Assembly: GCF_009707955.1 (NCBI RefSeq)
Contig: NZ_WMDQ01000008.1
Span: forward strand, 1 to 64,000
Length of the DNA stretch: 64,000 bases
Origin: Flavobacterium sp. LC2016-13
Lineage (GTDB): Bacteria > Bacteroidota > Bacteroidia > Flavobacteriales > Flavobacteriaceae
Direction of reading: 5' to 3'
Shown here: in pieces, positions 1 to 64,000 of the stretch
Layout of the letters: the number at the start of each line of letters is the position of its first letter
How positions within the stretch are numbered: position 1 is the first letter of the stretch
Position numbers and translations under genes: made by a program
The notes under the pieces: generated by a model
What the model was told of the DNA's origin: nothing
Seen by the model: only the letters and a program-made list of their open reading frames with translations
Databases searched by the model: none

Positions 1-339
1 TTAAAACGGCTGTCAATTCAATATGTCTACGAACGTGTTTCAATTTGTTTCGCTTGTGTTTCAAAGCGGGTGCAAAAGTAGACCTTTAATCTACATTTAC
101 AAGACTTTTTATCGATTTTTTACAATCTTTTTTTAAATTTTTTCTTAACTTTCTGATAACATTAAATTTAGATCTTAATTATTTTTTACATTTTAAGAGA
201 ATTTTCTTACTTAGTTTAGTTTTATCTCAATTTCAGTGTTTGAATAACCTAGCTTTTTATTAAGTCTACAACATTATTTATCGTTTAACATCAATTTTAT
301 ATAAAATGGGTTTCTTTTAAAACATGTAATACATTAAAA
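1..339. other. AT-rich intergenic stretch at the left edge
   Basis: No gene is supported here. The first 70 bases or so are richer in G and C than the rest and lie downstream of a strong minus-strand promoter at 73-102, so they are probably the 5' leader of a transcript running off the left edge. Bases 110-339 are very AT-rich and show no open frame. I see no trace here of the missing C-terminal barrel of the neighbouring phosphoesterase-like gene. Confidence 0.6.
73..102 (-). promoter_or_regulatory. Strong Bacteroidota-type promoter reading off the left edge
   Basis: On the minus strand a TTG (100-102) is followed by exactly 19 nt and then TACTTTTG (73-80), a full match to the Bacteroidota sigma-A consensus TTG-N19-TAnnTTTG. 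Transcription should start near 66-68 and leave the window at base 1. The leader is less AT-rich than its surroundings, which would fit a stable RNA or a highly expressed translation gene, but the product lies outside the window and I cannot name it. Confidence 0.7.
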
Positions 340-3300
340 TCACCTTATTCGTTTTCCTAGCAGACAAAATATATTTCTCAGTGTTGGCACAAACACAGTG
401 ATAAATTTTACTGTTTCATTTCCATAACCAAAGAAATTGTTCGAGAATTTGGCTCCTGAAAAATAAGCCTCGGCAAGCAAATTGACATGAGGGAAAATAT
501 TAAAAAAAGTACCGCTGTAGCCTGCCTCGGCAGACTGATACGTAAAATAGTAATTGGCAAAAATCTGATGGATCTGCTTATGAGGGTTTCCATTAAAATC
601 GTTATAGATGTATTTATCTTTTATTCCCAGAAAAAAGCCGTCATCAGTGGCAAATCCCAAAGCTGGAAGAAGCACGTTATTATTGGGAAGAAAATACCTG
701 AAGTGCAAATTATTGGTTTCATATAATGAAGAAAACTGTTTTTTAGAAGGTTTCTCTGCATCAATTATACTTTTCTCATAATCGTAATCATAAATTCTGG
801 CCTTTGTATTATTATGAATTGTATAATGATCTGTTCCATAACCGCCAATCATACGCACAAGCGCTTCATGATCTCCCTCGCCTTCTACAATAAAATCATC
901 ATCTCCATTGAGTCCGTAAATCCATATTTCACATGACTGATCTGAATTAATTTTAGCACTGTAATAAGGAACAGTACTATTCTTCTCTGTAAAAATTTCT
1001 ATTGTAGTATTTCCTTGGGATTGTCTTGTAATATGAAATATATCTTTTTTATCTGTACCGTAAACAATTACTTTTTTATTAATAAAACCAGCGTATTCTT
1101 CTGCTATTTTATCGATGTTTTTAAGTCTGCCTTTTAATTTATTTTTGATATTTTCTAAAGACTGATCCTGCATTTCTAAAGGTAGTTTTAAAAAGGCTTT
1201 ATCAATAACTGCATCGGTAATGCCTTTTTGGATGGACTTTGCCTCCTCTATCCAAATAGATTCATCAAACTGGGATACAAAAATTTTATCAAGGTTATAG
1301 GCTTCTGAATTAAACCATTTGACATTCTGAAGATCCTCATCATACGTTTGCCAGAATCGGGTTTCGGGAACAATTTGTTTTACAACAGCCAGACCCACTC
1401 CATCAAATTTGGAAAAAGCGGCATCACGATCACGAGGTATCGGAGCATATATTCCGGTTTTATTTCCTGTTTCTCTTAATGCCCATCTCCATTGATCTTC
1501 ATGGCGGTCCCAATCTCCTAAAAGCATATCAAAAATTCGCGAACGAATATACTGTCGTTTATCAATACTGTATTTTTCACTATTACGCAGTTTTTCAAGA
1601 ACTTCTGTTGTTCCTGCAAAATCAATTATGGGTCCTTTATTATCTGTAGATGAATATTGAAATCCTTTAAAGTCTTTTTGCCCTTTCGAAGGTCTTTCTT
1701 CAATAAAATAAAGACCATCACCATATTTGTCGTTTAAATCTCCAAATTGTGCCTGCTTGGGAAAATAATATAATTTTGTATCTGAATGATTGATGCGCGC
1801 CGCTTCTGCAATATCACTTACTGCCAACTGGGCATAAGGATGAGCAGTGGTAAAAAAATCAGATACCATATTTTCTGCATAAGTATCGTCATAAGCATTT
1901 TGGTCAAAAGCAATTCCTTTTAATTTAAACCGAAGAAATTTAAGAGCATCTTTTCTGAGGGAACGCATAACATATTGCTGGCCTTGTTGATTTTCTAATC
2001 TTAAAGACTGTGACTGATGCCCGCCTCCTTCTTTCATAATAGTAAGTCCTCCATGCAAGGTATCTAATAAAGCAGTATTTACATTTACCGGCGTAGCATA
2101 ATATTTTCTATAGTGATCGCCCCATAATACTTTGTATAATCCTGATTTAGATGTCTCTTCATCAGTGAGTATCTGTGCTTTTGAGGTAGCAGCAAAAGAA
2201 GTTGCTATTAGGTCAGCGGACTTCTTTTTTTCAATAACCGGCAACGGTGCAGTAAGGGCATGGCGGTATAATAATTGATTATTTTCAAAAGAATGAAACT
2301 CAACATCAGAGGAACCATCCTGATAATAATTAAGTCTTGCGTATCCATTTTCACTTGAATTGTAAATGCCTCTGTAACTTAATTTTCCTCCCGGAGCAGT
2401 AATAATTCCTTTTGATAATTTAGTGGCTTCGCTTGCTGAAAGTGAACCGCTGATAATTTGATGAATTCCTCCGCCTTCTAAATATTGCAGGTTGGCTTCG
2501 TGTCCTGATACAATAGTGACATTGCCTGATAATTTGGCCAGGGTGGCCACAAAACTTGTCAGTTCTCTGTATCTGCTGTAAGCAATATCCTGTGGGTTAC
2601 TGCCTCCTAATTTCCTTACGGCTTTATCTCCAAAACCAATTACAGGAAAGGGATGGAGGTAATCATTAAAACTGAATTTTCCTCCATGCTTTCCGTTTGT
2701 AAAAATAGGATGATGCATGGCAATTATTACATTTTTAAATGCTGCATCACGTATCATACTTTCCAATTCTTCCAAAAAACGTCTTCTTGTTTTTATATCC
2801 GGTGAATTTTCATTGATGTATTTTACATCATCCCAATTAGAAATATACCATTGTGAATCTATAAAAATAATTTCAAGATCTTCATTAATTGATACTTTGG
2901 CTAAAGGGCCTCCGTTTTCAGGTAAATAACGAACTGATTTATCTGCTGTGTTTTTTATTAAACTCTGAACTGTTTTACTTTTTCGGGTGTCTTTATATTT
3001 CCATTCATAGTCGCCCGGAATAAAATAAGTGCTGCCTTTGAAATCCCCTACGCTTCCTAATTGTTCCTGCAGCATTTTCGGATCAGAAAGACTATCTCTT
3101 GTTTGTGATGAAACTGCATCTCCCAAAAATAAAACTGTGGCGTTCTGATCGGCGTTTTCTATTATTTTTTGAAATTGCTTCAGATAATTCTCCCCTTTTC
3201 CTTTTTGTCCATAACCTCCTGTCAGATAAACAGAATGAGTGATTTTTTTCTCTGGCTTAGTTGCAGTTTCATCGCTGGATTGTTCTTTAAAAACAGCACA

Positions 3301-3351
3301 GGCTTCAAATAATGATAAAATAAATACAGATAAAATCACAGTCTTTTTCAT
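340..3351 (-). CDS. Degenerate metallophosphoesterase-like envelope protein, C-terminus truncated
   Basis: A 1003-residue probable lipoprotein: a hydrophobic N-terminus ends in FEAC, with Cys18 as the possible lipidation site. Residues about 40-380 follow the calcineurin-like phosphoesterase order, but several metal-site motifs are altered. The first Asp motif reads LTGGYG, GNHD reads GDYE, and the final GHxH reads GHEA; LGD and the HH pair (213-214) remain. The central part has D615-R616-H617 and D641-R642-D643, recalling the catalytic and metal-binding loops of FAM20/HipA-like kinases. Relatives I recall are about 1200 residues and end in an outer-membrane barrel. Here the barrel stops soon after it begins, at FFGYGNE, followed by an unrelated basic tail. 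A minus-strand TATTTTTG at 3379-3386 is the likely -10-type element. It is probably a dead or moonlighting enzyme, possibly a decaying gene. Confidence 0.65.
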   Translation of the reverse strand: MKKTVILSVFILSLFEACAVFKEQSSDETATKPEKKITHSVYLTGGYGQKGKGENYLKQFQKIIENADQNATVLFLGDAVSSQTRDSLSDPKMLQEQLGSVGDFKGSTYFIPGDYEWKYKDTRKSKTVQSLIKNTADKSVRYLPENGGPLAKVSINEDLEIIFIDSQWYISNWDDVKYINENSPDIKTRRRFLEELESMIRDAAFKNVIIAMHHPIFTNGKHGGKFSFNDYLHPFPVIGFGDKAVRKLGGSNPQDIAYSRYRELTSFVATLAKLSGNVTIVSGHEANLQYLEGGGIHQIISGSLSASEATKLSKGIITAPGGKLSYRGIYNSSENGYARLNYYQDGSSDVEFHSFENNQLLYRHALTAPLPVIEKKKSADLIATSFAATSKAQILTDEETSKSGLYKVLWGDHYRKYYATPVNVNTALLDTLHGGLTIMKEGGGHQSQSLRLENQQGQQYVMRSLRKDALKFLRFKLKGIAFDQNAYDDTYAENMVSDFFTTAHPYAQLAVSDIAEAARINHSDTKLYYFPKQAQFGDLNDKYGDGLYFIEERPSKGQKDFKGFQYSSTDNKGPIIDFAGTTEVLEKLRNSEKYSIDKRQYIRSRIFDMLLGDWDRHEDQWRWALRETGNKTGIYAPIPRDRDAAFSKFDGVGLAVVKQIVPETRFWQTYDEDLQNVKWFNSEAYNLDKIFVSQFDESIWIEEAKSIQKGITDAVIDKAFLKLPLEMQDQSLENIKNKLKGRLKNIDKIAEEYAGFINKKVIVYGTDKKDIFHITRQSQGNTTIEIFTEKNSTVPYYSAKINSDQSCEIWIYGLNGDDDFIVEGEGDHEALVRMIGGYGTDHYTIHNNTKARIYDYDYEKSIIDAEKPSKKQFSSLYETNNLHFRYFLPNNNVLLPALGFATDDGFFLGIKDKYIYNDFNGNPHKQIHQIFANYYFTYQSAEAGYSGTFFNIFPHVNLLAEAYFSGAKFSNNFFGYGNETVKFITVFVPTLRNIFCLLGKRIR

Positions 3352-3441
3352 AATACCTATAATTTAGTCTTCTAAAAACAAAAATAGAATCTCACAATAG
3401 AAATCTCGTTAAGTACTCCAGTTCTTTAAAATTGAAATATC

Positions 3442-4263
3442 TCAGGATTTAATAAAATTAAGTACATCTGAATTGATCTCAGCCGCATTTGTTGTTGGCA
3501 TACCATGGCAGAATCCAGGATAGGTTATCAATTTTCCGTTTTTCAACAGTTTGATCGCTCTTAGTGCAGTTACATTATAAGGTACTATCTGGTCATCTTC
3601 GCCATGTAAAATAAGTACAGGAAAATCAACACTTTTTAGATCTTCGGTAAAATCTGTTTCAGAAAAGGCTTTTATACAGTCAAAATGTGCCTTAATACCA
3701 CCCGCCATTCCCTGACGCCACCAATTGTCCTGAATTCCTTTTTTTACATTTGCGCCTTCTCTGTTGTATCCGTAAAAAGGAAAAGTAAGGTCCTGATAAA
3801 ATTGTTGTCTGTTATTAGCCGTGTTATTACGAATATCGTCAAAAACAGCTAAAGGAACTCCGTCCGGATTATTTTCGTCTTTAATCATATATGGCGTCAC
3901 TGCACTAATTAATATTACTTTTGACACACGATTTTTGCCGTATTTTGCTGCATAACGAATCGCTTCACCGCCTCCGGTTGAATGCCCAATATGAATAGCA
4001 TCTTTTAAATCCAGAAATGCTATAAGTTCAGCAACATCTGCCGCATAAGTATCCATTTCATTACCTGTATAGGTTTGCGAAGATCTACCATGTCCTCTTC
4101 TGTCATGCGCAATTACTCTAAATCCCTGATCGAGGAAGAAAAGCATTTGTGCATCCCAGTCGTCTGCCGATAATGGCCATCCATGATGAAAAAAAATAGG
4201 TGTCCCTGTTCCCCAGTCTTTATAATAAATCTCTGTTCCGTCTTTTACTGTAATCTTTGCCAT
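3442..4263 (-). CDS. Alpha/beta hydrolase of the non-heme chloroperoxidase/arylesterase type
   Basis: 273 residues with no signal peptide, so cytoplasmic. The fold is recognised from HHGWPLS near residue 27 (oxyanion hole), the nucleophile elbow GHSTGG with Ser near 94, the acid in HGEDDQIVP near 224 and the C-terminal His in GFCHGMP near 252. This is the complete triad of the cofactor-free haloperoxidase/esterase family. The true substrate is usually an ester or lactone and cannot be read from sequence. It is a single gene; the only good upstream promoter lies about 420 bp away at 4686-4715, implying a long leader. Confidence 0.85.
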   Translation of the reverse strand: MAKITVKDGTEIYYKDWGTGTPIFFHHGWPLSADDWDAQMLFFLDQGFRVIAHDRRGHGRSSQTYTGNEMDTYAADVAELIAFLDLKDAIHIGHSTGGGEAIRYAAKYGKNRVSKVILISAVTPYMIKDENNPDGVPLAVFDDIRNNTANNRQQFYQDLTFPFYGYNREGANVKKGIQDNWWRQGMAGGIKAHFDCIKAFSETDFTEDLKSVDFPVLILHGEDDQIVPYNVTALRAIKLLKNGKLITYPGFCHGMPTTNAAEINSDVLNFIKS

Positions 4264-4562
4264 TTTGCTTTTTTTTAGTTGTTAATAATGATTTTATAAT
4301 TGAATTTGTCCTATCTGATATCCATAGCATTTATCAATACATATTATAATCTGCTACTTAAATTTGTACGAACTCAGTTCGATGAGCAACAATTATGCTA
4401 AAGCAGAAAACCCTTAATTACCAAGGCAATGAGTATTTACAGCTTTTATTTAATTAACTGTATTTCGTTAATTTTTGCGACAGATCGTGAAATATAAAAA
4501 TTACTTATAATGGAAAAACTGTATGTTTATTTCAGGACTGAATGAGCAAGGACTTTTCGTTT

Positions 4563-4628
4563 TTATATCTTCATTACAAATAGATTGTCAACAGCTTTCA
4601 GTAATGCAATTAAGTTTTCCATATTCAT
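4563..4628 (-). CDS. Possible 21-residue small ORF in the leader
   Basis: ATG at 4628 (a second in-frame ATG at 4622) opens 21 codons ending in TAA at 4563. The start is amphipathic, MENLIALLKAVDNL, which loosely recalls the first helix of some Crp/Fnr-type regulators, but nothing downstream continues the match. It could be a leader peptide, the remnant of a lost regulator gene, or chance. No ribosome binding site is visible, which is uninformative in this phylum. Confidence 0.2.
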   Translation of the reverse strand: MNMENLIALLKAVDNLFVMKI

Positions 4629-4685
4629 TTTTGCTTTAAACAATTAGTATATTCAATTTAAAAACAAAAAAATAAATTAGTATTT

Positions 4686-4715
4686 CAAAGATAAATGCAA
4701 AAATCAACAAAACAA
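4686..4715 (-). promoter_or_regulatory. Consensus promoter far upstream of the hydrolase gene
   Basis: On the minus strand TTG (4713-4715), a 19-nt spacer and TATCTTTG (4686-4693) match TTG-N19-TAnnTTTG exactly. The predicted start near 4680 lies about 415 nt before the hydrolase ATG at 4263. Confidence 0.6.
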
Positions 4716-4819
4716 CATAAGTTATTAAAAATCAAATAACTAAAGACTAAAATTTGAATAAAAAGCAATATATAGCAATCTTTACCACAGCATTGTTATT
4801 ACTTTCTTTTTAAGAAATA

Positions 4820-5788
4820 CTATACCGTTTTTTTGCAAGATTCAAAAAACTCATAAGCTCTTTTCTCTACATAGGAATGCATTGAATTACGTAAGGGAAA
4901 AGCACAATGTCCTCCATATTTTGGGGTCTCTAGATAAACAAATGCGCTGTCTTGAGCTATGGCTCTGGGATAACATCTTTCTCCTAAAAAAGGATCATCA
5001 AGAGAATTAATGATTAAAACCGGAGTGGTAATATTTTTAAGGGAAAATTCAGGAGAAACACGTTGATAATAGTCATCCCGGCTTGCAAAGCCATGTAAAG
5101 GTGCTGTAAAATAATGATCGACTTCATCAAAAGAAGAAATTTTATCGATCTGATCACGGTTTATAAAATCAGGAAATTGTGCCGCTTTGTATTTGAGCTT
5201 TTTTTTAATGTCTATTGTAAAATTCTTTAAATAAACTCTATTAAAGCCTTGTTTGAGTTCAGCCGCACTTGTTGCGATATGTGTTGGAACAGAAATCGAG
5301 ACTGCCGCTTTTATACGTTTATCAATTTTTGTCCAGCCTAAATAATTCAAAAGCTGTACACCTCCCATTGAATATCCTATCAAATAAACATCTTCGAATC
5401 CTTTACGTAAAACAAACTGAACTACTTCATCCAGATCATCAACTGCACCGTGATGATAAAGTCTTGGCAGGCGATTCATTTCTCCGCCACAAGTGCGGTT
5501 ATTCCATGCGAAAACTGAAAAACCTTTTTGTTGAAAATAATCTGCACAGCTATTATTATAAGTTCTGCGCGAATCTCCTTCTAAACCATGACATAAAATC
5601 ACTGCTTTTTTAGGATCATTTATAATAAAATCGATATTGATAAAATCTCCATCATTCAATTCATGTTTTTCCCTAGTGTATCCCGGAACTTCAAACTTTT
5701 TAAACAAAGCAGCATAAATAGTAGAAACATGCTTGTTTCGATGAATAATCGAAGGAAAACTATATTCTGATTGTTCAATTACTGGCAT
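4820..5788 (-). CDS. YheT-family alpha/beta hydrolase
   Basis: 322 residues, cytoplasmic. The opening, with the conserved NKHVSTIY segment near residue 18, the HGLEGDSRR oxyanion segment near 66, the nucleophile elbow GYSMGG (Ser near 140), the acid in SLDDPFLG near 263 and the His in GGHCAF near 294 mark the COG0429/YheT branch of the hydrolase superfamily. Members are poorly characterised esterase-like enzymes related to eukaryotic ABHD1/3. A possible minus-strand TAAATTTG lies at 5815-5822, 27 bp before the start codon. It has no obvious operon partner. Confidence 0.85.
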   Translation of the reverse strand: MPVIEQSEYSFPSIIHRNKHVSTIYAALFKKFEVPGYTREKHELNDGDFINIDFIINDPKKAVILCHGLEGDSRRTYNNSCADYFQQKGFSVFAWNNRTCGGEMNRLPRLYHHGAVDDLDEVVQFVLRKGFEDVYLIGYSMGGVQLLNYLGWTKIDKRIKAAVSISVPTHIATSAAELKQGFNRVYLKNFTIDIKKKLKYKAAQFPDFINRDQIDKISSFDEVDHYFTAPLHGFASRDDYYQRVSPEFSLKNITTPVLIINSLDDPFLGERCYPRAIAQDSAFVYLETPKYGGHCAFPLRNSMHSYVEKRAYEFFESCKKTV

Positions 5789-6154
5789 GATTTGAAAAGT
5801 TTGTGGTGTTTATACAAATTTAAGAAATCAATCAATATGTAATTTAAAACTGATTATTATTTCACTAAAATATTCAAAAAAAAATGTTTGTTTTCCGATT
5901 GTCTATTTATTAAATTTCTAGAGTTGTATATGTTGTACAAATATTAGATTCCGATACAAATTTTTAGGTGTTGTAGTTTTAATAAAGTACTTCAGGATAC
6001 AACAGGATAGATACAGCATGGTATTTTATTATTTTTGAAATTATCTATTGAAAAAATAGTTAATTGTAAACAAACTGTACGCTCTCTTACTTTAGCATAA
6101 GAAAAATGGTATCGGATATTTTTCTACACCGCTACTTTATAAAAACAGAAAAAG
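5789..6154. other. 366-bp divergent intergenic region
   Basis: It separates the divergent YheT-family gene and the sialate O-acetylesterase gene. It holds a TAAATTTG element for the minus gene (5815-5822) and a TATTTTTG for the plus gene (6030-6037). Neither has a clear TTG at the right distance. It is otherwise AT-rich with no gene, repeat or hairpin that I can support. Confidence 0.5.
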
Positions 6155-7612
6155 ATGTATTCAAACAAATTGACTTTCTTATCATTAAGTATTTTTCTAT
6201 GTACTTTAAATCTTTTTAGCCAAGTTACACTCCCAAAAATATTGGGACATAACATGGTTTTACAGCAACTAAAAGATGTACCGGTGTGGGGAACCGCGAG
6301 CCCTGGCGAAAAAATATCGGTTGATTTTGCTGGACAAAACAAAACAACTTTTGCTGACAATTCTGGCAAATGGTCAGTGAAACTCAAACCAATGAAAGCA
6401 TCATTTACGCCACGCGAAATGACTATTAAAGGAACAAATACAATTGTTCTGAAAAACATATTGATTGGAGAAGTCTGGCTTTGTTCCGGTCAGTCAAACA
6501 TGGAATATGCCATGCGAAAATACAGTAAATTCGAATCGGCAGTAAAAGGATACAAACCTCCGGAAGATGATTTGAATAAGGCCAATAATCCAAATATCCG
6601 AATCTTTCTCGACCGCCGAAAATACATGGATCCAAATCCTGAACATTTGGGTTGGGACGCTGCAATGGGAAAACCTTTAGTTGATTTTTCGGCTGTGGGT
6701 TATTATTTTGCGAAAGATTTATATTCTAAACTGCACGTGCCTATCGGGATGATTTCTGCTGCTGTGCCAGGCAGTAGGATTGAGCCCTGGATTGAGGCTT
6801 CGAAAATGGAAATATCTCCTAAAATGAAAAATGGAAAAACACTGGATAAACTTAGTGCGGATGGTGGCGATCCGGGGAAATTTTATAATACTATGATACA
6901 ACCCCTAATTCCCTTTACATTAAAAGGAATTCTATGGTATCAAGGAGAATCGAATTGTTTTCTAAATGAAAATATTCGTTATGCATATAAATTTAAAACA
7001 CTAATAGAAAGTTGGCGAAACGACTGGAACGACAAAAAAATGCCTTTTTATTTTGTACAAATTGCTCCTTATGCTTATTCTACTGCCAAAGATGATCGTC
7101 CTCATAATGCCGAAAATCTTCCTGAATTCTGGGAAGCACAACAACTTGCCCTGCGTTTAAAAAATACCAGCACAATTGCCATTACGGATTTGGTCGACAG
7201 TATCGCCGATCTGCATCCGGGATACAAATGGGAAGTAGGACGCCGATTGAGTCTTGTTGCTGCAAATAAAGCTTACGGACAAAAAAATGTCGTTTGTTCA
7301 GGACCTGTCTATAAAAAAATAAAAACAGTAGGCAGCACCATTGAAATCTCCTTTTTTAATACTGGAAGCGATTTGGCAAGTCGTGACGGAAAGCCGCTTA
7401 ACTGGTTTACCATAGCTGGATCTGATGGAAAATTTACAACGGCAAAAGCAGAAATAAAGGACAATAAAATAATCCTTTCCGCACCCGAAGTCCCAAATCC
7501 CGTTTCGGCCCGTTTTAGCTGGAACGAAGCCGCTCAATCTAATTTTATTAATAAAGAAGGACTTCCAGCCGTTCCTTTCAGAAGTGATAATCCGTGGGAA
7601 AAACTTTTTTGA
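6155..7612 (+). CDS. Secreted sialate O-acetylesterase (SGNH/SASA family)
   Basis: 485 residues with a cleavable signal peptide ending at NLFSQ near residue 23, so periplasmic or surface. The SASA family signatures are present: CSGQSNMEY (Ser near 112) as the nucleophile block, WYQGESN near 260 and the D-x-H of DLHPGYKW near 351-354. The family removes O-acetyl groups from sialic acids or from acetylated plant polysaccharides; which one applies here is not visible. No polysaccharide-utilisation genes flank it, so it is probably a stand-alone scavenging esterase. Length is typical and the protein looks intact. Confidence 0.85.
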   Translation: MYSNKLTFLSLSIFLCTLNLFSQVTLPKILGHNMVLQQLKDVPVWGTASPGEKISVDFAGQNKTTFADNSGKWSVKLKPMKASFTPREMTIKGTNTIVLKNILIGEVWLCSGQSNMEYAMRKYSKFESAVKGYKPPEDDLNKANNPNIRIFLDRRKYMDPNPEHLGWDAAMGKPLVDFSAVGYYFAKDLYSKLHVPIGMISAAVPGSRIEPWIEASKMEISPKMKNGKTLDKLSADGGDPGKFYNTMIQPLIPFTLKGILWYQGESNCFLNENIRYAYKFKTLIESWRNDWNDKKMPFYFVQIAPYAYSTAKDDRPHNAENLPEFWEAQQLALRLKNTSTIAITDLVDSIADLHPGYKWEVGRRLSLVAANKAYGQKNVVCSGPVYKKIKTVGSTIEISFFNTGSDLASRDGKPLNWFTIAGSDGKFTTAKAEIKDNKIILSAPEVPNPVSARFSWNEAAQSNFINKEGLPAVPFRSDNPWEKLF

Positions 7613-7640
7613 TCAAACTGGGTAAGTTAAATTACAAATA

Positions 7641-7686
7641 AAAAAATCCCAAATTCCAATTATTACGTTGGAATTTGGGATTTTTA
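7641..7686. terminator. Bidirectional terminator between convergent genes
   Basis: Arms of 18-19 bp (7641-7659 and 7668-7686) enclose an 8-nt loop. An A tract leads in and a T tract leads out, so the hairpin can stop transcription from both the esterase gene and the SIMPL gene. Confidence 0.85.
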
Positions 7687-7704
7687 TTTGATTTTTATAT
7701 CTCG

Positions 7705-8394
7705 TTAGTCTAAAACAAAACTAACACTTACGTTTGCCGTAACTTCAATTTCTCCAATTGCTAAAGTTTCATTTGAAGCACCTGCGTTGCTATCCATCGC
7801 CATAGATTTCATAGCATACATTGGTTGTGGATGATAAACCTGAGTGTTATCTGAAATTGTATACGCTTTACCTACTTTTTGTCCTAAAACCGAAACATAA
7901 TCTTCTGCTTTTAATTTAGCGTCTTTAATCGCTAATTTTCGAGCTTCTGTTTCAAGTTGAGCTAATTTAGAGGTTTCAAAAGAAACTCTGTCGATGCGGT
8001 TAATTCCTTGTTGAACCAATCCTTCCATCAATTCATCATATTTTGATAAATCTTTCAATACAATTTCTACGGTTTGAGTAGCATTGTAACTTGTTTTCTT
8101 TTTCTCATAATCGTATTGTGGATTAAGAGCAACTTGTTTTGTTTTGAAATCTGCTGTTGGAACATTCATTTTTTTGATGAATTTTAAAACAGCGTCAATT
8201 TTTTCGTCGTTTTGTTTTTTGACGTCTTTAGCATTATTTCCTTTTGTTTCAACAGTAGCTGAAATACAAACCTGATCAGGCGCTACTTTTACTTTTCCTT
8301 CTCCATTTACATTGATTTGAGGAATTTGTTTGGTTTCTTGGCCGTAAGACATAGTCATAAACATGATTGTTAAAAATAATACTAGTTTTTTCAT
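7705..8394 (-). CDS. SIMPL-domain (DUF541) periplasmic protein
   Basis: 229 residues with a signal peptide (basic start, hydrophobic core, SYGQ near residue 19). The mature protein is one SIMPL domain: a conserved N-terminal INVNGEGKVKVAPD strand, a long alternating alpha/beta body and the LAIGEIEVTANVSVSF C-terminal strand. The family includes E. coli YggE and archaeal homologues, which form ring-like oligomers and are linked to stress tolerance with no known catalytic activity. It lies 52 bp downstream of the rhomboid gene on the same strand and may be co-transcribed with it. Confidence 0.9.
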   Translation of the reverse strand: MKKLVLFLTIMFMTMSYGQETKQIPQINVNGEGKVKVAPDQVCISATVETKGNNAKDVKKQNDEKIDAVLKFIKKMNVPTADFKTKQVALNPQYDYEKKKTSYNATQTVEIVLKDLSKYDELMEGLVQQGINRIDRVSFETSKLAQLETEARKLAIKDAKLKAEDYVSVLGQKVGKAYTISDNTQVYHPQPMYAMKSMAMDSNAGASNETLAIGEIEVTANVSVSFVLD

Positions 8395-8446
8395 TTTTGT
8401 TATATTTAAATTGTTTGATAAAGGCTTTTCAAAAGTTATGCCAGCA

Positions 8447-9085
8447 TTATAATTTCCCCAATTTTGACATTACAAAAAGTATCACAATTGGAATTGCCAA
8501 TAGAATTACCATTAAACTATGATCAACAATTAATGAAGGATCTTTTATCAAAGTAATTAAATAACCGCCTATAGCGCCTCCAAAATGTGCTGTATGACCA
8601 ATGTTATCATTTTTGGCTCTCATTCCATAAATTGAATATAATAAATACAAAATTCCAAAAAGGTAAGCCGGGATTGGAATAACTCCAAAAATTCCTAACA
8701 TCATATCGGGTTGTAATAAAATTGCAGAATACAAAACTCCGGTTACAGCTCCTGAAGCGCCAACTGCTCTATAACTATAATCGTTTTTGTGAAACAACAT
8801 TGTCAGTAAACTTCCAAAAATCAAACTTCCAAAATAAACTAAAACAAAAGAGAAATTGCCTAACCAATTTAAAACAACGGGCGCAAAAAACCAAAGTGTC
8901 AGCATATTAAAAATTAAATGCATCATATCAACATGCAGGAAACCAGATGATAACATTCTGATTTGTTCTCCGGAACGAATACTTCCTACATGAAATTCGT
9001 ATTTTCTAAAAAAAGACAGATCTTCAAAACCTTTCCAGCTAATCAATACATTGGCGACAATAATCCCAATTAAAATGGTATTCAT
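8447..9085 (-). CDS. Rhomboid family intramembrane serine protease
   Basis: 212 residues with about six hydrophobic membrane segments. The catalytic dyad is visible: the serine in GASGAVTG near residue 113 and the histidine in HTAHFGGAIGGY near 165-168. HVDMMHLIFNM near residue 51-61 supplies the His and Asn of the oxyanion site. The enzyme cleaves membrane protein helices within the inner membrane; the substrate is unknown. It is divergent from the acyltransferase gene across a 111-bp gap that holds a TATATTTA element on this strand. Confidence 0.9.
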   Translation of the reverse strand: MNTILIGIIVANVLISWKGFEDLSFFRKYEFHVGSIRSGEQIRMLSSGFLHVDMMHLIFNMLTLWFFAPVVLNWLGNFSFVLVYFGSLIFGSLLTMLFHKNDYSYRAVGASGAVTGVLYSAILLQPDMMLGIFGVIPIPAYLFGILYLLYSIYGMRAKNDNIGHTAHFGGAIGGYLITLIKDPSLIVDHSLMVILLAIPIVILFVMSKLGKL

Positions 9086-9175
9086 AAAAAATGTTTAATG
9101 TGAAATGTAAATATAGTCATTCTTAAAGATATGTTAGCGTCCATCCAAAATATCGATGGTTATTCATTTTTCTTT

Positions 9176-9183
9176 TATATTTG
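9176..9183 (+). promoter_or_regulatory. TATATTTG element before the acyltransferase gene
   Basis: TATATTTG matches TAnnTTTG and ends 13 bp before the ATG at 9197, giving a leader of only a few nucleotides. No canonical TTG sits at the ideal distance, so only the downstream element is supported. Confidence 0.45.
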
Positions 9184-9196
9184 TAAAAAAATTTAG

Positions 9197-10078
9197 ATGC
9201 AATTTCTTGTTTATATACTGGCCTACCCTATTCTTTGGCTTATTTCAATTCTTCCTTTCCGAGTATTTTATTGGTTTTCAGATTTCGTATATTTTATTAT
9301 TTACCGCATTGTAGGATATCGTAAAAAAACGGTTCGCGAAAACTTAGCATTGACTTTGCCTCACTTAAGTGCTGCTGAAAGAAAAGACATTGAAAAAAAG
9401 TTTTATCAGCACATGTGCGACATGTTTTTGGAGATGATCAAAACCATGAGTATTTCTCCGGAAGAAATGGAAAAACGATTTCATGTAACGAATATTGAAA
9501 TTCTTCAGGAATATGCCGAGAAAGGTAAAAGTGTTGTTCTTGTAGCTTCGCATTATGCAAGCTGGGAATGGCTTTTAACAATCAATAAACGTATACCGTT
9601 TAGAGGAATTGGTGTTTATAAAAAAATAGCAAATCCTTATTTTGATAAATTAATTCGACAAATCAGATCTAAGTATGATGCTGAATTGGTCGAAACCAAA
9701 AAAACGATTCCGATGATGGCTCAAAACCAACGCGACGGGATTTTAAGTCTTTACGGATTAGCGAGTGATCAATCTCCTAAATTAGATCGTATTTTTCATT
9801 CGATGAAATTTATGGGAATTGAAGTTCCTGTACATACAGGAGCCGAAATGCTTGCCAAAAAATATGATTTGAGCGTTGTTTTTATTAAGGTAAAAAAAGT
9901 TGCGAGAGGTTATTACGAAGCAACCATTATTCCTATTGCAGATAATCCTAAAGATTACGGAAATTTTGAAATTACAGAAAAATATCTGAGAGAAGTTGAA
10001 AAACAAATTCTTGAAGCTCCTCAATATTATTTATGGACTCATAAAAGATGGAAACACAGAATTGAAAATAATTCTTAA
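9197..10078 (+). CDS. LpxL/HtrB-type lysophospholipid or lipid A acyltransferase
   Basis: 293 residues with a hydrophobic N-terminal membrane anchor (residues about 3-40). It carries the acyltransferase motif HX4E in SHYASWEW near residue 119 and a second conserved block around ASDQSP near 190. Family members transfer an acyl chain to Kdo-lipid A or a related lipid at the inner face of the membrane. With KdsB encoded at 30.4 kb, a role in lipid A late acylation is the simplest reading, though ornithine or other aminolipid acylation cannot be excluded. It is a single gene closed by a strong palindromic terminator. Confidence 0.85.
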   Translation: MQFLVYILAYPILWLISILPFRVFYWFSDFVYFIIYRIVGYRKKTVRENLALTLPHLSAAERKDIEKKFYQHMCDMFLEMIKTMSISPEEMEKRFHVTNIEILQEYAEKGKSVVLVASHYASWEWLLTINKRIPFRGIGVYKKIANPYFDKLIRQIRSKYDAELVETKKTIPMMAQNQRDGILSLYGLASDQSPKLDRIFHSMKFMGIEVPVHTGAEMLAKKYDLSVVFIKVKKVARGYYEATIIPIADNPKDYGNFEITEKYLREVEKQILEAPQYYLWTHKRWKHRIENNS

Positions 10079-10083
10079 AAGAA

Positions 10084-10127
10084 ATTAAAAATCCAAAAAA
10101 CAACTAGTTGTTTTTTGGATTTTTAAT
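10084..10127. terminator. Perfect 44-bp palindromic terminator
   Basis: The sequence is perfectly self-complementary about position 105/106 of this line (10105-10106), starting six bases after the acyltransferase stop. A-rich and T-rich ends flank the stem, so it could end transcription in either direction. Confidence 0.8.
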
Positions 10128-10257
10128 TTTAGGTAAAGCCTAAAAATAGATTTTGATGGGTTTTTGTAATATTTTTTTTTGATAGGATTTATATTATAGA
10201 TTGTATAAAAACATATATTTGAAATTAAAATTAACCCAAATCTAATTTTACCTACTT

Positions 10258-11742
10258 ATGATTAAAAACCTATGTTTTTCAATTTTAGTAGTTTGTTTTT
10301 CAATAACTTCTTCTGCGCAAAGCCCAAAACGCGGAATAGCTTATGTTAACAATTCTACTGCCGATTTATTAGCCTTAAAACCCGGAATTTCCTGGTGGTA
10401 CAACTGGGGATCAATTCCGGAAAATGACACAAATGCCAATTACGAATCTATTGGAGTAGAATATGTTCCGATGGCTTGGCGGGAAGTTAATGATACCGAT
10501 GTGCAGGCCTTTATAAACAGAATAAAGCCCGGTGCAAAATACTTACTGGCTTTCAACGAACCAAATTTTAATGATGGTTCCCGACTGACTCCTCAAGACG
10601 CTGTAAATGCATGGAAGAATGTCGAGAAAATTGCTGCTGCAAAAAATTTAGAAATTGTCAGCGCATCACCGGCTTTTAATGGTCCTGATAATTATGGTGG
10701 TTATTCGAGTCCGACTGCGTGGCATGATGATTTTTTTCTCTTATGTCCCACTTGCAAAGTCGATTATATTGCTTTTCATACGTATGATAGTTCCTCTGGT
10801 TCTGTTATAGGCGTTACAAGTCTTCTGAAAAAATACAACCGACCTGTTTGGGTAACTGAATTCGCCAACAGAGTAGTTCAGACTGCTGACCAAAAAATTA
10901 CGTTTATGAAAGAAATCATAACTAATTTTGAAAATGATCCGGATATTTATCGCTATTCGTGGTTTACAGGAAGGGTTGATCCAACATGGCTAGATATGGC
11001 AGAAGGACCATTGTTAGCTCCTCAAAGTGGTGTTTTGAGACCTATTGGAACTGAATATATAAATACGCCTTATACTTCTAAAAAAATGAATGTTCCCGGC
11101 AGAATTACAGCCAACAAACATTATCGCAGAAAAGGTACAAGCCTCCAAAACACAACAGATTCCGGAACAACTCAAAACGTAAGTTTGATAAATGACGGAG
11201 ACTGGAATGAATTTCTGATTAATGTTGCTGATGCAGGAACATACAAACTTACTTTTAGAGTGGCCTCAGTAACTACTGCGGGGAAATTTGATATTAATGT
11301 AAATGGCGTAACCGTAAAAACAGATGAAACTTTTAATGCGACTGGCGGATTGCAAACTTTTACAGATAAAATCGTAAACGGAGTTACTTTACCAAAAGGA
11401 GAAGTTTTATTGAAAATTAAATTCAAATCGAACGATATGAGTTTTAATTTTATTGATGTTGCTGTTTCGAATTTAGGTGTAAACGATCCAACTTTTGAAC
11501 AAGATTCTTTTACCGTTTATCCAAATCCGATTAAAAATCAATCTGTTCTTCATATTAAATCTTCAAATACAGAAGCTGTTACGTTGAAAATAGTTGATAT
11601 GAAAGGAAGCATCTGTTATTCTTCTGATCGTTTCTACACTAATGAAGATATTAAAATTGGAGAAAGATTATCCAGCGGAGTTTATATTGTAACAGCGGTT
11701 TATGGTTCGATTATAAAATCAATCAAAATCATTAAAAATTAA
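10258..11742 (+). CDS. T9SS-exported GH128-like glycoside hydrolase with carbohydrate-binding module
   Basis: 494 residues. A signal peptide ends near SSAQ (residue 21). Residues about 25-275 are an Asl1/GH128-type catalytic barrel: a YNWG segment near 50, the acid/base candidate in LAFNEPNF near 98 and the nucleophile candidate in WVTEFAN near 200. Known GH128 enzymes are beta-1,3-glucanases. Residues about 290-400 resemble a CBM6-type beta-sandwich. The last 80 or so (from FTVYPNP) form a type A T9SS sorting domain, so the enzyme should be released or attached at the cell surface. A TATATTTG at 10214-10221 may be its promoter element. It is a single gene with its own terminator. Confidence 0.85.
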   Translation: MIKNLCFSILVVCFSITSSAQSPKRGIAYVNNSTADLLALKPGISWWYNWGSIPENDTNANYESIGVEYVPMAWREVNDTDVQAFINRIKPGAKYLLAFNEPNFNDGSRLTPQDAVNAWKNVEKIAAAKNLEIVSASPAFNGPDNYGGYSSPTAWHDDFFLLCPTCKVDYIAFHTYDSSSGSVIGVTSLLKKYNRPVWVTEFANRVVQTADQKITFMKEIITNFENDPDIYRYSWFTGRVDPTWLDMAEGPLLAPQSGVLRPIGTEYINTPYTSKKMNVPGRITANKHYRRKGTSLQNTTDSGTTQNVSLINDGDWNEFLINVADAGTYKLTFRVASVTTAGKFDINVNGVTVKTDETFNATGGLQTFTDKIVNGVTLPKGEVLLKIKFKSNDMSFNFIDVAVSNLGVNDPTFEQDSFTVYPNPIKNQSVLHIKSSNTEAVTLKIVDMKGSICYSSDRFYTNEDIKIGERLSSGVYIVTAVYGSIIKSIKIIKN

Positions 11743-11767
11743 ACTTTTAATAAATTCTACAAATAAC

Positions 11768-11801
11768 AAAAGCCGCTTTCATTAATTTGAAAGCGGCTTT
11801 T
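11768..11801. terminator. Terminator between the convergent GH128-like and glmM genes
   Basis: Fourteen-bp arms (11768-11781 and 11788-11801) contain a GCCGC core and enclose a six-base loop. A T tract follows on the plus strand and an A tract precedes, so it can serve both genes. Confidence 0.9.
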
Positions 11802-11822
11802 TTATATTGAAAATGCTGAAAA

Positions 11823-13211
11823 TTAAATTCCTGCAATTGCTTTTATTTCGTCGATAATTCGAAGTGCCAATACATCAGCTTTTTCCTGAGATGGAGCTTC
11901 TGTATAAATACGAATAATTGGTTCTGTATTTGATTTTCTCAAATGAACCCATTCTGTAGCAAAATCAATTTTTACACCATCGATAGTAGAAATATCTTCG
12001 TTTTTATATTTTTCAGTCATTGCAACAAGAATTGCATCAACGTCAATTTGAGGCGTTAATTCAATCTTATTTTTGCTCATATAATATTCAGGATATGAAG
12101 CTCTCAATGCCGAAACTGATATTTTTTTGTTTGCTAAATGCGTTAAAAACAAAGCTACTCCAACCAAACTATCACGTCCGTAATGCGATTCAGGATAAAT
12201 AATTCCACCGTTACCTTCACCACCAATAATAGCATTATTTTTTTTCATTAATTCTACCACATTCACCTCGCCTACAGCGCTGGCTTCATAATTTCCTTTA
12301 TGTCCAACAGTTACATCGCGCAAAGCACGAGATGATGACATATTCGAAACCGTATTTCCTGGCGTTTTACTCAAAACGTAATCTGCGCAAGCCACCAAAG
12401 TATATTCTTCACCAAACATTTCTCCATCTTCGCTAATAAACGCCAAACGATCTACATCCGGATCTACAACAACTCCTAAATGAGCTTTTTCTTTTACAAC
12501 CAATTCAGAAATATCCGTTAAATGCTCCTTTAAAGGTTCCGGATTATGAGGAAAATGTCCGTTTGGTTCGCAATATAATTTTACTACTTCAACGCCCATT
12601 AATTCTAATAATCTCGGAATAATAATTCCTCCAGAAGAATTTACGCCATCAACAACTACTTTAAACTTTGCTGCTTTTACAGCTTCAACATCAACTAAAG
12701 GCAAATTTAAAACCTCGTCGATATGAATATCCATATAAGCGTCATTTATTGTAATCTCTCCCAAATTATCAACATCCGAGAAATCGAAAGCTTCTGCTTC
12801 AGCAATTTCAAGAATTTTTGCTCCTTCAGCACCGCTCAAAAACTCACCTTTTTGATTTAATAATTTTAAGGCATTCCATTGTTTTGGATTATGAGAAGCG
12901 GTTAAAATAATTCCACCATCTGCTTTTTCTAACGGTACGGCAATTTCAACCGTTGGCGTTGTCGAAAGTCCAAGATCAATTACATTAATTCCTAAACCTA
13001 TTAAAGTATTTACAACAAGATTATGAATCATTGGGCCTGAAATTCTGGCGTCACGACCAATTACAACCGTTAATTTTTCTTTTGAAGTATTATTTTTCAG
13101 AAAGGTTCCGTATGCCGATGCAAATTTTACAGCATCAACAGGAGTCAGGTTATCTCCTACTTTACCTCCAATAGTTCCACGTATTCCTGAAATTGATTTA
13201 ATTAAAGTCAT
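11823..13211 (-). CDS. glmM: Phosphoglucosamine mutase-type phosphohexomutase
   Basis: 462 residues, the usual length. It has the phosphoserine loop TASHNP near residue 101, the metal-binding DPDVDRL near 251, a sugar-specificity segment GEGNGG near 330 and the phosphate-binding RKSNTEPIIRIY near the C-terminus. It converts glucosamine-6-phosphate to glucosamine-1-phosphate for UDP-GlcNAc, and so for peptidoglycan and lipid A. The GEGNGG loop fits glucosamine rather than mannose or glucose mutases, but I cannot exclude a broader phosphohexomutase. A minus-strand TATATTTG at 13238-13245 is the probable promoter element. Confidence 0.85.
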   Translation of the reverse strand: MTLIKSISGIRGTIGGKVGDNLTPVDAVKFASAYGTFLKNNTSKEKLTVVIGRDARISGPMIHNLVVNTLIGLGINVIDLGLSTTPTVEIAVPLEKADGGIILTASHNPKQWNALKLLNQKGEFLSGAEGAKILEIAEAEAFDFSDVDNLGEITINDAYMDIHIDEVLNLPLVDVEAVKAAKFKVVVDGVNSSGGIIIPRLLELMGVEVVKLYCEPNGHFPHNPEPLKEHLTDISELVVKEKAHLGVVVDPDVDRLAFISEDGEMFGEEYTLVACADYVLSKTPGNTVSNMSSSRALRDVTVGHKGNYEASAVGEVNVVELMKKNNAIIGGEGNGGIIYPESHYGRDSLVGVALFLTHLANKKISVSALRASYPEYYMSKNKIELTPQIDVDAILVAMTEKYKNEDISTIDGVKIDFATEWVHLRKSNTEPIIRIYTEAPSQEKADVLALRIIDEIKAIAGI

Positions 13212-13254
13212 TTTAATGAGTTATGGTTATTTTATTACAAATATAGAAAAGTTA

Positions 13255-13471
13255 CTAAGGTTCTAAGGTACTAAGTTACTAAGATTTTAAAAAAAGGTGC
13301 TAAGATGCTAAGGTACTATCCCGAAGTTTCGGGACTAAGATTTAATAATTAATTTTAAAAGCTATCGATACTTCACTAAAACGATATGAAAATCTTTTCA
13401 TACTTTTACTAAAATAACGAAGTTGCTCTAAATCTCAGCAACTAAAAAAACTTAGTGCCTTAGAACCTTAG
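13255..13471. repeat. Long-armed inverted repeat with CTAAG iterations between divergent genes
   Basis: A 23-nt arm at 13255-13277 is repeated in inverse orientation at 13449-13471 with one mismatch. Inside and beside it the pentamer CTAAG (or its complement) recurs many times. Two smaller hairpins lie within: 13319-13334 (TCCCGAA/TTCGGGA) and 13385-13402 (TATGAAAA/TTTTCATA). The element fills the gap between the glmM and ACP phosphodiesterase-like gene starts and looks like a dispersed non-coding repeat. Confidence 0.65.
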
Positions 13472-13484
13472 CACCTTAAAAAAA

Positions 13485-14069
13485 ATGAACTTCCTAGCCC
13501 ATATATATCTTTCCGGCGATAATGATTTAATAAAAATTGGCAATTTTATGGCCGATGGAATTCGCGGAAAACAGTTTGAACACTTTCCTCCCGATGTGCA
13601 AAAAGGAATTATTTTGCATCGCGCTATAGATACTTACACAGATTCTCACGATATTTTCAGACAAAGTACCAGGCGTTTACATGAAAGATATCATCATTAT
13701 TCGGGCGTGATTGTAGATATTATTTACGATCATTTTTTAGCCAAAAACTGGACTTCCTATTCTGATGAAAAACTTGAAGATTTCATTAACCGATTTTATA
13801 AATCATTGCATGAAAACTATGGCATTCTGAGTGAAAAAACGCAAAGTATCATGCCATATATGATTGAAAGAAACTGGCTTTTAAGTTATCGAACGGTTGA
13901 AGGAATTCACCAAATTTTGACACAAATGGACCGAAGGTCTAAGAATGCATCAAAAATGCAATTTGCAAACGAAGAATTAGTAGAGTTTTATACTGAATTT
14001 GAGCATGAATTCACCACCTTTTTTGAAGATCTAAAACAGCATTCAAAACAAACATTACTTACGCTATGA
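13485..14069 (+). CDS. ACP phosphodiesterase-like (AcpH/YajB family) protein
   Basis: 194 residues, cytoplasmic. The conserved start MNFLAHIYLS, the GNFMAD motif near residue 19, HRAIDTYTDSH near residue 45 (HD-type metal ligands) and the DIIYDHFLA segment near 77 identify the AcpH family. It removes the 4'-phosphopantetheine arm from acyl carrier protein in E. coli. In Bacteroidota the substrate has not been shown as far as I know. Its stop overlaps the next gene's start by ATGA, so it is translationally coupled to the gamma-glutamyltransferase gene. Confidence 0.8.
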   Translation: MNFLAHIYLSGDNDLIKIGNFMADGIRGKQFEHFPPDVQKGIILHRAIDTYTDSHDIFRQSTRRLHERYHHYSGVIVDIIYDHFLAKNWTSYSDEKLEDFINRFYKSLHENYGILSEKTQSIMPYMIERNWLLSYRTVEGIHQILTQMDRRSKNASKMQFANEELVEFYTEFEHEFTTFFEDLKQHSKQTLLTL

Positions 14070-15751
14070 GAAAACTTTCACTTCTATTTTCCCTTATATA
14101 TTTAAGCTGCACAGCACAGCAATCAGTATCAAAACCAACTGGATTAGTTACAACGAAAGCAATGGTTGTTTCGGCACGGGAAGAAGCTTCTAAAATTGGC
14201 GCAGAAATCATGCAAAAAGGCGGAAATGCGTTTGATGCAATGGTTGGTACAGAATTGGCTTTGGCAGTGGCTTTTCCTTTTGCAGGAAATCTTGGCGGCG
14301 GCGGTTTTATGGTTTACAGAAAAGCAAATGGCGAAGTAGGATCTTTAGATTATCGTGAAAAAGCGCCTTTGGCAGCCACAAAAGATATGTATCTTGATAA
14401 AGATGGAAATGTTATAAAAGGAAAAAGTACTGAAACGGCTTTGGCAATTGGCGTTCCGGGAACTATAGCCGGAGTTTTTGCTGTACATAAAAAATTAGGT
14501 TCTCTGCCAATGTCAGAAATATTAAAACCTGTCATTGCGCTTGCAGAAAGAGGTGTAATCGTAACTATAAAACAACAAAAACAACTTGAAGCCTATCATG
14601 ATGCAATTGTAAAAGTAAATGGACCGAACACTCTTATGGGAGGAAAATTTAAAGAAAACGATACTATTAAATATCCTGCCCTTGCCAAAACTTTAAAACG
14701 AATTTCGAAAAACGGAAAAGATGAATTTTACAAAGGCGAAACAGCTAAAATTTTAGTCAATTATCTAAAAGAAAAAGGCGGGATTATTACGCTGAAAGAT
14801 TTAGCGAATTATGAAGCAAAATGGAGAAAACCTCTTCAATTTGATTATAAGGAATTAAAAATTACTTCAATGTCGCCTCCAAGCAGCGGCGGAATTTGTC
14901 TGGCTCAAATTATGAAAATGATTGCGCCTTATGAATTATCAAAAATGGGACATAATTCTGAAGAATCTATTCAGGTTATTGTTGAAGCAGAAAGAAGAGC
15001 TTACGCCGATAGAAGTCAGTTTTTAGGCGATCCGGATTTTGTTAAAATTCCGATTAAAGCTTTATTAGCCGATGCGTATTTAAAAGGCAGAATGTCTAAT
15101 TTCGATCTAAACAAAGCCAGTTTATCATCTGAAATAAAAGAAGGAAAAGTAACGTATAATGAAAGCCTTGAAACAACCCATTATTCGATTGTTGATGCGC
15201 AGGGAAATGCCATTGCCGCTACAACAACCATAAATGATGGTTTTGGCTCTAAATATTATTGTGATGAACTAGGTTTCTTTTTAAATAATGAAATGGATGA
15301 TTTTAGTGCGAAACCGGGATCTCCAAATATGTTTGGGCTTGTTGGAAATGAAGCCAACAGCATTGCGCCCGGAAAACGAATGTTAAGTTCAATGACGCCT
15401 ACAATTGTCGAAAAAAACGGAAAACTGTTTATGGTCGTTGGTTCTCCCGGCGGCTCAACGATTATAACAACTGTTTTGCAGGCAATTTTAAACGTTTATG
15501 AATATAATTTAAGCATGCAGGAAGCTGTAAACGCACCACGTTTTCACCATCAATGGTTACCGGATTTAATTACATTTGAACCTAATGCGTTTGACAATGC
15601 TACAATTGACAAATTAAAAGCAAAAGGGTATTTGATTAATGAAAAAACTACTCCTGTAATTGGTAAATTAGACTGTATTTTAGTTTTACCGGATAATAAA
15701 CTTGAAGGAGGTGCTGATTTTCGTGGCGATGACAAAGCTGTCGGATTTTAA
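14066..15751 (+). CDS. ggt: Gamma-glutamyltransferase
   Basis: 561 residues. A signal peptide (possible lipobox at LSCTAQ near residue 17) directs it to the periplasm. The self-cleaving threonine is Thr370 in ETTHYSIVD, dividing a large subunit of about 370 residues from a small one of about 190. Substrate-binding motifs follow: LSSMTPT near 440 and GSPGGS near 460. It hydrolyses or transfers the gamma-glutamyl group of glutathione and related peptides. The four-base overlap with the preceding gene suggests one operon, although the two activities have no obvious link. Confidence 0.92.
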   Translation: MRKLSLLFSLIYLSCTAQQSVSKPTGLVTTKAMVVSAREEASKIGAEIMQKGGNAFDAMVGTELALAVAFPFAGNLGGGGFMVYRKANGEVGSLDYREKAPLAATKDMYLDKDGNVIKGKSTETALAIGVPGTIAGVFAVHKKLGSLPMSEILKPVIALAERGVIVTIKQQKQLEAYHDAIVKVNGPNTLMGGKFKENDTIKYPALAKTLKRISKNGKDEFYKGETAKILVNYLKEKGGIITLKDLANYEAKWRKPLQFDYKELKITSMSPPSSGGICLAQIMKMIAPYELSKMGHNSEESIQVIVEAERRAYADRSQFLGDPDFVKIPIKALLADAYLKGRMSNFDLNKASLSSEIKEGKVTYNESLETTHYSIVDAQGNAIAATTTINDGFGSKYYCDELGFFLNNEMDDFSAKPGSPNMFGLVGNEANSIAPGKRMLSSMTPTIVEKNGKLFMVVGSPGGSTIITTVLQAILNVYEYNLSMQEAVNAPRFHHQWLPDLITFEPNAFDNATIDKLKAKGYLINEKTTPVIGKLDCILVLPDNKLEGGADFRGDDKAVGF

Positions 15752-15835
15752 AATAAAACATTAACACCCGAAAAATGGTACAATTTTGAATTTTTAAAGC
15801 TAAATTTGCAAATTCCCTAACTTTTTAAAAAGATA

Positions 15836-17620
15836 ATGTTAAGAAAATTTTTTCGGAAACTAGAAAGCATTATTGCTTTGGCACAATCTATATTGACGCC
15901 AAAGCAGTTTATTTTTTTATCGAGTGTCTTAGTTGGTATTTCTTGCGCTTTTGCCGTAATTATTCTAAAGACATTTGCGCATAGTGTTTTTTCTTTTGCG
16001 AGTTATATTAATGGTCTTTTAAAATTAAATTTCATTAATGGTATCTTGCCGATAATTGGTATTCTACTGACTGTATTTGTGGTTCAAAAAGTTTTAAACG
16101 GAAGTATTCAAAAAGGAACTTCTCAAATTTTATATGCAGTTGCCAAAAAAGCAAGTATAATTCCGAAAAAACAAATGTATGCTCAAATCGTTACCAGTTC
16201 CTTAACCGTTGGTTTGGGAGGTTCTGCCGGACTTGAAAGCCCAATTGTAATTACGGGTGCAGCTTTTGGTTCAAACTATGCCCAAAACTATAAATTAGCT
16301 TATAAAGACCGTACTTTACTTATTGGTTGCGGAGTTGCAGCTGGGATTTCAGCAGCTTTTAATGCTCCTATTGCCGGAGTTTTATTTGCCATTGAAGTTT
16401 TATTGGTTGATGTTAGCATTTCTGCCTTTACTCCTATTATGATTTCGGCTGCAACAGGTGCTTTGGTTTCTGCTATTTTATTAGATGAAAGCATTTTGTT
16501 ATCCTTCAAACAACAACAAACATTCAACTATCATAATATTCCTTTTTATATTCTTTTAGGAATTTTAACTGGTTTTATAGCGGTTTATTACGCCCGAAAT
16601 TTTCAAAGAGTTGAGCATTATTTTTCCAAATTAAAAATGGGTCCTTATAAAAAAGCACTAATCGGCTCTTCTTTATTAGCATTGCTTATTTTTATTTTCC
16701 CAACACTTTTTGGAGAAGGTTATGAGAGTATTAAAACCTTATCTGAAAATGATCCGGGACAATTATTAGACAATACTTTGTTTGCCGGTTTTAGAAACAA
16801 TCAGTGGATTTTACTTCTTTTTGTTGGATGCACGATGATGGTAAAAGTTTTTGCATCAGGATTAACACTTGGAAGCGGAGGAAATGGAGGAAACTTTGCG
16901 CCATCCCTATTTATGGGATCTTATTTAGGCTATTTTTTCTCGAAATTTATCACTTTGATTGGTTTGGCAAAACTACCAATTAGCAATTTTACAATGGTTG
17001 GAATGGCCGGTATTTTAAGTGGATTGTTTCATGCGCCGCTTACCGCTATTTTCCTTATTGCAGAAATTACGGGTGGTTATGGTTTAATGATTCCGCTTAT
17101 GATTGTTTCTTCCATCAGTTTTGCCATTTCAAAACGTTTTGAAAAATATTCCCTTGATGTAAAAAATCTGGCTAAAAAAGGCCACGCTTTTACCAGCAAT
17201 AAAGACTCTAACATACTTTCGACTTTAGATATTGATACGATCATTCAATGTGATTATTTAACGGTTCACCCTGACGAACATTTAAATAAATTAGTCGATC
17301 TTATTTCGCATTCTAACCAAGTTGTTTTTGCCGTTGTAAATAATGAAAAAGAACTTGTTGGTATTGTTCATTTTAATGATATCCGAGAAATTATTTTTAA
17401 CTCTTATCGCGTAAAGTATACTTTGATAAAAGATGTCATGAAAACGCCTCCGGCAACAATTTCATCTTTTGACAGTATGGAAATTGTGATGAGCAAATTC
17501 GAAAAATCAAAATCAGCATTTCTTCCCGTTATACGAAACGAAAAGTATTACGGCTTCATTTCTAAATCTATAGCGCTCGAAGCTTATCGAATGAAACTGC
17601 GTTCTATGACCATCGAATAA
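15836..17620 (+). CDS. ClC-family chloride transport protein with CBS domains
   Basis: 594 residues: a ClC membrane core (about 1-430) and two C-terminal CBS domains (about 455-590). The gating glutamate is kept in GLESP near residue 131 and the selectivity loop reads GNFAP near 355. The first selectivity motif is divergent (GTSQ in place of GSGIP). After FNAPIAGVLFAIE the residue matching the internal proton glutamate of E. coli ClC is Val188, as in channel-type ClCs. This suggests passive anion conduction rather than chloride/proton exchange. TAAATTTG at 15801-15808 may be its promoter element. Confidence 0.85.
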   Translation: MLRKFFRKLESIIALAQSILTPKQFIFLSSVLVGISCAFAVIILKTFAHSVFSFASYINGLLKLNFINGILPIIGILLTVFVVQKVLNGSIQKGTSQILYAVAKKASIIPKKQMYAQIVTSSLTVGLGGSAGLESPIVITGAAFGSNYAQNYKLAYKDRTLLIGCGVAAGISAAFNAPIAGVLFAIEVLLVDVSISAFTPIMISAATGALVSAILLDESILLSFKQQQTFNYHNIPFYILLGILTGFIAVYYARNFQRVEHYFSKLKMGPYKKALIGSSLLALLIFIFPTLFGEGYESIKTLSENDPGQLLDNTLFAGFRNNQWILLLFVGCTMMVKVFASGLTLGSGGNGGNFAPSLFMGSYLGYFFSKFITLIGLAKLPISNFTMVGMAGILSGLFHAPLTAIFLIAEITGGYGLMIPLMIVSSISFAISKRFEKYSLDVKNLAKKGHAFTSNKDSNILSTLDIDTIIQCDYLTVHPDEHLNKLVDLISHSNQVVFAVVNNEKELVGIVHFNDIREIIFNSYRVKYTLIKDVMKTPPATISSFDSMEIVMSKFEKSKSAFLPVIRNEKYYGFISKSIALEAYRMKLRSMTIE

Positions 17621-17622
17621 GG

Positions 17623-17666
17623 CTTAATATCGGATAGGTTAAAAATTTGAATTATCCGATATTAAG
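17623..17666. repeat. 14-bp perfect inverted repeat overlapping the fic promoter
   Basis: Arms 17623-17636 and 17653-17666 are perfectly complementary, with a 16-nt spacer. The right arm lies between the TTG and TATCTTTG of the fic promoter. No T tract follows, so an operator is as likely as a terminator for the ClC gene. Confidence 0.7.
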
Positions 17667-17677
17667 AAGTATCTTTG
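17647..17677 (+). promoter_or_regulatory. fic promoter giving a nearly leaderless transcript
   Basis: TTG at 17647-17649, a 20-nt spacer and TATCTTTG at 17670-17677 fit the Bacteroidota consensus. The expected start is only 2-4 nt before the fic ATG at 17685, so the mRNA would be almost leaderless. Confidence 0.65.
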
Positions 17678-17684
17678 TGGTATT

Positions 17685-18638
17685 ATGTGGAATACAGACC
17701 TAACATACAGAACAGAATTTCAATCAACATTTGATCGATTGTACCAAAAAAGGCTCGATTTGCAAAACAGCAGACCATTGCCCAATATTGCTTTGCATAA
17801 AATTCGCGAAAGCTTATCGCTAGAATGGACTTATAATTCTAATAGTATAGAAGGAAATACGATGAGTTTGCGTGAAACCCAAATGGTTATTCAGGAAGGA
17901 ATTACAATTAAAGGGAAATCACTTCGGGAACATTTTGAAACTCATAATCACGATAAAGCTATCGATTATTTATACTCGATTGTTGATGAAAATTACAATT
18001 TGCGAAGTATTGATATTCTTTCGCTTCACGGATTGGTTTTGCGCTCTATCGAAGATGATTTTGCAGGACGATTACGAAATGGAGGAGTTCGAATTTCGGG
18101 AGCTAATTTTATGCCCCCAAACGCCAATAAAGTTTCAGATTATCTAGATGAACTTATTGATTTCATCAATACAAATCCTTTAGGTTTAAACGATATCGAA
18201 CTTGCCACAATTTACCATCATAAATTAGTCTGGATTCATCCTTTCTTTGATGGAAATGGCCGTACAGTTCGTTTAAGTATGAATTTGTTATTAATGCGTT
18301 GTGGTTTTCCGCCGGCTATTATTCTAAAAAATGATAGAAAAAAATATTATGAAGCGCTTAATCAGGCCAATAATGGCAATTATCAAAAACTAACACTTTT
18401 GATGTGCCAGGCACTTGAACGAACACTTAATATTTATTTAAGTTCAATGCCGGGAAGTAGCTATGATTTTCAATCTATAATAGATATTGTAAGCGAACCA
18501 GAAACTCCATACGGTCAGGAATATATTAGTCTATTAGCCAGAACAGGAAAAATAGATGCTTACAAAGAAGGCCGAAATTGGTATACAACCAAAGAAGCAA
18601 TCGAAGAATATATGGCAACCAGAAAACGAAAACGCTAA
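17685..18638 (+). CDS. Class II Fic protein (AMP-transferase type) with C-terminal winged-helix region
   Basis: 317 residues. The Fic core motif HPFFDGNGRTVR is complete, with catalytic His185. The self-inhibitory motif SNSIEG (Ser52, Glu56) lies N-terminal to the core, which defines class II. The last 60 residues look like a small helix-turn-helix or winged-helix domain. Such proteins modify target proteins with AMP from ATP and are held inactive by Glu56; the target is unknown. No antitoxin gene is adjacent. The TPR protein follows 24 bp later and may share the transcript. The inverted repeat in its promoter is a candidate autoregulatory site. Confidence 0.88.
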   Translation: MWNTDLTYRTEFQSTFDRLYQKRLDLQNSRPLPNIALHKIRESLSLEWTYNSNSIEGNTMSLRETQMVIQEGITIKGKSLREHFETHNHDKAIDYLYSIVDENYNLRSIDILSLHGLVLRSIEDDFAGRLRNGGVRISGANFMPPNANKVSDYLDELIDFINTNPLGLNDIELATIYHHKLVWIHPFFDGNGRTVRLSMNLLLMRCGFPPAIILKNDRKKYYEALNQANNGNYQKLTLLMCQALERTLNIYLSSMPGSSYDFQSIIDIVSEPETPYGQEYISLLARTGKIDAYKEGRNWYTTKEAIEEYMATRKRKR

Positions 18639-18662
18639 TCAACCAACCAAAACCACTATAAA

Positions 18663-19619
18663 ATGAAAAAATCACTAACCTACTTTTTTTTATTCTTTAG
18701 CTTTATTTCTAAAGCGCAAACAACAGCAAAAATTGATACAACAAAATTATTGAAAGAATTAGCCGATCAAGCTTGTGCATGTATAGATTCTGTAGAAACT
18801 TTTAATCGCAGTAAAGATTCAATTAATGCAAATATCAGTTCTTGTATTGATGAAAAAATTAGTTCTTATCAAATAACCGAAAAACTTGCCAATATCGATT
18901 TATCCAATCCTTCGGGTGGAAAAAAAGAGATTAATGTTTCGTTAAATCTGGACAAAAATTCAAAAGAATATAAAGATATCTATTATAAATTTGAACATTA
19001 TCTTATGGACAATTGTGTGGTCCTAAAAGATAAAATAGCTTCTAAAGACCAACTAAACGACCATTCTATCTCTTCGAACAAAGACGCAATGGATTTCTAT
19101 AATTTAGGGATTGAGGAAGGTAAAAAAGAGAACTTTAAAAAAGCTATTGAGTATTACAAAAAAGCGGTCGTATTTGATCCCAATTTTGCATTTGCGTATG
19201 ACAATATGGGAATATGTTATAGACGTTTAGAAGAATATGACCTGGCAATCGATTCTTATGAAAAATCGCTTAAAATAGATCCAAACGGCAAAATGCCATT
19301 ACAAAACATTGCCGTCGCATATGCTTATAAGAAAAATTATAAGAAAGCAGTAAAAGCATACGAAAAGCTGGCAGGAATTGATGCTAACGATCCTGAAGTT
19401 TTTTACGGTATTGGACAAATGTATGCGCTTTATTTAAACGATAACGAAAAGGCATTAAACAATATGTGTCAGGCTTATAGATTATATGTTGAGCAAAAAT
19501 CGCCCTATAGAACAGATGCTGAAAAAATAATACAGCTGATTTATGCCAATATGAAAAAAGAAGGCAAAGAAGATAAATTTACTGAGATTTTAAAAGCAAA
19601 TAACCTTAATTCAAATTAA
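18663..19619 (+). CDS. Secreted tetratricopeptide-repeat protein
   Basis: 318 residues with a signal peptide ending near SKAQ (residue 19). The N-terminal third carries three cysteines (near 37, 39 and 60) in a helical segment. From about residue 140 there are at least three TPR units (AIEYYKKAVVFDPNF, AIDSYEKSLKIDPNG, AVKAYEKLAGIDAND). TPRs are protein-binding scaffolds; the partner is unknown. It is downstream of and close to fic on the same strand, but its periplasmic location argues against direct action on the cytoplasmic Fic protein. Confidence 0.8.
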   Translation: MKKSLTYFFLFFSFISKAQTTAKIDTTKLLKELADQACACIDSVETFNRSKDSINANISSCIDEKISSYQITEKLANIDLSNPSGGKKEINVSLNLDKNSKEYKDIYYKFEHYLMDNCVVLKDKIASKDQLNDHSISSNKDAMDFYNLGIEEGKKENFKKAIEYYKKAVVFDPNFAFAYDNMGICYRRLEEYDLAIDSYEKSLKIDPNGKMPLQNIAVAYAYKKNYKKAVKAYEKLAGIDANDPEVFYGIGQMYALYLNDNEKALNNMCQAYRLYVEQKSPYRTDAEKIIQLIYANMKKEGKEDKFTEILKANNLNSN

Positions 19620-19683
19620 AATTTTGTTACAATTTTTAACATAAACTTCTATACTCTAGTACTAAAAGAACAAATCAAAGTGG

Positions 19684-19691
19684 TAACTTTG
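19684..19691 (+). promoter_or_regulatory. TAACTTTG element that fixes the uvrA start
   Basis: TAACTTTG matches TAnnTTTG; transcription should begin near 19696-19698. An upstream in-frame TTG at 19696 would be at or before the RNA start, so the ATG at 19708 is the real start codon. No TTG is present at the usual upstream distance. Confidence 0.55.
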
Positions 19692-19707
19692 CGTTTTGCT
19701 CAAATTT

Positions 19708-22539
19708 ATGCTAGATAAAGACAATACTATTGAAGTTCTTGGCGCAAGAGTTCATAATCTAAAAAATATCGATATTTCTATTCCGAGAGAAAAACTTGTA
19801 GTAATTACAGGTCTTTCCGGTTCGGGAAAATCCTCTTTGGCGTTTGACACCATTTATGCTGAAGGTCAGCGTCGTTATGTTGAAACTTTTTCGGCTTATG
19901 CGAGACAATTTCTTGGTGGCTTAGAACGTCCTGATGTTGATAAAATCGACGGACTTTCGCCGGTTATTGCTATTGAACAAAAAACAACCAGTAAAAGTCC
20001 GCGTTCTACTGTTGGAACTATTACTGAAATATACGATTTCCTTCGACTTCTTTACGCTCGTGGCGCTGATGCATACAGTTATAACACTGGCGAGAAAATG
20101 GTTTCATACTCTGATGAACAAATTAAAGATTTGATCATGGAGGATTTTAATGGAAAACGTATTAATATTTTGGCTCCGATTATTAGAGCCAGAAAAGGTC
20201 ATTATGCTGAATTATTCCAGCAAATTACCAAACAAGGTTTTTTAAAAGTCCGTGTAAATGGTGAAGTTCAGGATTTAGTTTCAGGAATGAAATTAGATCG
20301 TTATAAAACGCACGATATAGAAATTGTAGTCGACAGAATGCTGATCGAAAATACAGAAGACAATCAAAAAAGATTATCTGAAAGTATTAATACAGCAATG
20401 CATCACGGCGAAAATGTATTAATGATTTTAGATCAGGATACGAATGAAGTACGCTATTTTAGTAGAAATTTGATGTGTCCTACAACCGGAATTTCGTACC
20501 AAAATCCGGAACCTAATTTATTTTCGTTCAACTCACCAAAAGGAGCTTGTCCGCATTGTAATGGTTTAGGAACCGTTCACGAAATCAATATTAAAAAGAT
20601 TATTCCAAATCCTAAATTATCGATTAAAAGTGGTGGTTTTGCTCCACTTGGCGAATATAAATCATCCTGGATTTTCAAACAATTAGAAGTTATTGGAGAG
20701 AAATTTGGTTTTAAAATCACAGATCCAATCGAGAAAATTTCAGAAGAAGCCATGAATATGATTTTACATGGCGGAAAAGATAAATTCACTGTAAACTCAA
20801 AAGATTTAGGCGTAACACGCGATTATAAAATAGATTTTGAAGGAATTTCACATTTCATCAAAAATCAATATGACGAAAGCGCTTCGACAACTATAAAACG
20901 TTGGGCAAAAGATTTTATGGATGAAGTGAATTGTCCTGTTTGCGATGGTTCACGTTTAAAAAAAGAAGCTCAGTTTTTTAGAGTTGATGGAAAAAATATC
21001 ACCGAATTGTGTGATATGGATATTTCTGATTTAACGGCCTGGTTTCAGGATTTAAATAGTCATTTATCAGAAAAACAGCTTTTGATTGCATCAGAAGTTG
21101 TAAAAGAAATCAAAGATCGTTTGAATTTTTTGATGAATGTTGGTTTGAATTATCTGGCTTTAAGCCGAAGTTCAAAATCACTTTCTGGTGGTGAAGCGCA
21201 ACGTATTCGTCTGGCTACGCAAATTGGTTCGCAATTGGTTGGTGTTTTATATATTTTGGATGAGCCAAGTATTGGTTTACACCAAAGAGATAATGAAAAA
21301 CTAATTAAATCTCTGGAACAATTACGTGATATCGGAAACTCGGTTATTGTGGTTGAACATGATAAAGACATGATCGAAACGGCAGATTATGTAATTGATA
21401 TTGGACCAAAAGCAGGAAAATATGGAGGCGAAATCATTAGTATTGGAACTCCTGCAGAAACTCTAAAATCGAACACGATTACCGCTCAATATTTGAATGG
21501 TAAAATGAAATTAGAGATTCCGAAAGAGCGAAGAAAAGGAAACGGAAAATTTTTAAAATTAAGCGGAGCAACTGGAAATAACTTAAAAAATGTTTCTATT
21601 GAATTGCCTTTAGGACAAATGATTTGTGTTACGGGAGTTTCAGGAAGTGGAAAATCTACTTTGATTAATGAAACGCTCTATCCTATTTTAAATGCTTATT
21701 ATTTTAATGGCGTTAAAAAACCACAACCTTATAAAAAAATTGAAGGTCTTGAACATATCGACAAAGTAATTGATATTGACCAAAGTCCGATTGGAAGAAC
21801 GCCACGTTCAAATCCAGCGACTTATACAGAAGTTTTTACCGAAATCAGGAACTTGTTTACGATGACTTCTGAAAGTATGATTCGTGGTTACAAAGCCGGA
21901 CGTTTTAGTTTTAACGTAAAAGGTGGACGTTGCGAAACCTGTGAAGGTTCCGGAGTTAGAACTATCGAAATGAATTTTTTACCGGATGTTTATGTAGAAT
22001 GCGAAACCTGTCAGGGAAAACGTTTTAACAGAGAAACCTTGGAGATTCGATACAAAGGAAAATCAATTTCTGATGTGTTGAATATGACGGTTGATGAAGC
22101 AGTTCCATTTTTTGAAATGATTCCAAAGATTTACAGAAAAGTAAAAACGATTCAGGATGTCGGTTTAGGCTATATTACACTTGGTCAGCAAAGTACAACT
22201 CTTTCTGGCGGTGAAGCACAACGTATAAAATTAGCCGGAGAATTGTCTAAAAAAGATACCGGAAATACCTTTTATATTCTTGACGAACCTACTACAGGTT
22301 TACATTTTGAAGATATTCGTGTTTTGATGGATGTTATCAATAAATTGGTCGATAAAGGAAATACAATCTTAATTATCGAGCATAATATGGATGTTATCAA
22401 ACTAGCTGATTATATTATTGATATTGGCCCTGAAGGAGGAAAAGGCGGTGGACAATTGATCGCCAAAGGAACTCCTGAAGAAGTAGCAAAAAATAAAAAA
22501 AGCTATACGGCGAAGTTTCTGAAAAAAGAGTTGTCTTAA
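19708..22539 (+). CDS. uvrA: Excinuclease ABC subunit A
   Basis: 943 residues from the ATG at 19708. It has two ABC ATPase modules: Walker [10 protein letters not shown] near residue 36 and GVSGSGKST near 645, each with an LSGGEAQRI signature. Zinc-finger cysteine pairs are at CPHCNG, CPVCDG, CETCEG and CETCQG. UvrA scans DNA with UvrB and recruits nucleotide excision repair. Length and motif order are typical and nothing is missing. The gene has its own short-leader promoter and is not in an evident operon. Confidence 0.97.
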
Positions 22540-22592
22540 TAAAAAAACAGCTTTAACTGAAATTAGATTATAAAATTGCTTAATGTAAATAG

Positions 22593-22949
22593 ATGAAAAA
22601 CATCATAATTCTAATTTTAGTTTTATTTTCTTGTTTAAAAGTACATGGACAAGGAGGCGAAACAAAATGGATTAAACCTCCAGTTTTTAATTTCAACATT
22701 GCAGAAGTCGTTTATGAAGAAGCTGAAAAACAAAACATAGATACTGATTGTATTATTATCATTTTTAATATAGATGAAAAATGTCAGATTCATGATTTTA
22801 CAGTTTCACAGGGTAAACTAAAATCATTTACTGAATGGGCAAAAAAAGATTCAGATATTATTATTCGTGAATGGTTAAGGAACTATCCTTGTGATAGCAA
22901 AAAGCGATCAGTAAAATTACCTATTAAAATAAATTTAAAAAACTTCTAA
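22593..22949 (+). CDS. Small secreted protein, faintly TonB-C-like
   Basis: 118 residues with a signal peptide ending near VHGQ (residue 20). The mature part contains three cysteines and a strand pattern (IIIIFNIDEKCQIHDF, then a tryptophan helix, then VKLPIKINL at the end). This loosely recalls the TonB C-terminal domain found in many stand-alone Bacteroidota periplasmic proteins. The match is weak and I assign no function. It lies 53 bp after uvrA, and its stop codon is inside a long hairpin. Confidence 0.6.
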   Translation: MKNIIILILVLFSCLKVHGQGGETKWIKPPVFNFNIAEVVYEEAEKQNIDTDCIIIIFNIDEKCQIHDFTVSQGKLKSFTEWAKKDSDIIIREWLRNYPCDSKKRSVKLPIKINLKNF

Positions 22950-22989
22950 AATGTCAACGGATTTTAATTCGTTGACATTTTAGAAGTTT
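22940..22989. terminator. 20-bp perfect hairpin at the gene end
   Basis: Arms 22940-22959 and 22970-22989 are perfectly complementary around a 10-nt loop, and the left arm includes the TAA stop of the small secreted protein. No long T tract follows, so it may act as an mRNA-stabilising end or an inefficient terminator. Confidence 0.65.
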
Positions 22990-23195
22990 CTCAATTTAAT
23001 TCCAAGAAAACGATTCATATTTCTACATCATTTTAATCTCTTGATTATGAATCTTCAAGTAAAATAACCAACAAAGAAATGTTACATTTCAATTAATATA
23101 TCTGCATTTTTGTAACAATTCTTAAAAAAAGCACTAATTTAGTACGCCCTTTTTGTCAAAGCTTTTTGATTTTGATAAAGGTTAAGATAAAATCT

Positions 23196-23555
23196 ATGAA
23201 TCTAAAAGAAAAATTCAGTAATGTAGACCAATATTTTTCGCCTAAAATAATTGATGAAGTAAACGATCAATATATTAAAGTGGCTAAAATAAAAGGTCAG
23301 GAAGTTCCGTGGCATAACCACGAGAATGAAGACGAATTATTTTACATTGTCGACGGTGAGCTTTTGATGGAAATTGAAAACAAGCCATCATTTACCATGA
23401 AAAAAGGCGATTTATTCGTTGTGAAAAAAGGCGTAAATCACAGAGTTTCATCGGTTGAAGAATGTTCTATAATGTTGATCGAATCTAAAACTACGGAACA
23501 TACCGGAAAAGTAAAAAGCAACATTACTAAATCAATCGAAGAGCAAACGTATTAA
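23196..23555 (+). CDS. Small single-domain cupin
   Basis: 119 residues from the ATG at 23196; an upstream in-frame TTG would add ten residues that do not look like the family. A cupin beta-barrel with metal-ligand motifs WHNHENEDELFYIVDGEL (two His and one Glu, near residues 39-55) and a second-motif His in GVNHRVS. No catalytic partner domain is present, so the role could be enzymatic or metal/ligand binding. It is a single gene. Confidence 0.8.
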   Translation: MNLKEKFSNVDQYFSPKIIDEVNDQYIKVAKIKGQEVPWHNHENEDELFYIVDGELLMEIENKPSFTMKKGDLFVVKKGVNHRVSSVEECSIMLIESKTTEHTGKVKSNITKSIEEQTY

Positions 23556-23601
23556 TAAAGGATTCTTCTTTTTATAAACCTAAAGTTCAATTGAAAACCA
23601 A

Positions 23602-23692
23602 ATGCCCTAGCCCTGATGGGAACGGCATCCTTTTATGGTGGGGTTCACCATAAAAGATATAGTGAACAGCAGGAAATAGCTCCTTCCTTCGA
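23602..23692 (+). ncRNA. Candidate structured RNA element (Flavo-1-like)
   Basis: This intergenic block has the layout I recall for a recurrent Flavobacteria element: CCCTAGCCCTGATGG, GGCATCC, a strong hairpin (23631-23640 with 23646-23655, ten perfect pairs), then GATATAG and AGGAAATAGCTCC. The conserved words on both sides of a variable hairpin suggest an RNA. It may be the Flavo-1 motif, but I cannot align it here. It sits between the cupin and LOG-family genes in the direction of transcription. Confidence 0.4.
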
Positions 23693-23763
23693 CTACGATC
23701 AGGATGACAATAATAAAAACGACACAGCTAGAAATAAAAATATAAATAATTAAAATACCTAAA

Positions 23764-24492
23764 ATGAGATTAGAAGATTTTGATAATGATGAGGATAAAG
23801 TAATTCAGGACCGTTTAAAACAAAAAACGTGGAATGAAATTAGAACCAATGACAGCTGGGCGATTTTTAAAATCATGGCCGAGTTTGTAAACGGTTATGA
23901 AAGTATGGGACGTATTGGTCCGTGTGTGTCTATTTTTGGATCAGCGAGAACAAAACCAGAGGATAAATATTATTTATTGGCTGAGAAAATTGCTTATAAA
24001 ATTAGTAAAGCCGGTTATGGCGTAATTACAGGCGGAGGGCCAGGAATTATGGAAGCCGGAAATAAAGGTGCACATTTAGGAGGCGGAACTTCGGTTGGTT
24101 TAAATATCGAATTGCCTTTTGAACAGCATTTTAACCCTTATATCGATCACGATAAAAACCTGAATTTCGATTATTTCTTTGTGAGAAAAGTTATGTTCGT
24201 AAAATATTCTCAAGGTTTTGTGGTTATGCCGGGAGGTTTTGGAACGCTGGATGAAATGTTTGAAGCGATTACTTTAATTCAAACAAAGAAAATTGGAAAA
24301 TTCCCGATTATCTTGGTTGGAGTTGAATTCTGGTCTGGATTGATTGATTGGGTTAAAACGGTTTTGGTTGAAAAAATGCAAACGGTTAGTCCTGATGATT
24401 TAAACTTATTCAAGATCGTAGATACTGAAGATGAAGTTGTTGACGTTTTGGATAAATTCTACAAGAAATACGATTTAAGTCCGAATTTCTAA
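23764..24492 (+). CDS. LOG family (TIGR00730) nucleotide phosphoribohydrolase-like protein
   Basis: 242 residues, cytoplasmic. The Rossmann-like core carries SIFGSART near residue 57, GGGPGIMEAGNKGA near 96 and the family signature PGGFGTLDE near 159. Homologues such as LONELY GUY release the base from cytokinin or AMP-type nucleoside monophosphates and were long mis-named lysine decarboxylases. This longer form, with an N-terminal helix extension, is common in Bacteroidota. The bacterial physiological substrate is uncertain. Confidence 0.9.
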   Translation: MRLEDFDNDEDKVIQDRLKQKTWNEIRTNDSWAIFKIMAEFVNGYESMGRIGPCVSIFGSARTKPEDKYYLLAEKIAYKISKAGYGVITGGGPGIMEAGNKGAHLGGGTSVGLNIELPFEQHFNPYIDHDKNLNFDYFFVRKVMFVKYSQGFVVMPGGFGTLDEMFEAITLIQTKKIGKFPIILVGVEFWSGLIDWVKTVLVEKMQTVSPDDLNLFKIVDTEDEVVDVLDKFYKKYDLSPNF

Positions 24493-24600
24493 TGTTTTTT
24501 TTAACCATATAAATGATATAAGGTAATTTAAGTTAATGTTTTGTAACACTTAAAATAATATGAATTTATATCACTTACATGGTTAATTACATTAAATCTT

Positions 24601-24640
24601 ACAAAAAATTGAAGCTGTTTTTTAAAACAGCTTTTTTTGT
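24601..24640 (+). terminator. Rho-independent terminator
   Basis: AAGCTGTTTT (24612-24621) pairs with AAAACAGCTT (24624-24633), followed by a run of T, and outer A/T tracts extend the stem. It lies about 110 bp after the LOG-family gene. Confidence 0.8.
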
Positions 24641-24688
24641 AGTATTTTTACAAAAAACCAAAACAACTTTATGCTCGTAACTTAAGTT

Positions 24689-27541
24689 ATGCCATTAATT
24701 TTTAAGCCATCCTTGAAATCATTTTATAAAATTATATTCTTCATTTTAGTTTTATTGAGTTCAATAAAACAGTACGCGCAACATCAGTCTAAGATGGAAG
24801 TTGCGGTAAATCTTGAACTTAAAACTTTGAATGTAAAACAAGATCTTACATTTTATAACACTTCTACAGACTCTTTGGATTCGATTGTTCTGAATGATTG
24901 GAACAATGCTTTTTCTGCTAAAAACACGCCTTTGGCAGAACGTTTTTCAGATGAATTTTATCGTGGTTTTCATTTGGCTAAAGACGAAGAAAGAGGAAAT
25001 ACGACAATTTTAAATTTGTCGGATTCAGATAATTCAGCTTTAGAATGGGAAAGAACAGATAGAAATCCTGATTTTATTGTAATACGATTAAAGCAAAAAT
25101 TAGCTCCGGGCGAAAAATTCGATATTCACCTTACTTACATTGCTAAAATTCCGAGTGATAAATTTACTCATTATGGTTATACGCAAAATGGAGGAATGAA
25201 TTTGAAAAACTGGTTTTTGACTCCGGCGCGTTACGACAATCATAAATTTACAAAATACAATAATTTTAATCTGGATGATATTGCAAACGCAAATACAGAT
25301 TATGAAGTTGAGATAAAAGTTCCTGCGAATTATTCTGTAACAACAGATTTAGATTCAGTTTCAAAAGATATAAATGCTAGTTTTAGCACTTTTTCTTTTT
25401 CAGGAAGCAACAGAAATGATTTTAATTTGATTATCGAAAAACAGAATAATTTCAGAAGTTATAATAACGGATCTTTAGAAGTTCTGTCAGATTTGAAAGC
25501 TAAAAAACTGACTGAAATTCAAAGAGCAATAATTATAAATCGGGTTATATCTTTTGCGAATGATTTTATTGGAAAATATCCGCATCAAAAAATCATAATT
25601 TCTCAGGCAGATTATGATCGAAATCCGTTTTATGGATTAAATCAATTGCCTTCATTTTTTAGTCCGTTTCCAGATGATTTTATCTTTGAAATTACATTTT
25701 TAAAAACATATTTAAATAATTATTTAAAGTCAAGTCTTCGTTTAGATCCAAGAAAAGACAATTGGGTTTATGATGGAATTCAGATTTTTACCATGATGAA
25801 ATACATGGAAGAAAATCATCTTGATAAAAAAATGCTTGGCAGGCTTTCGCAGTGGAAACTCTTTAAGAGTTATAATATTACTAATCTAACTTTTAACGAG
25901 CAATACAGTTATTATTATATGCTGATGGCTCGAAAAAACCTCGATCAGCCGCTTGGTGACCCAAAAAATACGCTGATAAAATTCAACGAGCAAATTGCAA
26001 GCAAATATAGAGCGGGTTTAAGTTTGAGTTATCTGGATGATTATTTAGACCAGAATATTGTGCCTCAAAGTATTCAGGAATTTTATACTTTAAATAAAAC
26101 GGAACAGGTAAGTCGTTATGATTTTGAAAAAATACTGAATAAAAACACAACCAAAAATATCGATTGGTTTTTTGAAACCATTATTGATTCACGCGAAATA
26201 ATCGATTATAAATTTTCGAATGTTTCGAGAACAAAAGACAGCATACAGTTTTCTATTAAAAACAAAACGGGAATTTATGCTCCGATTCCGGTTTATGGAC
26301 TTAAAAAAAATCAGATTGTTTTTAAGGAATGGCTTGAACCCAAAACAGCAGATTCTGTATATCATTTTGATCGAAAAAACGCAGACAAAATTGTTCTGAA
26401 TTACAATAACGAAGTTCCGGAATACAATCAGAGAAATAACTGGAAATCATTAAAAAATCTGGTAATTACGGAACGTCCGATAAAATTTAATTTTGCCAAA
26501 GATTTAGAAGATCCATATTATAACCAGATATTATATATCCCGACACTTACGTATAATTATTATGATGGATTTACGCCAGGATTTCGTTTTCACAACAAAA
26601 CGATATTAGATAAACCTTTTACTTTTGATATAAATCCTGCGTATTCTTTAAAAACGGGTTCAATTTCAGGTTCTTCTGCTTTTTCATACAGTCAGTTTTA
26701 TAGAAATAGTACCTTATATAATGTACGATATTCTATAAGCGAGAATTATTACCATTATGCTCCTGATGCTACTTATTTAAGATTGAATCCGATGGTTCAA
26801 TTTCGAATTCGTGAAGAAAATTTCAGGGATAATAGAAAACAGCTGATATTATTTCGTCAGATTATTGTAAATCGTGAGGCAAGTGCCTTTATAACAGATA
26901 ATTCGAAACCTAATTATTCTGTTTTTAATGCGCGATATATGAATACAAAGACTGAATTGATTAATCATATTAATTTTATGGGTGATATTCAGTTTGGCGG
27001 GAATTTTGGAAAACTGGCCGCAGAAATAGAATACAGGCATTTATTTGAGAACAATCATAAATTGAATTTAAGACTTTACGCAGGAAGTTTTTTATTCAAC
27101 ACAACAAATTCAGACTATTTTAGTTTTGGTTTAGACCGACCAACGGATTATCTTTTTGATTATAATTTTCTGGGAAGATCAGAAAGTACAGGAATTTTTA
27201 GTCAGCAATTTGTAATGGCTGAAGGTGGTTTTAAATCAAAATTAGAACCTTCGTATGCAAATAAATGGATGACAACTCTAAACGCAAGTTATGCTATTTG
27301 GGACTGGATTGAGGCTTATGGGGACATTGGTTTAATGAAGAATAAACACGAAAAAGAATATTTTGCTTATGATAGCGGTATCCGCTTAAATTTTGTTCCT
27401 GACTACTTTGAACTCTATTTTCCTATATATTCTAATAACGGTTGGGAAATTTCTCAAAATAAATATAACGAAAAAATACGATTTGTGATAACTTTTGCTC
27501 CTAAATCATTAGTCACACTTTTTACCCGAAAATGGTTCTAA
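24689..27541 (+). CDS. Inactive M1-aminopeptidase-like protein fused to an outer-membrane barrel
   Basis: 950 residues. A signal peptide ends near QYAQ (residue 31). Residues about 35-240 resemble the N-terminal beta-sandwich of M1 peptidases and 250-450 the thermolysin-like domain. The zinc site is lost: the HExxH position reads F333-E334-I-T-F337 and the third-ligand segment WxxEG reads WVYDG near 357. From about residue 600 the protein is rich in alternating strands and ends in a terminal Phe (TRKWF), as in outer-membrane beta-barrels. It is therefore probably a surface or periplasm-facing binding protein. It is a single gene with terminators on either side. Confidence 0.7.
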   Translation: MPLIFKPSLKSFYKIIFFILVLLSSIKQYAQHQSKMEVAVNLELKTLNVKQDLTFYNTSTDSLDSIVLNDWNNAFSAKNTPLAERFSDEFYRGFHLAKDEERGNTTILNLSDSDNSALEWERTDRNPDFIVIRLKQKLAPGEKFDIHLTYIAKIPSDKFTHYGYTQNGGMNLKNWFLTPARYDNHKFTKYNNFNLDDIANANTDYEVEIKVPANYSVTTDLDSVSKDINASFSTFSFSGSNRNDFNLIIEKQNNFRSYNNGSLEVLSDLKAKKLTEIQRAIIINRVISFANDFIGKYPHQKIIISQADYDRNPFYGLNQLPSFFSPFPDDFIFEITFLKTYLNNYLKSSLRLDPRKDNWVYDGIQIFTMMKYMEENHLDKKMLGRLSQWKLFKSYNITNLTFNEQYSYYYMLMARKNLDQPLGDPKNTLIKFNEQIASKYRAGLSLSYLDDYLDQNIVPQSIQEFYTLNKTEQVSRYDFEKILNKNTTKNIDWFFETIIDSREIIDYKFSNVSRTKDSIQFSIKNKTGIYAPIPVYGLKKNQIVFKEWLEPKTADSVYHFDRKNADKIVLNYNNEVPEYNQRNNWKSLKNLVITERPIKFNFAKDLEDPYYNQILYIPTLTYNYYDGFTPGFRFHNKTILDKPFTFDINPAYSLKTGSISGSSAFSYSQFYRNSTLYNVRYSISENYYHYAPDATYLRLNPMVQFRIREENFRDNRKQLILFRQIIVNREASAFITDNSKPNYSVFNARYMNTKTELINHINFMGDIQFGGNFGKLAAEIEYRHLFENNHKLNLRLYAGSFLFNTTNSDYFSFGLDRPTDYLFDYNFLGRSESTGIFSQQFVMAEGGFKSKLEPSYANKWMTTLNASYAIWDWIEAYGDIGLMKNKHEKEYFAYDSGIRLNFVPDYFELYFPIYSNNGWEISQNKYNEKIRFVITFAPKSLVTLFTRKWF

Positions 27542-27695
27542 TTGAATAAATTTTAAATAAAAACGTAAATTATTTTCAATTAAAACAGAAAATACTTAAA
27601 TATTCAATAAAAAATATACGTAGTTTTAGCAATTTACTTGTAAATAATTAAATTATATTTATTTTAATGAATTATGATTATTGATACTTTTTAAG

Positions 27696-27703
27696 TAATT
27701 TTG
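27696..27703 (+). promoter_or_regulatory. TAATTTTG element before the E1 gene
   Basis: TAATTTTG fits TAnnTTTG and lies 26 bp before the ATG at 27730. An ATG-type triplet rather than TTG occupies the upstream position, so the match is partial. Confidence 0.45.
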
Positions 27704-27729
27704 CCGCATAACATGACCCATTCCAGATT

Positions 27730-30141
27730 ATGATTACAGAAAAAAACAATACTACATTAACATTCGAAGATTTCAAAATAGAAGTATTAAGCGATTACAG
27801 AATTGCTGTAACTAGCCGAGAATGTAGCCTTTTAGGTCGTAAAGAGGTATTGACGGGAAAAGCCAAATTTGGAATTTTTGGTGACGGAAAAGAAGTACCG
27901 CAGCTTGCTATGGCAAAAGCTTTTAAGAACGGAGATTTTCGTTCAGGATATTATCGCGATCAGACTTTTATGATGGCGATTGGTGAATTGACACCAAAGC
28001 AATTTTTCGCAGGTTTATACGGTCACACGGATTTAGAATATGATCCGATGTCTGCGGGAAGACAAATGGGCGGACACTTTGTAACGCACAGTTTGAACGA
28101 AGACGGATCTTGGAAAGACTTAACAAAACAAAAAAATTCAAGCGCAGATATATCGCCAACCGCAGGACAAATGCCAAGATTATTGGGATTGGCTCAGGCT
28201 TCTAAAATTTACAGAAATGTTGATGGCATTAAAATCAAAGACAAATTCTCTGTAAACGGAAATGAAGTTGCCTGGGGAACTATTGGAAATGCAAGTACAT
28301 CTGAAGGTTTGTTTTTTGAAACTATAAATGCTGCCGGAGTTTTACAAGTTCCTATGGTAATGAGTGTTTGGGATGATGAATACGGAATTTCGGTACACGC
28401 CAAACATCAAACTACTAAAGAAAATATTTCTGAAATTCTAAAAGGATACCAACGCGACGAAGACTCAAACGGGTATGAAATTTTTAGAGTTAAAGGCTGG
28501 GATTATGCAGAATTGGTTTCTACTTATGAAAGAGCTGCTGCAATTGCCCGCGAACAACATATTCCTGTTTTAATTCACGTAAACGAATTAACACAGCCGC
28601 AAGGACACTCAACTTCTGGTTCTCACGAACGTTACAAAAATGGAGAAAGACTGGCTTGGGAAAGAGATTATGATTGTATTCGTCAGATGCGTTTATGGAT
28701 GATTGCCATCAATATTGCATCGCCTGAAGAATTGGCTGAAATTGATTTTGAATTGAAAAAAGAAGTCCTTGAAGCTAAAAAAGATGCATGGAATTCTTTC
28801 ATTAATCCAATAATTGAAGATCAAAAAAATCTTTTGGTTTTATTAGAACAAATTGCTGAAGCAAGCATCAATCATAAAGAAAGAATTGGAAAATATATTT
28901 CTGAATTAAGTGCTATTAAATCGCCTCTTAAAAAAGAAATGCTTGTAATTGCAAGAAAGATTCTTCGTTTTATTGAAGTTCCAAACAGTAAGGTTCTTTT
29001 ATCAAACTGGATTACCAACTATATTGATGAAACACAAGGAAAATTCAGCAGTAATTTACATTCTGAATCAGAACAAAATGTGTTATCAGTAGAAAAAGTA
29101 CTTCCTGAATATGCTGATGATGCAAAAGCTGATTTAGACGGACGTATGATTCTTCGTGACAACTTTGACGCTTTGTTTACTAAATATCCTGAAACTTTAA
29201 TTTTTGGTGAAGATGTTGGAAACATTGGCGACGTAAACCAAGGTTTAGAAGGCATGCAGGAAAAATACGGTGAACTTCGTGTTGCCGATGTTGGTATTCG
29301 TGAAGCTACTATTATTGGTCAGGGAATTGGAATGGCCTTGAGAGGTTTACGTCCAATTGCTGAAATTCAGTATTTAGATTATTTATTATACGCTATTCAA
29401 ATCATGAGTGATGATTTGGCTACGTTACAATATAGAACTGTTGGAAAACAAAAAGCTCCATTAATCATCAGAACCCGCGGACACCGTTTAGAAGGTATCT
29501 GGCATTCTGGTTCTCCAATGGGAATGATTATCAATGCTATTCGCGGAATTCACGTTTTGGTTCCGAGAAATATGACTCAGGCTGCAGGTTTTTACAATAC
29601 TCTTTTAGAAACTGACGAACCGGCTTTAGTAATTGAATGTTTGAATGGTTACCGTTTAAAAGAAAAAACACCTTTGAATTTTGGTGAATTTAAAACGCCA
29701 ATTGGTGTTGTTGAAACGCTAAAAGAAGGTTCAGATATTACGTTAGTTTCTTACGGATCTACATTAAGATTGGTAGAACAAGCTGCTGTTGAATTGCAAG
29801 AATTAGGAATTGACTGTGAAGTTATTGATATTCAATCTTTACTTCCTTTTGATGTGAATAAAGATATTGTAAAAAGTATCGCCAAAACAAATCGTCTTTT
29901 AGTAATCGACGAAGATGTTCCTGGTGGAGCTTCAGCTTTTATTCTGCAACAAGTTCTTGAAGAGCAAGATGCTTACAAATATTTAGACAGTAAACCGCAA
30001 ACACTTGCTGCAAAAGCACACAGACCTGCATACGGAACTGATGGAGACTATTTCTCTAAACCTTCTGCAGAAGATATTTTTGAAAAGGTTTACGGTATGA
30101 TGAATGAAGTTAATCCTTCTAAATTTCCTGGATTGTATTAA
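27730..30141 (+). CDS. Fused alpha/beta 2-oxoacid dehydrogenase E1 (branched-chain type)
   Basis: 803 residues joining the two E1 subunits. The alpha part (about 1-400) has the thiamine diphosphate block IGNASTSEG near residue 180. The beta part (about 465-803) has GEDVGN near 494, GIREATIIGQGIGMA near 520 and a transketolase C-terminal domain near 660-790. E1 decarboxylates a branched-chain 2-oxoacid (or pyruvate) and passes the acyl group to lipoyl-E2. In this phylum it feeds iso-branched fatty acids. No E2 or E3 gene is adjacent. The substrate call is by family resemblance only. Confidence 0.85.
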   Translation: MITEKNNTTLTFEDFKIEVLSDYRIAVTSRECSLLGRKEVLTGKAKFGIFGDGKEVPQLAMAKAFKNGDFRSGYYRDQTFMMAIGELTPKQFFAGLYGHTDLEYDPMSAGRQMGGHFVTHSLNEDGSWKDLTKQKNSSADISPTAGQMPRLLGLAQASKIYRNVDGIKIKDKFSVNGNEVAWGTIGNASTSEGLFFETINAAGVLQVPMVMSVWDDEYGISVHAKHQTTKENISEILKGYQRDEDSNGYEIFRVKGWDYAELVSTYERAAAIAREQHIPVLIHVNELTQPQGHSTSGSHERYKNGERLAWERDYDCIRQMRLWMIAINIASPEELAEIDFELKKEVLEAKKDAWNSFINPIIEDQKNLLVLLEQIAEASINHKERIGKYISELSAIKSPLKKEMLVIARKILRFIEVPNSKVLLSNWITNYIDETQGKFSSNLHSESEQNVLSVEKVLPEYADDAKADLDGRMILRDNFDALFTKYPETLIFGEDVGNIGDVNQGLEGMQEKYGELRVADVGIREATIIGQGIGMALRGLRPIAEIQYLDYLLYAIQIMSDDLATLQYRTVGKQKAPLIIRTRGHRLEGIWHSGSPMGMIINAIRGIHVLVPRNMTQAAGFYNTLLETDEPALVIECLNGYRLKEKTPLNFGEFKTPIGVVETLKEGSDITLVSYGSTLRLVEQAAVELQELGIDCEVIDIQSLLPFDVNKDIVKSIAKTNRLLVIDEDVPGGASAFILQQVLEEQDAYKYLDSKPQTLAAKAHRPAYGTDGDYFSKPSAEDIFEKVYGMMNEVNPSKFPGLY

Positions 30142-30165
30142 GGATTTAGAATGTTTTAGATATAA

Positions 30166-30199
30166 AAAAAAAGCTCCAAATAAAATTTGGAGTTTTTTT
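30166..30199 (+). terminator. Terminator after the E1 gene
   Basis: CTCCAAAT (30174-30181) pairs with ATTTGGAG (30185-30192); an A tract precedes and seven T residues follow. It is immediately upstream of a dispersed palindrome. Confidence 0.85.
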
Positions 30200-30200
30200 A

Positions 30201-30288
30201 TGTGTCATTTCGACGGAGGAGAAATCACATAACGGAATTCCGGTTCGTTGCTCTCTGGATGTGATTTCTCCTCCGTCGAAATGACACA
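30201..30288. repeat. Dispersed palindrome family 1, copy A (perfect 30-bp arms)
   Basis: Arms 30201-30230 and 30259-30288 are perfectly complementary over 30 bp. The 28-nt spacer contains a small palindrome CGGAATTCCG. The same arm sequence recurs at 41711-41746 (deleted) and 43862-43953 (diverged). It lies between convergent genes. Confidence 0.85.
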
Positions 30289-30300
30289 AAATGCGAGAAC

Positions 30301-30360
30301 AAAAATCTACATTAATCCGCGTTTTCTCGTTAGCGAATCCGTATTATCCGTGTTCAATTT
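30301..30360. repeat. Dispersed repeat family 2, copy A
   Basis: A block with AATCCGCGTTTTC, TAGCGAATCCGT and ATCCGTGTTCAATTT recurs at 41758-41818 and 48241-48297. Copies A and B both follow a family 1 palindrome across a similar short linker, so the two modules appear to move or be copied together. Confidence 0.75.
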
Positions 30361-30372
30361 ATCGCAATCGTA

Positions 30373-31107
30373 CTATCTAGATCCCAAAATAGCCCTCGCC
30401 TTCTCTAAATCTTCTGCCGTATCAATTCCAATTCCAACATGTGTTGTTTCGACCATTTTAATACGTTTTCCAAATTCTAAATATCTTAGTTGCTCCAGTT
30501 TTTCAGAAGCTTCTAATGATTTCATTGGTAAACTATAAAAATCTAATAAAGCTTGTTTTCTAAAAGCATAAATCCCGATGTGTTGAAAATAATGTACACC
30601 AGCAGCCGCATCTCTTGGATACGGAATTACAGATCTTGAAAAATACAAAGCAAATTGCGATTGGTCAACCACAACTTTTACATTATTAGGATTATTGATT
30701 TCGTCTTCATCTGTGATTTCTCTCATCAACGAAGCCAAATCAATCTTTTTATCTTCATCATTTCTAAAAACAGACAAAACCTGCTCTAAAGGCCCTGCTT
30801 CGGTAAAAGGTTCATCACCCTGAACATTCACCACAATATCAACATCAAGATTCGCTACAGCCTCAGCAATTCGGTCGCTTCCTGATTCGTGTTCTTTGAT
30901 GCTCATAATGGCTTTTCCACCTTTTGAAACAATTTCATCAAATATTAAATTAGAATCGGTTACTACAAAAACATCATCAAATAATTTTGTTGAAACAGCA
31001 GCTTCATACGTTCTTAGAATTACTGTTTTGCCTCCTAAATCCTGCATTAGTTTTGCAGGAAAACGTGTTGAAGCATATCGTGCCGGAATTACCGCTATTA
31101 TTTTCAT
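30373..31107 (-). CDS. kdsB: 3-deoxy-manno-octulosonate cytidylyltransferase
   Basis: 244 residues from the ATG at 31107; a further-upstream in-frame ATG would add 29 residues that lie in repeat DNA and precede the conserved [15 protein letters not shown] start. Signature motifs are RFPAKLM near 17, VNVQGDEPF near 95 and [10 protein letters not shown] near the end. The enzyme activates Kdo with CTP for attachment to lipid A, so the organism makes Kdo-containing lipopolysaccharide. It is a single gene flanked by dispersed repeats on both sides. Confidence 0.95.
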
Positions 31108-31126
31108 TTTAAATCTATTTTTATTT

Positions 31127-31220
31127 TTTACTTTGTGAAACTTTGTGAAAATCTTTGCGTGGTTTTGTGTCATAATTCTTTCACAGAGATCCACGAAGAT
31201 TAGACAAAGATTCGCGGAGT
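31127..31220. repeat. Dispersed repeat family 3, copy A
   Basis: The gap between the kdsB start and the dioxygenase stop is filled by iterated CTTTGTGAAA and TTTGCGTGG words and their partial complements (CCACGAAGATTAGACAAAGATTCGCGGAG). Similar CCACGAATT-type blocks occur at 32066-32120, 41650-41697 and 50862-50956. Confidence 0.5.
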
Positions 31221-31223
31221 TTT

Positions 31224-32054
31224 CTACATTATTTTTACTGAAGTCATACTCAACGAACCGGCCAATAATTTATCATTAAATAAACTCAGTTCTTCAGATT
31301 CTTGCTTTAAACCTAAAGTATATAATAAAGGCAAATAATGATCTGGTGTCGGAATCGCCAATTGAACCGCTTTATTCATTCTTTCGAAATCAATTAAAGG
31401 CTGAAAATTTCCATCTAACAAATAATTATTAACGGTTTCACGAGCTTCAATCGCCCAATCGAAACCATAATTATCTTTATCGAAATTTCTAAAATCAACC
31501 AAACGTAAATTGTGAACAATATTTCCGCTTCCAATAATCAAAACACCTTTATGGCGCAGCGATTGCAACTTCTGAGCCAACTCAAAATGATATTGACCTG
31601 ATTTTGTATAATCAATACTTAACTGAATTACCGGAACATTAGCTTCGGGATATAAATGTTTAATAACACTCCACGCGCCGTGATCTAAACCCCAATGTTC
31701 ATCTAAATCAACATGAACAGGTTCTAATATTTTTTTGGTTTCATAAGCTAATTCAGGACTTCCTTTTGCAGGATACTGAACATCAAAAAGTGCTTGCGGA
31801 AAACCTCCAAAATCATGAATTGTTCTCGGCATTTGCATCGAAGTCACTTTGGTTCCGTTTGTAAACCAATGTGCCGAAATACACAAAATAGCATTTGGCT
31901 GTGGCAATGTTTTAGCTAAATCGCGAAAACCAGCCACAAACTGATTTTCTTCTATAGCATTCATCGGGCTGCCGTGCCCTAAAAACAAAACCGGCATTTT
32001 ATCTGTATTCGAAAACGTAGACGAAATCGAATGTAAGTCATTTAGTGTTGTCAT
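31224..32054 (-). CDS. YgiD-like extradiol (4,5-DOPA) dioxygenase family protein
   Basis: 276 residues with the LigB-type catalytic fold. The start of the conserved region, [10 protein letters not shown] near residue 24, holds a metal-ligand histidine. Further ligand histidines fit ISAHWF near 60 and DHGAWSV near 124, and GSGNIVHNL near 175 is a family hallmark. E. coli YgiD and plant DODA open the ring of L-DOPA at the 4,5 position. The natural substrate in flavobacteria is not known. It is likely cytoplasmic. Confidence 0.87.
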
Positions 32055-32065
32055 TTGCTGATTTT

Positions 32066-32120
32066 TTTAGCCCCGAATTCACGAATTTTACTTAAATCAT
32101 TTGTGAATTCGTGGCGGAAA
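32066..32120. repeat. Dispersed repeat family 3, copy B
   Basis: GAATTCACGAATTT and its approximate complement TGTGAATTCGTGGC form an imperfect palindrome filling the gap between the dioxygenase start and the helicase stop. Confidence 0.5.
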
Positions 32121-32124
32121 AATT

Positions 32125-33549
32125 TTATTCCTCAAAACTCTCGTCTTTAAATCCTATCAAATATAATTTATTTTTGGCACGCGTCATAGCCGTATAAAGC
32201 CACCTGATATAATCGCGATCAATTCCGTTTGGTAAATATGGTTGTTCTATAAAAACAGTATCCCACTGCCCTCCCTGCGATTTGTGACACGTAATGGCAT
32301 AAGAGAATTTTACCTGTAAACCATTAAAATACTCATTCTCTTTTACTTTCTGGAATTTCTTGTATTTTGTGCTTTCATTTTCGTAATCTTTCATTACTTC
32401 TTCATACAAACGATTTGATTCTTCGTACGTTAATGATGGAGATTCACTTTTAATCGTATCTAATAACAAAACCGTTTCAAAAGGTTTTTGCTCCGGATAA
32501 TCGACCATTCTTATTTTTACTCTGGCGAAATTAAAACCGTATAATTCTTTGATTCCAAAAAGCTCTAAAACTTCAATAATATCACCGTTGGCAATAAATC
32601 CGGCTTCATCAGTTTCTTTCAGCCAGAAATAATTATTCTTTACCACCATCAAAAAATCACCAACCGAAAGTTCACTTTCCTTAAACAAAATCCTGGTTCT
32701 GATTTGTTCGTTGTACTGATTCGCTCTTTTATTCGAACGAACAATAAACGCCGTATCTTCAATACTATAATTGCTGTAAGCCGTATTTATCGCATCCTGA
32801 ATATCATAACCATCGGTTAAACGAACGATATCTTTGAATTTTTTTACGTTGAATTTAAACTCTGTAATAAAACTTTCTTTAAGCAATTCGCGTAATTCAG
32901 TCGCGTTAAACAAAATTCCTGAGCTTTCTTCCTGACGCATTACTTCATCAAGTTCAATATGCTCAATTTCTTTACCGTAATGAATACCCAAAGTATGCGT
33001 ATCAAGCGCCGGGCTAATATCTAAATTTACAGGAGGAAGCTGCGCTGTATCTCCCAACAAAATCATTTTACAGTTGGTTCCCGAATAAACGTACGAAATC
33101 AAATCGTCTAAAAGCGATCCGTTATCATACAATTTCGAGTCAGAATTACTGTCTGAAATCATAGACGCTTCATCGACAATAAAAATGGTGTTTTTATGCT
33201 TGTTGATTTGTTTGGTAAACGCCACGCCACCGCCAGCCGATTTTTTAGGAAAATATATTTTTTTATGAATTGTAAAAGCCGCCGTATGCGAATAATTGGC
33301 AATTACTTTTGCGGCGCGACCAGTTGGTGCCAGCAAAACATATTTTTTATTAATATCGCCCAGATTATTTACAATCGTAGAAATGACAGTCGTTTTTCCT
33401 GTTCCTGCATATCCTTTCAATACAAAAATTGTATCGTTATGAGTATCAGTTAAAAAAATAGCAATTTTTTGAAAAAAAATATCTTGTTTGTAAGTTGGTG
33501 CAAATGGAAATCTTTTTTGTAAAACGCCGTAAAACAGGGATGAATTCAT
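32125..33549 (-). CDS. RecD-like superfamily 1 DNA helicase
   Basis: 474 residues from the ATG at 33549, which starts the conserved MNSSLFYGVLQ; an upstream in-frame ATG would add 16 residues. Helicase motifs are Walker A GYAGTGKTT, motif II VDEAS, motif III LGDTAQLPPV and the C-terminal ITCHKSQGGQW and YTAMTRAKNKLYL blocks (UvrD_C_2). It matches the short RecD2/exonuclease V alpha-like helicases without extra N-terminal domains. It is probably an ATP-driven 5'-3' helicase in repair or recombination. No RecB or RecC gene is nearby. Confidence 0.85.
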   Translation of the reverse strand: MNSSLFYGVLQKRFPFAPTYKQDIFFQKIAIFLTDTHNDTIFVLKGYAGTGKTTVISTIVNNLGDINKKYVLLAPTGRAAKVIANYSHTAAFTIHKKIYFPKKSAGGGVAFTKQINKHKNTIFIVDEASMISDSNSDSKLYDNGSLLDDLISYVYSGTNCKMILLGDTAQLPPVNLDISPALDTHTLGIHYGKEIEHIELDEVMRQEESSGILFNATELRELLKESFITEFKFNVKKFKDIVRLTDGYDIQDAINTAYSNYSIEDTAFIVRSNKRANQYNEQIRTRILFKESELSVGDFLMVVKNNYFWLKETDEAGFIANGDIIEVLELFGIKELYGFNFARVKIRMVDYPEQKPFETVLLLDTIKSESPSLTYEESNRLYEEVMKDYENESTKYKKFQKVKENEYFNGLQVKFSYAITCHKSQGGQWDTVFIEQPYLPNGIDRDYIRWLYTAMTRAKNKLYLIGFKDESFEE

Positions 33550-33819
33550 AGGGAAAAATTGAAATACAAAGTTCGGCTTTTTTAATGGCAATGGCAATTT
33601 AATAATTAAACCATATAAGCTTTTTAAGTAAATTTAAGTATCGGCTGCGTATTATAAATAAACTTACATCTCTCATATTGTGAAACTTAAAAAAAACTTT
33701 TTCTTAACTATTCATTAAAATGCAATTAAAATTGATTTTCGAAATTGCAATTGATTTTTGAATTTTGACTTTTGTTATTGATATTTTTCCCGCAATTATT
33801 ATTGTTCCTTTTTAATTTG

Positions 33820-33827
33820 TAAGTTTG
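33820..33827 (+). promoter_or_regulatory. TAAGTTTG element before the DUF3822-rsmD pair
   Basis: TAAGTTTG fits TAnnTTTG, 58 bp before the ATG at 33885. A TTG lies 15 nt upstream, shorter than ideal, so confidence is modest. Confidence 0.4.
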
Positions 33828-33884
33828 TGTTCGAATTAAATTCCTTATTTACGCTAAAGCAGGTAACGAATTGTAAATCAAATT

Positions 33885-34706
33885 ATGTCATTACACAATA
33901 CCAATATTACATCAAAAAAATACAAAAAACTTTCGATTCAGGTTTCGCTGAGCGGATTCTCTTTTTGTTGTTTTGATACGCTTAACAATACAATTACTTC
34001 TTTTAATGAAGTGCTGTTTGATCCCTTGCAAAAAAACATAAAAATTGAAGATTTGTATCATGATAATTTCAAAAAACATGCTGAATTAAAGGATACTTAC
34101 GACGATATTATGGTAATTCATAATAACAATCTTTCGACTTTTGTACCGACAGCGCTTTTTGATGAGGATTATCTTGGGAGTTATTTACAATACAACACTA
34201 AAGTTTTTGAAACTGATTTTTTTACTTACGATCAAATTTCAAATTACCAGATGAATTCCGTTTACATTCCGTATGTAAATATCAATAATTTCCTGATCGA
34301 TCAGGTTGGTTCGTTTGATTATAAACATTCTAACAGTATTTTGATTGAGAAAATTTTAGAAAGTTCAAAAAATAATGACGATAAAAAAATGATTGTCAAT
34401 TTCAATATTGGTCATTTTGAAATTATCGTTGTTCAAAATCAAAAGTTACTGTTATTTAATTCTTTCGAATATCAAACACCGGAAGATTTTATCTATTATT
34501 TACTTTTTACAGCTGAACAATTGAGTTTAAACCCAGAAAGTTTTCCACTCGAATTATTAGGCACAATAACAAAAAACGATGCTTTTTATGCCATTGCATA
34601 CAAATACATTCGTAATGTTTCTTTTTTGGATGTAAGCGCTTTACAACAAAAAAACAGCTTTTCAACTGCTCAGAATCAAAAACATTATATCTTATTTCAA
34701 TCATGA
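33885..34706 (+). CDS. DUF3822 family protein
   Basis: 273 residues, no signal peptide. The family is recognised from the SIQVSLSGFSFCCFD start, the central FFTYD and YVNINNFL region and, above all, its fixed place before rsmD in flavobacteria. It resembles the actin/Hsp70-like (ASKHA) fold in its two-lobed pattern, but no phosphate loop is clear. Its stop overlaps rsmD by ATGA, so the two are translationally coupled. That suggests, without proof, a role alongside 16S rRNA methylation. Confidence 0.75.
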   Translation: MSLHNTNITSKKYKKLSIQVSLSGFSFCCFDTLNNTITSFNEVLFDPLQKNIKIEDLYHDNFKKHAELKDTYDDIMVIHNNNLSTFVPTALFDEDYLGSYLQYNTKVFETDFFTYDQISNYQMNSVYIPYVNINNFLIDQVGSFDYKHSNSILIEKILESSKNNDDKKMIVNFNIGHFEIIVVQNQKLLLFNSFEYQTPEDFIYYLLFTAEQLSLNPESFPLELLGTITKNDAFYAIAYKYIRNVSFLDVSALQQKNSFSTAQNQKHYILFQS

Positions 34707-35305
34707 GAATCATTTCAGGAAAATACAAAGGACGCCGCATTTTTCCGCCTAAAAACCTTCCTGTAAGACCTACGACTGACATGAGTAAAGAAGCATTATT
34801 TAATGTTTTGAATAATCATTTTAGTTTTGACGGCTTAAAGGTTTTAGACTTATTTTCGGGAACCGGCAATATTAGTTTTGAATTCGCTTCACGCGGAAGC
34901 GCTCCAATCACGTCTGTAGATGGCGATTTTGGTTGCGTAAAATTCATCAAACAAGTTTCATCAGAATATGATTTTGATATCGCAGCAACCAAAAGTGATG
35001 TTTTTAAATTTCTTGAAAACTGCAAAACAACGTACGATATTATTTTTGCCGATCCTCCATACGGATTAGATCAGGCCACTTTTGAAAAAATTGTTTTATT
35101 GATTTTTGAAAGAGAATTATTGAATGAAGACGGAATGATGATTATCGAACATTCAAAATATACCAAAATGGAACATTTGAGTAATTTCTCTTTTCAGAAA
35201 AGTTACGGCGGTTCATTTTTTAGTTTCTTCGAACTGAATTCTACTGATGATGACGAAGAACTTGATGGTTTATCAATAAAAGCTACAGAAGAAGACGAAG
35301 GATAA
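34703..35305 (+). CDS. rsmD: 16S rRNA (guanine-N2)-methyltransferase RsmD
   Basis: 200 residues. It has the Rossmann methyltransferase loop DLFSGTGNISFE near residue 50 and the catalytic motif FADPPYG near 114, preceded by RIISGKYKGRRI and RPTTDMSKEALFN, both typical of RsmD. It methylates G966 (E. coli numbering) of 16S rRNA. The last 25 residues or so are an acidic tail. The gene overlaps DUF3822 by four bases. Confidence 0.93.
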   Translation: MRIISGKYKGRRIFPPKNLPVRPTTDMSKEALFNVLNNHFSFDGLKVLDLFSGTGNISFEFASRGSAPITSVDGDFGCVKFIKQVSSEYDFDIAATKSDVFKFLENCKTTYDIIFADPPYGLDQATFEKIVLLIFERELLNEDGMMIIEHSKYTKMEHLSNFSFQKSYGGSFFSFFELNSTDDDEELDGLSIKATEEDEG

Positions 35306-35320
35306 TTTTCTTTCTCACAC

Positions 35321-35355
35321 ATAAAAAAATCTCTTGAAATTCAAGGGATTTTTTG
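35321..35355. terminator. Terminator between rsmD and the convergent receptor gene
   Basis: AATCTCTTGAA pairs with TTCAAGGGATT (one G-U pair), with an A tract before and T tract after, so both directions are served. Confidence 0.75.
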
Positions 35356-35357
35356 TT

Positions 35358-37472
35358 TTATCTAATTCTGTTGGAATTTTCATCGGCATTTTTTTCTTTG
35401 AATTCGGTTTCTTTTATTTTTCCGAAAGAATAACGAATTGAGAATGAAATTTCATGATTATCAACAACATATCGTGCTTTAGAATTAATATTATTAATGG
35501 TAAATTTTTCCGTTTCAATACTATTTTTAAAAACATTATTACAGCTCAAAGTACAATTCCATTTTTTTAAGAACGTTTTAGAGACCGCCATATCAACTTT
35601 AAATCTGGGATTTGTTTTAAAAATACCTGTATTTTGTTCGGTTAATCCCCAAAAATTCAATATAAACGAATATTCTTTCGGAAGTTTGAATTCATTATTT
35701 GAAGTATAATATAAATATGGTTTTGAAGCCAAAACTACAGCAGATTCATCTTCAATTTTCTCTAAAATAAAAACCAGCGAATTGGTTGTTGTCCAGAATT
35801 TATAGGTAAAAGGCAGCGTAAAATCAGCTGTAAATCCAGAACTTTTATCAAAATTTATGTCTTTAAATGTCATTACATTTATTTGATCATCAAAAGAAAA
35901 ACTGTTGTAGATTGGGTTTTTCGCCTGATAATAAGAAAACTTAACCGATTTATCATGATATTGAAAAGTGGTCGAAATTTCATCAGTAATTGTTGGTCCT
36001 AAATTAATATTTCTTGCATATAAAAAATACGGATTTATATACGTCGCGCCTTGACTTAGAGAAGAATAATTAGGCCTGGAAATACTTTTAGCATAGTTTA
36101 CAGAAATGCTTTTGGTGCTGTCGATTGGAAATGTAAGCTGTATTTTCGGAAAGAAATTAGTATAGTTTTTATCGAGTAATGGCAATTCATCTGCTTTAAA
36201 TTTTCCTAATATATTTGAATTTTCAACTCTAAAACCAAGCGAGAAATCGACTTTTTTAAGTTTTCCGGACAATTGCGTATATCCTGATACATTTTCTTCT
36301 TTAAAATCATAAAAGCTTAATTCATTTTGATTGGTTTCATTGTAAAAAATGCTAACATCAGATTTTGAATTTGCAGATGAATACAATCCTCCAGCTTCAA
36401 ATTTCATTTCATTTTTAAACTTTTTCTCCACATCAATTCTTCCCGAAAAATAATTAACCTGAAATTTTTGATCCCTGATTTGTGATAATGCAAATTCTGT
36501 ATCATTATAATTATCATTTACTACCGTAAACAATCGCTGATCTAAATTAGAATATTGCAAACCTGTAAAAATCTGTGTATCAATTGACTTTATTTTTTTC
36601 TGATAATTTAAAAATGAGTTTACAAAATTCTTTTTACTTTCATTTCCAGTCAAAGTCAGAACGTTATTTATCTCATCATTATTTTTATTATAAGTGAGTG
36701 TGTTAATGTCAAAAGAATCATTTTGGAGTTTGCTATTTACACTAATTGAAAAATAATCATCTTCATTTATTTTATAAAATAAACCTCCGCCAAAAACAAA
36801 CTGATTTCTTTTGGTAGAAGCACTAACATCATAATCTGAAGCAATATTGGCCTGCGGAATTTGATATTTAATACTGTGGCTTTCCCAAGGCTGCAATTTA
36901 TTATAATTGAAATTTGCTTTCAATTCGAGCTTGTTTTTCTTAAAATTTGAATTGAATCCGAGGTAATTATTGTAGTTTTTTTTGAAAGAAGCAACTTCTG
37001 AAATTTCAGTTCTAAAACTATCTTTTTTGCTAAATTTTCTTGTAATTAGAATCACGGAACGACCTTCGGCTTCATATTTAGAAGACGGATTCTGAATAAT
37101 TTCTATGGATTTAATATCGGCGACAGCCAAAGCATTCAAATCGTTGATTCCCACTTTTTGATTGTCAATATAAATGAGTGGATTTCCTTTTCCGATAACG
37201 GTAACTTTTTCTTTATCAGAACTAATTTGAACTGTCGGCAATTTCGATAATAAATCTAAAGTATTGGGAATTGAATTGTAAATCGAATTCGCAACGTCTA
37301 ATTTTATAGTTCCGTTTTGGTTTGAAAATACTTTTTTATTCTGGTTGATGACAACTTCATTCAATTGATTTGAAATGCTGTCTTTTGGTGTTTCATTTTG
37401 TGCGTTTGCGACTAATGAAAAGCAAAAAAGTAATACAATCAGAAAAAGTTTAAGAGGCAAATAAACATTCAT
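35358..37472 (-). CDS. Outer-membrane beta-barrel receptor with TonB-type plug
   Basis: 704 residues. A signal peptide ends near VANAQ (residue 25). Residues about 30-150 form a plug-like domain (LNEVVINQNK, then YIDNQKVG, then IKSIEIIQNPSSKYEAEG). The rest is a transmembrane barrel of the outer membrane beta-barrel family (PF14905), with no N-terminal carboxypeptidase-like domain. These act in uptake or signalling across the outer membrane; the ligand is unknown. It is divergent from a sensor kinase gene across 137 bp, an arrangement that suggests the two-component system controls it. Confidence 0.8.
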   Translation of the reverse strand: MNVYLPLKLFLIVLLFCFSLVANAQNETPKDSISNQLNEVVINQNKKVFSNQNGTIKLDVANSIYNSIPNTLDLLSKLPTVQISSDKEKVTVIGKGNPLIYIDNQKVGINDLNALAVADIKSIEIIQNPSSKYEAEGRSVILITRKFSKKDSFRTEISEVASFKKNYNNYLGFNSNFKKNKLELKANFNYNKLQPWESHSIKYQIPQANIASDYDVSASTKRNQFVFGGGLFYKINEDDYFSISVNSKLQNDSFDINTLTYNKNNDEINNVLTLTGNESKKNFVNSFLNYQKKIKSIDTQIFTGLQYSNLDQRLFTVVNDNYNDTEFALSQIRDQKFQVNYFSGRIDVEKKFKNEMKFEAGGLYSSANSKSDVSIFYNETNQNELSFYDFKEENVSGYTQLSGKLKKVDFSLGFRVENSNILGKFKADELPLLDKNYTNFFPKIQLTFPIDSTKSISVNYAKSISRPNYSSLSQGATYINPYFLYARNINLGPTITDEISTTFQYHDKSVKFSYYQAKNPIYNSFSFDDQINVMTFKDINFDKSSGFTADFTLPFTYKFWTTTNSLVFILEKIEDESAVVLASKPYLYYTSNNEFKLPKEYSFILNFWGLTEQNTGIFKTNPRFKVDMAVSKTFLKKWNCTLSCNNVFKNSIETEKFTINNINSKARYVVDNHEISFSIRYSFGKIKETEFKEKNADENSNRIR

Positions 37473-37583
37473 TTTAAAAGTGTTTTTGGTTTGAGATGCT
37501 GCAAAAATGCTTCTAAAAAAGTGTTGCGAAAGTTAATTGGAGGTTAATGCGGAGTTAATGCATTAATTGTATCATAAAAGCTT

Positions 37584-37591
37584 TATTTTTG
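37584..37591 (+). promoter_or_regulatory. TATTTTTG element before the kinase-regulator operon
   Basis: TATTTTTG fits TAnnTTTG, 19 bp before the kinase ATG at 37610. The nearest upstream TTG has only a 14-nt spacer. The 137-bp divergent region is where a response-regulator site would be expected; I see two close GTTAATGC-type words at about 37548-37565. Confidence 0.4.
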
Positions 37592-37609
37592 AATGGAATT
37601 TCTTGATGT

Positions 37610-38968
37610 ATGAAACAAAGAATCAATTTATTAATCGCTTTTTCAGTTATTGCCCTGATCGTTTTATCGACTGTTCAATGTTATTTGGTAAAAACGACTT
37701 ACGATTATAAAGTGGCACAATTTCATACTGAAATAAAAAATGAAATTGGTCAAATCTCGAATAATTACAGCGATATTGATTCGGTTATTGTTTCTAAAAA
37801 AGAAGCGCTTTACAAACAATTGACAGAGAATTATATTCAGGGAAAAAACTCGAAATCTGATATTAAAAAAGGTGTTCTTGAAAATGCATATCGAGATGCG
37901 CTGACACTAAAAATTCAGCAGAAGTTTGAAAGGGAACTTCCTAATCTTAAAATTGATTTTGCGATTGTACTGAATAAATTTATCCTGTATCAAAACACGA
38001 AAAAAACAGATACTATTTTTTCTGAAAAGCCTTTTATCCAAAACAAATTATACGGGAATTTAGCTTCATTAAACCATGCTTTTCTGGTTCGAAATTATGT
38101 TGGAACGACGAATGTAACGTATCAAAATCAGGATTATAAATTATTGACAGAAGATTCGATGTACGTTTGTGTGATCGATTGGGAAATGATTATTTTAAAA
38201 CGAATGGCTTTTATTCTCGTTTTGTCTTTGTTGTCTATTGTAACGCTTATAACGCTTTTTGTGATCGCACTAAAAGCTTTAATAAAACAGAAGAAAGTAA
38301 GCGATATCAAGACTGATTTTATCAATAATATTACGCACGAACTCAAAACGCCTTTGGCAACTTTAAGCATTTCAACCAAAATTTTAGAACAGAAAGATAT
38401 TCGTGAAAACGATGAAAATTTCAATGCTATTATTAATACAATTTCCCGTCAGAACAATCGACTTCAGCATTTAATCGATCAGGTAATGGCAAATTCATTG
38501 GCTGAAAATGAAATCGAATTGCAGAAAGAAAAAATAAATACAGAAGCTTTTTTACTTTCTATTATTGAAGATTTTAGATTGGCAAATCCGAAAATTGCAA
38601 TTGAAACCGATTTTCAGACTCAAAAAACGATTTTGGTTTTGGATAAATTTCACTTAACAACGGCAATTTTAAATGTATTGGAAAATGCTGTAAAATACGG
38701 TTCAAATAACATTTTTGTAAAAACTAAAACTATTGAAAATCAATTTTCTGTAAGCATCGTAGATGATGGAATTGGAATTTCAAAAAATAAACAATCGCTT
38801 CTTTTTGAAAAATTTTATCGTGTTGAACAAGGTAATCTTCACAATACAAAAGGGCTTGGATTGGGTCTTTATTATGTCGACCAGATTATAAAAGCACATC
38901 AGGGTTCGGTTGCTGTTATTAGCGAATTAGGAAAAGGTGCTGAATTTACTTTTATGTTTAAAGTTTAA
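37610..38968 (+). CDS. Membrane sensor histidine kinase
   Basis: 452 residues. A transmembrane helix near 7-27 and another near 195-222 bracket a periplasmic sensor domain of about 165 residues. The kinase core follows without a HAMP domain: phospho-acceptor His243 in THELKTPL, N box NVLENAVKYG near 365, G1 DDGIGIS near 385 and G2 GLGLGLYYV near 420. It phosphorylates the response regulator encoded immediately downstream. The signal is unknown, but the divergent outer-membrane receptor suggests envelope or nutrient sensing. Confidence 0.93.
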   Translation: MKQRINLLIAFSVIALIVLSTVQCYLVKTTYDYKVAQFHTEIKNEIGQISNNYSDIDSVIVSKKEALYKQLTENYIQGKNSKSDIKKGVLENAYRDALTLKIQQKFERELPNLKIDFAIVLNKFILYQNTKKTDTIFSEKPFIQNKLYGNLASLNHAFLVRNYVGTTNVTYQNQDYKLLTEDSMYVCVIDWEMIILKRMAFILVLSLLSIVTLITLFVIALKALIKQKKVSDIKTDFINNITHELKTPLATLSISTKILEQKDIRENDENFNAIINTISRQNNRLQHLIDQVMANSLAENEIELQKEKINTEAFLLSIIEDFRLANPKIAIETDFQTQKTILVLDKFHLTTAILNVLENAVKYGSNNIFVKTKTIENQFSVSIVDDGIGISKNKQSLLFEKFYRVEQGNLHNTKGLGLGLYYVDQIIKAHQGSVAVISELGKGAEFTFMFKV

Positions 38969-39676
38969 TTGATTTTACCATTGAAAAAGATTCTTTTAGC
39001 CGAAGACGATACTGATTTTGCGCATGTTTTAAAGCAATATTTAGAGCTTTATAGATATGAAGTTATTTGGGCTGAAGATGGCGAAATGGCTTTGGAATAT
39101 TTTAAAAATCAAACTTTTGATATTTGTGTTTTTGATGTTATGATGCCCAAACTTGACGGGTTTTCGCTGGCTGAAAAAATCATCAAAATAAATCCCGATA
39201 TTCCTTTTATCTTTTTGACTGCCAAAAAATTAAAGGAAGATAAAATCATTGGATTAAAATTAGGTGCGGATGATTATATCGTGAAACCTTTTGAAGCTGA
39301 AGAATTGATTTTACGTTTACAAAACATCTTAAAAAGAAGCCAGAGAAATGCTGTTTTGACGGAAAACGTCATTATTGAAATCGGTCTATATACTTTTGAT
39401 ACCAAACGTCTTTCATTAAAAATAAACGATCAAACGCAACAACTTACCGAGAAAGAAGCGGCGTTGATTCATTACTTCTATTTACATCAAAACCAATTAC
39501 TTAAAAGAGAACAAATCCTGAAAGCGATTTGGGGAAATGATGATTTTTTCTCTGGCAGAAGTATGGATGTTTATATTAGTAAGATTAGAAAATATCTTAA
39601 ACTTGATTCAAGTATCAGCATTGAAAGTCTGCGCAATATTGGGCTTGAATTTAAAATAGAAAATGCATCAACTTAA
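38969..39676 (+). CDS. OmpR-type response regulator, probable TTG start
   Basis: About 231-235 residues. The receiver domain has the acidic pair AEDDTD, phospho-acceptor Asp in FDVMMPKLDG near residue 57, and the Thr/Lys switch FLTAKK. The C-terminal winged helix has TEKEAALIHYF and KISKIRKYL-type motifs (SGRSMDVYISKIRKYL). No ATG precedes the receiver domain; translation must begin at TTG, either 38969 or 38981, the latter giving the usual MKKILLAEDD. It directly follows the kinase stop and is surely in the same operon. Confidence 0.9.
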   Translation: MILPLKKILLAEDDTDFAHVLKQYLELYRYEVIWAEDGEMALEYFKNQTFDICVFDVMMPKLDGFSLAEKIIKINPDIPFIFLTAKKLKEDKIIGLKLGADDYIVKPFEAEELILRLQNILKRSQRNAVLTENVIIEIGLYTFDTKRLSLKINDQTQQLTEKEAALIHYFYLHQNQLLKREQILKAIWGNDDFFSGRSMDVYISKIRKYLKLDSSISIESLRNIGLEFKIENAST

Positions 39677-39679
39677 ACG

Positions 39680-40342
39680 CTATTTAATTCGTTTAACACC
39701 AAAATAATAATTAAACCCTAATCCAAAAACACCTACATTATCAGCTTTTTCTGTACCTGGGTTCAATTGATTAAAAACATCAGAAACCCTGATTGTGTTG
39801 TAGTATAGATTGATCGCCATTGAGTTGGAATACCACGAATCAAAGTTAAAAACATATCCCAATCCCAATCCAAAATTATGCTGCGAGGCTGACAAACTTC
39901 TTTTTGTCTGAACTGAGCCTAATGCATTATTACCTTTAGTTTCTGTAACATCAATTAATGAATAAATATATTTAGGAAGTATTTGTATGTAACCAGAGTC
40001 ATGATAATCGCCCAAAACTATTTTGGAACAAAAACTAAAATTAAAATTAGAAAAAGATTTTTCAGAAGTAATTGAGGTATTTGAGCCGGGATTGTCTTTT
40101 AAATTTCCAAACATGTAATTCACTTCTATTTCCGGAATTAAAAAATCAGTTGCCCTATATTCTGAACCGGCAGAAAAACTAATAGCAGGTGAAGTTTCTA
40201 AATCTTTTTCAAACGAATACAGTTGAAAAAGAAATCCAGCTCCAACAAAAGGACGGAGTTCTTGTGCATTACTATTTGAAGCGGTAACCAAAATAAAAAA
40301 AATAAAAAAGATTTTTTTAAATTCCCTGTATAATTGCGGCAT
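39680..40342 (-). CDS. Small outer-membrane beta-barrel protein
   Basis: 220 residues with a signal peptide ending near SNAQ (residue 26). The mature part alternates polar and hydrophobic residues in about eight strands with glycine/aromatic pairs (FVGAGFLFQL, LGLGYVFNFD, GVFGLGFNYYF), as in PF13568-type porin-like proteins. The function is unknown; it is probably a structural outer-membrane protein. Its stop is four bases from the response-regulator stop (convergent). Confidence 0.75.
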   Translation of the reverse strand: MPQLYREFKKIFFIFFILVTASNSNAQELRPFVGAGFLFQLYSFEKDLETSPAISFSAGSEYRATDFLIPEIEVNYMFGNLKDNPGSNTSITSEKSFSNFNFSFCSKIVLGDYHDSGYIQILPKYIYSLIDVTETKGNNALGSVQTKRSLSASQHNFGLGLGYVFNFDSWYSNSMAINLYYNTIRVSDVFNQLNPGTEKADNVGVFGLGFNYYFGVKRIK

Positions 40343-40498
40343 AAATACTAAATTTTATTATTACCAAACATACTTAAAATTAAATTCAATAATTTATTTT
40401 TTATAAGAATGTTACTCTTAATAGTTGGATAAATAAAATACTGCAAATCATGTAAGTTTCATAAACAATTGTATAACAGTTTAAAACTATTTGAGAGG

Positions 40499-40506
40499 TA
40501 AATTTG
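40499..40506 (+). promoter_or_regulatory. TAAATTTG element before the small membrane protein
   Basis: TAAATTTG fits TAnnTTTG, 24 bp before the ATG at 40531. No TTG is at the ideal upstream distance. Confidence 0.4.
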
Positions 40507-40530
40507 ATCTAAACCATAAAAACATTTATC

Positions 40531-40725
40531 ATGAACCTAAAAAGATTTTTCGGAGGATTGTTGACAATTCTCGGAATCGTGGGGCTTATTTACACTGCTG
40601 TAATTTTTGCCGGCACAACAGGAGCAACCAGAGATATTAAATCACTAATTATTTACGGAATTTTAGGAATCGTTTTCTTTATGTCTGGCATTAGTTTAGT
40701 GCGTACAACAAAAGACGAATCGTAG
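40531..40725 (+). CDS. 64-residue two-helix membrane protein
   Basis: Two hydrophobic helices (about 7-27 and 38-58) with a short polar loop and a charged C-terminus (RTTKDES). It has its own promoter element and a clean ATG. It resembles small Bacteroidota inner-membrane proteins of unknown function; I can offer no role. It is convergent with the reductase gene five bases away. Confidence 0.65.
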   Translation: MNLKRFFGGLLTILGIVGLIYTAVIFAGTTGATRDIKSLIIYGILGIVFFMSGISLVRTTKDES

Positions 40726-40729
40726 ATAG

Positions 40730-41647
40730 CTATAATAAAGTATTTGCGATTTTTTCGTAAAGCGGTGTTTTTACCTTATACTTTATTCCTTCGTTTACAA
40801 CAAATTGCGTCAGCGAAATAGCTTCGATATTTTTGCCTGCCAATAAATCTCTGTGCATAGATGAAGTCGCTTCTTTAGGCGATTTTTCTAGTTTTAAAAT
40901 AGTTTGGTTTACAATATCGTCCGGTAATTGTAAACCTTTTGCTATTGCAACGGCTTCAATTTCTTTTAGCAATTCGATATAAATTTGTTTTGATTTTGGA
41001 TTGTTTAATATTTCTCCAATATTTTGGTTTAGATAAGAAGTTGCAGAAGCCAGCGCAGAAATAAAAATGAATTTTTCCCAAACGGTTTCTTCAATATTTT
41101 CTACTAAATGGCTTTCGATTTTGGCTTTATGAAAAATGGCATTCAATTCTTCTAATTTAGAAGCTGAAGCTGTTGTTGAACCAAAAAATAACTTTTCGAA
41201 AAAACCAATTTTACGAATTGTTCCCGGTGAAAAAATCATCGAAACAATATAAACACATCCTTGCAAAACAGTACTTTTAGGATAAATTTTCTGTATGCGT
41301 TCCGGCGCGTCAACGCCATTATATAAAGGCAGAATTACGGTTTCTGGTGTAATACATTGCTTTAGTGAAAGTAAACTTTCGGCAATATCATAGGTTTTTG
41401 TGGCGCAAATTAAATAATCCAGAACGCCAATTTCTTCGGGATTATTTGAAACTATTTTAGGAAAAACAACGGTTTCAGAATCATCTGTTATAATTTTTAA
41501 ACCGTTTTCTTTGATTGCTTTTTGGGTTTCACCACGGGCAATAAAAATGACTTCAACTTCTGTTGATTTGTAATATGCTTTTGCTAAAAGTCCGCCAAAA
41601 TATCCACCTACTCCACCGAGTCCTAAAATTCCTATTCTTGTTTTCAT
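40730..41647 (-). CDS. 2-dehydropantoate 2-reductase family protein
   Basis: 305 residues from the ATG at 41647, which begins the family-typical MKTRIGILGLGGVGGYFGG; the in-frame ATG at 41692 is within a dispersed repeat. The NADPH-binding GLGGVGGYFG motif near residue 8, a central CATKTYD and a C-terminal helical domain with the conserved K in VWEKFIFI and SSMHRDL fit ApbA/PanE. The enzyme reduces ketopantoate to pantoate on the way to coenzyme A. Paralogues with other 2-oxoacid substrates are common, so the panE assignment is probable rather than certain. Confidence 0.8.
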   Translation of the reverse strand: MKTRIGILGLGGVGGYFGGLLAKAYYKSTEVEVIFIARGETQKAIKENGLKIITDDSETVVFPKIVSNNPEEIGVLDYLICATKTYDIAESLLSLKQCITPETVILPLYNGVDAPERIQKIYPKSTVLQGCVYIVSMIFSPGTIRKIGFFEKLFFGSTTASASKLEELNAIFHKAKIESHLVENIEETVWEKFIFISALASATSYLNQNIGEILNNPKSKQIYIELLKEIEAVAIAKGLQLPDDIVNQTILKLEKSPKEATSSMHRDLLAGKNIEAISLTQFVVNEGIKYKVKTPLYEKIANTLL

Positions 41648-41649
41648 TT

Positions 41650-41697
41650 TTATTTTTTTTGCCACGAATTGCACGAATTTGCACAAATTCAAATTAA
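41650..41697. repeat. Dispersed repeat family 3, copy C
   Basis: GCCACGAATTGCACGAATTTG with a partner-like ACAAATTC follows directly upstream of the reductase start, related to the blocks at 31127, 32066 and 50862. Confidence 0.45.
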
Positions 41698-41710
41698 GTA
41701 ACCATAAAGT

Positions 41711-41746
41711 TGTGTCATTTCGACGAAGAAGACTAGAAATGACACA
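41711..41746. repeat. Dispersed palindrome family 1, copy B (internally deleted)
   Basis: TGTGTCATTTC (41711-41721) and GAAATGACACA (41736-41746) are the outer 11 bp of the family 1 arms; the inner part and spacer are reduced to 14 nt. The following linker and family 2 block match the order at 30.2 kb. Confidence 0.75.
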
Positions 41747-41757
41747 AAATGAGAATA

Positions 41758-41818
41758 AAAATCCATCTAAATCCGCGTCTTCGCTTTAGCGAATCCGTTT
41801 CATCCGCATTCTATAAAT
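41758..41818. repeat. Dispersed repeat family 2, copy B
   Basis: AAATCCGCGTCTTCG, TTAGCGAATCCGTTTCATCCG recur as at 30301-30360. The block ends right at the symporter stop codon. Confidence 0.75.
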
Positions 41819-43072
41819 TTATTCCTCCACAACAGCATCCAGATTCAACTCCGTAAAATCATGTTCTGTTTTCGAAATTATAATTGTTGCTACCGTATTT
41901 CCAATTAAGTTGGTAATCGCTCTTGCTTCGCTCATAAATTTATCAACTCCCAATAAAAAAGCCAAACCTTCTACCGGAATTTTATGCAACGCTGTTAAAG
42001 TTGATGCTAAAACAATAAATCCGCTTCCGGTTACGCCTGCAGCACCTTTTGATGTAATCATTAAAATTCCGATTACACTCAGGATTTCGAAAAAACTCAA
42101 ATGAACATCATACAATTGCGCCAGAAATATTACTGACATCGACAAGTAAATAGAAGTTCCGTCAAGGTTAAAAGAATATCCTGTTGGAATCACCAAACCT
42201 ACAACTGATTTGCTACAACCCATTCTTTCGAGTTTTACCATAATACTTGGCAAAGCAGCTTCAGAAGATGAAGTTCCGAGAACTAATAAAAGTTCTTCTT
42301 TAATGTATTTTAAAATCGAAAGAATATTGATTTTAAAATAGCGCAGAATACTTCCTAATACTAAAAATACAAATAAAGCCATTGTGAGGTAAACGCATAA
42401 CATCAATTTTCCAAGCGGAATCAGAGTTTCTAATCCGAATTTACCAATTGTGTAAGCCATTCCGCCAAAAGCACCAAGCGGAGCGAGATACATTACATAT
42501 TTTAAACCAAGGAAAACTACTTTCGAAAATCGTTCTAAAACCAAAATTGTCTGTTCTCTTTTGTGATAAAAATTCAATGCAATACCACAAACAATTGCCG
42601 CCAATAAAACCTGCAATGTAAAATTGGAAAGGAAAAAATGCCACCACGAAAAATGTTCTGCTGTACTATTGGTGTATTTGCTTGGATCTTGTAAAGCCAA
42701 ACCAGATCTGTCTATTTTTCCAGGTTGAAAAAAATAAGCTACGCCAACTCCAATTGCCAAAGCAACTGTTGAAACTATCTCAAAATAACCCAACGCTTTT
42801 ATACCAATTCGGCCTACTTTTTTAAGATTTCCCATTCCGGAAATTCCCAAAACAATCGTCAGGAAAATAATTGGCCCGATAAATAGTTTGATAATATCGA
42901 CAAAAGTTTTCCCGATAATTTCCATTTTAACGCCGTTTTCAGGGGAAAAATGCCCGAGTAAAACGCCAGCAATAATGGCAATTAAAACCCAAAAAGTAAG
43001 ATTTGTGATTATTGCCTGAAAAGTGCTTTTCTTAGGTTTGATAACGGGATTTGGAGTAGAAGTTATATTCAT
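41819..43072 (-). CDS. Dicarboxylate/amino acid:cation symporter
   Basis: 417 residues of the GltP/DctA (SLC1-like) family, with about eight membrane helices and two re-entrant hairpins. Motifs are GTSSSEAALP near 274 (hairpin HP1), the TGYSFNLDGTSIYL segment near 307 and the GAAGVTGSGFIVL hairpin near 354. It imports glutamate, aspartate or C4-dicarboxylates with sodium or protons; the exact substrate is not readable. A minus-strand TATATTTG at 43091-43098 lies just beyond the 3' end of RNase P RNA. Confidence 0.9.
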   Translation of the reverse strand: MNITSTPNPVIKPKKSTFQAIITNLTFWVLIAIIAGVLLGHFSPENGVKMEIIGKTFVDIIKLFIGPIIFLTIVLGISGMGNLKKVGRIGIKALGYFEIVSTVALAIGVGVAYFFQPGKIDRSGLALQDPSKYTNSTAEHFSWWHFFLSNFTLQVLLAAIVCGIALNFYHKREQTILVLERFSKVVFLGLKYVMYLAPLGAFGGMAYTIGKFGLETLIPLGKLMLCVYLTMALFVFLVLGSILRYFKINILSILKYIKEELLLVLGTSSSEAALPSIMVKLERMGCSKSVVGLVIPTGYSFNLDGTSIYLSMSVIFLAQLYDVHLSFFEILSVIGILMITSKGAAGVTGSGFIVLASTLTALHKIPVEGLAFLLGVDKFMSEARAITNLIGNTVATIIISKTEHDFTELNLDAVVEE

Positions 43073-43090
43073 GAAAGTAAGTTAGTTTCA

Positions 43091-43098
43091 CAAATATA
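43091..43098 (-). promoter_or_regulatory. TATATTTG element for the symporter gene
   Basis: On the minus strand TATATTTG fits TAnnTTTG, 18 bp before the symporter ATG. It overlaps the U-rich end of the RNase P gene, so the terminator of one and the promoter of the other are shared. Confidence 0.45.
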
Positions 43099-43102
43099 TA
43101 AA

Positions 43103-43417
43103 AAATGCAGACCTATAAGCCGGATTCTGTCCCTGATAAATCAGGGCCTTATCATTTATCTAGATCATGCATTACTGCATGACTCAAGCTACCTACCCTT
43201 CAACAACGGACGAGAAGCCCTTAAATGCTGATATACTTGGTATTTCACCGCATAGAGTTTACCTGGTTTCACTACAGCATTACCTGTACATACTTTCTGT
43301 TGCACTTGTCCTAATCTCGTCGGTAAAGACGAGACCGACGGGTGTTACCCGCTATGCTTCTCTGTGGTGTCCGGACTTTCCTCCCCTCAACGAATTGAGC
43401 GACGATAAGGCGGTCTG
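43103..43417 (-). ncRNA. rnpB: RNase P RNA
   Basis: Read on the minus strand, the 5' half carries the universally conserved GAGGAAAGTCCGGAC block (CR I) soon after the start. It is followed by CACAGAGAAGCAT, GCGGGTAACACCCG and, near the 3' end, ACAGAATCCGGCTTATAGG (CR V). This is the bacterial class A RNase P RNA that cuts tRNA leaders. Ends are approximate: the start is set from the TACTTTTG promoter element at 43423-43430 and the end from the T-rich run at about 43100. No protein is encoded here despite a long open frame on the plus strand. Confidence 0.95.
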
Positions 43418-43422
43418 CGCGG

Positions 43423-43430
43423 CAAAAGTA
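43423..43430 (-). promoter_or_regulatory. TACTTTTG promoter element of rnpB
   Basis: TACTTTTG, identical to the element at the left edge of the window, lies just before the RNase P 5' end. The upstream TTG is not canonical. Confidence 0.65.
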
Positions 43431-43544
43431 GCGATTTATGAACGAAGAAACGAGTATTTAAAATTCTGTTTTTTATAAATTTTTCATAACAATTTAATTT
43501 TAAATTAGTTACCTTTAAAATCCATAATTTTAAATTCTTTTATT

Positions 43545-43838
43545 ATGACTAAAATGTATCATTACGCAACTGTTTCAAAAGCTTTAGATGAATTGCATGA
43601 AAAAGGGTTTACATGCGATTTTAACATTAACTCGGATATCATTAAAAAAAATCCTGAGAAATTTGAAATTGTACATGTGTATCGATACGAAGGGGATTCA
43701 GACCCAGGCGATGAGGCAGTTGTATACGGAATTAAATCAACATCAGGTAAAAAAGGCGTTTATGTAGCAGGTTTCTCCGCCGATTCAGATCAGGAAACTG
43801 CAAAGTTTTTATTTGCTTTGAGTATTAAGGGAAGGTAA
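43545..43838 (+). CDS. Conserved 97-residue protein of unknown function
   Basis: The short acidic protein [17 protein letters not shown]... has an alpha/beta pattern with a central [13 protein letters not shown] motif and ends in a helix. Homologues in Bacteroidota are, as I recall, often labelled phosphoribosylpyrophosphate synthetase. I see no PRPP loop or Walker-like motif that would support this name, and a real synthetase is about three times longer. It is likely cytoplasmic. A TACCTTTA element near 43510 may be its promoter. Confidence 0.7.
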
Positions 43839-43861
43839 ATTTTTAGGAGTTATTCCAAATG

Positions 43862-43953
43862 TGTGTCATTTCGAGGGACGAGAAATCACATTCAGTATTC
43901 GACAACAGTGCGTGATAAACTTTATGTGATTTCTCCTTCGTCGAAATGACACA
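43862..43953. repeat. Dispersed palindrome family 1, copy C
   Basis: Arms 43862-43891 and 43924-43953 repeat the 30-bp arms found at 30.2 kb, with about three mismatches between arms and a different 32-nt spacer. It again lies between convergent genes and may serve as a terminator. Confidence 0.8.
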
Positions 43954-43962
43954 AAAACACAC

Positions 43963-43990
43963 AAAAAAGCCCATCACAAGGACAGGCTTT
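43963..43990 (-). terminator. Terminator of the BON-LysM gene
   Basis: On the minus strand AAGCCTGTC pairs with GATGGGCTT (two G-U pairs) around CTTGT and is followed by a T run. Confidence 0.7.
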
Positions 43991-44009
43991 AAAAACAACA
44001 CAACTAAAA

Positions 44010-44381
44010 TTATGCTGTTGGTATTTTCAATTTCCAACCTGGCTGAATGAGGTCCGGGTTTTTAATAACGTCTTTATTGGCTTCATAAATTGCCTGCCAT
44101 GAAACGCCGTGTTCTTTTCCAATTTTTGATAAAGAATCTCCGCTTTTAACGGTATAATCTGTTGTTGTTCCCTGAGAAACCTCAATATTCATTACAACAT
44201 CTGCTGATCTAAATTCAGGATCTATTTTTCCGTAAGCATCCCAAAGTTTTTCTTTATCGTCTGCAGTTTTTGCTGTCCCGTCAACATACAAAACATTATC
44301 TTGTTCTCTTACTTGTAAATTTGCTATTCCTAAGTTAGTAGCCAAATCTGTTAACTCTTTGTATTTATCTTGTAAACTCAT
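44010..44381 (-). CDS. BON-LysM protein resembling potassium-binding Kbp (YgaU)
   Basis: 123 residues with no signal peptide. Residues about 10-70 form a BON-like domain (NVLYVDGTAKTADDKEKLW) and 74-122 a LysM domain (YTVKSGDSLSKIGKEHGV to PGWKLKIP). This BON-then-LysM order without a signal sequence is that of E. coli Kbp/YgaU, a cytoplasmic potassium-binding protein. The name rests on architecture; the protein could instead bind peptidoglycan if exported another way. It is six bases from the BON lipoprotein gene and in the same operon. Confidence 0.8.
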   Translation of the reverse strand: MSLQDKYKELTDLATNLGIANLQVREQDNVLYVDGTAKTADDKEKLWDAYGKIDPEFRSADVVMNIEVSQGTTTDYTVKSGDSLSKIGKEHGVSWQAIYEANKDVIKNPDLIQPGWKLKIPTA

Positions 44382-44387
44382 GGCTTC

Positions 44388-44867
44388 TTATTTAATGGTT
44401 AACTTATTTTCGACTTTTTTAGGTTTCAATTCCTGAACGCTTTTTATTAAATTCGGTAATTGATCTCTTTTTATGGTTCCTGAAAGTGTTACAACTCCAC
44501 TTGCAACTGTAGCAGTTACACCATTATACGTTTTTACAACTTCATTAACCGAAGTAGTTAAAACACTATCAGCATTAATTTCAACCGGAGCTGTTGTAAC
44601 TACAGGTTCAGGAGCCGGAATTTCACAGTTATTTACAACTGATTTAACTCCTTTAACTGATTGTACAGCGCGTTCAACATTTTGTTTAACAGCATCGTCT
44701 TTGCAAGTACCTAAAATAGTAGCAACACCATTAACAACAGTTACTTGTACTTCTGGAGTATCTGCAATTTTAGCAGCAATCTCTTTTTGAATATCTGCAT
44801 CTTTCGGGCCACAGGCCAATACTGAAAAGGCCAGAACCGTTCCTAATAAAATAGATTTAACTTTCAT
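44388..44867 (-). CDS. BON-domain lipoprotein
   Basis: 159 residues. The signal peptide ends in the lipobox LACG, with Cys19 lipidated. Two BON domains follow (about 26-85 and 95-157), each with a VTVVNGVATILG or TATVASGVVTLSG turn, separated by a proline- and threonine-rich linker. BON domains bind membranes or act in envelope maintenance, as in OsmY and DolP. Coupling to the Kbp-like gene suggests an osmotic or envelope-stress role. A minus-strand TAACTTTA near 44890 is a likely promoter element. Confidence 0.85.
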   Translation of the reverse strand: MKVKSILLGTVLAFSVLACGPKDADIQKEIAAKIADTPEVQVTVVNGVATILGTCKDDAVKQNVERAVQSVKGVKSVVNNCEIPAPEPVVTTAPVEINADSVLTTSVNEVVKTYNGVTATVASGVVTLSGTIKRDQLPNLIKSVQELKPKKVENKLTIK

Positions 44868-45015
44868 AATGATATTTTTTTAATTAATTTATACTAAAGT
44901 TAAAACGAATTAATTAATCAAATATTACAAAATAATCCTACAATTTTTATATTTTTCCCATTAAAAGATTTGGGTTGAGTGCTAAGATATTGTATTCATT
45001 GTAGTTAAAAACTTA

Positions 45016-45498
45016 CTAGATTCTGTCTAAATAATCTGGAGAAAACATTTTTTGACCATACTTTTCAAAAATGGAATTTATTTTCTCTTTTGTTTCAATT
45101 TCATTATCTGAATTTGTTTCTAAATATCCGGCGATTTCTTCAAATAAATCATCTAAACCGGCTGGAGTTACGGTACATAATAATTTAGCCGGTTTGTCGC
45201 TCAGGTTTTTAAAACCATGAACGATTCCGCCTTTGGGAATATTGACAAAAGAGTTTTGCTTGGCAATGTAAGTTCCATCTTCAGACTTAAAACTAACTTC
45301 GCCTTCCAACACATAAAATGTCTCCAAAAAATCTGCATGCGAATGCGGGTTTGGTCCCGCACCCGGTGGAACTGACATTTCGATTACGGCATATTCTCCA
45401 TTGGTTTGTTTACCTGAGATTATAATGCGGTAATTACCTCCGGCAATTTTAAGTTTTTGACCTTCGGTTTCGTCGACGGTTATGATTGCTGGTTTCAT
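45016..45498 (-). CDS. Cupin-domain protein
   Basis: 160 residues, cytoplasmic. A single cupin barrel: motif 1 PHSHADFLETFYVLEGE near residue 51 (two His and one Glu ligands) and motif 2 PKGGIVHGF near 90. A C-terminal helical tail (about 125-160) is present. It resembles quercetinase-type small cupins, but no reaction can be assigned. It is a stand-alone gene with a short GC-rich hairpin repeat upstream. Confidence 0.8.
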   Translation of the reverse strand: MKPAIITVDETEGQKLKIAGGNYRIIISGKQTNGEYAVIEMSVPPGAGPNPHSHADFLETFYVLEGEVSFKSEDGTYIAKQNSFVNIPKGGIVHGFKNLSDKPAKLLCTVTPAGLDDLFEEIAGYLETNSDNEIETKEKINSIFEKYGQKMFSPDYLDRI

Positions 45499-45553
45499 TT
45501 TTTGAGATTGTTTTAATTCTCGTTGGTTGTTGTTTTGATTTTGAATGCGTTCA

Positions 45554-45570
45554 CGAGCGGGTTGCTCGCG
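45554..45570. repeat. Short GC-rich hairpin element
   Basis: CGAGC and GCTCG enclose GGGTT, followed by GCG. A related AGCGGGACACTCGC word occurs at 46363-46380. Both flank the hypothetical gene between them and look like REP-type elements. Confidence 0.4.
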
Positions 45571-45618
45571 CCAACATTGAGGATTAGCAGCGTAACATTA
45601 TACTTTAGCAATATTATG

Positions 45619-46311
45619 TTATTTGGTTATTGGAATCCATTGTCTTGCTAATTTTTCAGCATATTCAACAATACTATTACTATCTTTTATTTTATAAAAA
45701 GTGTATTCTGGCTGATTTTCAAGAATAGTAACATATTTAAAATCATGATCGGGAGCAAAAAGCAAAATTTGATTATTTTTAAAATTTAAAAAAGTTTCGT
45801 TTCCATTCGCTTCTTCTGCTATTCTTACTAAATCACGAGTGTCAATTGGAATTTTATTTTCGTCTTTACACAATTCTAAATAAAATTCTTCCCATAATCC
45901 GAGATTTTTTCTAAACTCTGAGGCTACAAAAAGAAAGTTTTGATTATCTGTAAATCGTTGTTCATCATCCAAAATTTCGGAATACGATTCCTGAATACCA
46001 CCCATGTTTTTGATTAAAATCTCTAAATCTTTCGGAATATCCAATTGCATATCTTCTTCAATTTTGCAAAGCCATCCTGATGCCTCACCATTAGTATTCT
46101 TCCAGGTAAATAAGTAAAATTTTGAAATTTCTTTATCTCTATCTAATTCTATCAAATCGGTGTTTGCACTGCTTAACAGTTTGTATAAATCTGGAAATAG
46201 TGTTATGAAATTATCTGAAAAAGTAATTTCGATATCATAAATACTTATATCATCGGTTTCATTAAAAAACCATGGAATTTCAGAACAAAATTTAAGAAAA
46301 TTATCTTTCAT
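45619..46311 (-). CDS. Hypothetical protein, possibly SUKH/SMI1-like
   Basis: 230 residues, acidic, no signal peptide or membrane helix. Short blocks such as FTWKNTNGEASGW near 70 and PKDLEILIKNMGG near 94 recall the SMI1/KNR4 (SUKH) superfamily often found as immunity proteins, but the match is weak. It is on the same strand as and downstream of the parDE and L7/L12-like genes. I do not assign a function. Confidence 0.5.
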   Translation of the reverse strand: MKDNFLKFCSEIPWFFNETDDISIYDIEITFSDNFITLFPDLYKLLSSANTDLIELDRDKEISKFYLFTWKNTNGEASGWLCKIEEDMQLDIPKDLEILIKNMGGIQESYSEILDDEQRFTDNQNFLFVASEFRKNLGLWEEFYLELCKDENKIPIDTRDLVRIAEEANGNETFLNFKNNQILLFAPDHDFKYVTILENQPEYTFYKIKDSNSIVEYAEKLARQWIPITK

Positions 46312-46362
46312 TTATATTAAATAAGATTTTTATAATTAGAAATTTAATATTGATTGAGTTTA

Positions 46363-46380
46363 CCAGCGGGACACTCGCAA
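46363..46380. repeat. Short GC-rich element related to 45554-45570
   Basis: AGCGGGACACTCGC shares the GCGGG/CTCGC words of the upstream hairpin but its arms are less complete. Confidence 0.3.
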
Positions 46381-46392
46381 AATCGTAAGAGT

Positions 46393-47019
46393 TTATATTT
46401 TAAATTTCGCTTTCATTTTACTCCAAAAAGAATCATCATTGCTATTTATCGGTTTACTTTTATCTTTGGTTAAATCAAAAGTCAATGATACCACTTCCCC
46501 ATCTACATATTCTACTTCATCTGCCAATTCAGCTCCAGCATTTAAAAATTCCTGTGTAAGTCTTTCGGATGATTCCCTTAAACCTTCCCAATGTTCAGAA
46601 TCAAAAACTAAATCTTTTGCTTGTGAAAGTTCTATATTTAAGTTTTTATTTAAAAAAAGCATAGTTTGTATTGGTGAAACTTGCAACACTTTTAAGTCAT
46701 AGATCAAATTAGAAGTTTTATAATTATCAAAATTTAATGCTCCCTCAATGATTTTATTTTTAAGGTATTTTTTTGAAATTTCTTCTGCTTTTTCTCTGGC
46801 AATTTTTCCTCCAATAAAACTTTCTTCATATTCATTTGAACTGTCAATTTGTATTTCATCTTCATCGAGCATATCGTAAACACACCACCACCAATGATCT
46901 TCATCTATCCATTCTGCACGAAGCATCAATCCTGCCCAATTTGCAGTGCAATCATCATTTAAATCTCCCTCCCAAATAATCGGTTCATGAAAATTTCTTT
47001 TTGCTAAGTATGCTATCAT
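46393..47019 (-). CDS. Hypothetical protein with an L7/L12 C-terminal-like domain
   Basis: 208 residues, no signal peptide. The N-terminal 70 residues are tryptophan-rich and acidic (DEDHWWWCVYDML). Residues about 105-170 align by eye with the ribosomal L7/L12 C-terminal domain: NIELSQAKDLV matches the LKEAKDLV helix and FLNAGAEL matches the LEEAGAEV turn. That domain recruits translation factors in ribosomes and occurs in unrelated small proteins. It is 29 bp downstream of parE on the same strand. Function unknown. Confidence 0.55.
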   Translation of the reverse strand: MIAYLAKRNFHEPIIWEGDLNDDCTANWAGLMLRAEWIDEDHWWWCVYDMLDEDEIQIDSSNEYEESFIGGKIAREKAEEISKKYLKNKIIEGALNFDNYKTSNLIYDLKVLQVSPIQTMLFLNKNLNIELSQAKDLVFDSEHWEGLRESSERLTQEFLNAGAELADEVEYVDGEVVSLTFDLTKDKSKPINSNDDSFWSKMKAKFKI

Positions 47020-47048
47020 CGATTTTTCTTCAATACTAATAGTGATTT

Positions 47049-47342
47049 TTAGAACTTACTTTTCAAATCCATTCTGCCATGAAGAATTCTAACAATTTCA
47101 ACTTCGCTATCTGAAAGAATTCTATAAAAAAGGATATGCTGATTTGATTTATATCCTAATAATTTTTCTTTTACTATATCATATTTCTTTCCTAAATTAT
47201 TATTATCAGCAATTTCCTGACAGGAATCTAAAAGCAAGCGATAATATTTGTCAGCTTGATTTTCTGACCATTCTTCAAAAGTGTAATCCCAAATTTCAGC
47301 TAAATCCTCTACAGCTTTATTAGTCAGATGATATTTAGCCAT
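47049..47342 (-). CDS. ParE/RelE-family toxin
   Basis: 97 residues of the ParE branch: the conserved start YHLTNKAVEDLAEIWDYT, the NNNLGKKYD linker and the C-terminal HILFYRILSDSEVEIVRILHGRMD. ParE toxins poison DNA gyrase; RelE-type relatives cut mRNA. It overlaps the antitoxin gene by eight bases, with the antitoxin first, as is usual. Confidence 0.9.
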   Translation of the reverse strand: MAKYHLTNKAVEDLAEIWDYTFEEWSENQADKYYRLLLDSCQEIADNNNLGKKYDIVKEKLLGYKSNQHILFYRILSDSEVEIVRILHGRMDLKSKF

Positions 47343-47586
47343 TTCCTTTTTTTCTTTTCTTTAGGTTTTCAAGATGTTTCTCTGGATTGAAGTTTTCAGC
47401 TCTTCCGCTATTAAGTCCGTCTTCAATAGATTTTCTTAGAAGTATTAATCGGTTTTCCTCTTCTTCAAGTAAACGTAATCCAGCCCTCACAACTTCACTT
47501 GCATTTTTAAATCTTCCTTCTGAAAGACTAAAATCAATGAAATTTTCAAAATGAGTTCCTAAAGATATCGATGTATTCTTTCCCAT
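47335..47586 (-). CDS. ParD-like antitoxin
   Basis: 83 residues. The N-terminal ribbon-helix-helix (SISLGTHFENFIDFSLSEGRFKNASEVVRAGL region) binds DNA and the charged C-terminal half is expected to wrap the toxin. With the overlapping toxin gene it forms a type II toxin-antitoxin module that should repress its own promoter; a 17-bp palindrome lies just upstream. Confidence 0.9.
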   Translation of the reverse strand: MGKNTSISLGTHFENFIDFSLSEGRFKNASEVVRAGLRLLEEEENRLILLRKSIEDGLNSGRAENFNPEKHLENLKKRKKGNG

Positions 47587-47609
47587 AATGTTTTTTTATA
47601 TTTCCATTT

Positions 47610-47632
47610 GTAAAGTTACCATTTTTTGGTAA
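47610..47632 (-). promoter_or_regulatory. Probable parDE promoter and autoregulatory operator
   Basis: The palindrome TTACCA-N5-TGGTAA (47616-47632) overlaps a TAACTTTA element (47610-47617 region, minus strand), one base from TAnnTTTG. A ribbon-helix-helix dimer bound here would block the promoter. Confidence 0.5.
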
Positions 47633-47663
47633 TTCTACAACTTAATTAAACTTTATACGTTTT

Positions 47664-48062
47664 TCAATTCGGAGAATAATCAACCTTAGTCAAAACCCGA
47701 TCTTCAACATTCCCCACAACATCGCCGTATTTTGCAGTAAATTGTTTTTTAATTTCAATCCATTCTTTATCGGATTTAAAACCTTCCCACGCTTGTTTCA
47801 TGGTTTTTTCATCCGGCCATTCTAAAAAATAAACAAATTCGGTTTTCTTATCTGATTTTGATTCCCAGATAGAAGTAATTTTGAAATTATATTTTTTCAT
47901 AATACGCATCGCATTATCGCGAAAACGTTCATGAAAATGGTTTTTATTGTTTTCAAAAATTTCATAAATACGCAATTGATAAACCGGAGTTGTCTGCGTT
48001 ACATTTTGAGATTTTACAATAGATGTAGCAACTAGTAATGAAGTCAATAAAAATAGTTTCAT
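47664..48062 (-). CDS. Secreted NIPSNAP-family protein
   Basis: 132 residues with a signal peptide ending near VKSQ (residue 19). The single domain has the ferredoxin-like NIPSNAP fold: YQLRIYEI near residue 29, FRDNAMRIMKKY near 45, and FVYFLEWPDEKTMKQAWEGF near 75. Function is unknown; NIPSNAP proteins are often monooxygenase-like or membrane-linked adaptors. Single gene. Confidence 0.85.
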   Translation of the reverse strand: MKLFLLTSLLVATSIVKSQNVTQTTPVYQLRIYEIFENNKNHFHERFRDNAMRIMKKYNFKITSIWESKSDKKTEFVYFLEWPDEKTMKQAWEGFKSDKEWIEIKKQFTAKYGDVVGNVEDRVLTKVDYSPN

Positions 48063-48390
48063 AGCGGTTAATTTATTTGGTTAATATTTCAAGTGAAATT
48101 ATTTTAAGCATTGAAAACAAGCATTTTAAGATAAACAAAAATATGAATTAAAATAATACCTCTTTATCAGGTCAATATTTAGATTGCTTTCCTTTACCCG
48201 AAGTTTCGTGACGCTCAGGAAGACAATTCTACGAAGAAAAAAATCCGTTAAAATCTGCGTTTTCGCGATAGCGAATCCGTTTTATGAGTGTTCAATTCTA
48301 TCTATCAATAATTAAGAATTGTTAATTTAAACAGCTTACTTTCTCATATTCAAATCACTCAAAAATCACGATCATAATTGTTGTTTTCAG
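48063..48390. other. Intergenic region before dnaX
   Basis: About 330 bp without a gene. It holds family 2 repeat copy C (48241-48297), a small hairpin-like CCCGAAGTTTCG word near 48198, and the dnaX promoter at its right end. Confidence 0.5.
48241..48297. repeat. Dispersed repeat family 2, copy C
   Basis: AAAATCTGCGTTTTCGCGA and TAGCGAATCCGTTTTATG then GTGTTCAATTC match the blocks at 30301 and 41758. Here no family 1 palindrome precedes it. Confidence 0.7.
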
Positions 48391-48392
48391 AT

Positions 48393-48423
48393 TTGTGATT
48401 TGGTAATTTTCAGACTATATTTG
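48393..48423 (+). promoter_or_regulatory. dnaX promoter
   Basis: TTG at 48393-48395, 20 nt, then TATATTTG at 48416-48423. Transcription should start near 48428, downstream of an in-frame ATG at 48400, so that ATG cannot be the main start. Confidence 0.6.
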
Positions 48424-48441
48424 CTATCGAATAAAAAGAAT

Positions 48442-49527
48442 ATGGAACAATTTGTTGTATCGGCTCGTAAGTATCGCCCACAGACCTTTAAGGATGTTGT
48501 AGGCCAGAAAGCCATTACCAACACTTTGCTGAATGCTATTGATAGCAATCACCTTGCTTCTGCCCTTTTATTTACCGGACCGCGTGGCGTTGGAAAAACA
48601 ACTTGCGCACGTATTTTGGCTCGAAAGATAAATCAGCCCGGATATGACGATCCAAATGAAGATTTTGCTTTTAACGTTTTTGAGTTAGATGCCGCTTCAA
48701 ACAACTCGGTTGATGATATTCGTAATCTTATTGATCAGGTTCGAATCCCGCCACAAACCGGGCAATACAAAGTTTATATTATTGACGAGGTTCATATGTT
48801 GTCTTCGGCAGCTTTTAATGCTTTTTTGAAAACATTAGAAGAACCGCCAAAACATGCTATTTTTATTTTAGCAACAACAGAGAAACACAAGATTATTCCA
48901 ACGATTTTATCACGTTGTCAGATATTTGATTTCAAAAGAATTACGGTAAAAGATGCTAAAGAACATTTAGCTGAAGTTGCAACAAGTCAGGGAATTAATT
49001 TTGAAGACGATGCTTTGCACATTATCGCTCAAAAGGCTGATGGTGCAATGCGTGATGCTTTATCTATTTTTGATCGTGTGGTTTCGTATTGTGGAACTAA
49101 CTTAACACGTCAGGCTGTAACCGAAAACCTAAACGTTTTAGATTACGAAACTTATATCAGCGTTACAGATTTACTTTTAGAAAATAAAATTCCGGAGCTT
49201 TTATTGGCTTACAACGATATTCTGTCAAAAGGATTCGATGGACATCATTTTATTGCCGGCTTAGCTTCACATTTTAGAGATTTATTGGTCAGCAAAACTC
49301 CTGCTACTTTAAGTTTGCTTGAAGTGGGCGAGCAAGCGCAGCAAATGTATGGCGTGCAAGCTCAAAAATGTTCGCAAGACTTTTTATTAAAAGGAATTGA
49401 CATTGCAAACGATTGTGATTTAAAATATAAATTGAGCCAGAATCAGCGTCTTTTGGTCGAATTATGTTTGATGCAATTGGCCTCTATCAACTTTGATGGA
49501 GAAAAAAAAAAGTTGAACAATTCATAA
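48442..49527 (+). CDS. dnaX: DNA polymerase III gamma subunit (clamp loader), zero-frame product
   Basis: 361 residues from the ATG at 48442. It is an AAA+ ATPase: Walker A GPRGVGKTT near 42, Walker B VYIIDEVHML near 112, sensor 1 LATTEKHK and sensor 2 GAMRDALSIFDR near 210. The gamma/tau subunit loads the sliding clamp. One zinc-module oddity: between Walker A and B I see a single cysteine (TCARIL) and not the four-cysteine cluster of many homologues. The zero frame ends five codons after a ten-A tract at 49502-49511. The remaining tau-specific part continues in the -1 frame. Confidence 0.9.
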   Translation: MEQFVVSARKYRPQTFKDVVGQKAITNTLLNAIDSNHLASALLFTGPRGVGKTTCARILARKINQPGYDDPNEDFAFNVFELDAASNNSVDDIRNLIDQVRIPPQTGQYKVYIIDEVHMLSSAAFNAFLKTLEEPPKHAIFILATTEKHKIIPTILSRCQIFDFKRITVKDAKEHLAEVATSQGINFEDDALHIIAQKADGAMRDALSIFDRVVSYCGTNLTRQAVTENLNVLDYETYISVTDLLLENKIPELLLAYNDILSKGFDGHHFIAGLASHFRDLLVSKTPATLSLLEVGEQAQQMYGVQAQKCSQDFLLKGIDIANDCDLKYKLSQNQRLLVELCLMQLASINFDGEKKKLNNS

Positions 49528-49555
49528 TTCCGCCTACTTATTTTAAAAAAGGTGG
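49498..49555 (+). promoter_or_regulatory. Candidate programmed -1 frameshift or slippage site in dnaX
   Basis: Ten A residues (49502-49511) end in the in-phase heptamer A AAA AAG (49506-49512), the same heptamer and phase used in E. coli dnaX. A GGAG lies at 49498-49501. Downstream, CCGCC (49530-49534) can pair with GGTGG (49551-49555), a weak five-bp stem. Zero-frame stop is at 49525-49527. Either -1 ribosomal slippage or transcription slippage on the A run would join the two frames. Confidence 0.75.
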
Positions 49556-50216
49556 TTACTCTATAGTTGAAAGTCCAAAGGCGAAAGTTGAAAGTCTTGA
49601 AACTTCAAATACTAAATCCCAAATTTCAAATGCGGAACAGAATAACAATGTCACTCAAAATGACAATGTTGAAGTAAAAACTGAAACTGCCGCAATTGAA
49701 ACCCCAAAAGTTGAAACTCCTGCTACTCCACGTGCTGAAATAGGCGGTGAAACTAAAGTCTCTGCATTTTCTTTGGCGAGTATTCGCGCGAAAAAAGCGA
49801 TGGAAGAAAGCAGCAAATCTTTTGTAAAACCTTCTACTGTTTTGCCTACGGAAGAATTTACGGAAACCGAAATGTTAGTGCAATGGAATAAATATGCACA
49901 GCGTTTAGGAGATAAAGGTTTGAAAATCATGGAATCGTTATTATTAATTAACGATCCAACTTTGAACGGAACTGTAATTACGCTTGAGTTACCAAACGAA
50001 GGTTCTAAACTAGATTTTGAAAGTCAGATTAATGGGCTTTTAGGTCATTTAAAAGGACATTTACATAATCATGATATCACAATTGAAGTTATAGTAAATG
50101 AAACAATTGAGGCTAAAAGAAGTTTTAACGACCAAGACCGATACAATCGTTTATTAGAAATCAACCCAAATATTGAACTTTTACGTTCTACTTTTGGATT
50201 GGATTTACAAGGATAA
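49512..50216 (+). CDS. dnaX: Tau-specific C-terminal part of DnaX, -1 frame
   Basis: The -1 frame is open from the slippery tract to 50216 and adds 234 residues, giving a tau of about 591. It starts KKKVEQFIIPPTYFKKGG, runs through a low-complexity linker (about 49558-49760) and ends in a folded domain (EMLVQWNKYAQRL through LLRSTFGLDL) like the C-terminal DnaX region of other Bacteroidota. In E. coli the tau extension binds the polymerase alpha subunit and the helicase. An ATG at 49773 could start a separate short product, but no promoter precedes it. A homopolymer sequencing error is the competing explanation. Confidence 0.75.
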   Translation, partial: VEQFIIPPTYFKKGGYSIVESPKAKVESLETSNTKSQISNAEQNNNVTQNDNVEVKTETAAIETPKVETPATPRAEIGGETKVSAFSLASIRAKKAMEESSKSFVKPSTVLPTEEFTETEMLVQWNKYAQRLGDKGLKIMESLLLINDPTLNGTVITLELPNEGSKLDFESQINGLLGHLKGHLHNHDITIEVIVNETIEAKRSFNDQDRYNRLLEINPNIELLRSTFGLDLQG

Positions 50217-50260
50217 TTTTTTTTTCTTCAAAAAAATCACGGCAAACTTTATTGCAAATA

Positions 50261-50842
50261 TTACTTTTTTGATGTAAAAGCTCTTTCAATTCTTTTATCC
50301 GGAATAAGCCATAATAAGGCTACCGTAAAATAAGAAGCTCCGGAAACCCATTCATTAAAAAACGAAGTAACGATTCCAACAATATATAAAACGGCAGATA
50401 CTTTTCCTTTTAAATCCCTTCCTAAAGCTTTTGCTAGAACTGAATTTTTTCCTTCTACATCAAGAACGGTTTTTTGAAGAATCACGTAGGCAATTGCACA
50501 AAGCAACAAAATGATTCCGTAGCAAGCCATAGCTGCTTTTGAGAAATTATGTTCTCCCATCCAGCCTGTTGAAACGGGAACTAAAGACAACCAAAAAAGC
50601 AAATGCAAATTTGCCCAAAGGATTTTTCCATTGACTTTGCTTAAACCATGAATTAAATAGTGGTGGTTGTTCCAGTAAATTCCAACGTAAATAAAACTTA
50701 AGATATAACTTAAAAACTTAGGAATTAATGGTTTTAAATCAGCAAACTCAACTCCATGAGGTACTTTAATTTCTAAAATCATAATGGTTATTATAATTGC
50801 TAATACACCATCACTAAAAGCTTCAAGTCTTGTTTTATTCAT
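50261..50842 (-). CDS. TMEM175-family (DUF1211) potassium channel-like protein
   Basis: 193 residues with six hydrophobic helices. The first helix carries the family signature RLEAFSDGVLAIIITIMILE near residue 5-24, whose FSD motif and isoleucine ring form the filter in TMEM175 channels. A single six-helix repeat is the bacterial form, which assembles as a tetramer. It should be a leak-type potassium channel in the inner membrane. It is a single gene; a family 3 repeat lies upstream. Confidence 0.9.
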   Translation of the reverse strand: MNKTRLEAFSDGVLAIIITIMILEIKVPHGVEFADLKPLIPKFLSYILSFIYVGIYWNNHHYLIHGLSKVNGKILWANLHLLFWLSLVPVSTGWMGEHNFSKAAMACYGIILLLCAIAYVILQKTVLDVEGKNSVLAKALGRDLKGKVSAVLYIVGIVTSFFNEWVSGASYFTVALLWLIPDKRIERAFTSKK

Positions 50843-50861
50843 TTATTGCGTAGTTATAGAG

Positions 50862-50956
50862 TTTGCCACAAATTTCACTAATTTACACGAATTATTTTTT
50901 CTGTTTTTGCACATAAAAAATTAGTATTAATTCGTGAAATTCCTGGCAAAAAAATT
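50862..50956. repeat. Dispersed repeat family 3, copy D
   Basis: TTGCCACAAATTTCACTAATTTA near the left end is imperfectly complementary to the TAATTCGTGAAATTCCTGGCAA at the right end, forming a long interrupted palindrome between the TMEM175-like gene start and the ppx stop. Confidence 0.6.
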
Positions 50957-51851
50957 AAATTTTACCGTAATACATTGCTTTTACGATTCCATCAGAAAGT
51001 CCGATTTTTGGAACGTAAATTTGACGCGCACCACTCCATTTCATTGCATTCAGGTAAATTCTGGTTGCAGGAATAATAACGTCGGCACGGTCAGAGTTCA
51101 AACCTAACTCGGCAATTCTTTGTTCGTAAGTTAAAGAATTTAAAAATGCATATTGTGAATTGATATAAATGTATGAAAGTGGTTTTTCCTGTTGCTTTCC
51201 TGACATTTTAAACAATTTATTAATGTTTCCACCAGAACCAATTAATGTAACTTCATCATAATCTGCCGTGTTGGTTTTAATCCATTTTTCGATTTCATCC
51301 CAAACTACGTCATGAACCATGTTATTTAATAAACGAACGGTTCCTGCTTTAAACGATCTTGAATTGATCATTTTCCCATCAGAAAACAATGTGAATTCGG
51401 TACTTCCACCGCCCACATCTACAAAAAGATAGGTTTCGTCTGATTTTAATAAATGATGTAAATCTGTCGAAGCAATAATAGCTGCTTCTTTTTTACCATC
51501 AATAATTTCGATTTTTATGTCGGCCTTTTTCTTAATCAAAGCCACAACTTCTTTTGCATTATAGGCTTCACGCATTGCCGAAGTTGCAAACGCCATGTAG
51601 CGTTCTACTTTATGTACTTTCATCAAAAGGTTGAATGCTTTCATGGCATCAACCATTCGTTCTATATTTTCTTCTGAAATTTCACCAACCGTAAAGGCAT
51701 CTTGTCCCAAACGAATCGGTACACGAACAAGTGAACTTTTATTAAATTGCGGCTCTTTGCCGTCTTGTTCTACAACATTGGATATCAGAAGCCTCATGGC
51801 ATTTGAACCGATATCTATTGCTGCAAATTTCTTTATATTAATCATGCTCAC
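50955..51851 (-). CDS. ppx: Ppx/GppA-type exopolyphosphatase
   Basis: 298 residues of the short, single-core form. Actin-like phosphate loops are AAIDIGSNAMRLLI near residue 9 and VDVGGGSTEFTLF near 145. The family removes terminal phosphate from polyphosphate or from pppGpp. It sits 31 bp downstream of ppk1 on the same strand, favouring the exopolyphosphatase role. A second ATG at 51845 would remove two residues and is an equal candidate start. Confidence 0.9.
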   Translation of the reverse strand: MSMINIKKFAAIDIGSNAMRLLISNVVEQDGKEPQFNKSSLVRVPIRLGQDAFTVGEISEENIERMVDAMKAFNLLMKVHKVERYMAFATSAMREAYNAKEVVALIKKKADIKIEIIDGKKEAAIIASTDLHHLLKSDETYLFVDVGGGSTEFTLFSDGKMINSRSFKAGTVRLLNNMVHDVVWDEIEKWIKTNTADYDEVTLIGSGGNINKLFKMSGKQQEKPLSYIYINSQYAFLNSLTYEQRIAELGLNSDRADVIIPATRIYLNAMKWSGARQIYVPKIGLSDGIVKAMYYGKI

Positions 51852-51882
51852 TTATGATTTGAAATTGATTTTTTGGTTTTTA

Positions 51883-53964
51883 TTACTCTATTTTCTGCGG
51901 AACCTCTTCTAACATCGAAATCTTGTTTTGATAATATTTGTAGGTTTCCAATTGAGCTCTAAATGGGGCATGATGATTTCTAGGCTTATATTTATTGTCT
52001 AATTTATAGGAATGATATCTCACTTTAACATTCCCTTTCCATGCAATATTAAAATTATCTATTAACTCTTTTTTGATTTCAAGATCATAAATCGGGCATG
52101 TTACCTCAACTCTGCCATCCAGGTTTCTGGTCATAAAATCGGCAGATGAAATATACACTTCGGTTAAACCGGCGTTTCCAAAAATATAAACTCTTGTATG
52201 TTCCAGATAATTATCGACTATACTTATGGCTTCGATATTTTCGCTCATTCCCGGAATTCCTGGAATCAAAGAGCAAATTCCTCTTACCTGAAGCTGAATT
52301 TTTACTCCGGCATTACTGGCTTCATATAATTTATCGATCATTTTAAAATCTGATAAACTATTCATTTTAAGTTTGATATGCGTTTTTCTACCGGCTAAAG
52401 CATGCAGAATTTCACGATCTATCAGCTTAATAAATTTAGTTCTTGTATAATGTGGCGATACTATTAAATGTTTGTATCTGTGTACTCTGTAATTGATATC
52501 GAAAAATTCGAATATTTTCGAAATGTCTTTCAAAATTCCCTGATTGCAGGTAAACAGCGTAACATCGGTATAAATTTTAGCCGTTGCTTCGTTGAAGTTT
52601 CCGGTAGAAATAAATCCGTAACGACGGGTTTTACCTTCTTCTGCCCTTTCGATAACGCAAATTTTACTGTGAACTTTCAGGCCTTTAATTCCAAAAATAA
52701 GTTCAATTCCTTCGGTTTGCATTTGCTCGGCATACGAAATATTGGATGCTTCATCAAAACGCGCCTGAAGTTCGATTTGTACGGTTACTTTTTTTCCATT
52801 TTTCGCAGCATTAATCAAAGAACTAATGATTTGTGAATTCTTTGCCAAACGATATAAAGTAATTTTTATGCTTGTTACTTTTGGATCTAAAGCTGCTTCA
52901 CGCAAAAACTTGGTTAAGTATGAAAATGACTGATATGGAGCATGTAATAAATAATCTTTTTTACTGATTTTCTCCAAAATACTTCCCCCTAAACTTAACC
53001 CCGGAATTGGTAACGGATCGTTTGTTTTATACAGTAAATCGTATCTTCCTAAATTTGGAAAACTCATATAATCACGACGATTATGGTATCTTCCTCCCGG
53101 AATTATACTGTCTGTGGCAACGATTTTCATTTTATCTAAAAAGAAACGTAATGTATCTTCTTCGATTAAACTATCATATATAAAACGAACGGGCTCGCCT
53201 ATTCTTCTGTCTTTTACTGATGTTGCAATTTTTTCGAGCATACTTTTACTCAAATCGCTGTCAATATCCAGCTGGGCATCTCTCGTAATTTTGATCATGT
53301 GCGCTGAAACGCTTTTATAATCAAAAATATTAAAGATGTTTTTTAAGTTATGACGAATAACATCATCTATTAATATAACATATTGTTTTTCATCGTGCGA
53401 TGGCAGCACGACAAATCTGTTTATGGTTTTAGGTATTTCGATAACTGCATATCGAACCTCATCGTTTGTATTCATTTCTAAACGAATCGCGAGATATCCT
53501 AAAGTATCTTTTAGAACCGGAAATTCTGCCAAATCATTCAAAATGATAGTCACTAATTCCGGACTTAACCTTTGAACAAAAAAGTCTTTCAGAAATATTT
53601 CCTGCTCTTTTGTAATTTGATTTTCGTTGATAATAAAGATATTCTCAGCTTCTAACTCAGACTCTATATTGCCTAAAATTCGTAAACTTTCAGATTGCTG
53701 CTGAATTACGATTTCGGTAATATCTTTAATTAATTGATGTGCAGAGACACCTCCTAAATATTTTTCACCAGAAATTCCAGAAAGGCTTAGTCTCCGGATT
53801 GCGGCATAACGAACTCTAAAAAATTCATCTAAATTGTTCGAAAAAATTCCAACAAAACGCAATCTGTCTAAAAGTGGTACCGTATTGTCTCCAGCTTCCT
53901 GAAGCACTCTTGCATTAAACGCTAACCAACTTTTCTCTCTATCGATATATTTCTGCTCGTACAC
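51883..53964 (-). CDS. ppk1: Polyphosphate kinase 1
   Basis: 693 residues with the typical four-domain layout. The N-domain starts YIDREKSWLAFNARVLQEA. The catalytic phospho-acceptor is His432 in KVHSKICVIE, and the second conserved histidine is His589 in NYLEHTRVYIFGN. It reversibly makes polyphosphate from ATP. It is preceded by sixA (five-base gap) and followed by ppx, forming a polyphosphate-turnover operon. Confidence 0.96.
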   Translation of the reverse strand: MYEQKYIDREKSWLAFNARVLQEAGDNTVPLLDRLRFVGIFSNNLDEFFRVRYAAIRRLSLSGISGEKYLGGVSAHQLIKDITEIVIQQQSESLRILGNIESELEAENIFIINENQITKEQEIFLKDFFVQRLSPELVTIILNDLAEFPVLKDTLGYLAIRLEMNTNDEVRYAVIEIPKTINRFVVLPSHDEKQYVILIDDVIRHNLKNIFNIFDYKSVSAHMIKITRDAQLDIDSDLSKSMLEKIATSVKDRRIGEPVRFIYDSLIEEDTLRFFLDKMKIVATDSIIPGGRYHNRRDYMSFPNLGRYDLLYKTNDPLPIPGLSLGGSILEKISKKDYLLHAPYQSFSYLTKFLREAALDPKVTSIKITLYRLAKNSQIISSLINAAKNGKKVTVQIELQARFDEASNISYAEQMQTEGIELIFGIKGLKVHSKICVIERAEEGKTRRYGFISTGNFNEATAKIYTDVTLFTCNQGILKDISKIFEFFDINYRVHRYKHLIVSPHYTRTKFIKLIDREILHALAGRKTHIKLKMNSLSDFKMIDKLYEASNAGVKIQLQVRGICSLIPGIPGMSENIEAISIVDNYLEHTRVYIFGNAGLTEVYISSADFMTRNLDGRVEVTCPIYDLEIKKELIDNFNIAWKGNVKVRYHSYKLDNKYKPRNHHAPFRAQLETYKYYQNKISMLEEVPQKIE

Positions 53965-53969
53965 TTTAT

Positions 53970-54455
53970 TTATTTTAAATCTTTGGGGAAAATTGTTTTT
54001 TGGGTTTTGCCATTATCGATTGTATTCCAGGCATCGCTGTCAAATTTAAGCGAAACGAATCCGGAAGTAGGCACATTGTCGATAAAAACATCCCCAAATT
54101 TATTAACAAAATTTGTAATAGCCTCGTTATGTCCAAAAAGAATAACGCTTTCGAAACTATTATCACATGATTTGATAACTTTTTCGAGTTGTTTTTCATC
54201 AAAAGTATAAAGATCGTCTTTGTAAACGATACTTTCTATAGGATAGGAAATATTTTGAGCAAAAATAACTGCCGTTTCAGAGGCACGTGCTGCAGTACTG
54301 CTCCATATTATATAGGTTTTAGGAAGAAATTTTGAAATATTGGTTGATACTTCATGTGCATCTAAAATTCCTCTCTTCATTAAAGGCCTGTCAAAGTCTT
54401 TTAAAGGCGCTTCCCAACTTGATTTTGCATGACGTATTAAAATTAGATTTTTCAT
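53970..54455 (-). CDS. sixA: SixA-type phosphohistidine phosphatase
   Basis: 161 residues of the short histidine phosphatase family: RHAKSSW near residue 8 (RHG-type motif, catalytic His9), the conserved Arg in STAARASETA near 55 and the second histidine in LFGHNEAI near 108. SixA dephosphorylates histidine-phosphorylated proteins. In this operon, next to the histidine-phosphorylated Ppk1, its position is suggestive but its target is not shown. A small hairpin (54470-54496) lies in its 5' leader. Confidence 0.88.
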   Translation of the reverse strand: MKNLILIRHAKSSWEAPLKDFDRPLMKRGILDAHEVSTNISKFLPKTYIIWSSTAARASETAVIFAQNISYPIESIVYKDDLYTFDEKQLEKVIKSCDNSFESVILFGHNEAITNFVNKFGDVFIDNVPTSGFVSLKFDSDAWNTIDNGKTQKTIFPKDLK

Positions 54456-54469
54456 AAACAGAAGGATTT

Positions 54470-54496
54470 AGAAACTTCAAAAAAGAAGAAGTTTCT
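54470..54496. repeat. Inverted repeat in the sixA leader
   Basis: AGAAACTTC (54470-54478) and GAAGTTTCT (54488-54496) form a nine-bp stem with a nine-base loop just before the sixA start on the minus strand. Confidence 0.45.
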
Positions 54497-54900
54497 ATTT
54501 ATTGAAGTTCTAATTTACAAAAGAAATTCTAATAGTTCTCCATTTTTTAATTCTGTTAACATTAAAAGAATTTTAACAAGAATATGAAAAGTCTATTATT
54601 AGAAAATTTAAACTCATAAAAATTCATTTTTTTAACATTTTATGTACTTCATCCATTAAAACAATCACTTTGTCGATTTAGATAAATCAATTAAAAAACA
54701 TATAAATAACTGATTATCAAATATTTATAATATTTGATAAAATCTGTTTTTCATTAAAAAAATTAAAAAAGTGACGATTTTTTAATTGTTATAAATGACA
54801 TAAAAAATTAATTTTTAGACTCATTTTTAACAAAAAAAGACATTTCAACGATTTTTCAGGTTAGTTACAGATAAAAAAAATCAAATTTAAACTGACTATA

Positions 54901-54908
54901 TAACTTTG
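54901..54908 (+). promoter_or_regulatory. TAACTTTG element of the surface-protein operon
   Basis: TAACTTTG fits TAnnTTTG, 45 bp before the ATG at 54954. No TTG lies at the usual upstream distance. Confidence 0.5.
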
Positions 54909-54953
54909 ATTATGTTAAAATTTTAAAAATAATGCAAAATAAAATCTTAAGTT

Positions 54954-55502
54954 ATGAGAACAAAATCTACTCTTAGAAAAGCGCTAAAATTTTTAAAAAA
55001 TTGTAAGTCTATTTTTTCTTTCAAAAAAGCGATCTTTCAAAAAAACATTTTCCCTATACTGTTTTGTTTAGCCTTAAATATTTCATTTGCGCAATCCGGT
55101 TGTAATGCCACTTTGATTGTTGAGAATAATGGAAATATTAGAAGCACACCTCTCGATGGAACTTACTACGCTATGGTTCTGACTAATAATGGTTTGTCGA
55201 CTGATACTTATCTACTTACTTCAAAGAACATTAATTCTTCGTGCACCAACACAGATGATAGTACTGCAACGTCGAATGTAATTATTACTGCTGATTTCAT
55301 CGATTCTGAAAAAACGGCTATTGATCAAATCACTTTGAGTGCAGGACAAACCATAAATTTTTATGTACACATTACCGTGCCTGTTGGTACGGCTGTAGAA
55401 AAATGGTCTTGCAATCAAATTACTGCTACCTCAAAAAACTGTACCAATTATTCTGCTGATACTGTTTTGCACACTTACGTCATTAACCCGGTTAATGATT
55501 AA
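54954..55502 (+). CDS. Small secreted protein at the head of the adhesin operon
   Basis: 182 residues. An unusually long basic N-terminus (about 30 residues) precedes the hydrophobic signal core that ends near SFAQ (residue 47). The mature part is one beta-sandwich-like domain (NATLIVENNGNIRSTP to VLHTYVIN) with five or more cysteines and many Thr/Ser, resembling a DUF11-type surface repeat. It lacks a sorting domain. The giant adhesin gene starts 35 bp later, so it may be an accessory subunit. No family recognised. Confidence 0.65.
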   Translation: MRTKSTLRKALKFLKNCKSIFSFKKAIFQKNIFPILFCLALNISFAQSGCNATLIVENNGNIRSTPLDGTYYAMVLTNNGLSTDTYLLTSKNINSSCTNTDDSTATSNVIITADFIDSEKTAIDQITLSAGQTINFYVHITVPVGTAVEKWSCNQITATSKNCTNYSADTVLHTYVINPVND

Positions 55503-55537
55503 AATTTATATCGAGTATTATCTTAAAATAATTTAAA

Positions 55538-58500
55538 ATGGAAATAACTGTACTCTCTTTCAGCAATTATTTATGTGATATAAAAAGAATATCTTTTGGT
55601 GTATTACTTCTTCTACTGACTTCGTTAGGCTATGCGCAAACGGTAACAACTAACAAAACAGTTACTGCAAATACCAGCAATTGCGGCATTGTAAATGTAA
55701 AAGTTGATATTACCGGCGCTAACCCAATCACACGAAACTCAGATATAATTTTGGTTATTGATGTATCGGGAAGTATGGGAAATACAATCTCAGGTGATAC
55801 AAAAACATCTATGGATTATGCCAAACTTGCCGCAAAATCATTTATAACACAGGCATCTTCCAATACTAATAATCGAATTGCAATTGTATCTTATACCACA
55901 AATGCAAAACTTGAAATTGGATTAACCTTCTTGAATGCTGTGGGTGTTACTGCTTTGAACGCAAAAATTGATGCATTGACTGCGACTAACAATACCAACA
56001 TTCAGGATGGAATCGTAAAAGCGGAAACGGAATTGGAAACGAACGGGCGTTTTGATTGTGCTACAGGAAGAAGTATTATTTTACTAACCGATGGAGTTGC
56101 AAACCGAACCGGAAGTGTTGGAAGTACTTCGAGTTGCAGTACCGTTAGTACTTCATCTTCATGTGTTACTTCTGCTATTACTGCTGCAACGAATGCAAAA
56201 ACTACTGTAAAATCAAGCGTTACTTATAATAATCAAATTTTTTCTGTTGGTTTATTTGGCGGAATTTCAGGTAATATTAGTACTGTGGGAAGTGATCAAT
56301 ACGTAGCTAAATATACTTTAGACGGTATTCAGGGAAGTCCTGCGTATATTACCCAAAGTGGTGCTAACCTGACTGCTATTTATAATCAGATTGCAACTCA
56401 AATTTCGTGGGTTGCTCAAAGTTTAATTGAAAAAGAAACTGTTATTCCAGGTTTTACAATAGGTTCAATTTCGGTAAGTAAAGGAACAACTTCTTTATCC
56501 GGACAAGTAATTACGTGGAATACCGATTTCTTAAATTCAGAAACGATTACATTAAATTATCAATTAACACCAACAGGAAGTGCTTGTGGAAATCAAACGG
56601 TTAGCACATCCACTTTTAATTATCAAAATGCATCTTGCACCAACGATTCGAAAACAATTACAAGCCCGAGTTATTTTGTTCCTTGTTTGCCTTTAGTGAC
56701 GGGAGTATTAAATGCATGCGGATCGACAACATTAACGGCGTCTACAAATGCGGCATCGCCAACTTATGTTTGGTATAAAGATGATATTGTAATAACCGGA
56801 CAAACTGCTGCAACGCTTTTAGTAACTGCAAGCGGAGCTTATAAAGTAAAAGTGAAAAATGGAAGTACAAATTGCGAATTAACATCTGCTGCATCTACCG
56901 TAACCATTAGCCCGGCAGCGGCTCTTGTTGCGCCAGATAATGCTACAATTTCGGGATGTAGTACGGCTTCAATTACCGGATTGATTTACAAAACAACAGA
57001 TACTACGATTACTTTAGCGCAATTAAATGCTGCCGGAGGTTCTCTTGCGAATAGTGCCAGTATCGGAACTTATACAATATCATATTCTGATACTGCTTCC
57101 GGAACATGTCCGATTGTTGTAAACAGAACATTTAAAGTTACAACTGGCTGTGGCACAATTACCAAAAGTCAGACTATAACTATTCAAGATACTTCTGCAC
57201 CAACGTGGACAACAGCTGCGACTGTCCTAAACGTAACTTTACAATGTAGTGATTCGGCAGGACTTTCAACAGCTCAAAACCAAGCGCCAGTTGCAACTGA
57301 TAATTGTGGAGGAACGGTAACTTATACTAAAACCAGCGGAATATTTGTTGCAGGTTCTTGTGCCAATTCAGGAACGTATACCAATACGTGGATTGCGAAA
57401 GATGTGTGTTTGAATACTTCTACTTCTTTCACACAAGTAATAACTATTCAGGATACAAGTGCGCCAACATGGACAACGACTGCAAATTCTCTAAACACAA
57501 CTTTACAATGTAGTGATACTGCAGGACTTTCAACTGCTCAAAATCAAGTGCCGGTTGCCACCGATAATTGTGGAGGAACAGTAACTTATACTAAAACCAG
57601 TGGAATATTTGTTACAGGTTCTTGTGCCAATTCTGGAACTTATACCAATACATGGATTGCGAAAGATGTGTGTTTGAATACTTCTACTTCTTTCACACAA
57701 GTAATAACTATTCAGGATACAAGTGCGCCAACATGGACAACGACTGCAAATTCTCTAAACACAACTCTACAATGTAGTGATACTTCAGGACTTTCAACTG
57801 CTCAAAATCAAGCGCCAGTTGCTACTGATAATTGCGGAGGAACAGTAACTTATACTAAAACCAGTGGAATATTTGTTGCAGGTTCTTGTGCCAATTCCGG
57901 AACGTATACCAATACGTGGATTGCGAAAGATGTCTGTTTGAATACTTCTACTTCTTTCACACAAGTGATAACTATTCAGGATACAAGTGCGCCAACATGG
58001 ACAACGACTGCAAATTCTTTAAACGTAACTTTACAATGTAGTGATACTGCAGGACTTTCAACTGCTCAAAATCAAGCTCCAATTGCTACTGATAATTGCG
58101 GAGGAACGGTAACCTATACTAAAACAAGCGGAACTTTTATTGCAGGTTCTTGTGCTAATTCAGGAACTTATACTAATACGTGGATTGCGAAAGATGTATG
58201 TTTAAATATTTCTGCAACTTTCACACAAGTGATCACGATTGAAGATACTTCTGCGCCAAGCTGGACAACAGCTGCAACTGATTTAAATGTAACACTTCAA
58301 TGTAGTGATACTTCAGGACTTTCAGCAGCTCAAAACCTAGCACCAATTGCAACTGATAATTGCGGAGGAACGGTAACGTATACCAAAACAAGCGGAATTT
58401 TTGTTGCTGGTTCTTGTGCTAATTCAGGAACATACACCAATACGTGGATTGCGAAAGATGTGTGTTTGAATACTTCTTCAACTTTTACACAAGTGATTAC

Positions 58501-61500
58501 GATTGAAGATACTTCTGCGCCAAGCTGGACAACAGCTGCAACAGATTTGAATGTAACTTTACAATGCAGTGATACTTCAGGACTTTCAGCAGCTCAAAAT
58601 CAAGCACCAATTGCAACCGATAATTGTGGAGGAACGGTAATCTATACCAAAACAAGCGGAATTTTTGTTGCTGGTTCTTGCGCCAATTCTGGAACTTATA
58701 CCAATACGTGGATTGCGAAAGATGTGTGTTTAAATACTTCTTCAACTTTTACACAAGTAATTACGATTGAAGACAATACAAAACCAACCTGGTCAACAAC
58801 TGCAACTGATTTGAATGTAACATTAGAATGCAGTGATGCACAAGGATTAATTGCTGCTCAGGCATTATTTCCTGCTGCTTCTGATTTGTGTGATGCTGAT
58901 GTAACTAATATTGTAAAAACAAGCGGTCAGTTTGTTGCTTCTTCGTCTTGTTCGAATGCAGGAACTTATACGAATGTTTGGACTGTTTCTGACGATTGCG
59001 GAAATATATCTGATTCTTTCACGCAAGTGATTACAATTGAAGATAATACAAAACCAACCTGGACAACAGCTGCAGCAGATTTGAATCTAACACTTCAATG
59101 CAGCGATACACAAGGATTAATTGCTGCTCAGGCATTATTTCCAACTGCTTCTGATTTGTGTGATGCTGATGTTACTAATATTGTAAAAACGAGTGGTCAG
59201 TTTGTTGCTTCTTCGTCTTGTTCAAATGCAGGAACTTATACAAATGTTTGGACTGTTTCTGACGATTGCGGAAATATATCTGATTCTTTCACGCAAGTGA
59301 TTACAATTGAAGACACAACAAAACCAATATTCATTGGAGATTTACCAACAGATATTACAGTTTCTTGTGATGCTGTTCCTGAACCAGCGGTTTTAGAAGT
59401 TTCTGATAATTGTAGCGGAAATTTACCAATCGTATTCTCTGAAGTTAAAAGCAATATTCAAAACGAATGTGCTACAAATTATACTTTAACACGAACATGG
59501 ACTACTAGTGATTGTAGCAGCAATACAGCATCTTATACTCAAATTGTAACCGTAAAAGATACTACTCCACCAACAGGAACAGCTCCTGCAGATGTTTCAG
59601 GTTTAGAAAGCATAGTTAATATTCCGGTTGCAAACCCACAAGACATTACAGATGCAGCAGATAATTGCAGTTCGAATGTAAATATTACTGTTAGTGACTC
59701 TAATAATGGCGCCAGCGGTTGCGAAGGAAATGCATATATATTGACCCGCACGTATACTTTGGCGGATTGTGCCGGCAATAAAACAGATTTAGTGCAAACT
59801 TTTACTATCGAAAATAAAGTTTCTGTATCTGGTATTGCTTCAAATGTAACTTGTTTTGAGGGAAATGACGGTTCGATTTTAGTAACAAACAGTCCTGGTT
59901 CAACAGTTGTTATTACTAATGAAAATAATACTGTTGTTGGAAATACAAATTTACCAGCCGGAACTTATACGCTTACTGCAACATCTTCAATAAATAATGA
60001 CGCTACCTGCACAGCAACGGCAACAGTTATTATAACACAGCCAACTTATAAAGTAAAAATATCAGGACAAATCATCAATGTTGATACTCATACGCCAATA
60101 GCAAATGTACCAGTAACATTGATACCACAAGGAACTACAACTGGTCCGATTCTATTACGTATAACAGGTTCTGACGGAATGTATAATTTCGAAGGTGTTC
60201 CTACCGGAAATTATTTAGTTCAGGTTCAGGATGCCAATTTAAATAGTGTTTATCAATTATATCCTGTCAATTCAAGTTTGTTATTTACTACTCTTGAAGA
60301 ATGTGTTTTACAGGTTCACAATTTTGAATACGGAACATCTACTCTACCCGTTTTGGGCGATTATGTTTGGTATGATACAAATGGTAACGGAGTTCAGGAT
60401 GAATGGTATGATGCCAATAATGATGGAGTTGTTACCAAAAATATTCCGGACAGCGAAGGAGCTGTTGATTTTAGTCAATGGGAATGGATTGATTTAAATG
60501 GAGATGGAAGTTATTCCGGTCCATTAAACGTTGGTGAATTAAATGCCGGTGGTTTCGGAAATGCTTCTAGTGCCAATGTTATTATTGATGGTCCAAACGG
60601 ATATCATGCGGATGTAATTGTGGGTATTGAAGGATACTGGAGAGACAGACCGGAAACTGCAAATCCGTATGGAGATTATACTATAAAATTGGTAAGAGAT
60701 GCTAATTTCGATGGTATCGCAGCAGCATTAGGAGCGACCAATTTAGTAAAAGTTCTTCCTTCAATTGCTGACAAAAAAATTACGGCTAAAACAAATAAAG
60801 CACAAGTACATACGGTTTGCCAAACCACAACTGGTACTCAATATATTGTAACAGTTACATCTGAGGATTTAGTTCATCTGGATGCTGACTTTGGTGTAAA
60901 CTGCAAGGTATTTGCCGATATTGTCGCTAATGATGATAATGCAGGACCAATTGCGGGAGTGAATCATACTACAACAAATGTATTAAACGTTTTGCCAAAC
61001 GACACAATTGAAGGCGTTGTTGTAACTGCTTCAGATGTTATTATAACTACAGTAACTCCAAACGAATTTTTACAACTAAATCCTGACGGATCTGTAGATG
61101 TATTATCAAACGCGCCGGTGGGAACTTTAACTTTAGTATATCAAATTTGTGAGGCTGATCAAACTTCAAATTGCGATACTGCAACAGTTACCGTTACGAT
61201 TGAAGCTCCGGTTATGACTGTTACAGCAACTCCTATTTGTGTAAACGATGTTTCATACCTTGATTATGTCGTTACGCCTACAAATTTTACGCCTATAAAT
61301 GGTGTAACAATTGCATGGGCAGACAGTAATAACAATACTGTAACCACAATGACAAATTTACCACTTAGCGGAAGAGTGTTGTGGCCGGGAGCTGTTGTTG
61401 ACGAAAATGGTAAAGGTATTGACTGGCCGGGATGGTTGTTTCAAAATAATAAATGGGTTCAGGGTGCAGACGGATTTGAAACTTTACGTCCGACAGCGAA

Positions 61501-62779
61501 TATTACATTATCTGTTAATCCAAGTGAAACTATTACAGTAAATTATCCGCCTTCAGATCCTTATTGTACTGCCAGACCAACTTTTGCTATCGTTGCAAAC
61601 GATGATACAGCGGGTCCAATAAATGGAGTTTCGGGAGGAACCAATGTATTGAATGTTTATAATAATGATACTTTAAATAATACAGCCATAAATCCGGATG
61701 ATGTAACATTAACGACAGTTACAACAGATCCAACAGGAACTTTAACATTAAATCCTGACGGTTCTATAAATGTTGCGCCAAATACACCTGCGGGAACTTA
61801 CACATTAACGTATCAGATTTGTGAAAATGCTGATTTCGGAAACTGTGATCAGGCAACTGTAAACGTTACTGTATCTTCTTCTACAATTGTTGCTAATGAT
61901 GATACTTATAATAACATTGGCTGCAACACCTTTGGATTGGTTGGAAATGTTTTAAGCAATGATACTTTAAACCAAACACCTGCAACATTGCAATTGGTAA
62001 ACTTCACATTATTTAGCGAAAATAATAATACGGAGAAAACAGATGAAAATATATCAATTGATGCTTCGGGAAATGTAACAGTTTCCAGTTTAACTCCTGC
62101 CGGAATTTATACTTACACCTATCAAATTTGCGAAAAATTAAATCCAACAAATTGTGATACGGGAACAATTACAATTACTGTTCTTCCAAATGGTGTAACC
62201 AATATTGCCAGTGAGGCTTGCGCCGAAGATTCAAGTCTTATTAATCTTCTTACTTTATTACCAGTCAATACACCAACAAACGGAAATTGGATTGATACAA
62301 ATCAATCAAATGCATTGCAAGGAAATACGCTGAATCCGTTTGGTCTTGCTTTAGGCAGTTATTCATTTGAATATAAAATTGATGATGAAAATTGTCCAAG
62401 AAGCATCATCCTTACTATGGAAATTAATGATGATTGCAAAGTATTGGCCTGTGGAAATGTTGTTATACACAATGCTTTCTCTCCAAATGGAGATGGAATA
62501 AATGATGTTTTCAAAATTGATAATATCGACGAGCTAACCTGTTATCCGGGAAATACGGTTGAAATTTATAATCGCTGGGGAATATTGGTATTTGATGCTG
62601 TTAATTACAACAATACAACGAATGCTTTCGACGGAACTTCAAGAGGCAGAACGACTATAAAACAATCTGACGGGTTACCAACAGGAACTTACTTTTATAT
62701 TATCAATTACCAGTCTTTAGATGGTAACAATGCCGTTCAAATGAATAAAAAAGAGGGCTACTTGTATTTATCAAAATAA
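55538..62779 (+). CDS. Giant T9SS-exported surface adhesin with VWA, repeats and CHU_C domain
   Basis: 2413 residues. A signal peptide (about 1-34) has an extended polar N-region. A VWA domain (about 66-290) keeps the MIDAS start D75-V-S77-G-S79. Residues about 550-1258 are eight HYR-like repeats: six of 88 and two of 90 residues. Then come HYR-like relics, a carboxypeptidase-regulatory-like domain (1506-1600), an SdrD B-like calcium motif (DTNGNGVQDEWYD near 1610) and three VANDD cadherin-like units (near 1796, 2019 and 2117). The final 110 residues (FSPNGDGINDVF, then NRWG) are the CHU_C type B sorting domain. It resembles SprB in plan and is probably a cell-surface adhesin, with PorP/SprF as its anchor partner. 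Confidence 0.9.
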   Translation: MEITVLSFSNYLCDIKRISFGVLLLLLTSLGYAQTVTTNKTVTANTSNCGIVNVKVDITGANPITRNSDIILVIDVSGSMGNTISGDTKTSMDYAKLAAKSFITQASSNTNNRIAIVSYTTNAKLEIGLTFLNAVGVTALNAKIDALTATNNTNIQDGIVKAETELETNGRFDCATGRSIILLTDGVANRTGSVGSTSSCSTVSTSSSCVTSAITAATNAKTTVKSSVTYNNQIFSVGLFGGISGNISTVGSDQYVAKYTLDGIQGSPAYITQSGANLTAIYNQIATQISWVAQSLIEKETVIPGFTIGSISVSKGTTSLSGQVITWNTDFLNSETITLNYQLTPTGSACGNQTVSTSTFNYQNASCTNDSKTITSPSYFVPCLPLVTGVLNACGSTTLTASTNAASPTYVWYKDDIVITGQTAATLLVTASGAYKVKVKNGSTNCELTSAASTVTISPAAALVAPDNATISGCSTASITGLIYKTTDTTITLAQLNAAGGSLANSASIGTYTISYSDTASGTCPIVVNRTFKVTTGCGTITKSQTITIQDTSAPTWTTAATVLNVTLQCSDSAGLSTAQNQAPVATDNCGGTVTYTKTSGIFVAGSCANSGTYTNTWIAKDVCLNTSTSFTQVITIQDTSAPTWTTTANSLNTTLQCSDTAGLSTAQNQVPVATDNCGGTVTYTKTSGIFVTGSCANSGTYTNTWIAKDVCLNTSTSFTQVITIQDTSAPTWTTTANSLNTTLQCSDTSGLSTAQNQAPVATDNCGGTVTYTKTSGIFVAGSCANSGTYTNTWIAKDVCLNTSTSFTQVITIQDTSAPTWTTTANSLNVTLQCSDTAGLSTAQNQAPIATDNCGGTVTYTKTSGTFIAGSCANSGTYTNTWIAKDVCLNISATFTQVITIEDTSAPSWTTAATDLNVTLQCSDTSGLSAAQNLAPIATDNCGGTVTYTKTSGIFVAGSCANSGTYTNTWIAKDVCLNTSSTFTQVITIEDTSAPSWTTAATDLNVTLQCSDTSGLSAAQNQAPIATDNCGGTVIYTKTSGIFVAGSCANSGTYTNTWIAKDVCLNTSSTFTQVITIEDNTKPTWSTTATDLNVTLECSDAQGLIAAQALFPAASDLCDADVTNIVKTSGQFVASSSCSNAGTYTNVWTVSDDCGNISDSFTQVITIEDNTKPTWTTAAADLNLTLQCSDTQGLIAAQALFPTASDLCDADVTNIVKTSGQFVASSSCSNAGTYTNVWTVSDDCGNISDSFTQVITIEDTTKPIFIGDLPTDITVSCDAVPEPAVLEVSDNCSGNLPIVFSEVKSNIQNECATNYTLTRTWTTSDCSSNTASYTQIVTVKDTTPPTGTAPADVSGLESIVNIPVANPQDITDAADNCSSNVNITVSDSNNGASGCEGNAYILTRTYTLADCAGNKTDLVQTFTIENKVSVSGIASNVTCFEGNDGSILVTNSPGSTVVITNENNTVVGNTNLPAGTYTLTATSSINNDATCTATATVIITQPTYKVKISGQIINVDTHTPIANVPVTLIPQGTTTGPILLRITGSDGMYNFEGVPTGNYLVQVQDANLNSVYQLYPVNSSLLFTTLEECVLQVHNFEYGTSTLPVLGDYVWYDTNGNGVQDEWYDANNDGVVTKNIPDSEGAVDFSQWEWIDLNGDGSYSGPLNVGELNAGGFGNASSANVIIDGPNGYHADVIVGIEGYWRDRPETANPYGDYTIKLVRDANFDGIAAALGATNLVKVLPSIADKKITAKTNKAQVHTVCQTTTGTQYIVTVTSEDLVHLDADFGVNCKVFADIVANDDNAGPIAGVNHTTTNVLNVLPNDTIEGVVVTASDVIITTVTPNEFLQLNPDGSVDVLSNAPVGTLTLVYQICEADQTSNCDTATVTVTIEAPVMTVTATPICVNDVSYLDYVVTPTNFTPINGVTIAWADSNNNTVTTMTNLPLSGRVLWPGAVVDENGKGIDWPGWLFQNNKWVQGADGFETLRPTANITLSVNPSETITVNYPPSDPYCTARPTFAIVANDDTAGPINGVSGGTNVLNVYNNDTLNNTAINPDDVTLTTVTTDPTGTLTLNPDGSINVAPNTPAGTYTLTYQICENADFGNCDQATVNVTVSSSTIVANDDTYNNIGCNTFGLVGNVLSNDTLNQTPATLQLVNFTLFSENNNTEKTDENISIDASGNVTVSSLTPAGIYTYTYQICEKLNPTNCDTGTITITVLPNGVTNIASEACAEDSSLINLLTLLPVNTPTNGNWIDTNQSNALQGNTLNPFGLALGSYSFEYKIDDENCPRSIILTMEINDDCKVLACGNVVIHNAFSPNGDGINDVFKIDNIDELTCYPGNTVEIYNRWGILVFDAVNYNNTTNAFDGTSRGRTTIKQSDGLPTGTYFYIINYQSLDGNNAVQMNKKEGYLYLSK
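57187..59310 (+). repeat. Tandem DNA repeat array within the adhesin gene
   Basis: Six units of exactly 264 nt (starting 57187, 57451, 57715, 57979, 58243, 58507) are followed by two units of 270 nt (58771, 59041). The second to fourth units are almost identical in DNA, including synonymous positions, indicating recent duplication or gene conversion. Length changes by recombination are likely. Confidence 0.9.
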
Positions 62780-62936
62780 GCTTTACGAAATATAATTTAT
62801 TGTAAATCGAAACAATAAAATGAATTATATAAAAATTACCGAAAATCCCTGATTTGGAATAAGTAATTACGCCGCTTATTGTTTAGGATTTTCATTTCTG
62901 AAAAAATCATTAGTAATAATTTGAAATAATAATACT

Positions 62937-63854
62937 ATGAGAACAAAATTATTTTCCTTCGCCATAATGTTGGTAACCATTGCAGGTTTTGCACAACAAG
63001 ATGCACAATTTACGCAATACATGTACAACACTATAAACATAAATCCTGCTTATGCAGGTTCTCGTGGAGCCTTAAGTGTTTTTGGCTTATACCGTACACA
63101 ATGGGTTGGGCTCGACGGAGCACCGGAAACCAGCAGTTTCTCTGTCAATACGCCCATAAATAACAGCAATGTCGGAATTGGAGTTTCATTAATCAATGAT
63201 AAAATTGGCCCAACAAACGAGAATACTTTTTCTGTAGACCTGTCTTATACCGTTCAGACATCGGCCACCTTTAAATTATCTTTTGGTATTAAAGGAACAG
63301 CAAATTTATTCAATCTTGATATTGATAAACTGAATCCGGAATTTCAGGGAGATCCACAATTTCAGGATCTTGACAATAAATTTTCTCCCAATGTCGGAGC
63401 CGGAGTTTATTGGCATTCAGATAAAGCATACATCGGTTTATCGATACCCAATTTTATCGAAAGCAATCGTTATGATGATAATGATATTGCCATTTTTAAA
63501 GATAAAATCAATTATTATTTCATGGCCGGTTATGTATTCGATCTGGATAAATATCAATATATAAAATTTAAACCTGCCGCTTTAGTCAAAATGGTAGAAG
63601 GTGCGCCATTACAAGTCGATGTTTCTGCGAATTTTATGTTCATCGATAAATTTGTAGTGGGTGTTGCTTACAGATGGAGCGCTTCATTAAGTGCAATGGT
63701 AGGATTTCAAATCACAGACGGTCTTTATTTAGGATATGGCTATGATCGTGAAACCACAAACCTAAACAACTATAATTCAGGATCGCATGAGATATTTCTA
63801 CGTTATGAATTTTTTCAAAACAATAAAAAATTGTCAAATCCACGTTTCTTCTAA
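62937..63854 (+). CDS. PorP/SprF family type IX secretion membrane protein
   Basis: 305 residues with a signal peptide ending near GFAQ (residue 19). The conserved opening of the family, QDAQFTQYMYN then NPAYAGSRG near 33-42, is followed by an outer-membrane barrel (NVGIGVSLINDKIGP, VGAGVYW, YLGYGYD). SprF-like proteins are needed for export or anchoring of a neighbouring CHU_C protein, here the 2413-residue adhesin. It lies 157 bp after that gene and 11 bp before the OmpA-type gene. Confidence 0.93.
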   Translation: MRTKLFSFAIMLVTIAGFAQQDAQFTQYMYNTININPAYAGSRGALSVFGLYRTQWVGLDGAPETSSFSVNTPINNSNVGIGVSLINDKIGPTNENTFSVDLSYTVQTSATFKLSFGIKGTANLFNLDIDKLNPEFQGDPQFQDLDNKFSPNVGAGVYWHSDKAYIGLSIPNFIESNRYDDNDIAIFKDKINYYFMAGYVFDLDKYQYIKFKPAALVKMVEGAPLQVDVSANFMFIDKFVVGVAYRWSASLSAMVGFQITDGLYLGYGYDRETTNLNNYNSGSHEIFLRYEFFQNNKKLSNPRFF

Positions 63855-63865
63855 AAATAATTATT

Positions 63866-64000
63866 ATGAAAAATCATATACTCTTTTGCATAACAATTGT
63901 TAGTATTATCACATTTAACAGCTATTCCCAGCAATCAAAAATGAATAATGCCGATAAAAAGTACGATGGCTACGCTTATATAAATGCTATAAAAACATAC
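63866..64000 (+). CDS. Start of a probable OmpA-family protein (cut by the window edge)
   Basis: Forty-five codons are visible from the ATG at 63866. A signal peptide ends near YSQQ, and the sequence ADKKYDGYAYINAIKTY looks like the TPR-like start of the PD40/OmpA proteins that regularly follow PorP/SprF genes. By family these bind peptidoglycan through a C-terminal OmpA domain, which lies outside the window. The gene begins 11 bp after the SprF-like stop. Confidence 0.65.
   Translation, partial: MKNHILFCITIVSIITFNSYSQQSKMNNADKKYDGYAYINAIKTY

Follow-up and report, generated by a model that had tools for sequence, protein, structure and literature searches.

Probable programmed transcriptional slippage at a conserved ten-adenine run in dnaX of Flavobacterium and other Bacteroidota

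The dnaX gene of Flavobacterium sp. LC2016-13 probably yields both clamp-loader proteins, gamma and tau, by programmed transcriptional slippage on a run of ten adenines (A10), with an RNA hairpin directly upstream probably helping. From the sequence of this locus and of its relatives, we give this reading a probability of about 0.8. In the DNA, the gamma frame stops a few codons after the run and tau continues in the -1 frame. Across relatives the run is conserved, both frames other than that of tau are closed shortly after it, the frame that encodes tau changes between species, and predicted hairpin strength peaks exactly at the run. From these patterns we infer slippage by RNA polymerase, its stimulation by the hairpin, and the production and use of both proteins.

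Layout of dnaX in Flavobacterium sp. LC2016-13

The window, that is, the whole stretch of 64,000 nucleotides analyzed here, comes from an assembly of 5.9 Mb in 61 contigs, and the closest named relatives of its dnaX belong to Flavobacterium. The zero-frame product (Table 1) matches NF011531 (positions 1 to 370), TIGR02397 (dnaX_nterm), PF22608, and, below the cut-off, PF12169, and a structure match search paired it with E. coli DnaX structures. An earlier note on this DNA, made from the letters alone, had stated that the zero frame ends five codons past ten A's and that the -1 frame runs on for 234 codons into a tau C-terminal domain. Both statements hold: the open stretch of the -1 frame begins at 49497, and the product of this frame matches the C-terminal part of NF011531, with no match to this part in a Pfam search. 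NF011531 is the NCBIfam gamma/tau model of DnaX (614 positions, cut-off 685 bits); each part scores below the cut-off, as expected for halves, and since both match this one model they are two halves of one gene. Because the window DNA templates gamma, tau requires a frame change of -1 (or +2).

Table 1. Features of the dnaX locus, in positions of the window
Feature	Position	Strand	Basis or remark
dnaX zero frame: AAA+ ATPase, lid, domain III	48442..49527	+	ATG 48442, 361 codons, stop TAA 49525-49527; gamma-length DnaX of 361 aa as templated
Predicted RNA hairpin adjoining the run, candidate slippage stimulator	49482..49501	+	Computed fold; 5' arm 49482-49489, loop 49490-49493, 3' arm 49494-49501
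A10 run, putative slippage site	49502..49511	+	Sequence; conserved in relatives
A_AAA_AAG heptamer, in phase with the zero frame	49506..49512	+	Sequence; phase not conserved among relatives
Tau-specific linker and C-terminal region, -1 frame	49512..50216	+	234 codons and stop 50214-50216; NF011531 412-613; dN/dS 0.22
TGA closing the third frame	49514..49516	+	Sequence; met by transcripts with nine or twelve A's
TAA closing the zero (gamma) frame	49525..49527	+	Fifth codon after the run; formed by tau-frame codons ATA-ATT

Within the kept open reading frames of the window (47 mechanically called frames covering 56,205 of the 64,000 bases), no A or T run other than the A10 of dnaX reaches nine, a pattern that suggests counter-selection of slippage-prone runs in coding sequence. 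Four other runs of nine, two A9 and two T9, all lie outside the kept frames. Upstream of dnaX, on the opposite strand, is a ParDE-type toxin-antitoxin pair (PF05016 and PF03693; 47049-47586, minus strand), and a homologue of the TMEM175 family of potassium channels (PF06736; 50261-50842, minus strand) converges on the gene. A repeat of about 60 nt at 48237-48300, also upstream of dnaX, recurs as 17 other partial copies genome-wide (E up to 1e-3), of which two lie elsewhere within the window (30314-30363 and 41752-41803).

The run is conserved across relatives

We searched 150 genomes of the genus and obtained 147 dnaX matches in 146 of them, of which 144 reach the run. Eleven of these 144 read through as one frame, one of them on a cut contig; the remaining 133 have open frames of 236 to 414 codons, the shortest on a contig that lacks the start. 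One match (G074) ends slightly before the run. Outside the genus, 142 genomes of the family gave a match: 24 clearly interrupted, 3 partial or cut by a contig end, and 115 read through. For the genus, 110 of the 147 matches were read (the 30 best and 80 that were fetched); for the family, all 24 clearly interrupted genomes were read deliberately and the others in part; beyond the family, at the levels of order, class, and phylum, most but not all matches were read.

Every one of the 102 distinct loci read in other members of the genus has a run of at least nine A's, as do 67 of 69 distinct loci from other genera of the family and 41 of 46 loci from other families of the order, these 41 having an assigned tau frame. 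Of the 362 run-bearing loci, 303 have precisely ten A's, irrespective of the tau frame. Conservation of the run and of the zero-frame stop, with purifying selection on the -1 frame, had been put forward in the earlier note as what a programmed site should display in relatives, and all three are found: besides the 102 of 102 loci of the genus, an ATA codon supplies the gamma stop in 151 of 155 close relatives, and dN/dS is 0.22 (see below). One contrary finding named there was that of uninterrupted relatives lacking the run; the uninterrupted matches in the genus are the 11 of 144 given above, and those that were read still carry it.

A set of 25 loci encodes tau in frame 0 and lacks a run up to a distance of 150 nt from the site; among these, L329 has an A10 located 280 nt past the site. 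In four other loci dnaX is interrupted with no run of at least nine near the site: three have eight A's (L312, L314, and L403) and one has none longer than six (L398). Shorter runs or a different signal may serve there. Six MAG loci titled Rhizobium (L073 and L079), Chitinophaga (L074 and L086), Sphingobacterium (L072), and Bdellovibrio (L081) carry a Flavobacterium-like dnaX with 90 to 93% identity; their organism titles are probably wrong. One genome of the genus (G140), with a stated contamination of 4%, has two dnaX copies on separate contigs (G140:C18 and G140:C52; L186 and L194) and is likely a mixed assembly.

The tau frame changes between species

From 421 loci read, minus unrelated ones, we placed 399 distinct loci. 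Tau is encoded in the -1 frame in 222 of them, in frame 0 in 132, and in the +1 frame in 8; the rest comprise the 25 frame-0 loci without a run at the site and 12 with no assigned frame (Table 2). Loci with identical DNA (15) and those with no assigned tau frame (12) were dropped before counting, and the loci from named records and from genus genomes may overlap in species.

Table 2. Frame of tau in the loci placed, by group
Group	-1	0	+1	No run	Frame not assigned	Remark
Other genomes of the genus	93	8	0			Plus one locus with A10 cut by a contig end
Named records	68	7	1			
Rest of family	19	44	4		2	Interrupted loci over-sampled
Rest of order	15	24	2		5	
Rest of class	16	37	1	13	3	
Rest of phylum	10	12	0	12	1	

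Mapped onto a FastTree phylogeny of the N-terminal part of the protein (last eight residues omitted), these states require at least 52 changes of tau frame, against 104 to 124 with shuffled labels. The tree is unrooted, so gain and loss are indistinguishable. At least six changes are found among the 48 run-bearing loci from genomes of one to three contigs, a list compiled by hand. Two loci illustrate such a change: L124 and L125 have nearly the same sequence around the site and ten and nine A's, respectively, with tau in frame 0 in the former and in -1 in the latter. A run of nine A's also occurs in L048 (Flavobacterium sp. YO12), where the surrounding sequence otherwise matches and tau is placed in +1 as a result; this shorter run is either a genuine change or a draft error, and the frame counts may contain draft homopolymer errors of this kind (L048 and L125, both with A9). 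The tau frame is under purifying selection: approximate dN/dS has a median of 0.22 over 248 usable pairs, out of 600 sampled among 152 sequences.

Both frames other than that of tau are closed

The earlier note took the short distance from the run to the zero-frame stop as a sign of design. The argument is stronger than first stated because both non-tau frames are closed. Among 138 representatives sharing less than 85% identity, both were closed at a median of 17 nt past the run, within 20 nt in 110 and within 35 nt in 132. Synonymous shuffles of the tau codons gave a mean of 61.9 nt (Wilcoxon p 1e-23), and other positions within tau gave 62.4 nt (p 1e-22). Taken singly, only 17 of the 138 reach p 0.05 against synonymous shuffles. 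In the 25 loci without a run, the median was 108 nt, and 4 were closed within 20 nt.

Codon use around the gamma stop follows the same pattern. In 151 of 155 close relatives with tau in -1, this stop is formed by ATA at the first isoleucine of Ile-Ile or Ile-Val, against a share of ATA among upstream isoleucine codons of 15% (684 of 4,521). The third frame stops 5 to 8 nt past the run in 154 of these 155, via TGA or TAA. In genes with tau in -1, this third frame is out of reach for a -1 ribosomal shift and within reach of a mixed mRNA population.

A predicted RNA hairpin adjoins the run

In the window, the 20 nt preceding the run fold as an 8-bp hairpin that ends at the first A of the run. Its energy of -8.4 kcal/mol (28-nt fold) is exceeded by 0.5% of synonymous-codon shuffles and by 0.5% of same-phase positions in the gene (p 0.005 for both). 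This is the RNA structure that stands out at the locus. Downstream, the earlier note had described a weak stem of five bp; the stem in fact has 6 bp, and its weakness is confirmed, since shuffled sequences fold equally well (z -0.31 on 69 nt). Likewise, the 50 nt downstream of the run held no excess structure over 138 representatives (p 0.99).

Across 140 representatives (<85% identity), hairpins ending within 2 nt of the run had a mean energy of -3.97 kcal/mol; synonymous shuffles averaged -2.20 (p 2e-7) and other positions in these genes -1.03 (p 8e-10). A profile along the gene stays level at -0.63 (s.d. 0.15) apart from a peak of -3.40, which coincides exactly with the run. Hairpins of -4 kcal/mol or better lie at the run in 41% of the representatives, against an average of 6% elsewhere. 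Only 28 of the 140 reach p 0.05 singly against synonymous shuffles, and in 63 no hairpin as strong as 2 kcal/mol lies 2 nt or less from the run. The 42 representatives with more than 15 nt between the domain III match and the run showed no significant excess over synonymous shuffles (p 0.18).

Stem sequences vary between families. For 63 families outside that of Flavobacterium, each with one representative chosen by locus number and not by hairpin, 29 had a hairpin of -4 or better and 20 ranked in the best 5% of positions in their own gene; the excess over synonymous shuffles was weaker here (9 of 63 singly, Wilcoxon p 0.010). Within the family, 95 distinct sequences retain stem pairing in 81% of cells, against 44 to 48% for slid pairings and 74% for column shuffles (maximum 77%). 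Changes on both sides of the stem occur in 36 cells, above shuffles (mean 11, maximum 22) and not above slid pairings (37, 31, and 22). With many lineages lacking it, we regard the hairpin as a component that is common in the cassette without being universal.

Proposed mechanism and alternatives

In the mechanism that we propose, RNA polymerase would stutter on A10 and produce mRNAs differing in their number of A's. Those with ten (the templated number), nine, twelve, or thirteen would end within six codons and give gamma of about 361 aa; those with eight or eleven would enter the tau frame and give tau of 590 or 591 aa. The nascent-RNA hairpin, whose 3' arm ends where the run starts, would probably assist: it would form at the upstream edge when the entire RNA-DNA hybrid is rA:dT, a geometry like that of intrinsic terminators. 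Slippage by RNA polymerase would account for the length of the run, close to that of the RNA-DNA hybrid, quoted as 9 to 10 bp (PMC5009743). It would also account for the indifference to tau frame and codon phase, for the double closure, and for a hairpin on the 5' rather than the 3' side.

Two mechanisms could act on such a run, and the earlier note favored RNA polymerase over the ribosome. We arrive at the same preference: what relatives conserve is the length of the run and not its phase, all three frames are used for tau in one locus or another, the remaining two are closed, and no stem signal is seen on the 3' side. The competing view, a programmed -1 ribosomal frameshift on A_AAA_AAG in which the zero frame would give gamma and the shift would give tau, comes second and seems improbable as the main mechanism. 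It fits the window itself, where the heptamer is in phase and tau lies in -1. The likeness to E. coli drawn in the earlier note is thus correct for this sequence, but the phase is kept in only 21 of 56 representatives with tau in -1. Any run of nine or more A's includes some in-phase A_AAA_AAA, so that in principle -1 slippage could occur in any gene with tau in frame 0 or -1, and it may contribute in part. It would leave the 8 distinct loci with tau in +1 unaccounted for, as well as the closure of a third frame that a -1 shift does not reach. As to stimulators, Chlorobium phaeobacteroides has potential ones like those of E. coli (PMC5009743), whereas GGAG abuts the run in 17 of our 140 representatives; Shine-Dalgarno pairing is described as seldom used by Flavobacterium (PMC8710568), and a hairpin just 5' of a shift site as attenuating -1 shifting (PMC6321510).

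Far less probable is an unprogrammed, drifting homopolymer, in which frame errors are tolerated as slippage rescues some full-length tau and gamma is useless. Rescue by poly(A) slippage is known in insect endosymbionts (PMC5009743), and the frequent changes of tau frame would agree with drift. We reject it nonetheless, for frame-0 species keep a run that they do not need for tau, both other frames are actively closed with an ATA codon bias that preserves the gamma stop, and the kept frames of the window contain no other A or T run of nine or more. Finally, homopolymer indels are common in draft genomes and 11 of 144 genus matches are uninterrupted, but a sequencing or assembly error in a gene that truly has one open frame is next to impossible: the run is there in 102 of 102 distinct genus loci, so the A10 layout is not such an error, and the same -1 layout with A10 recurs in 93 distinct genus loci and 68 named records, genomes of one to three contigs included, with a codon use that preserves the stops.

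Returning to transcriptional slippage, we lean towards a broader reading for the Bacteroidota, held with less assurance than the mechanism at this locus. The dnaX genes of the phylum may share an ancient cassette of hairpin, A10, and double stop, with selection acting on the cassette. Since RNA polymerase would make all three mRNA frames, the tau frame encoded in the DNA would be nearly neutral and would drift among 0, -1, and +1. Genome annotation would consequently treat one and the same functional gene as intact in some species and as disrupted in others.

Significance

We found no published account, in the open-licence literature searched, of the upstream hairpin, of the switching of the tau frame, or of the spread of this arrangement across Bacteroidota. 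If our reading is correct, it adds a working and widespread case of hairpin-assisted transcriptional slippage outside mobile elements, in a single replication gene. The species that differ in tau frame would form a natural series in which selection on the slippage signal can be separated from selection on the reading frame. The apparently split dnaX genes of Flavobacterium and its relatives would be explained, and the locus would offer a direct means to measure slippage by the RNA polymerase of Bacteroidota. The protection of the stop codons of gamma in these genomes bears on the old question of the purpose of gamma.

Comparison with known systems

In E. coli, a -1 shift in dnaX makes gamma, with the help of an upstream Shine-Dalgarno-like element and a downstream stem; the element stimulates at a spacing of about 10 nt. 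The present locus shares the gene, the in-phase heptamer A_AAA_AAG, and the probable outcome of gamma and tau. Unlike in E. coli, the shift would be needed for tau, and neither stimulator is supported: a scan for GGAG alone finds it only 4 nt before the heptamer in the window, and the downstream stem-loop is absent as a signal both there and over the 138 representatives.

The insertion sequence of Roseiflexus (Penno et al. 2015, as presented in PMC5009743) undergoes stem-loop-mediated slippage on a T5C5 motif with loss of one C, and the hairpin is required. Our locus resembles it in having an RNA stem-loop directly 5' of the slippage motif, here a computed one that is absent in many lineages. 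It differs in that the motif is A9 to A11 and may slip without a hairpin, and in that the gene is a housekeeping gene.

Antonov et al. in 2013 reported 17 two-ORF dnaX genes from 12 genera, nine of them with A10, for which transcriptional slippage was inferred (PMC3711429). Like those genes, the window has two ORFs offset by -1 in the DNA, with A10 where they meet. That paper names Chlorobi species, and Flavobacterium is absent from its main text; relative to that main text, the window and its relatives add Flavobacterium, the frame switching, the double closure, and the upstream hairpin. Reversed dnaX layouts, with tau arising from frameshifting, are mentioned in PMC5009743.

In dnaX of Thermus thermophilus, transcriptional slippage occurs at A9 (PMC1088944, PMC5009743). 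As there, the window has a run of at least nine A's after the clamp-loader domains and stops near it in both non-tau frames, with gamma and tau probably arising from one gene. The difference lies in what the DNA encodes: in Thermus, the zero frame encodes tau and gamma results from slippage, whereas the window encodes gamma and slippage must give tau. An uninterrupted tau frame as in Thermus, which the window does not have, is found in 132 of 362 run-bearing loci. Given the precedents of Thermus and of Antonov et al., and the added features for which we found no account in print, the locus belongs to a known kind and brings new features to it.
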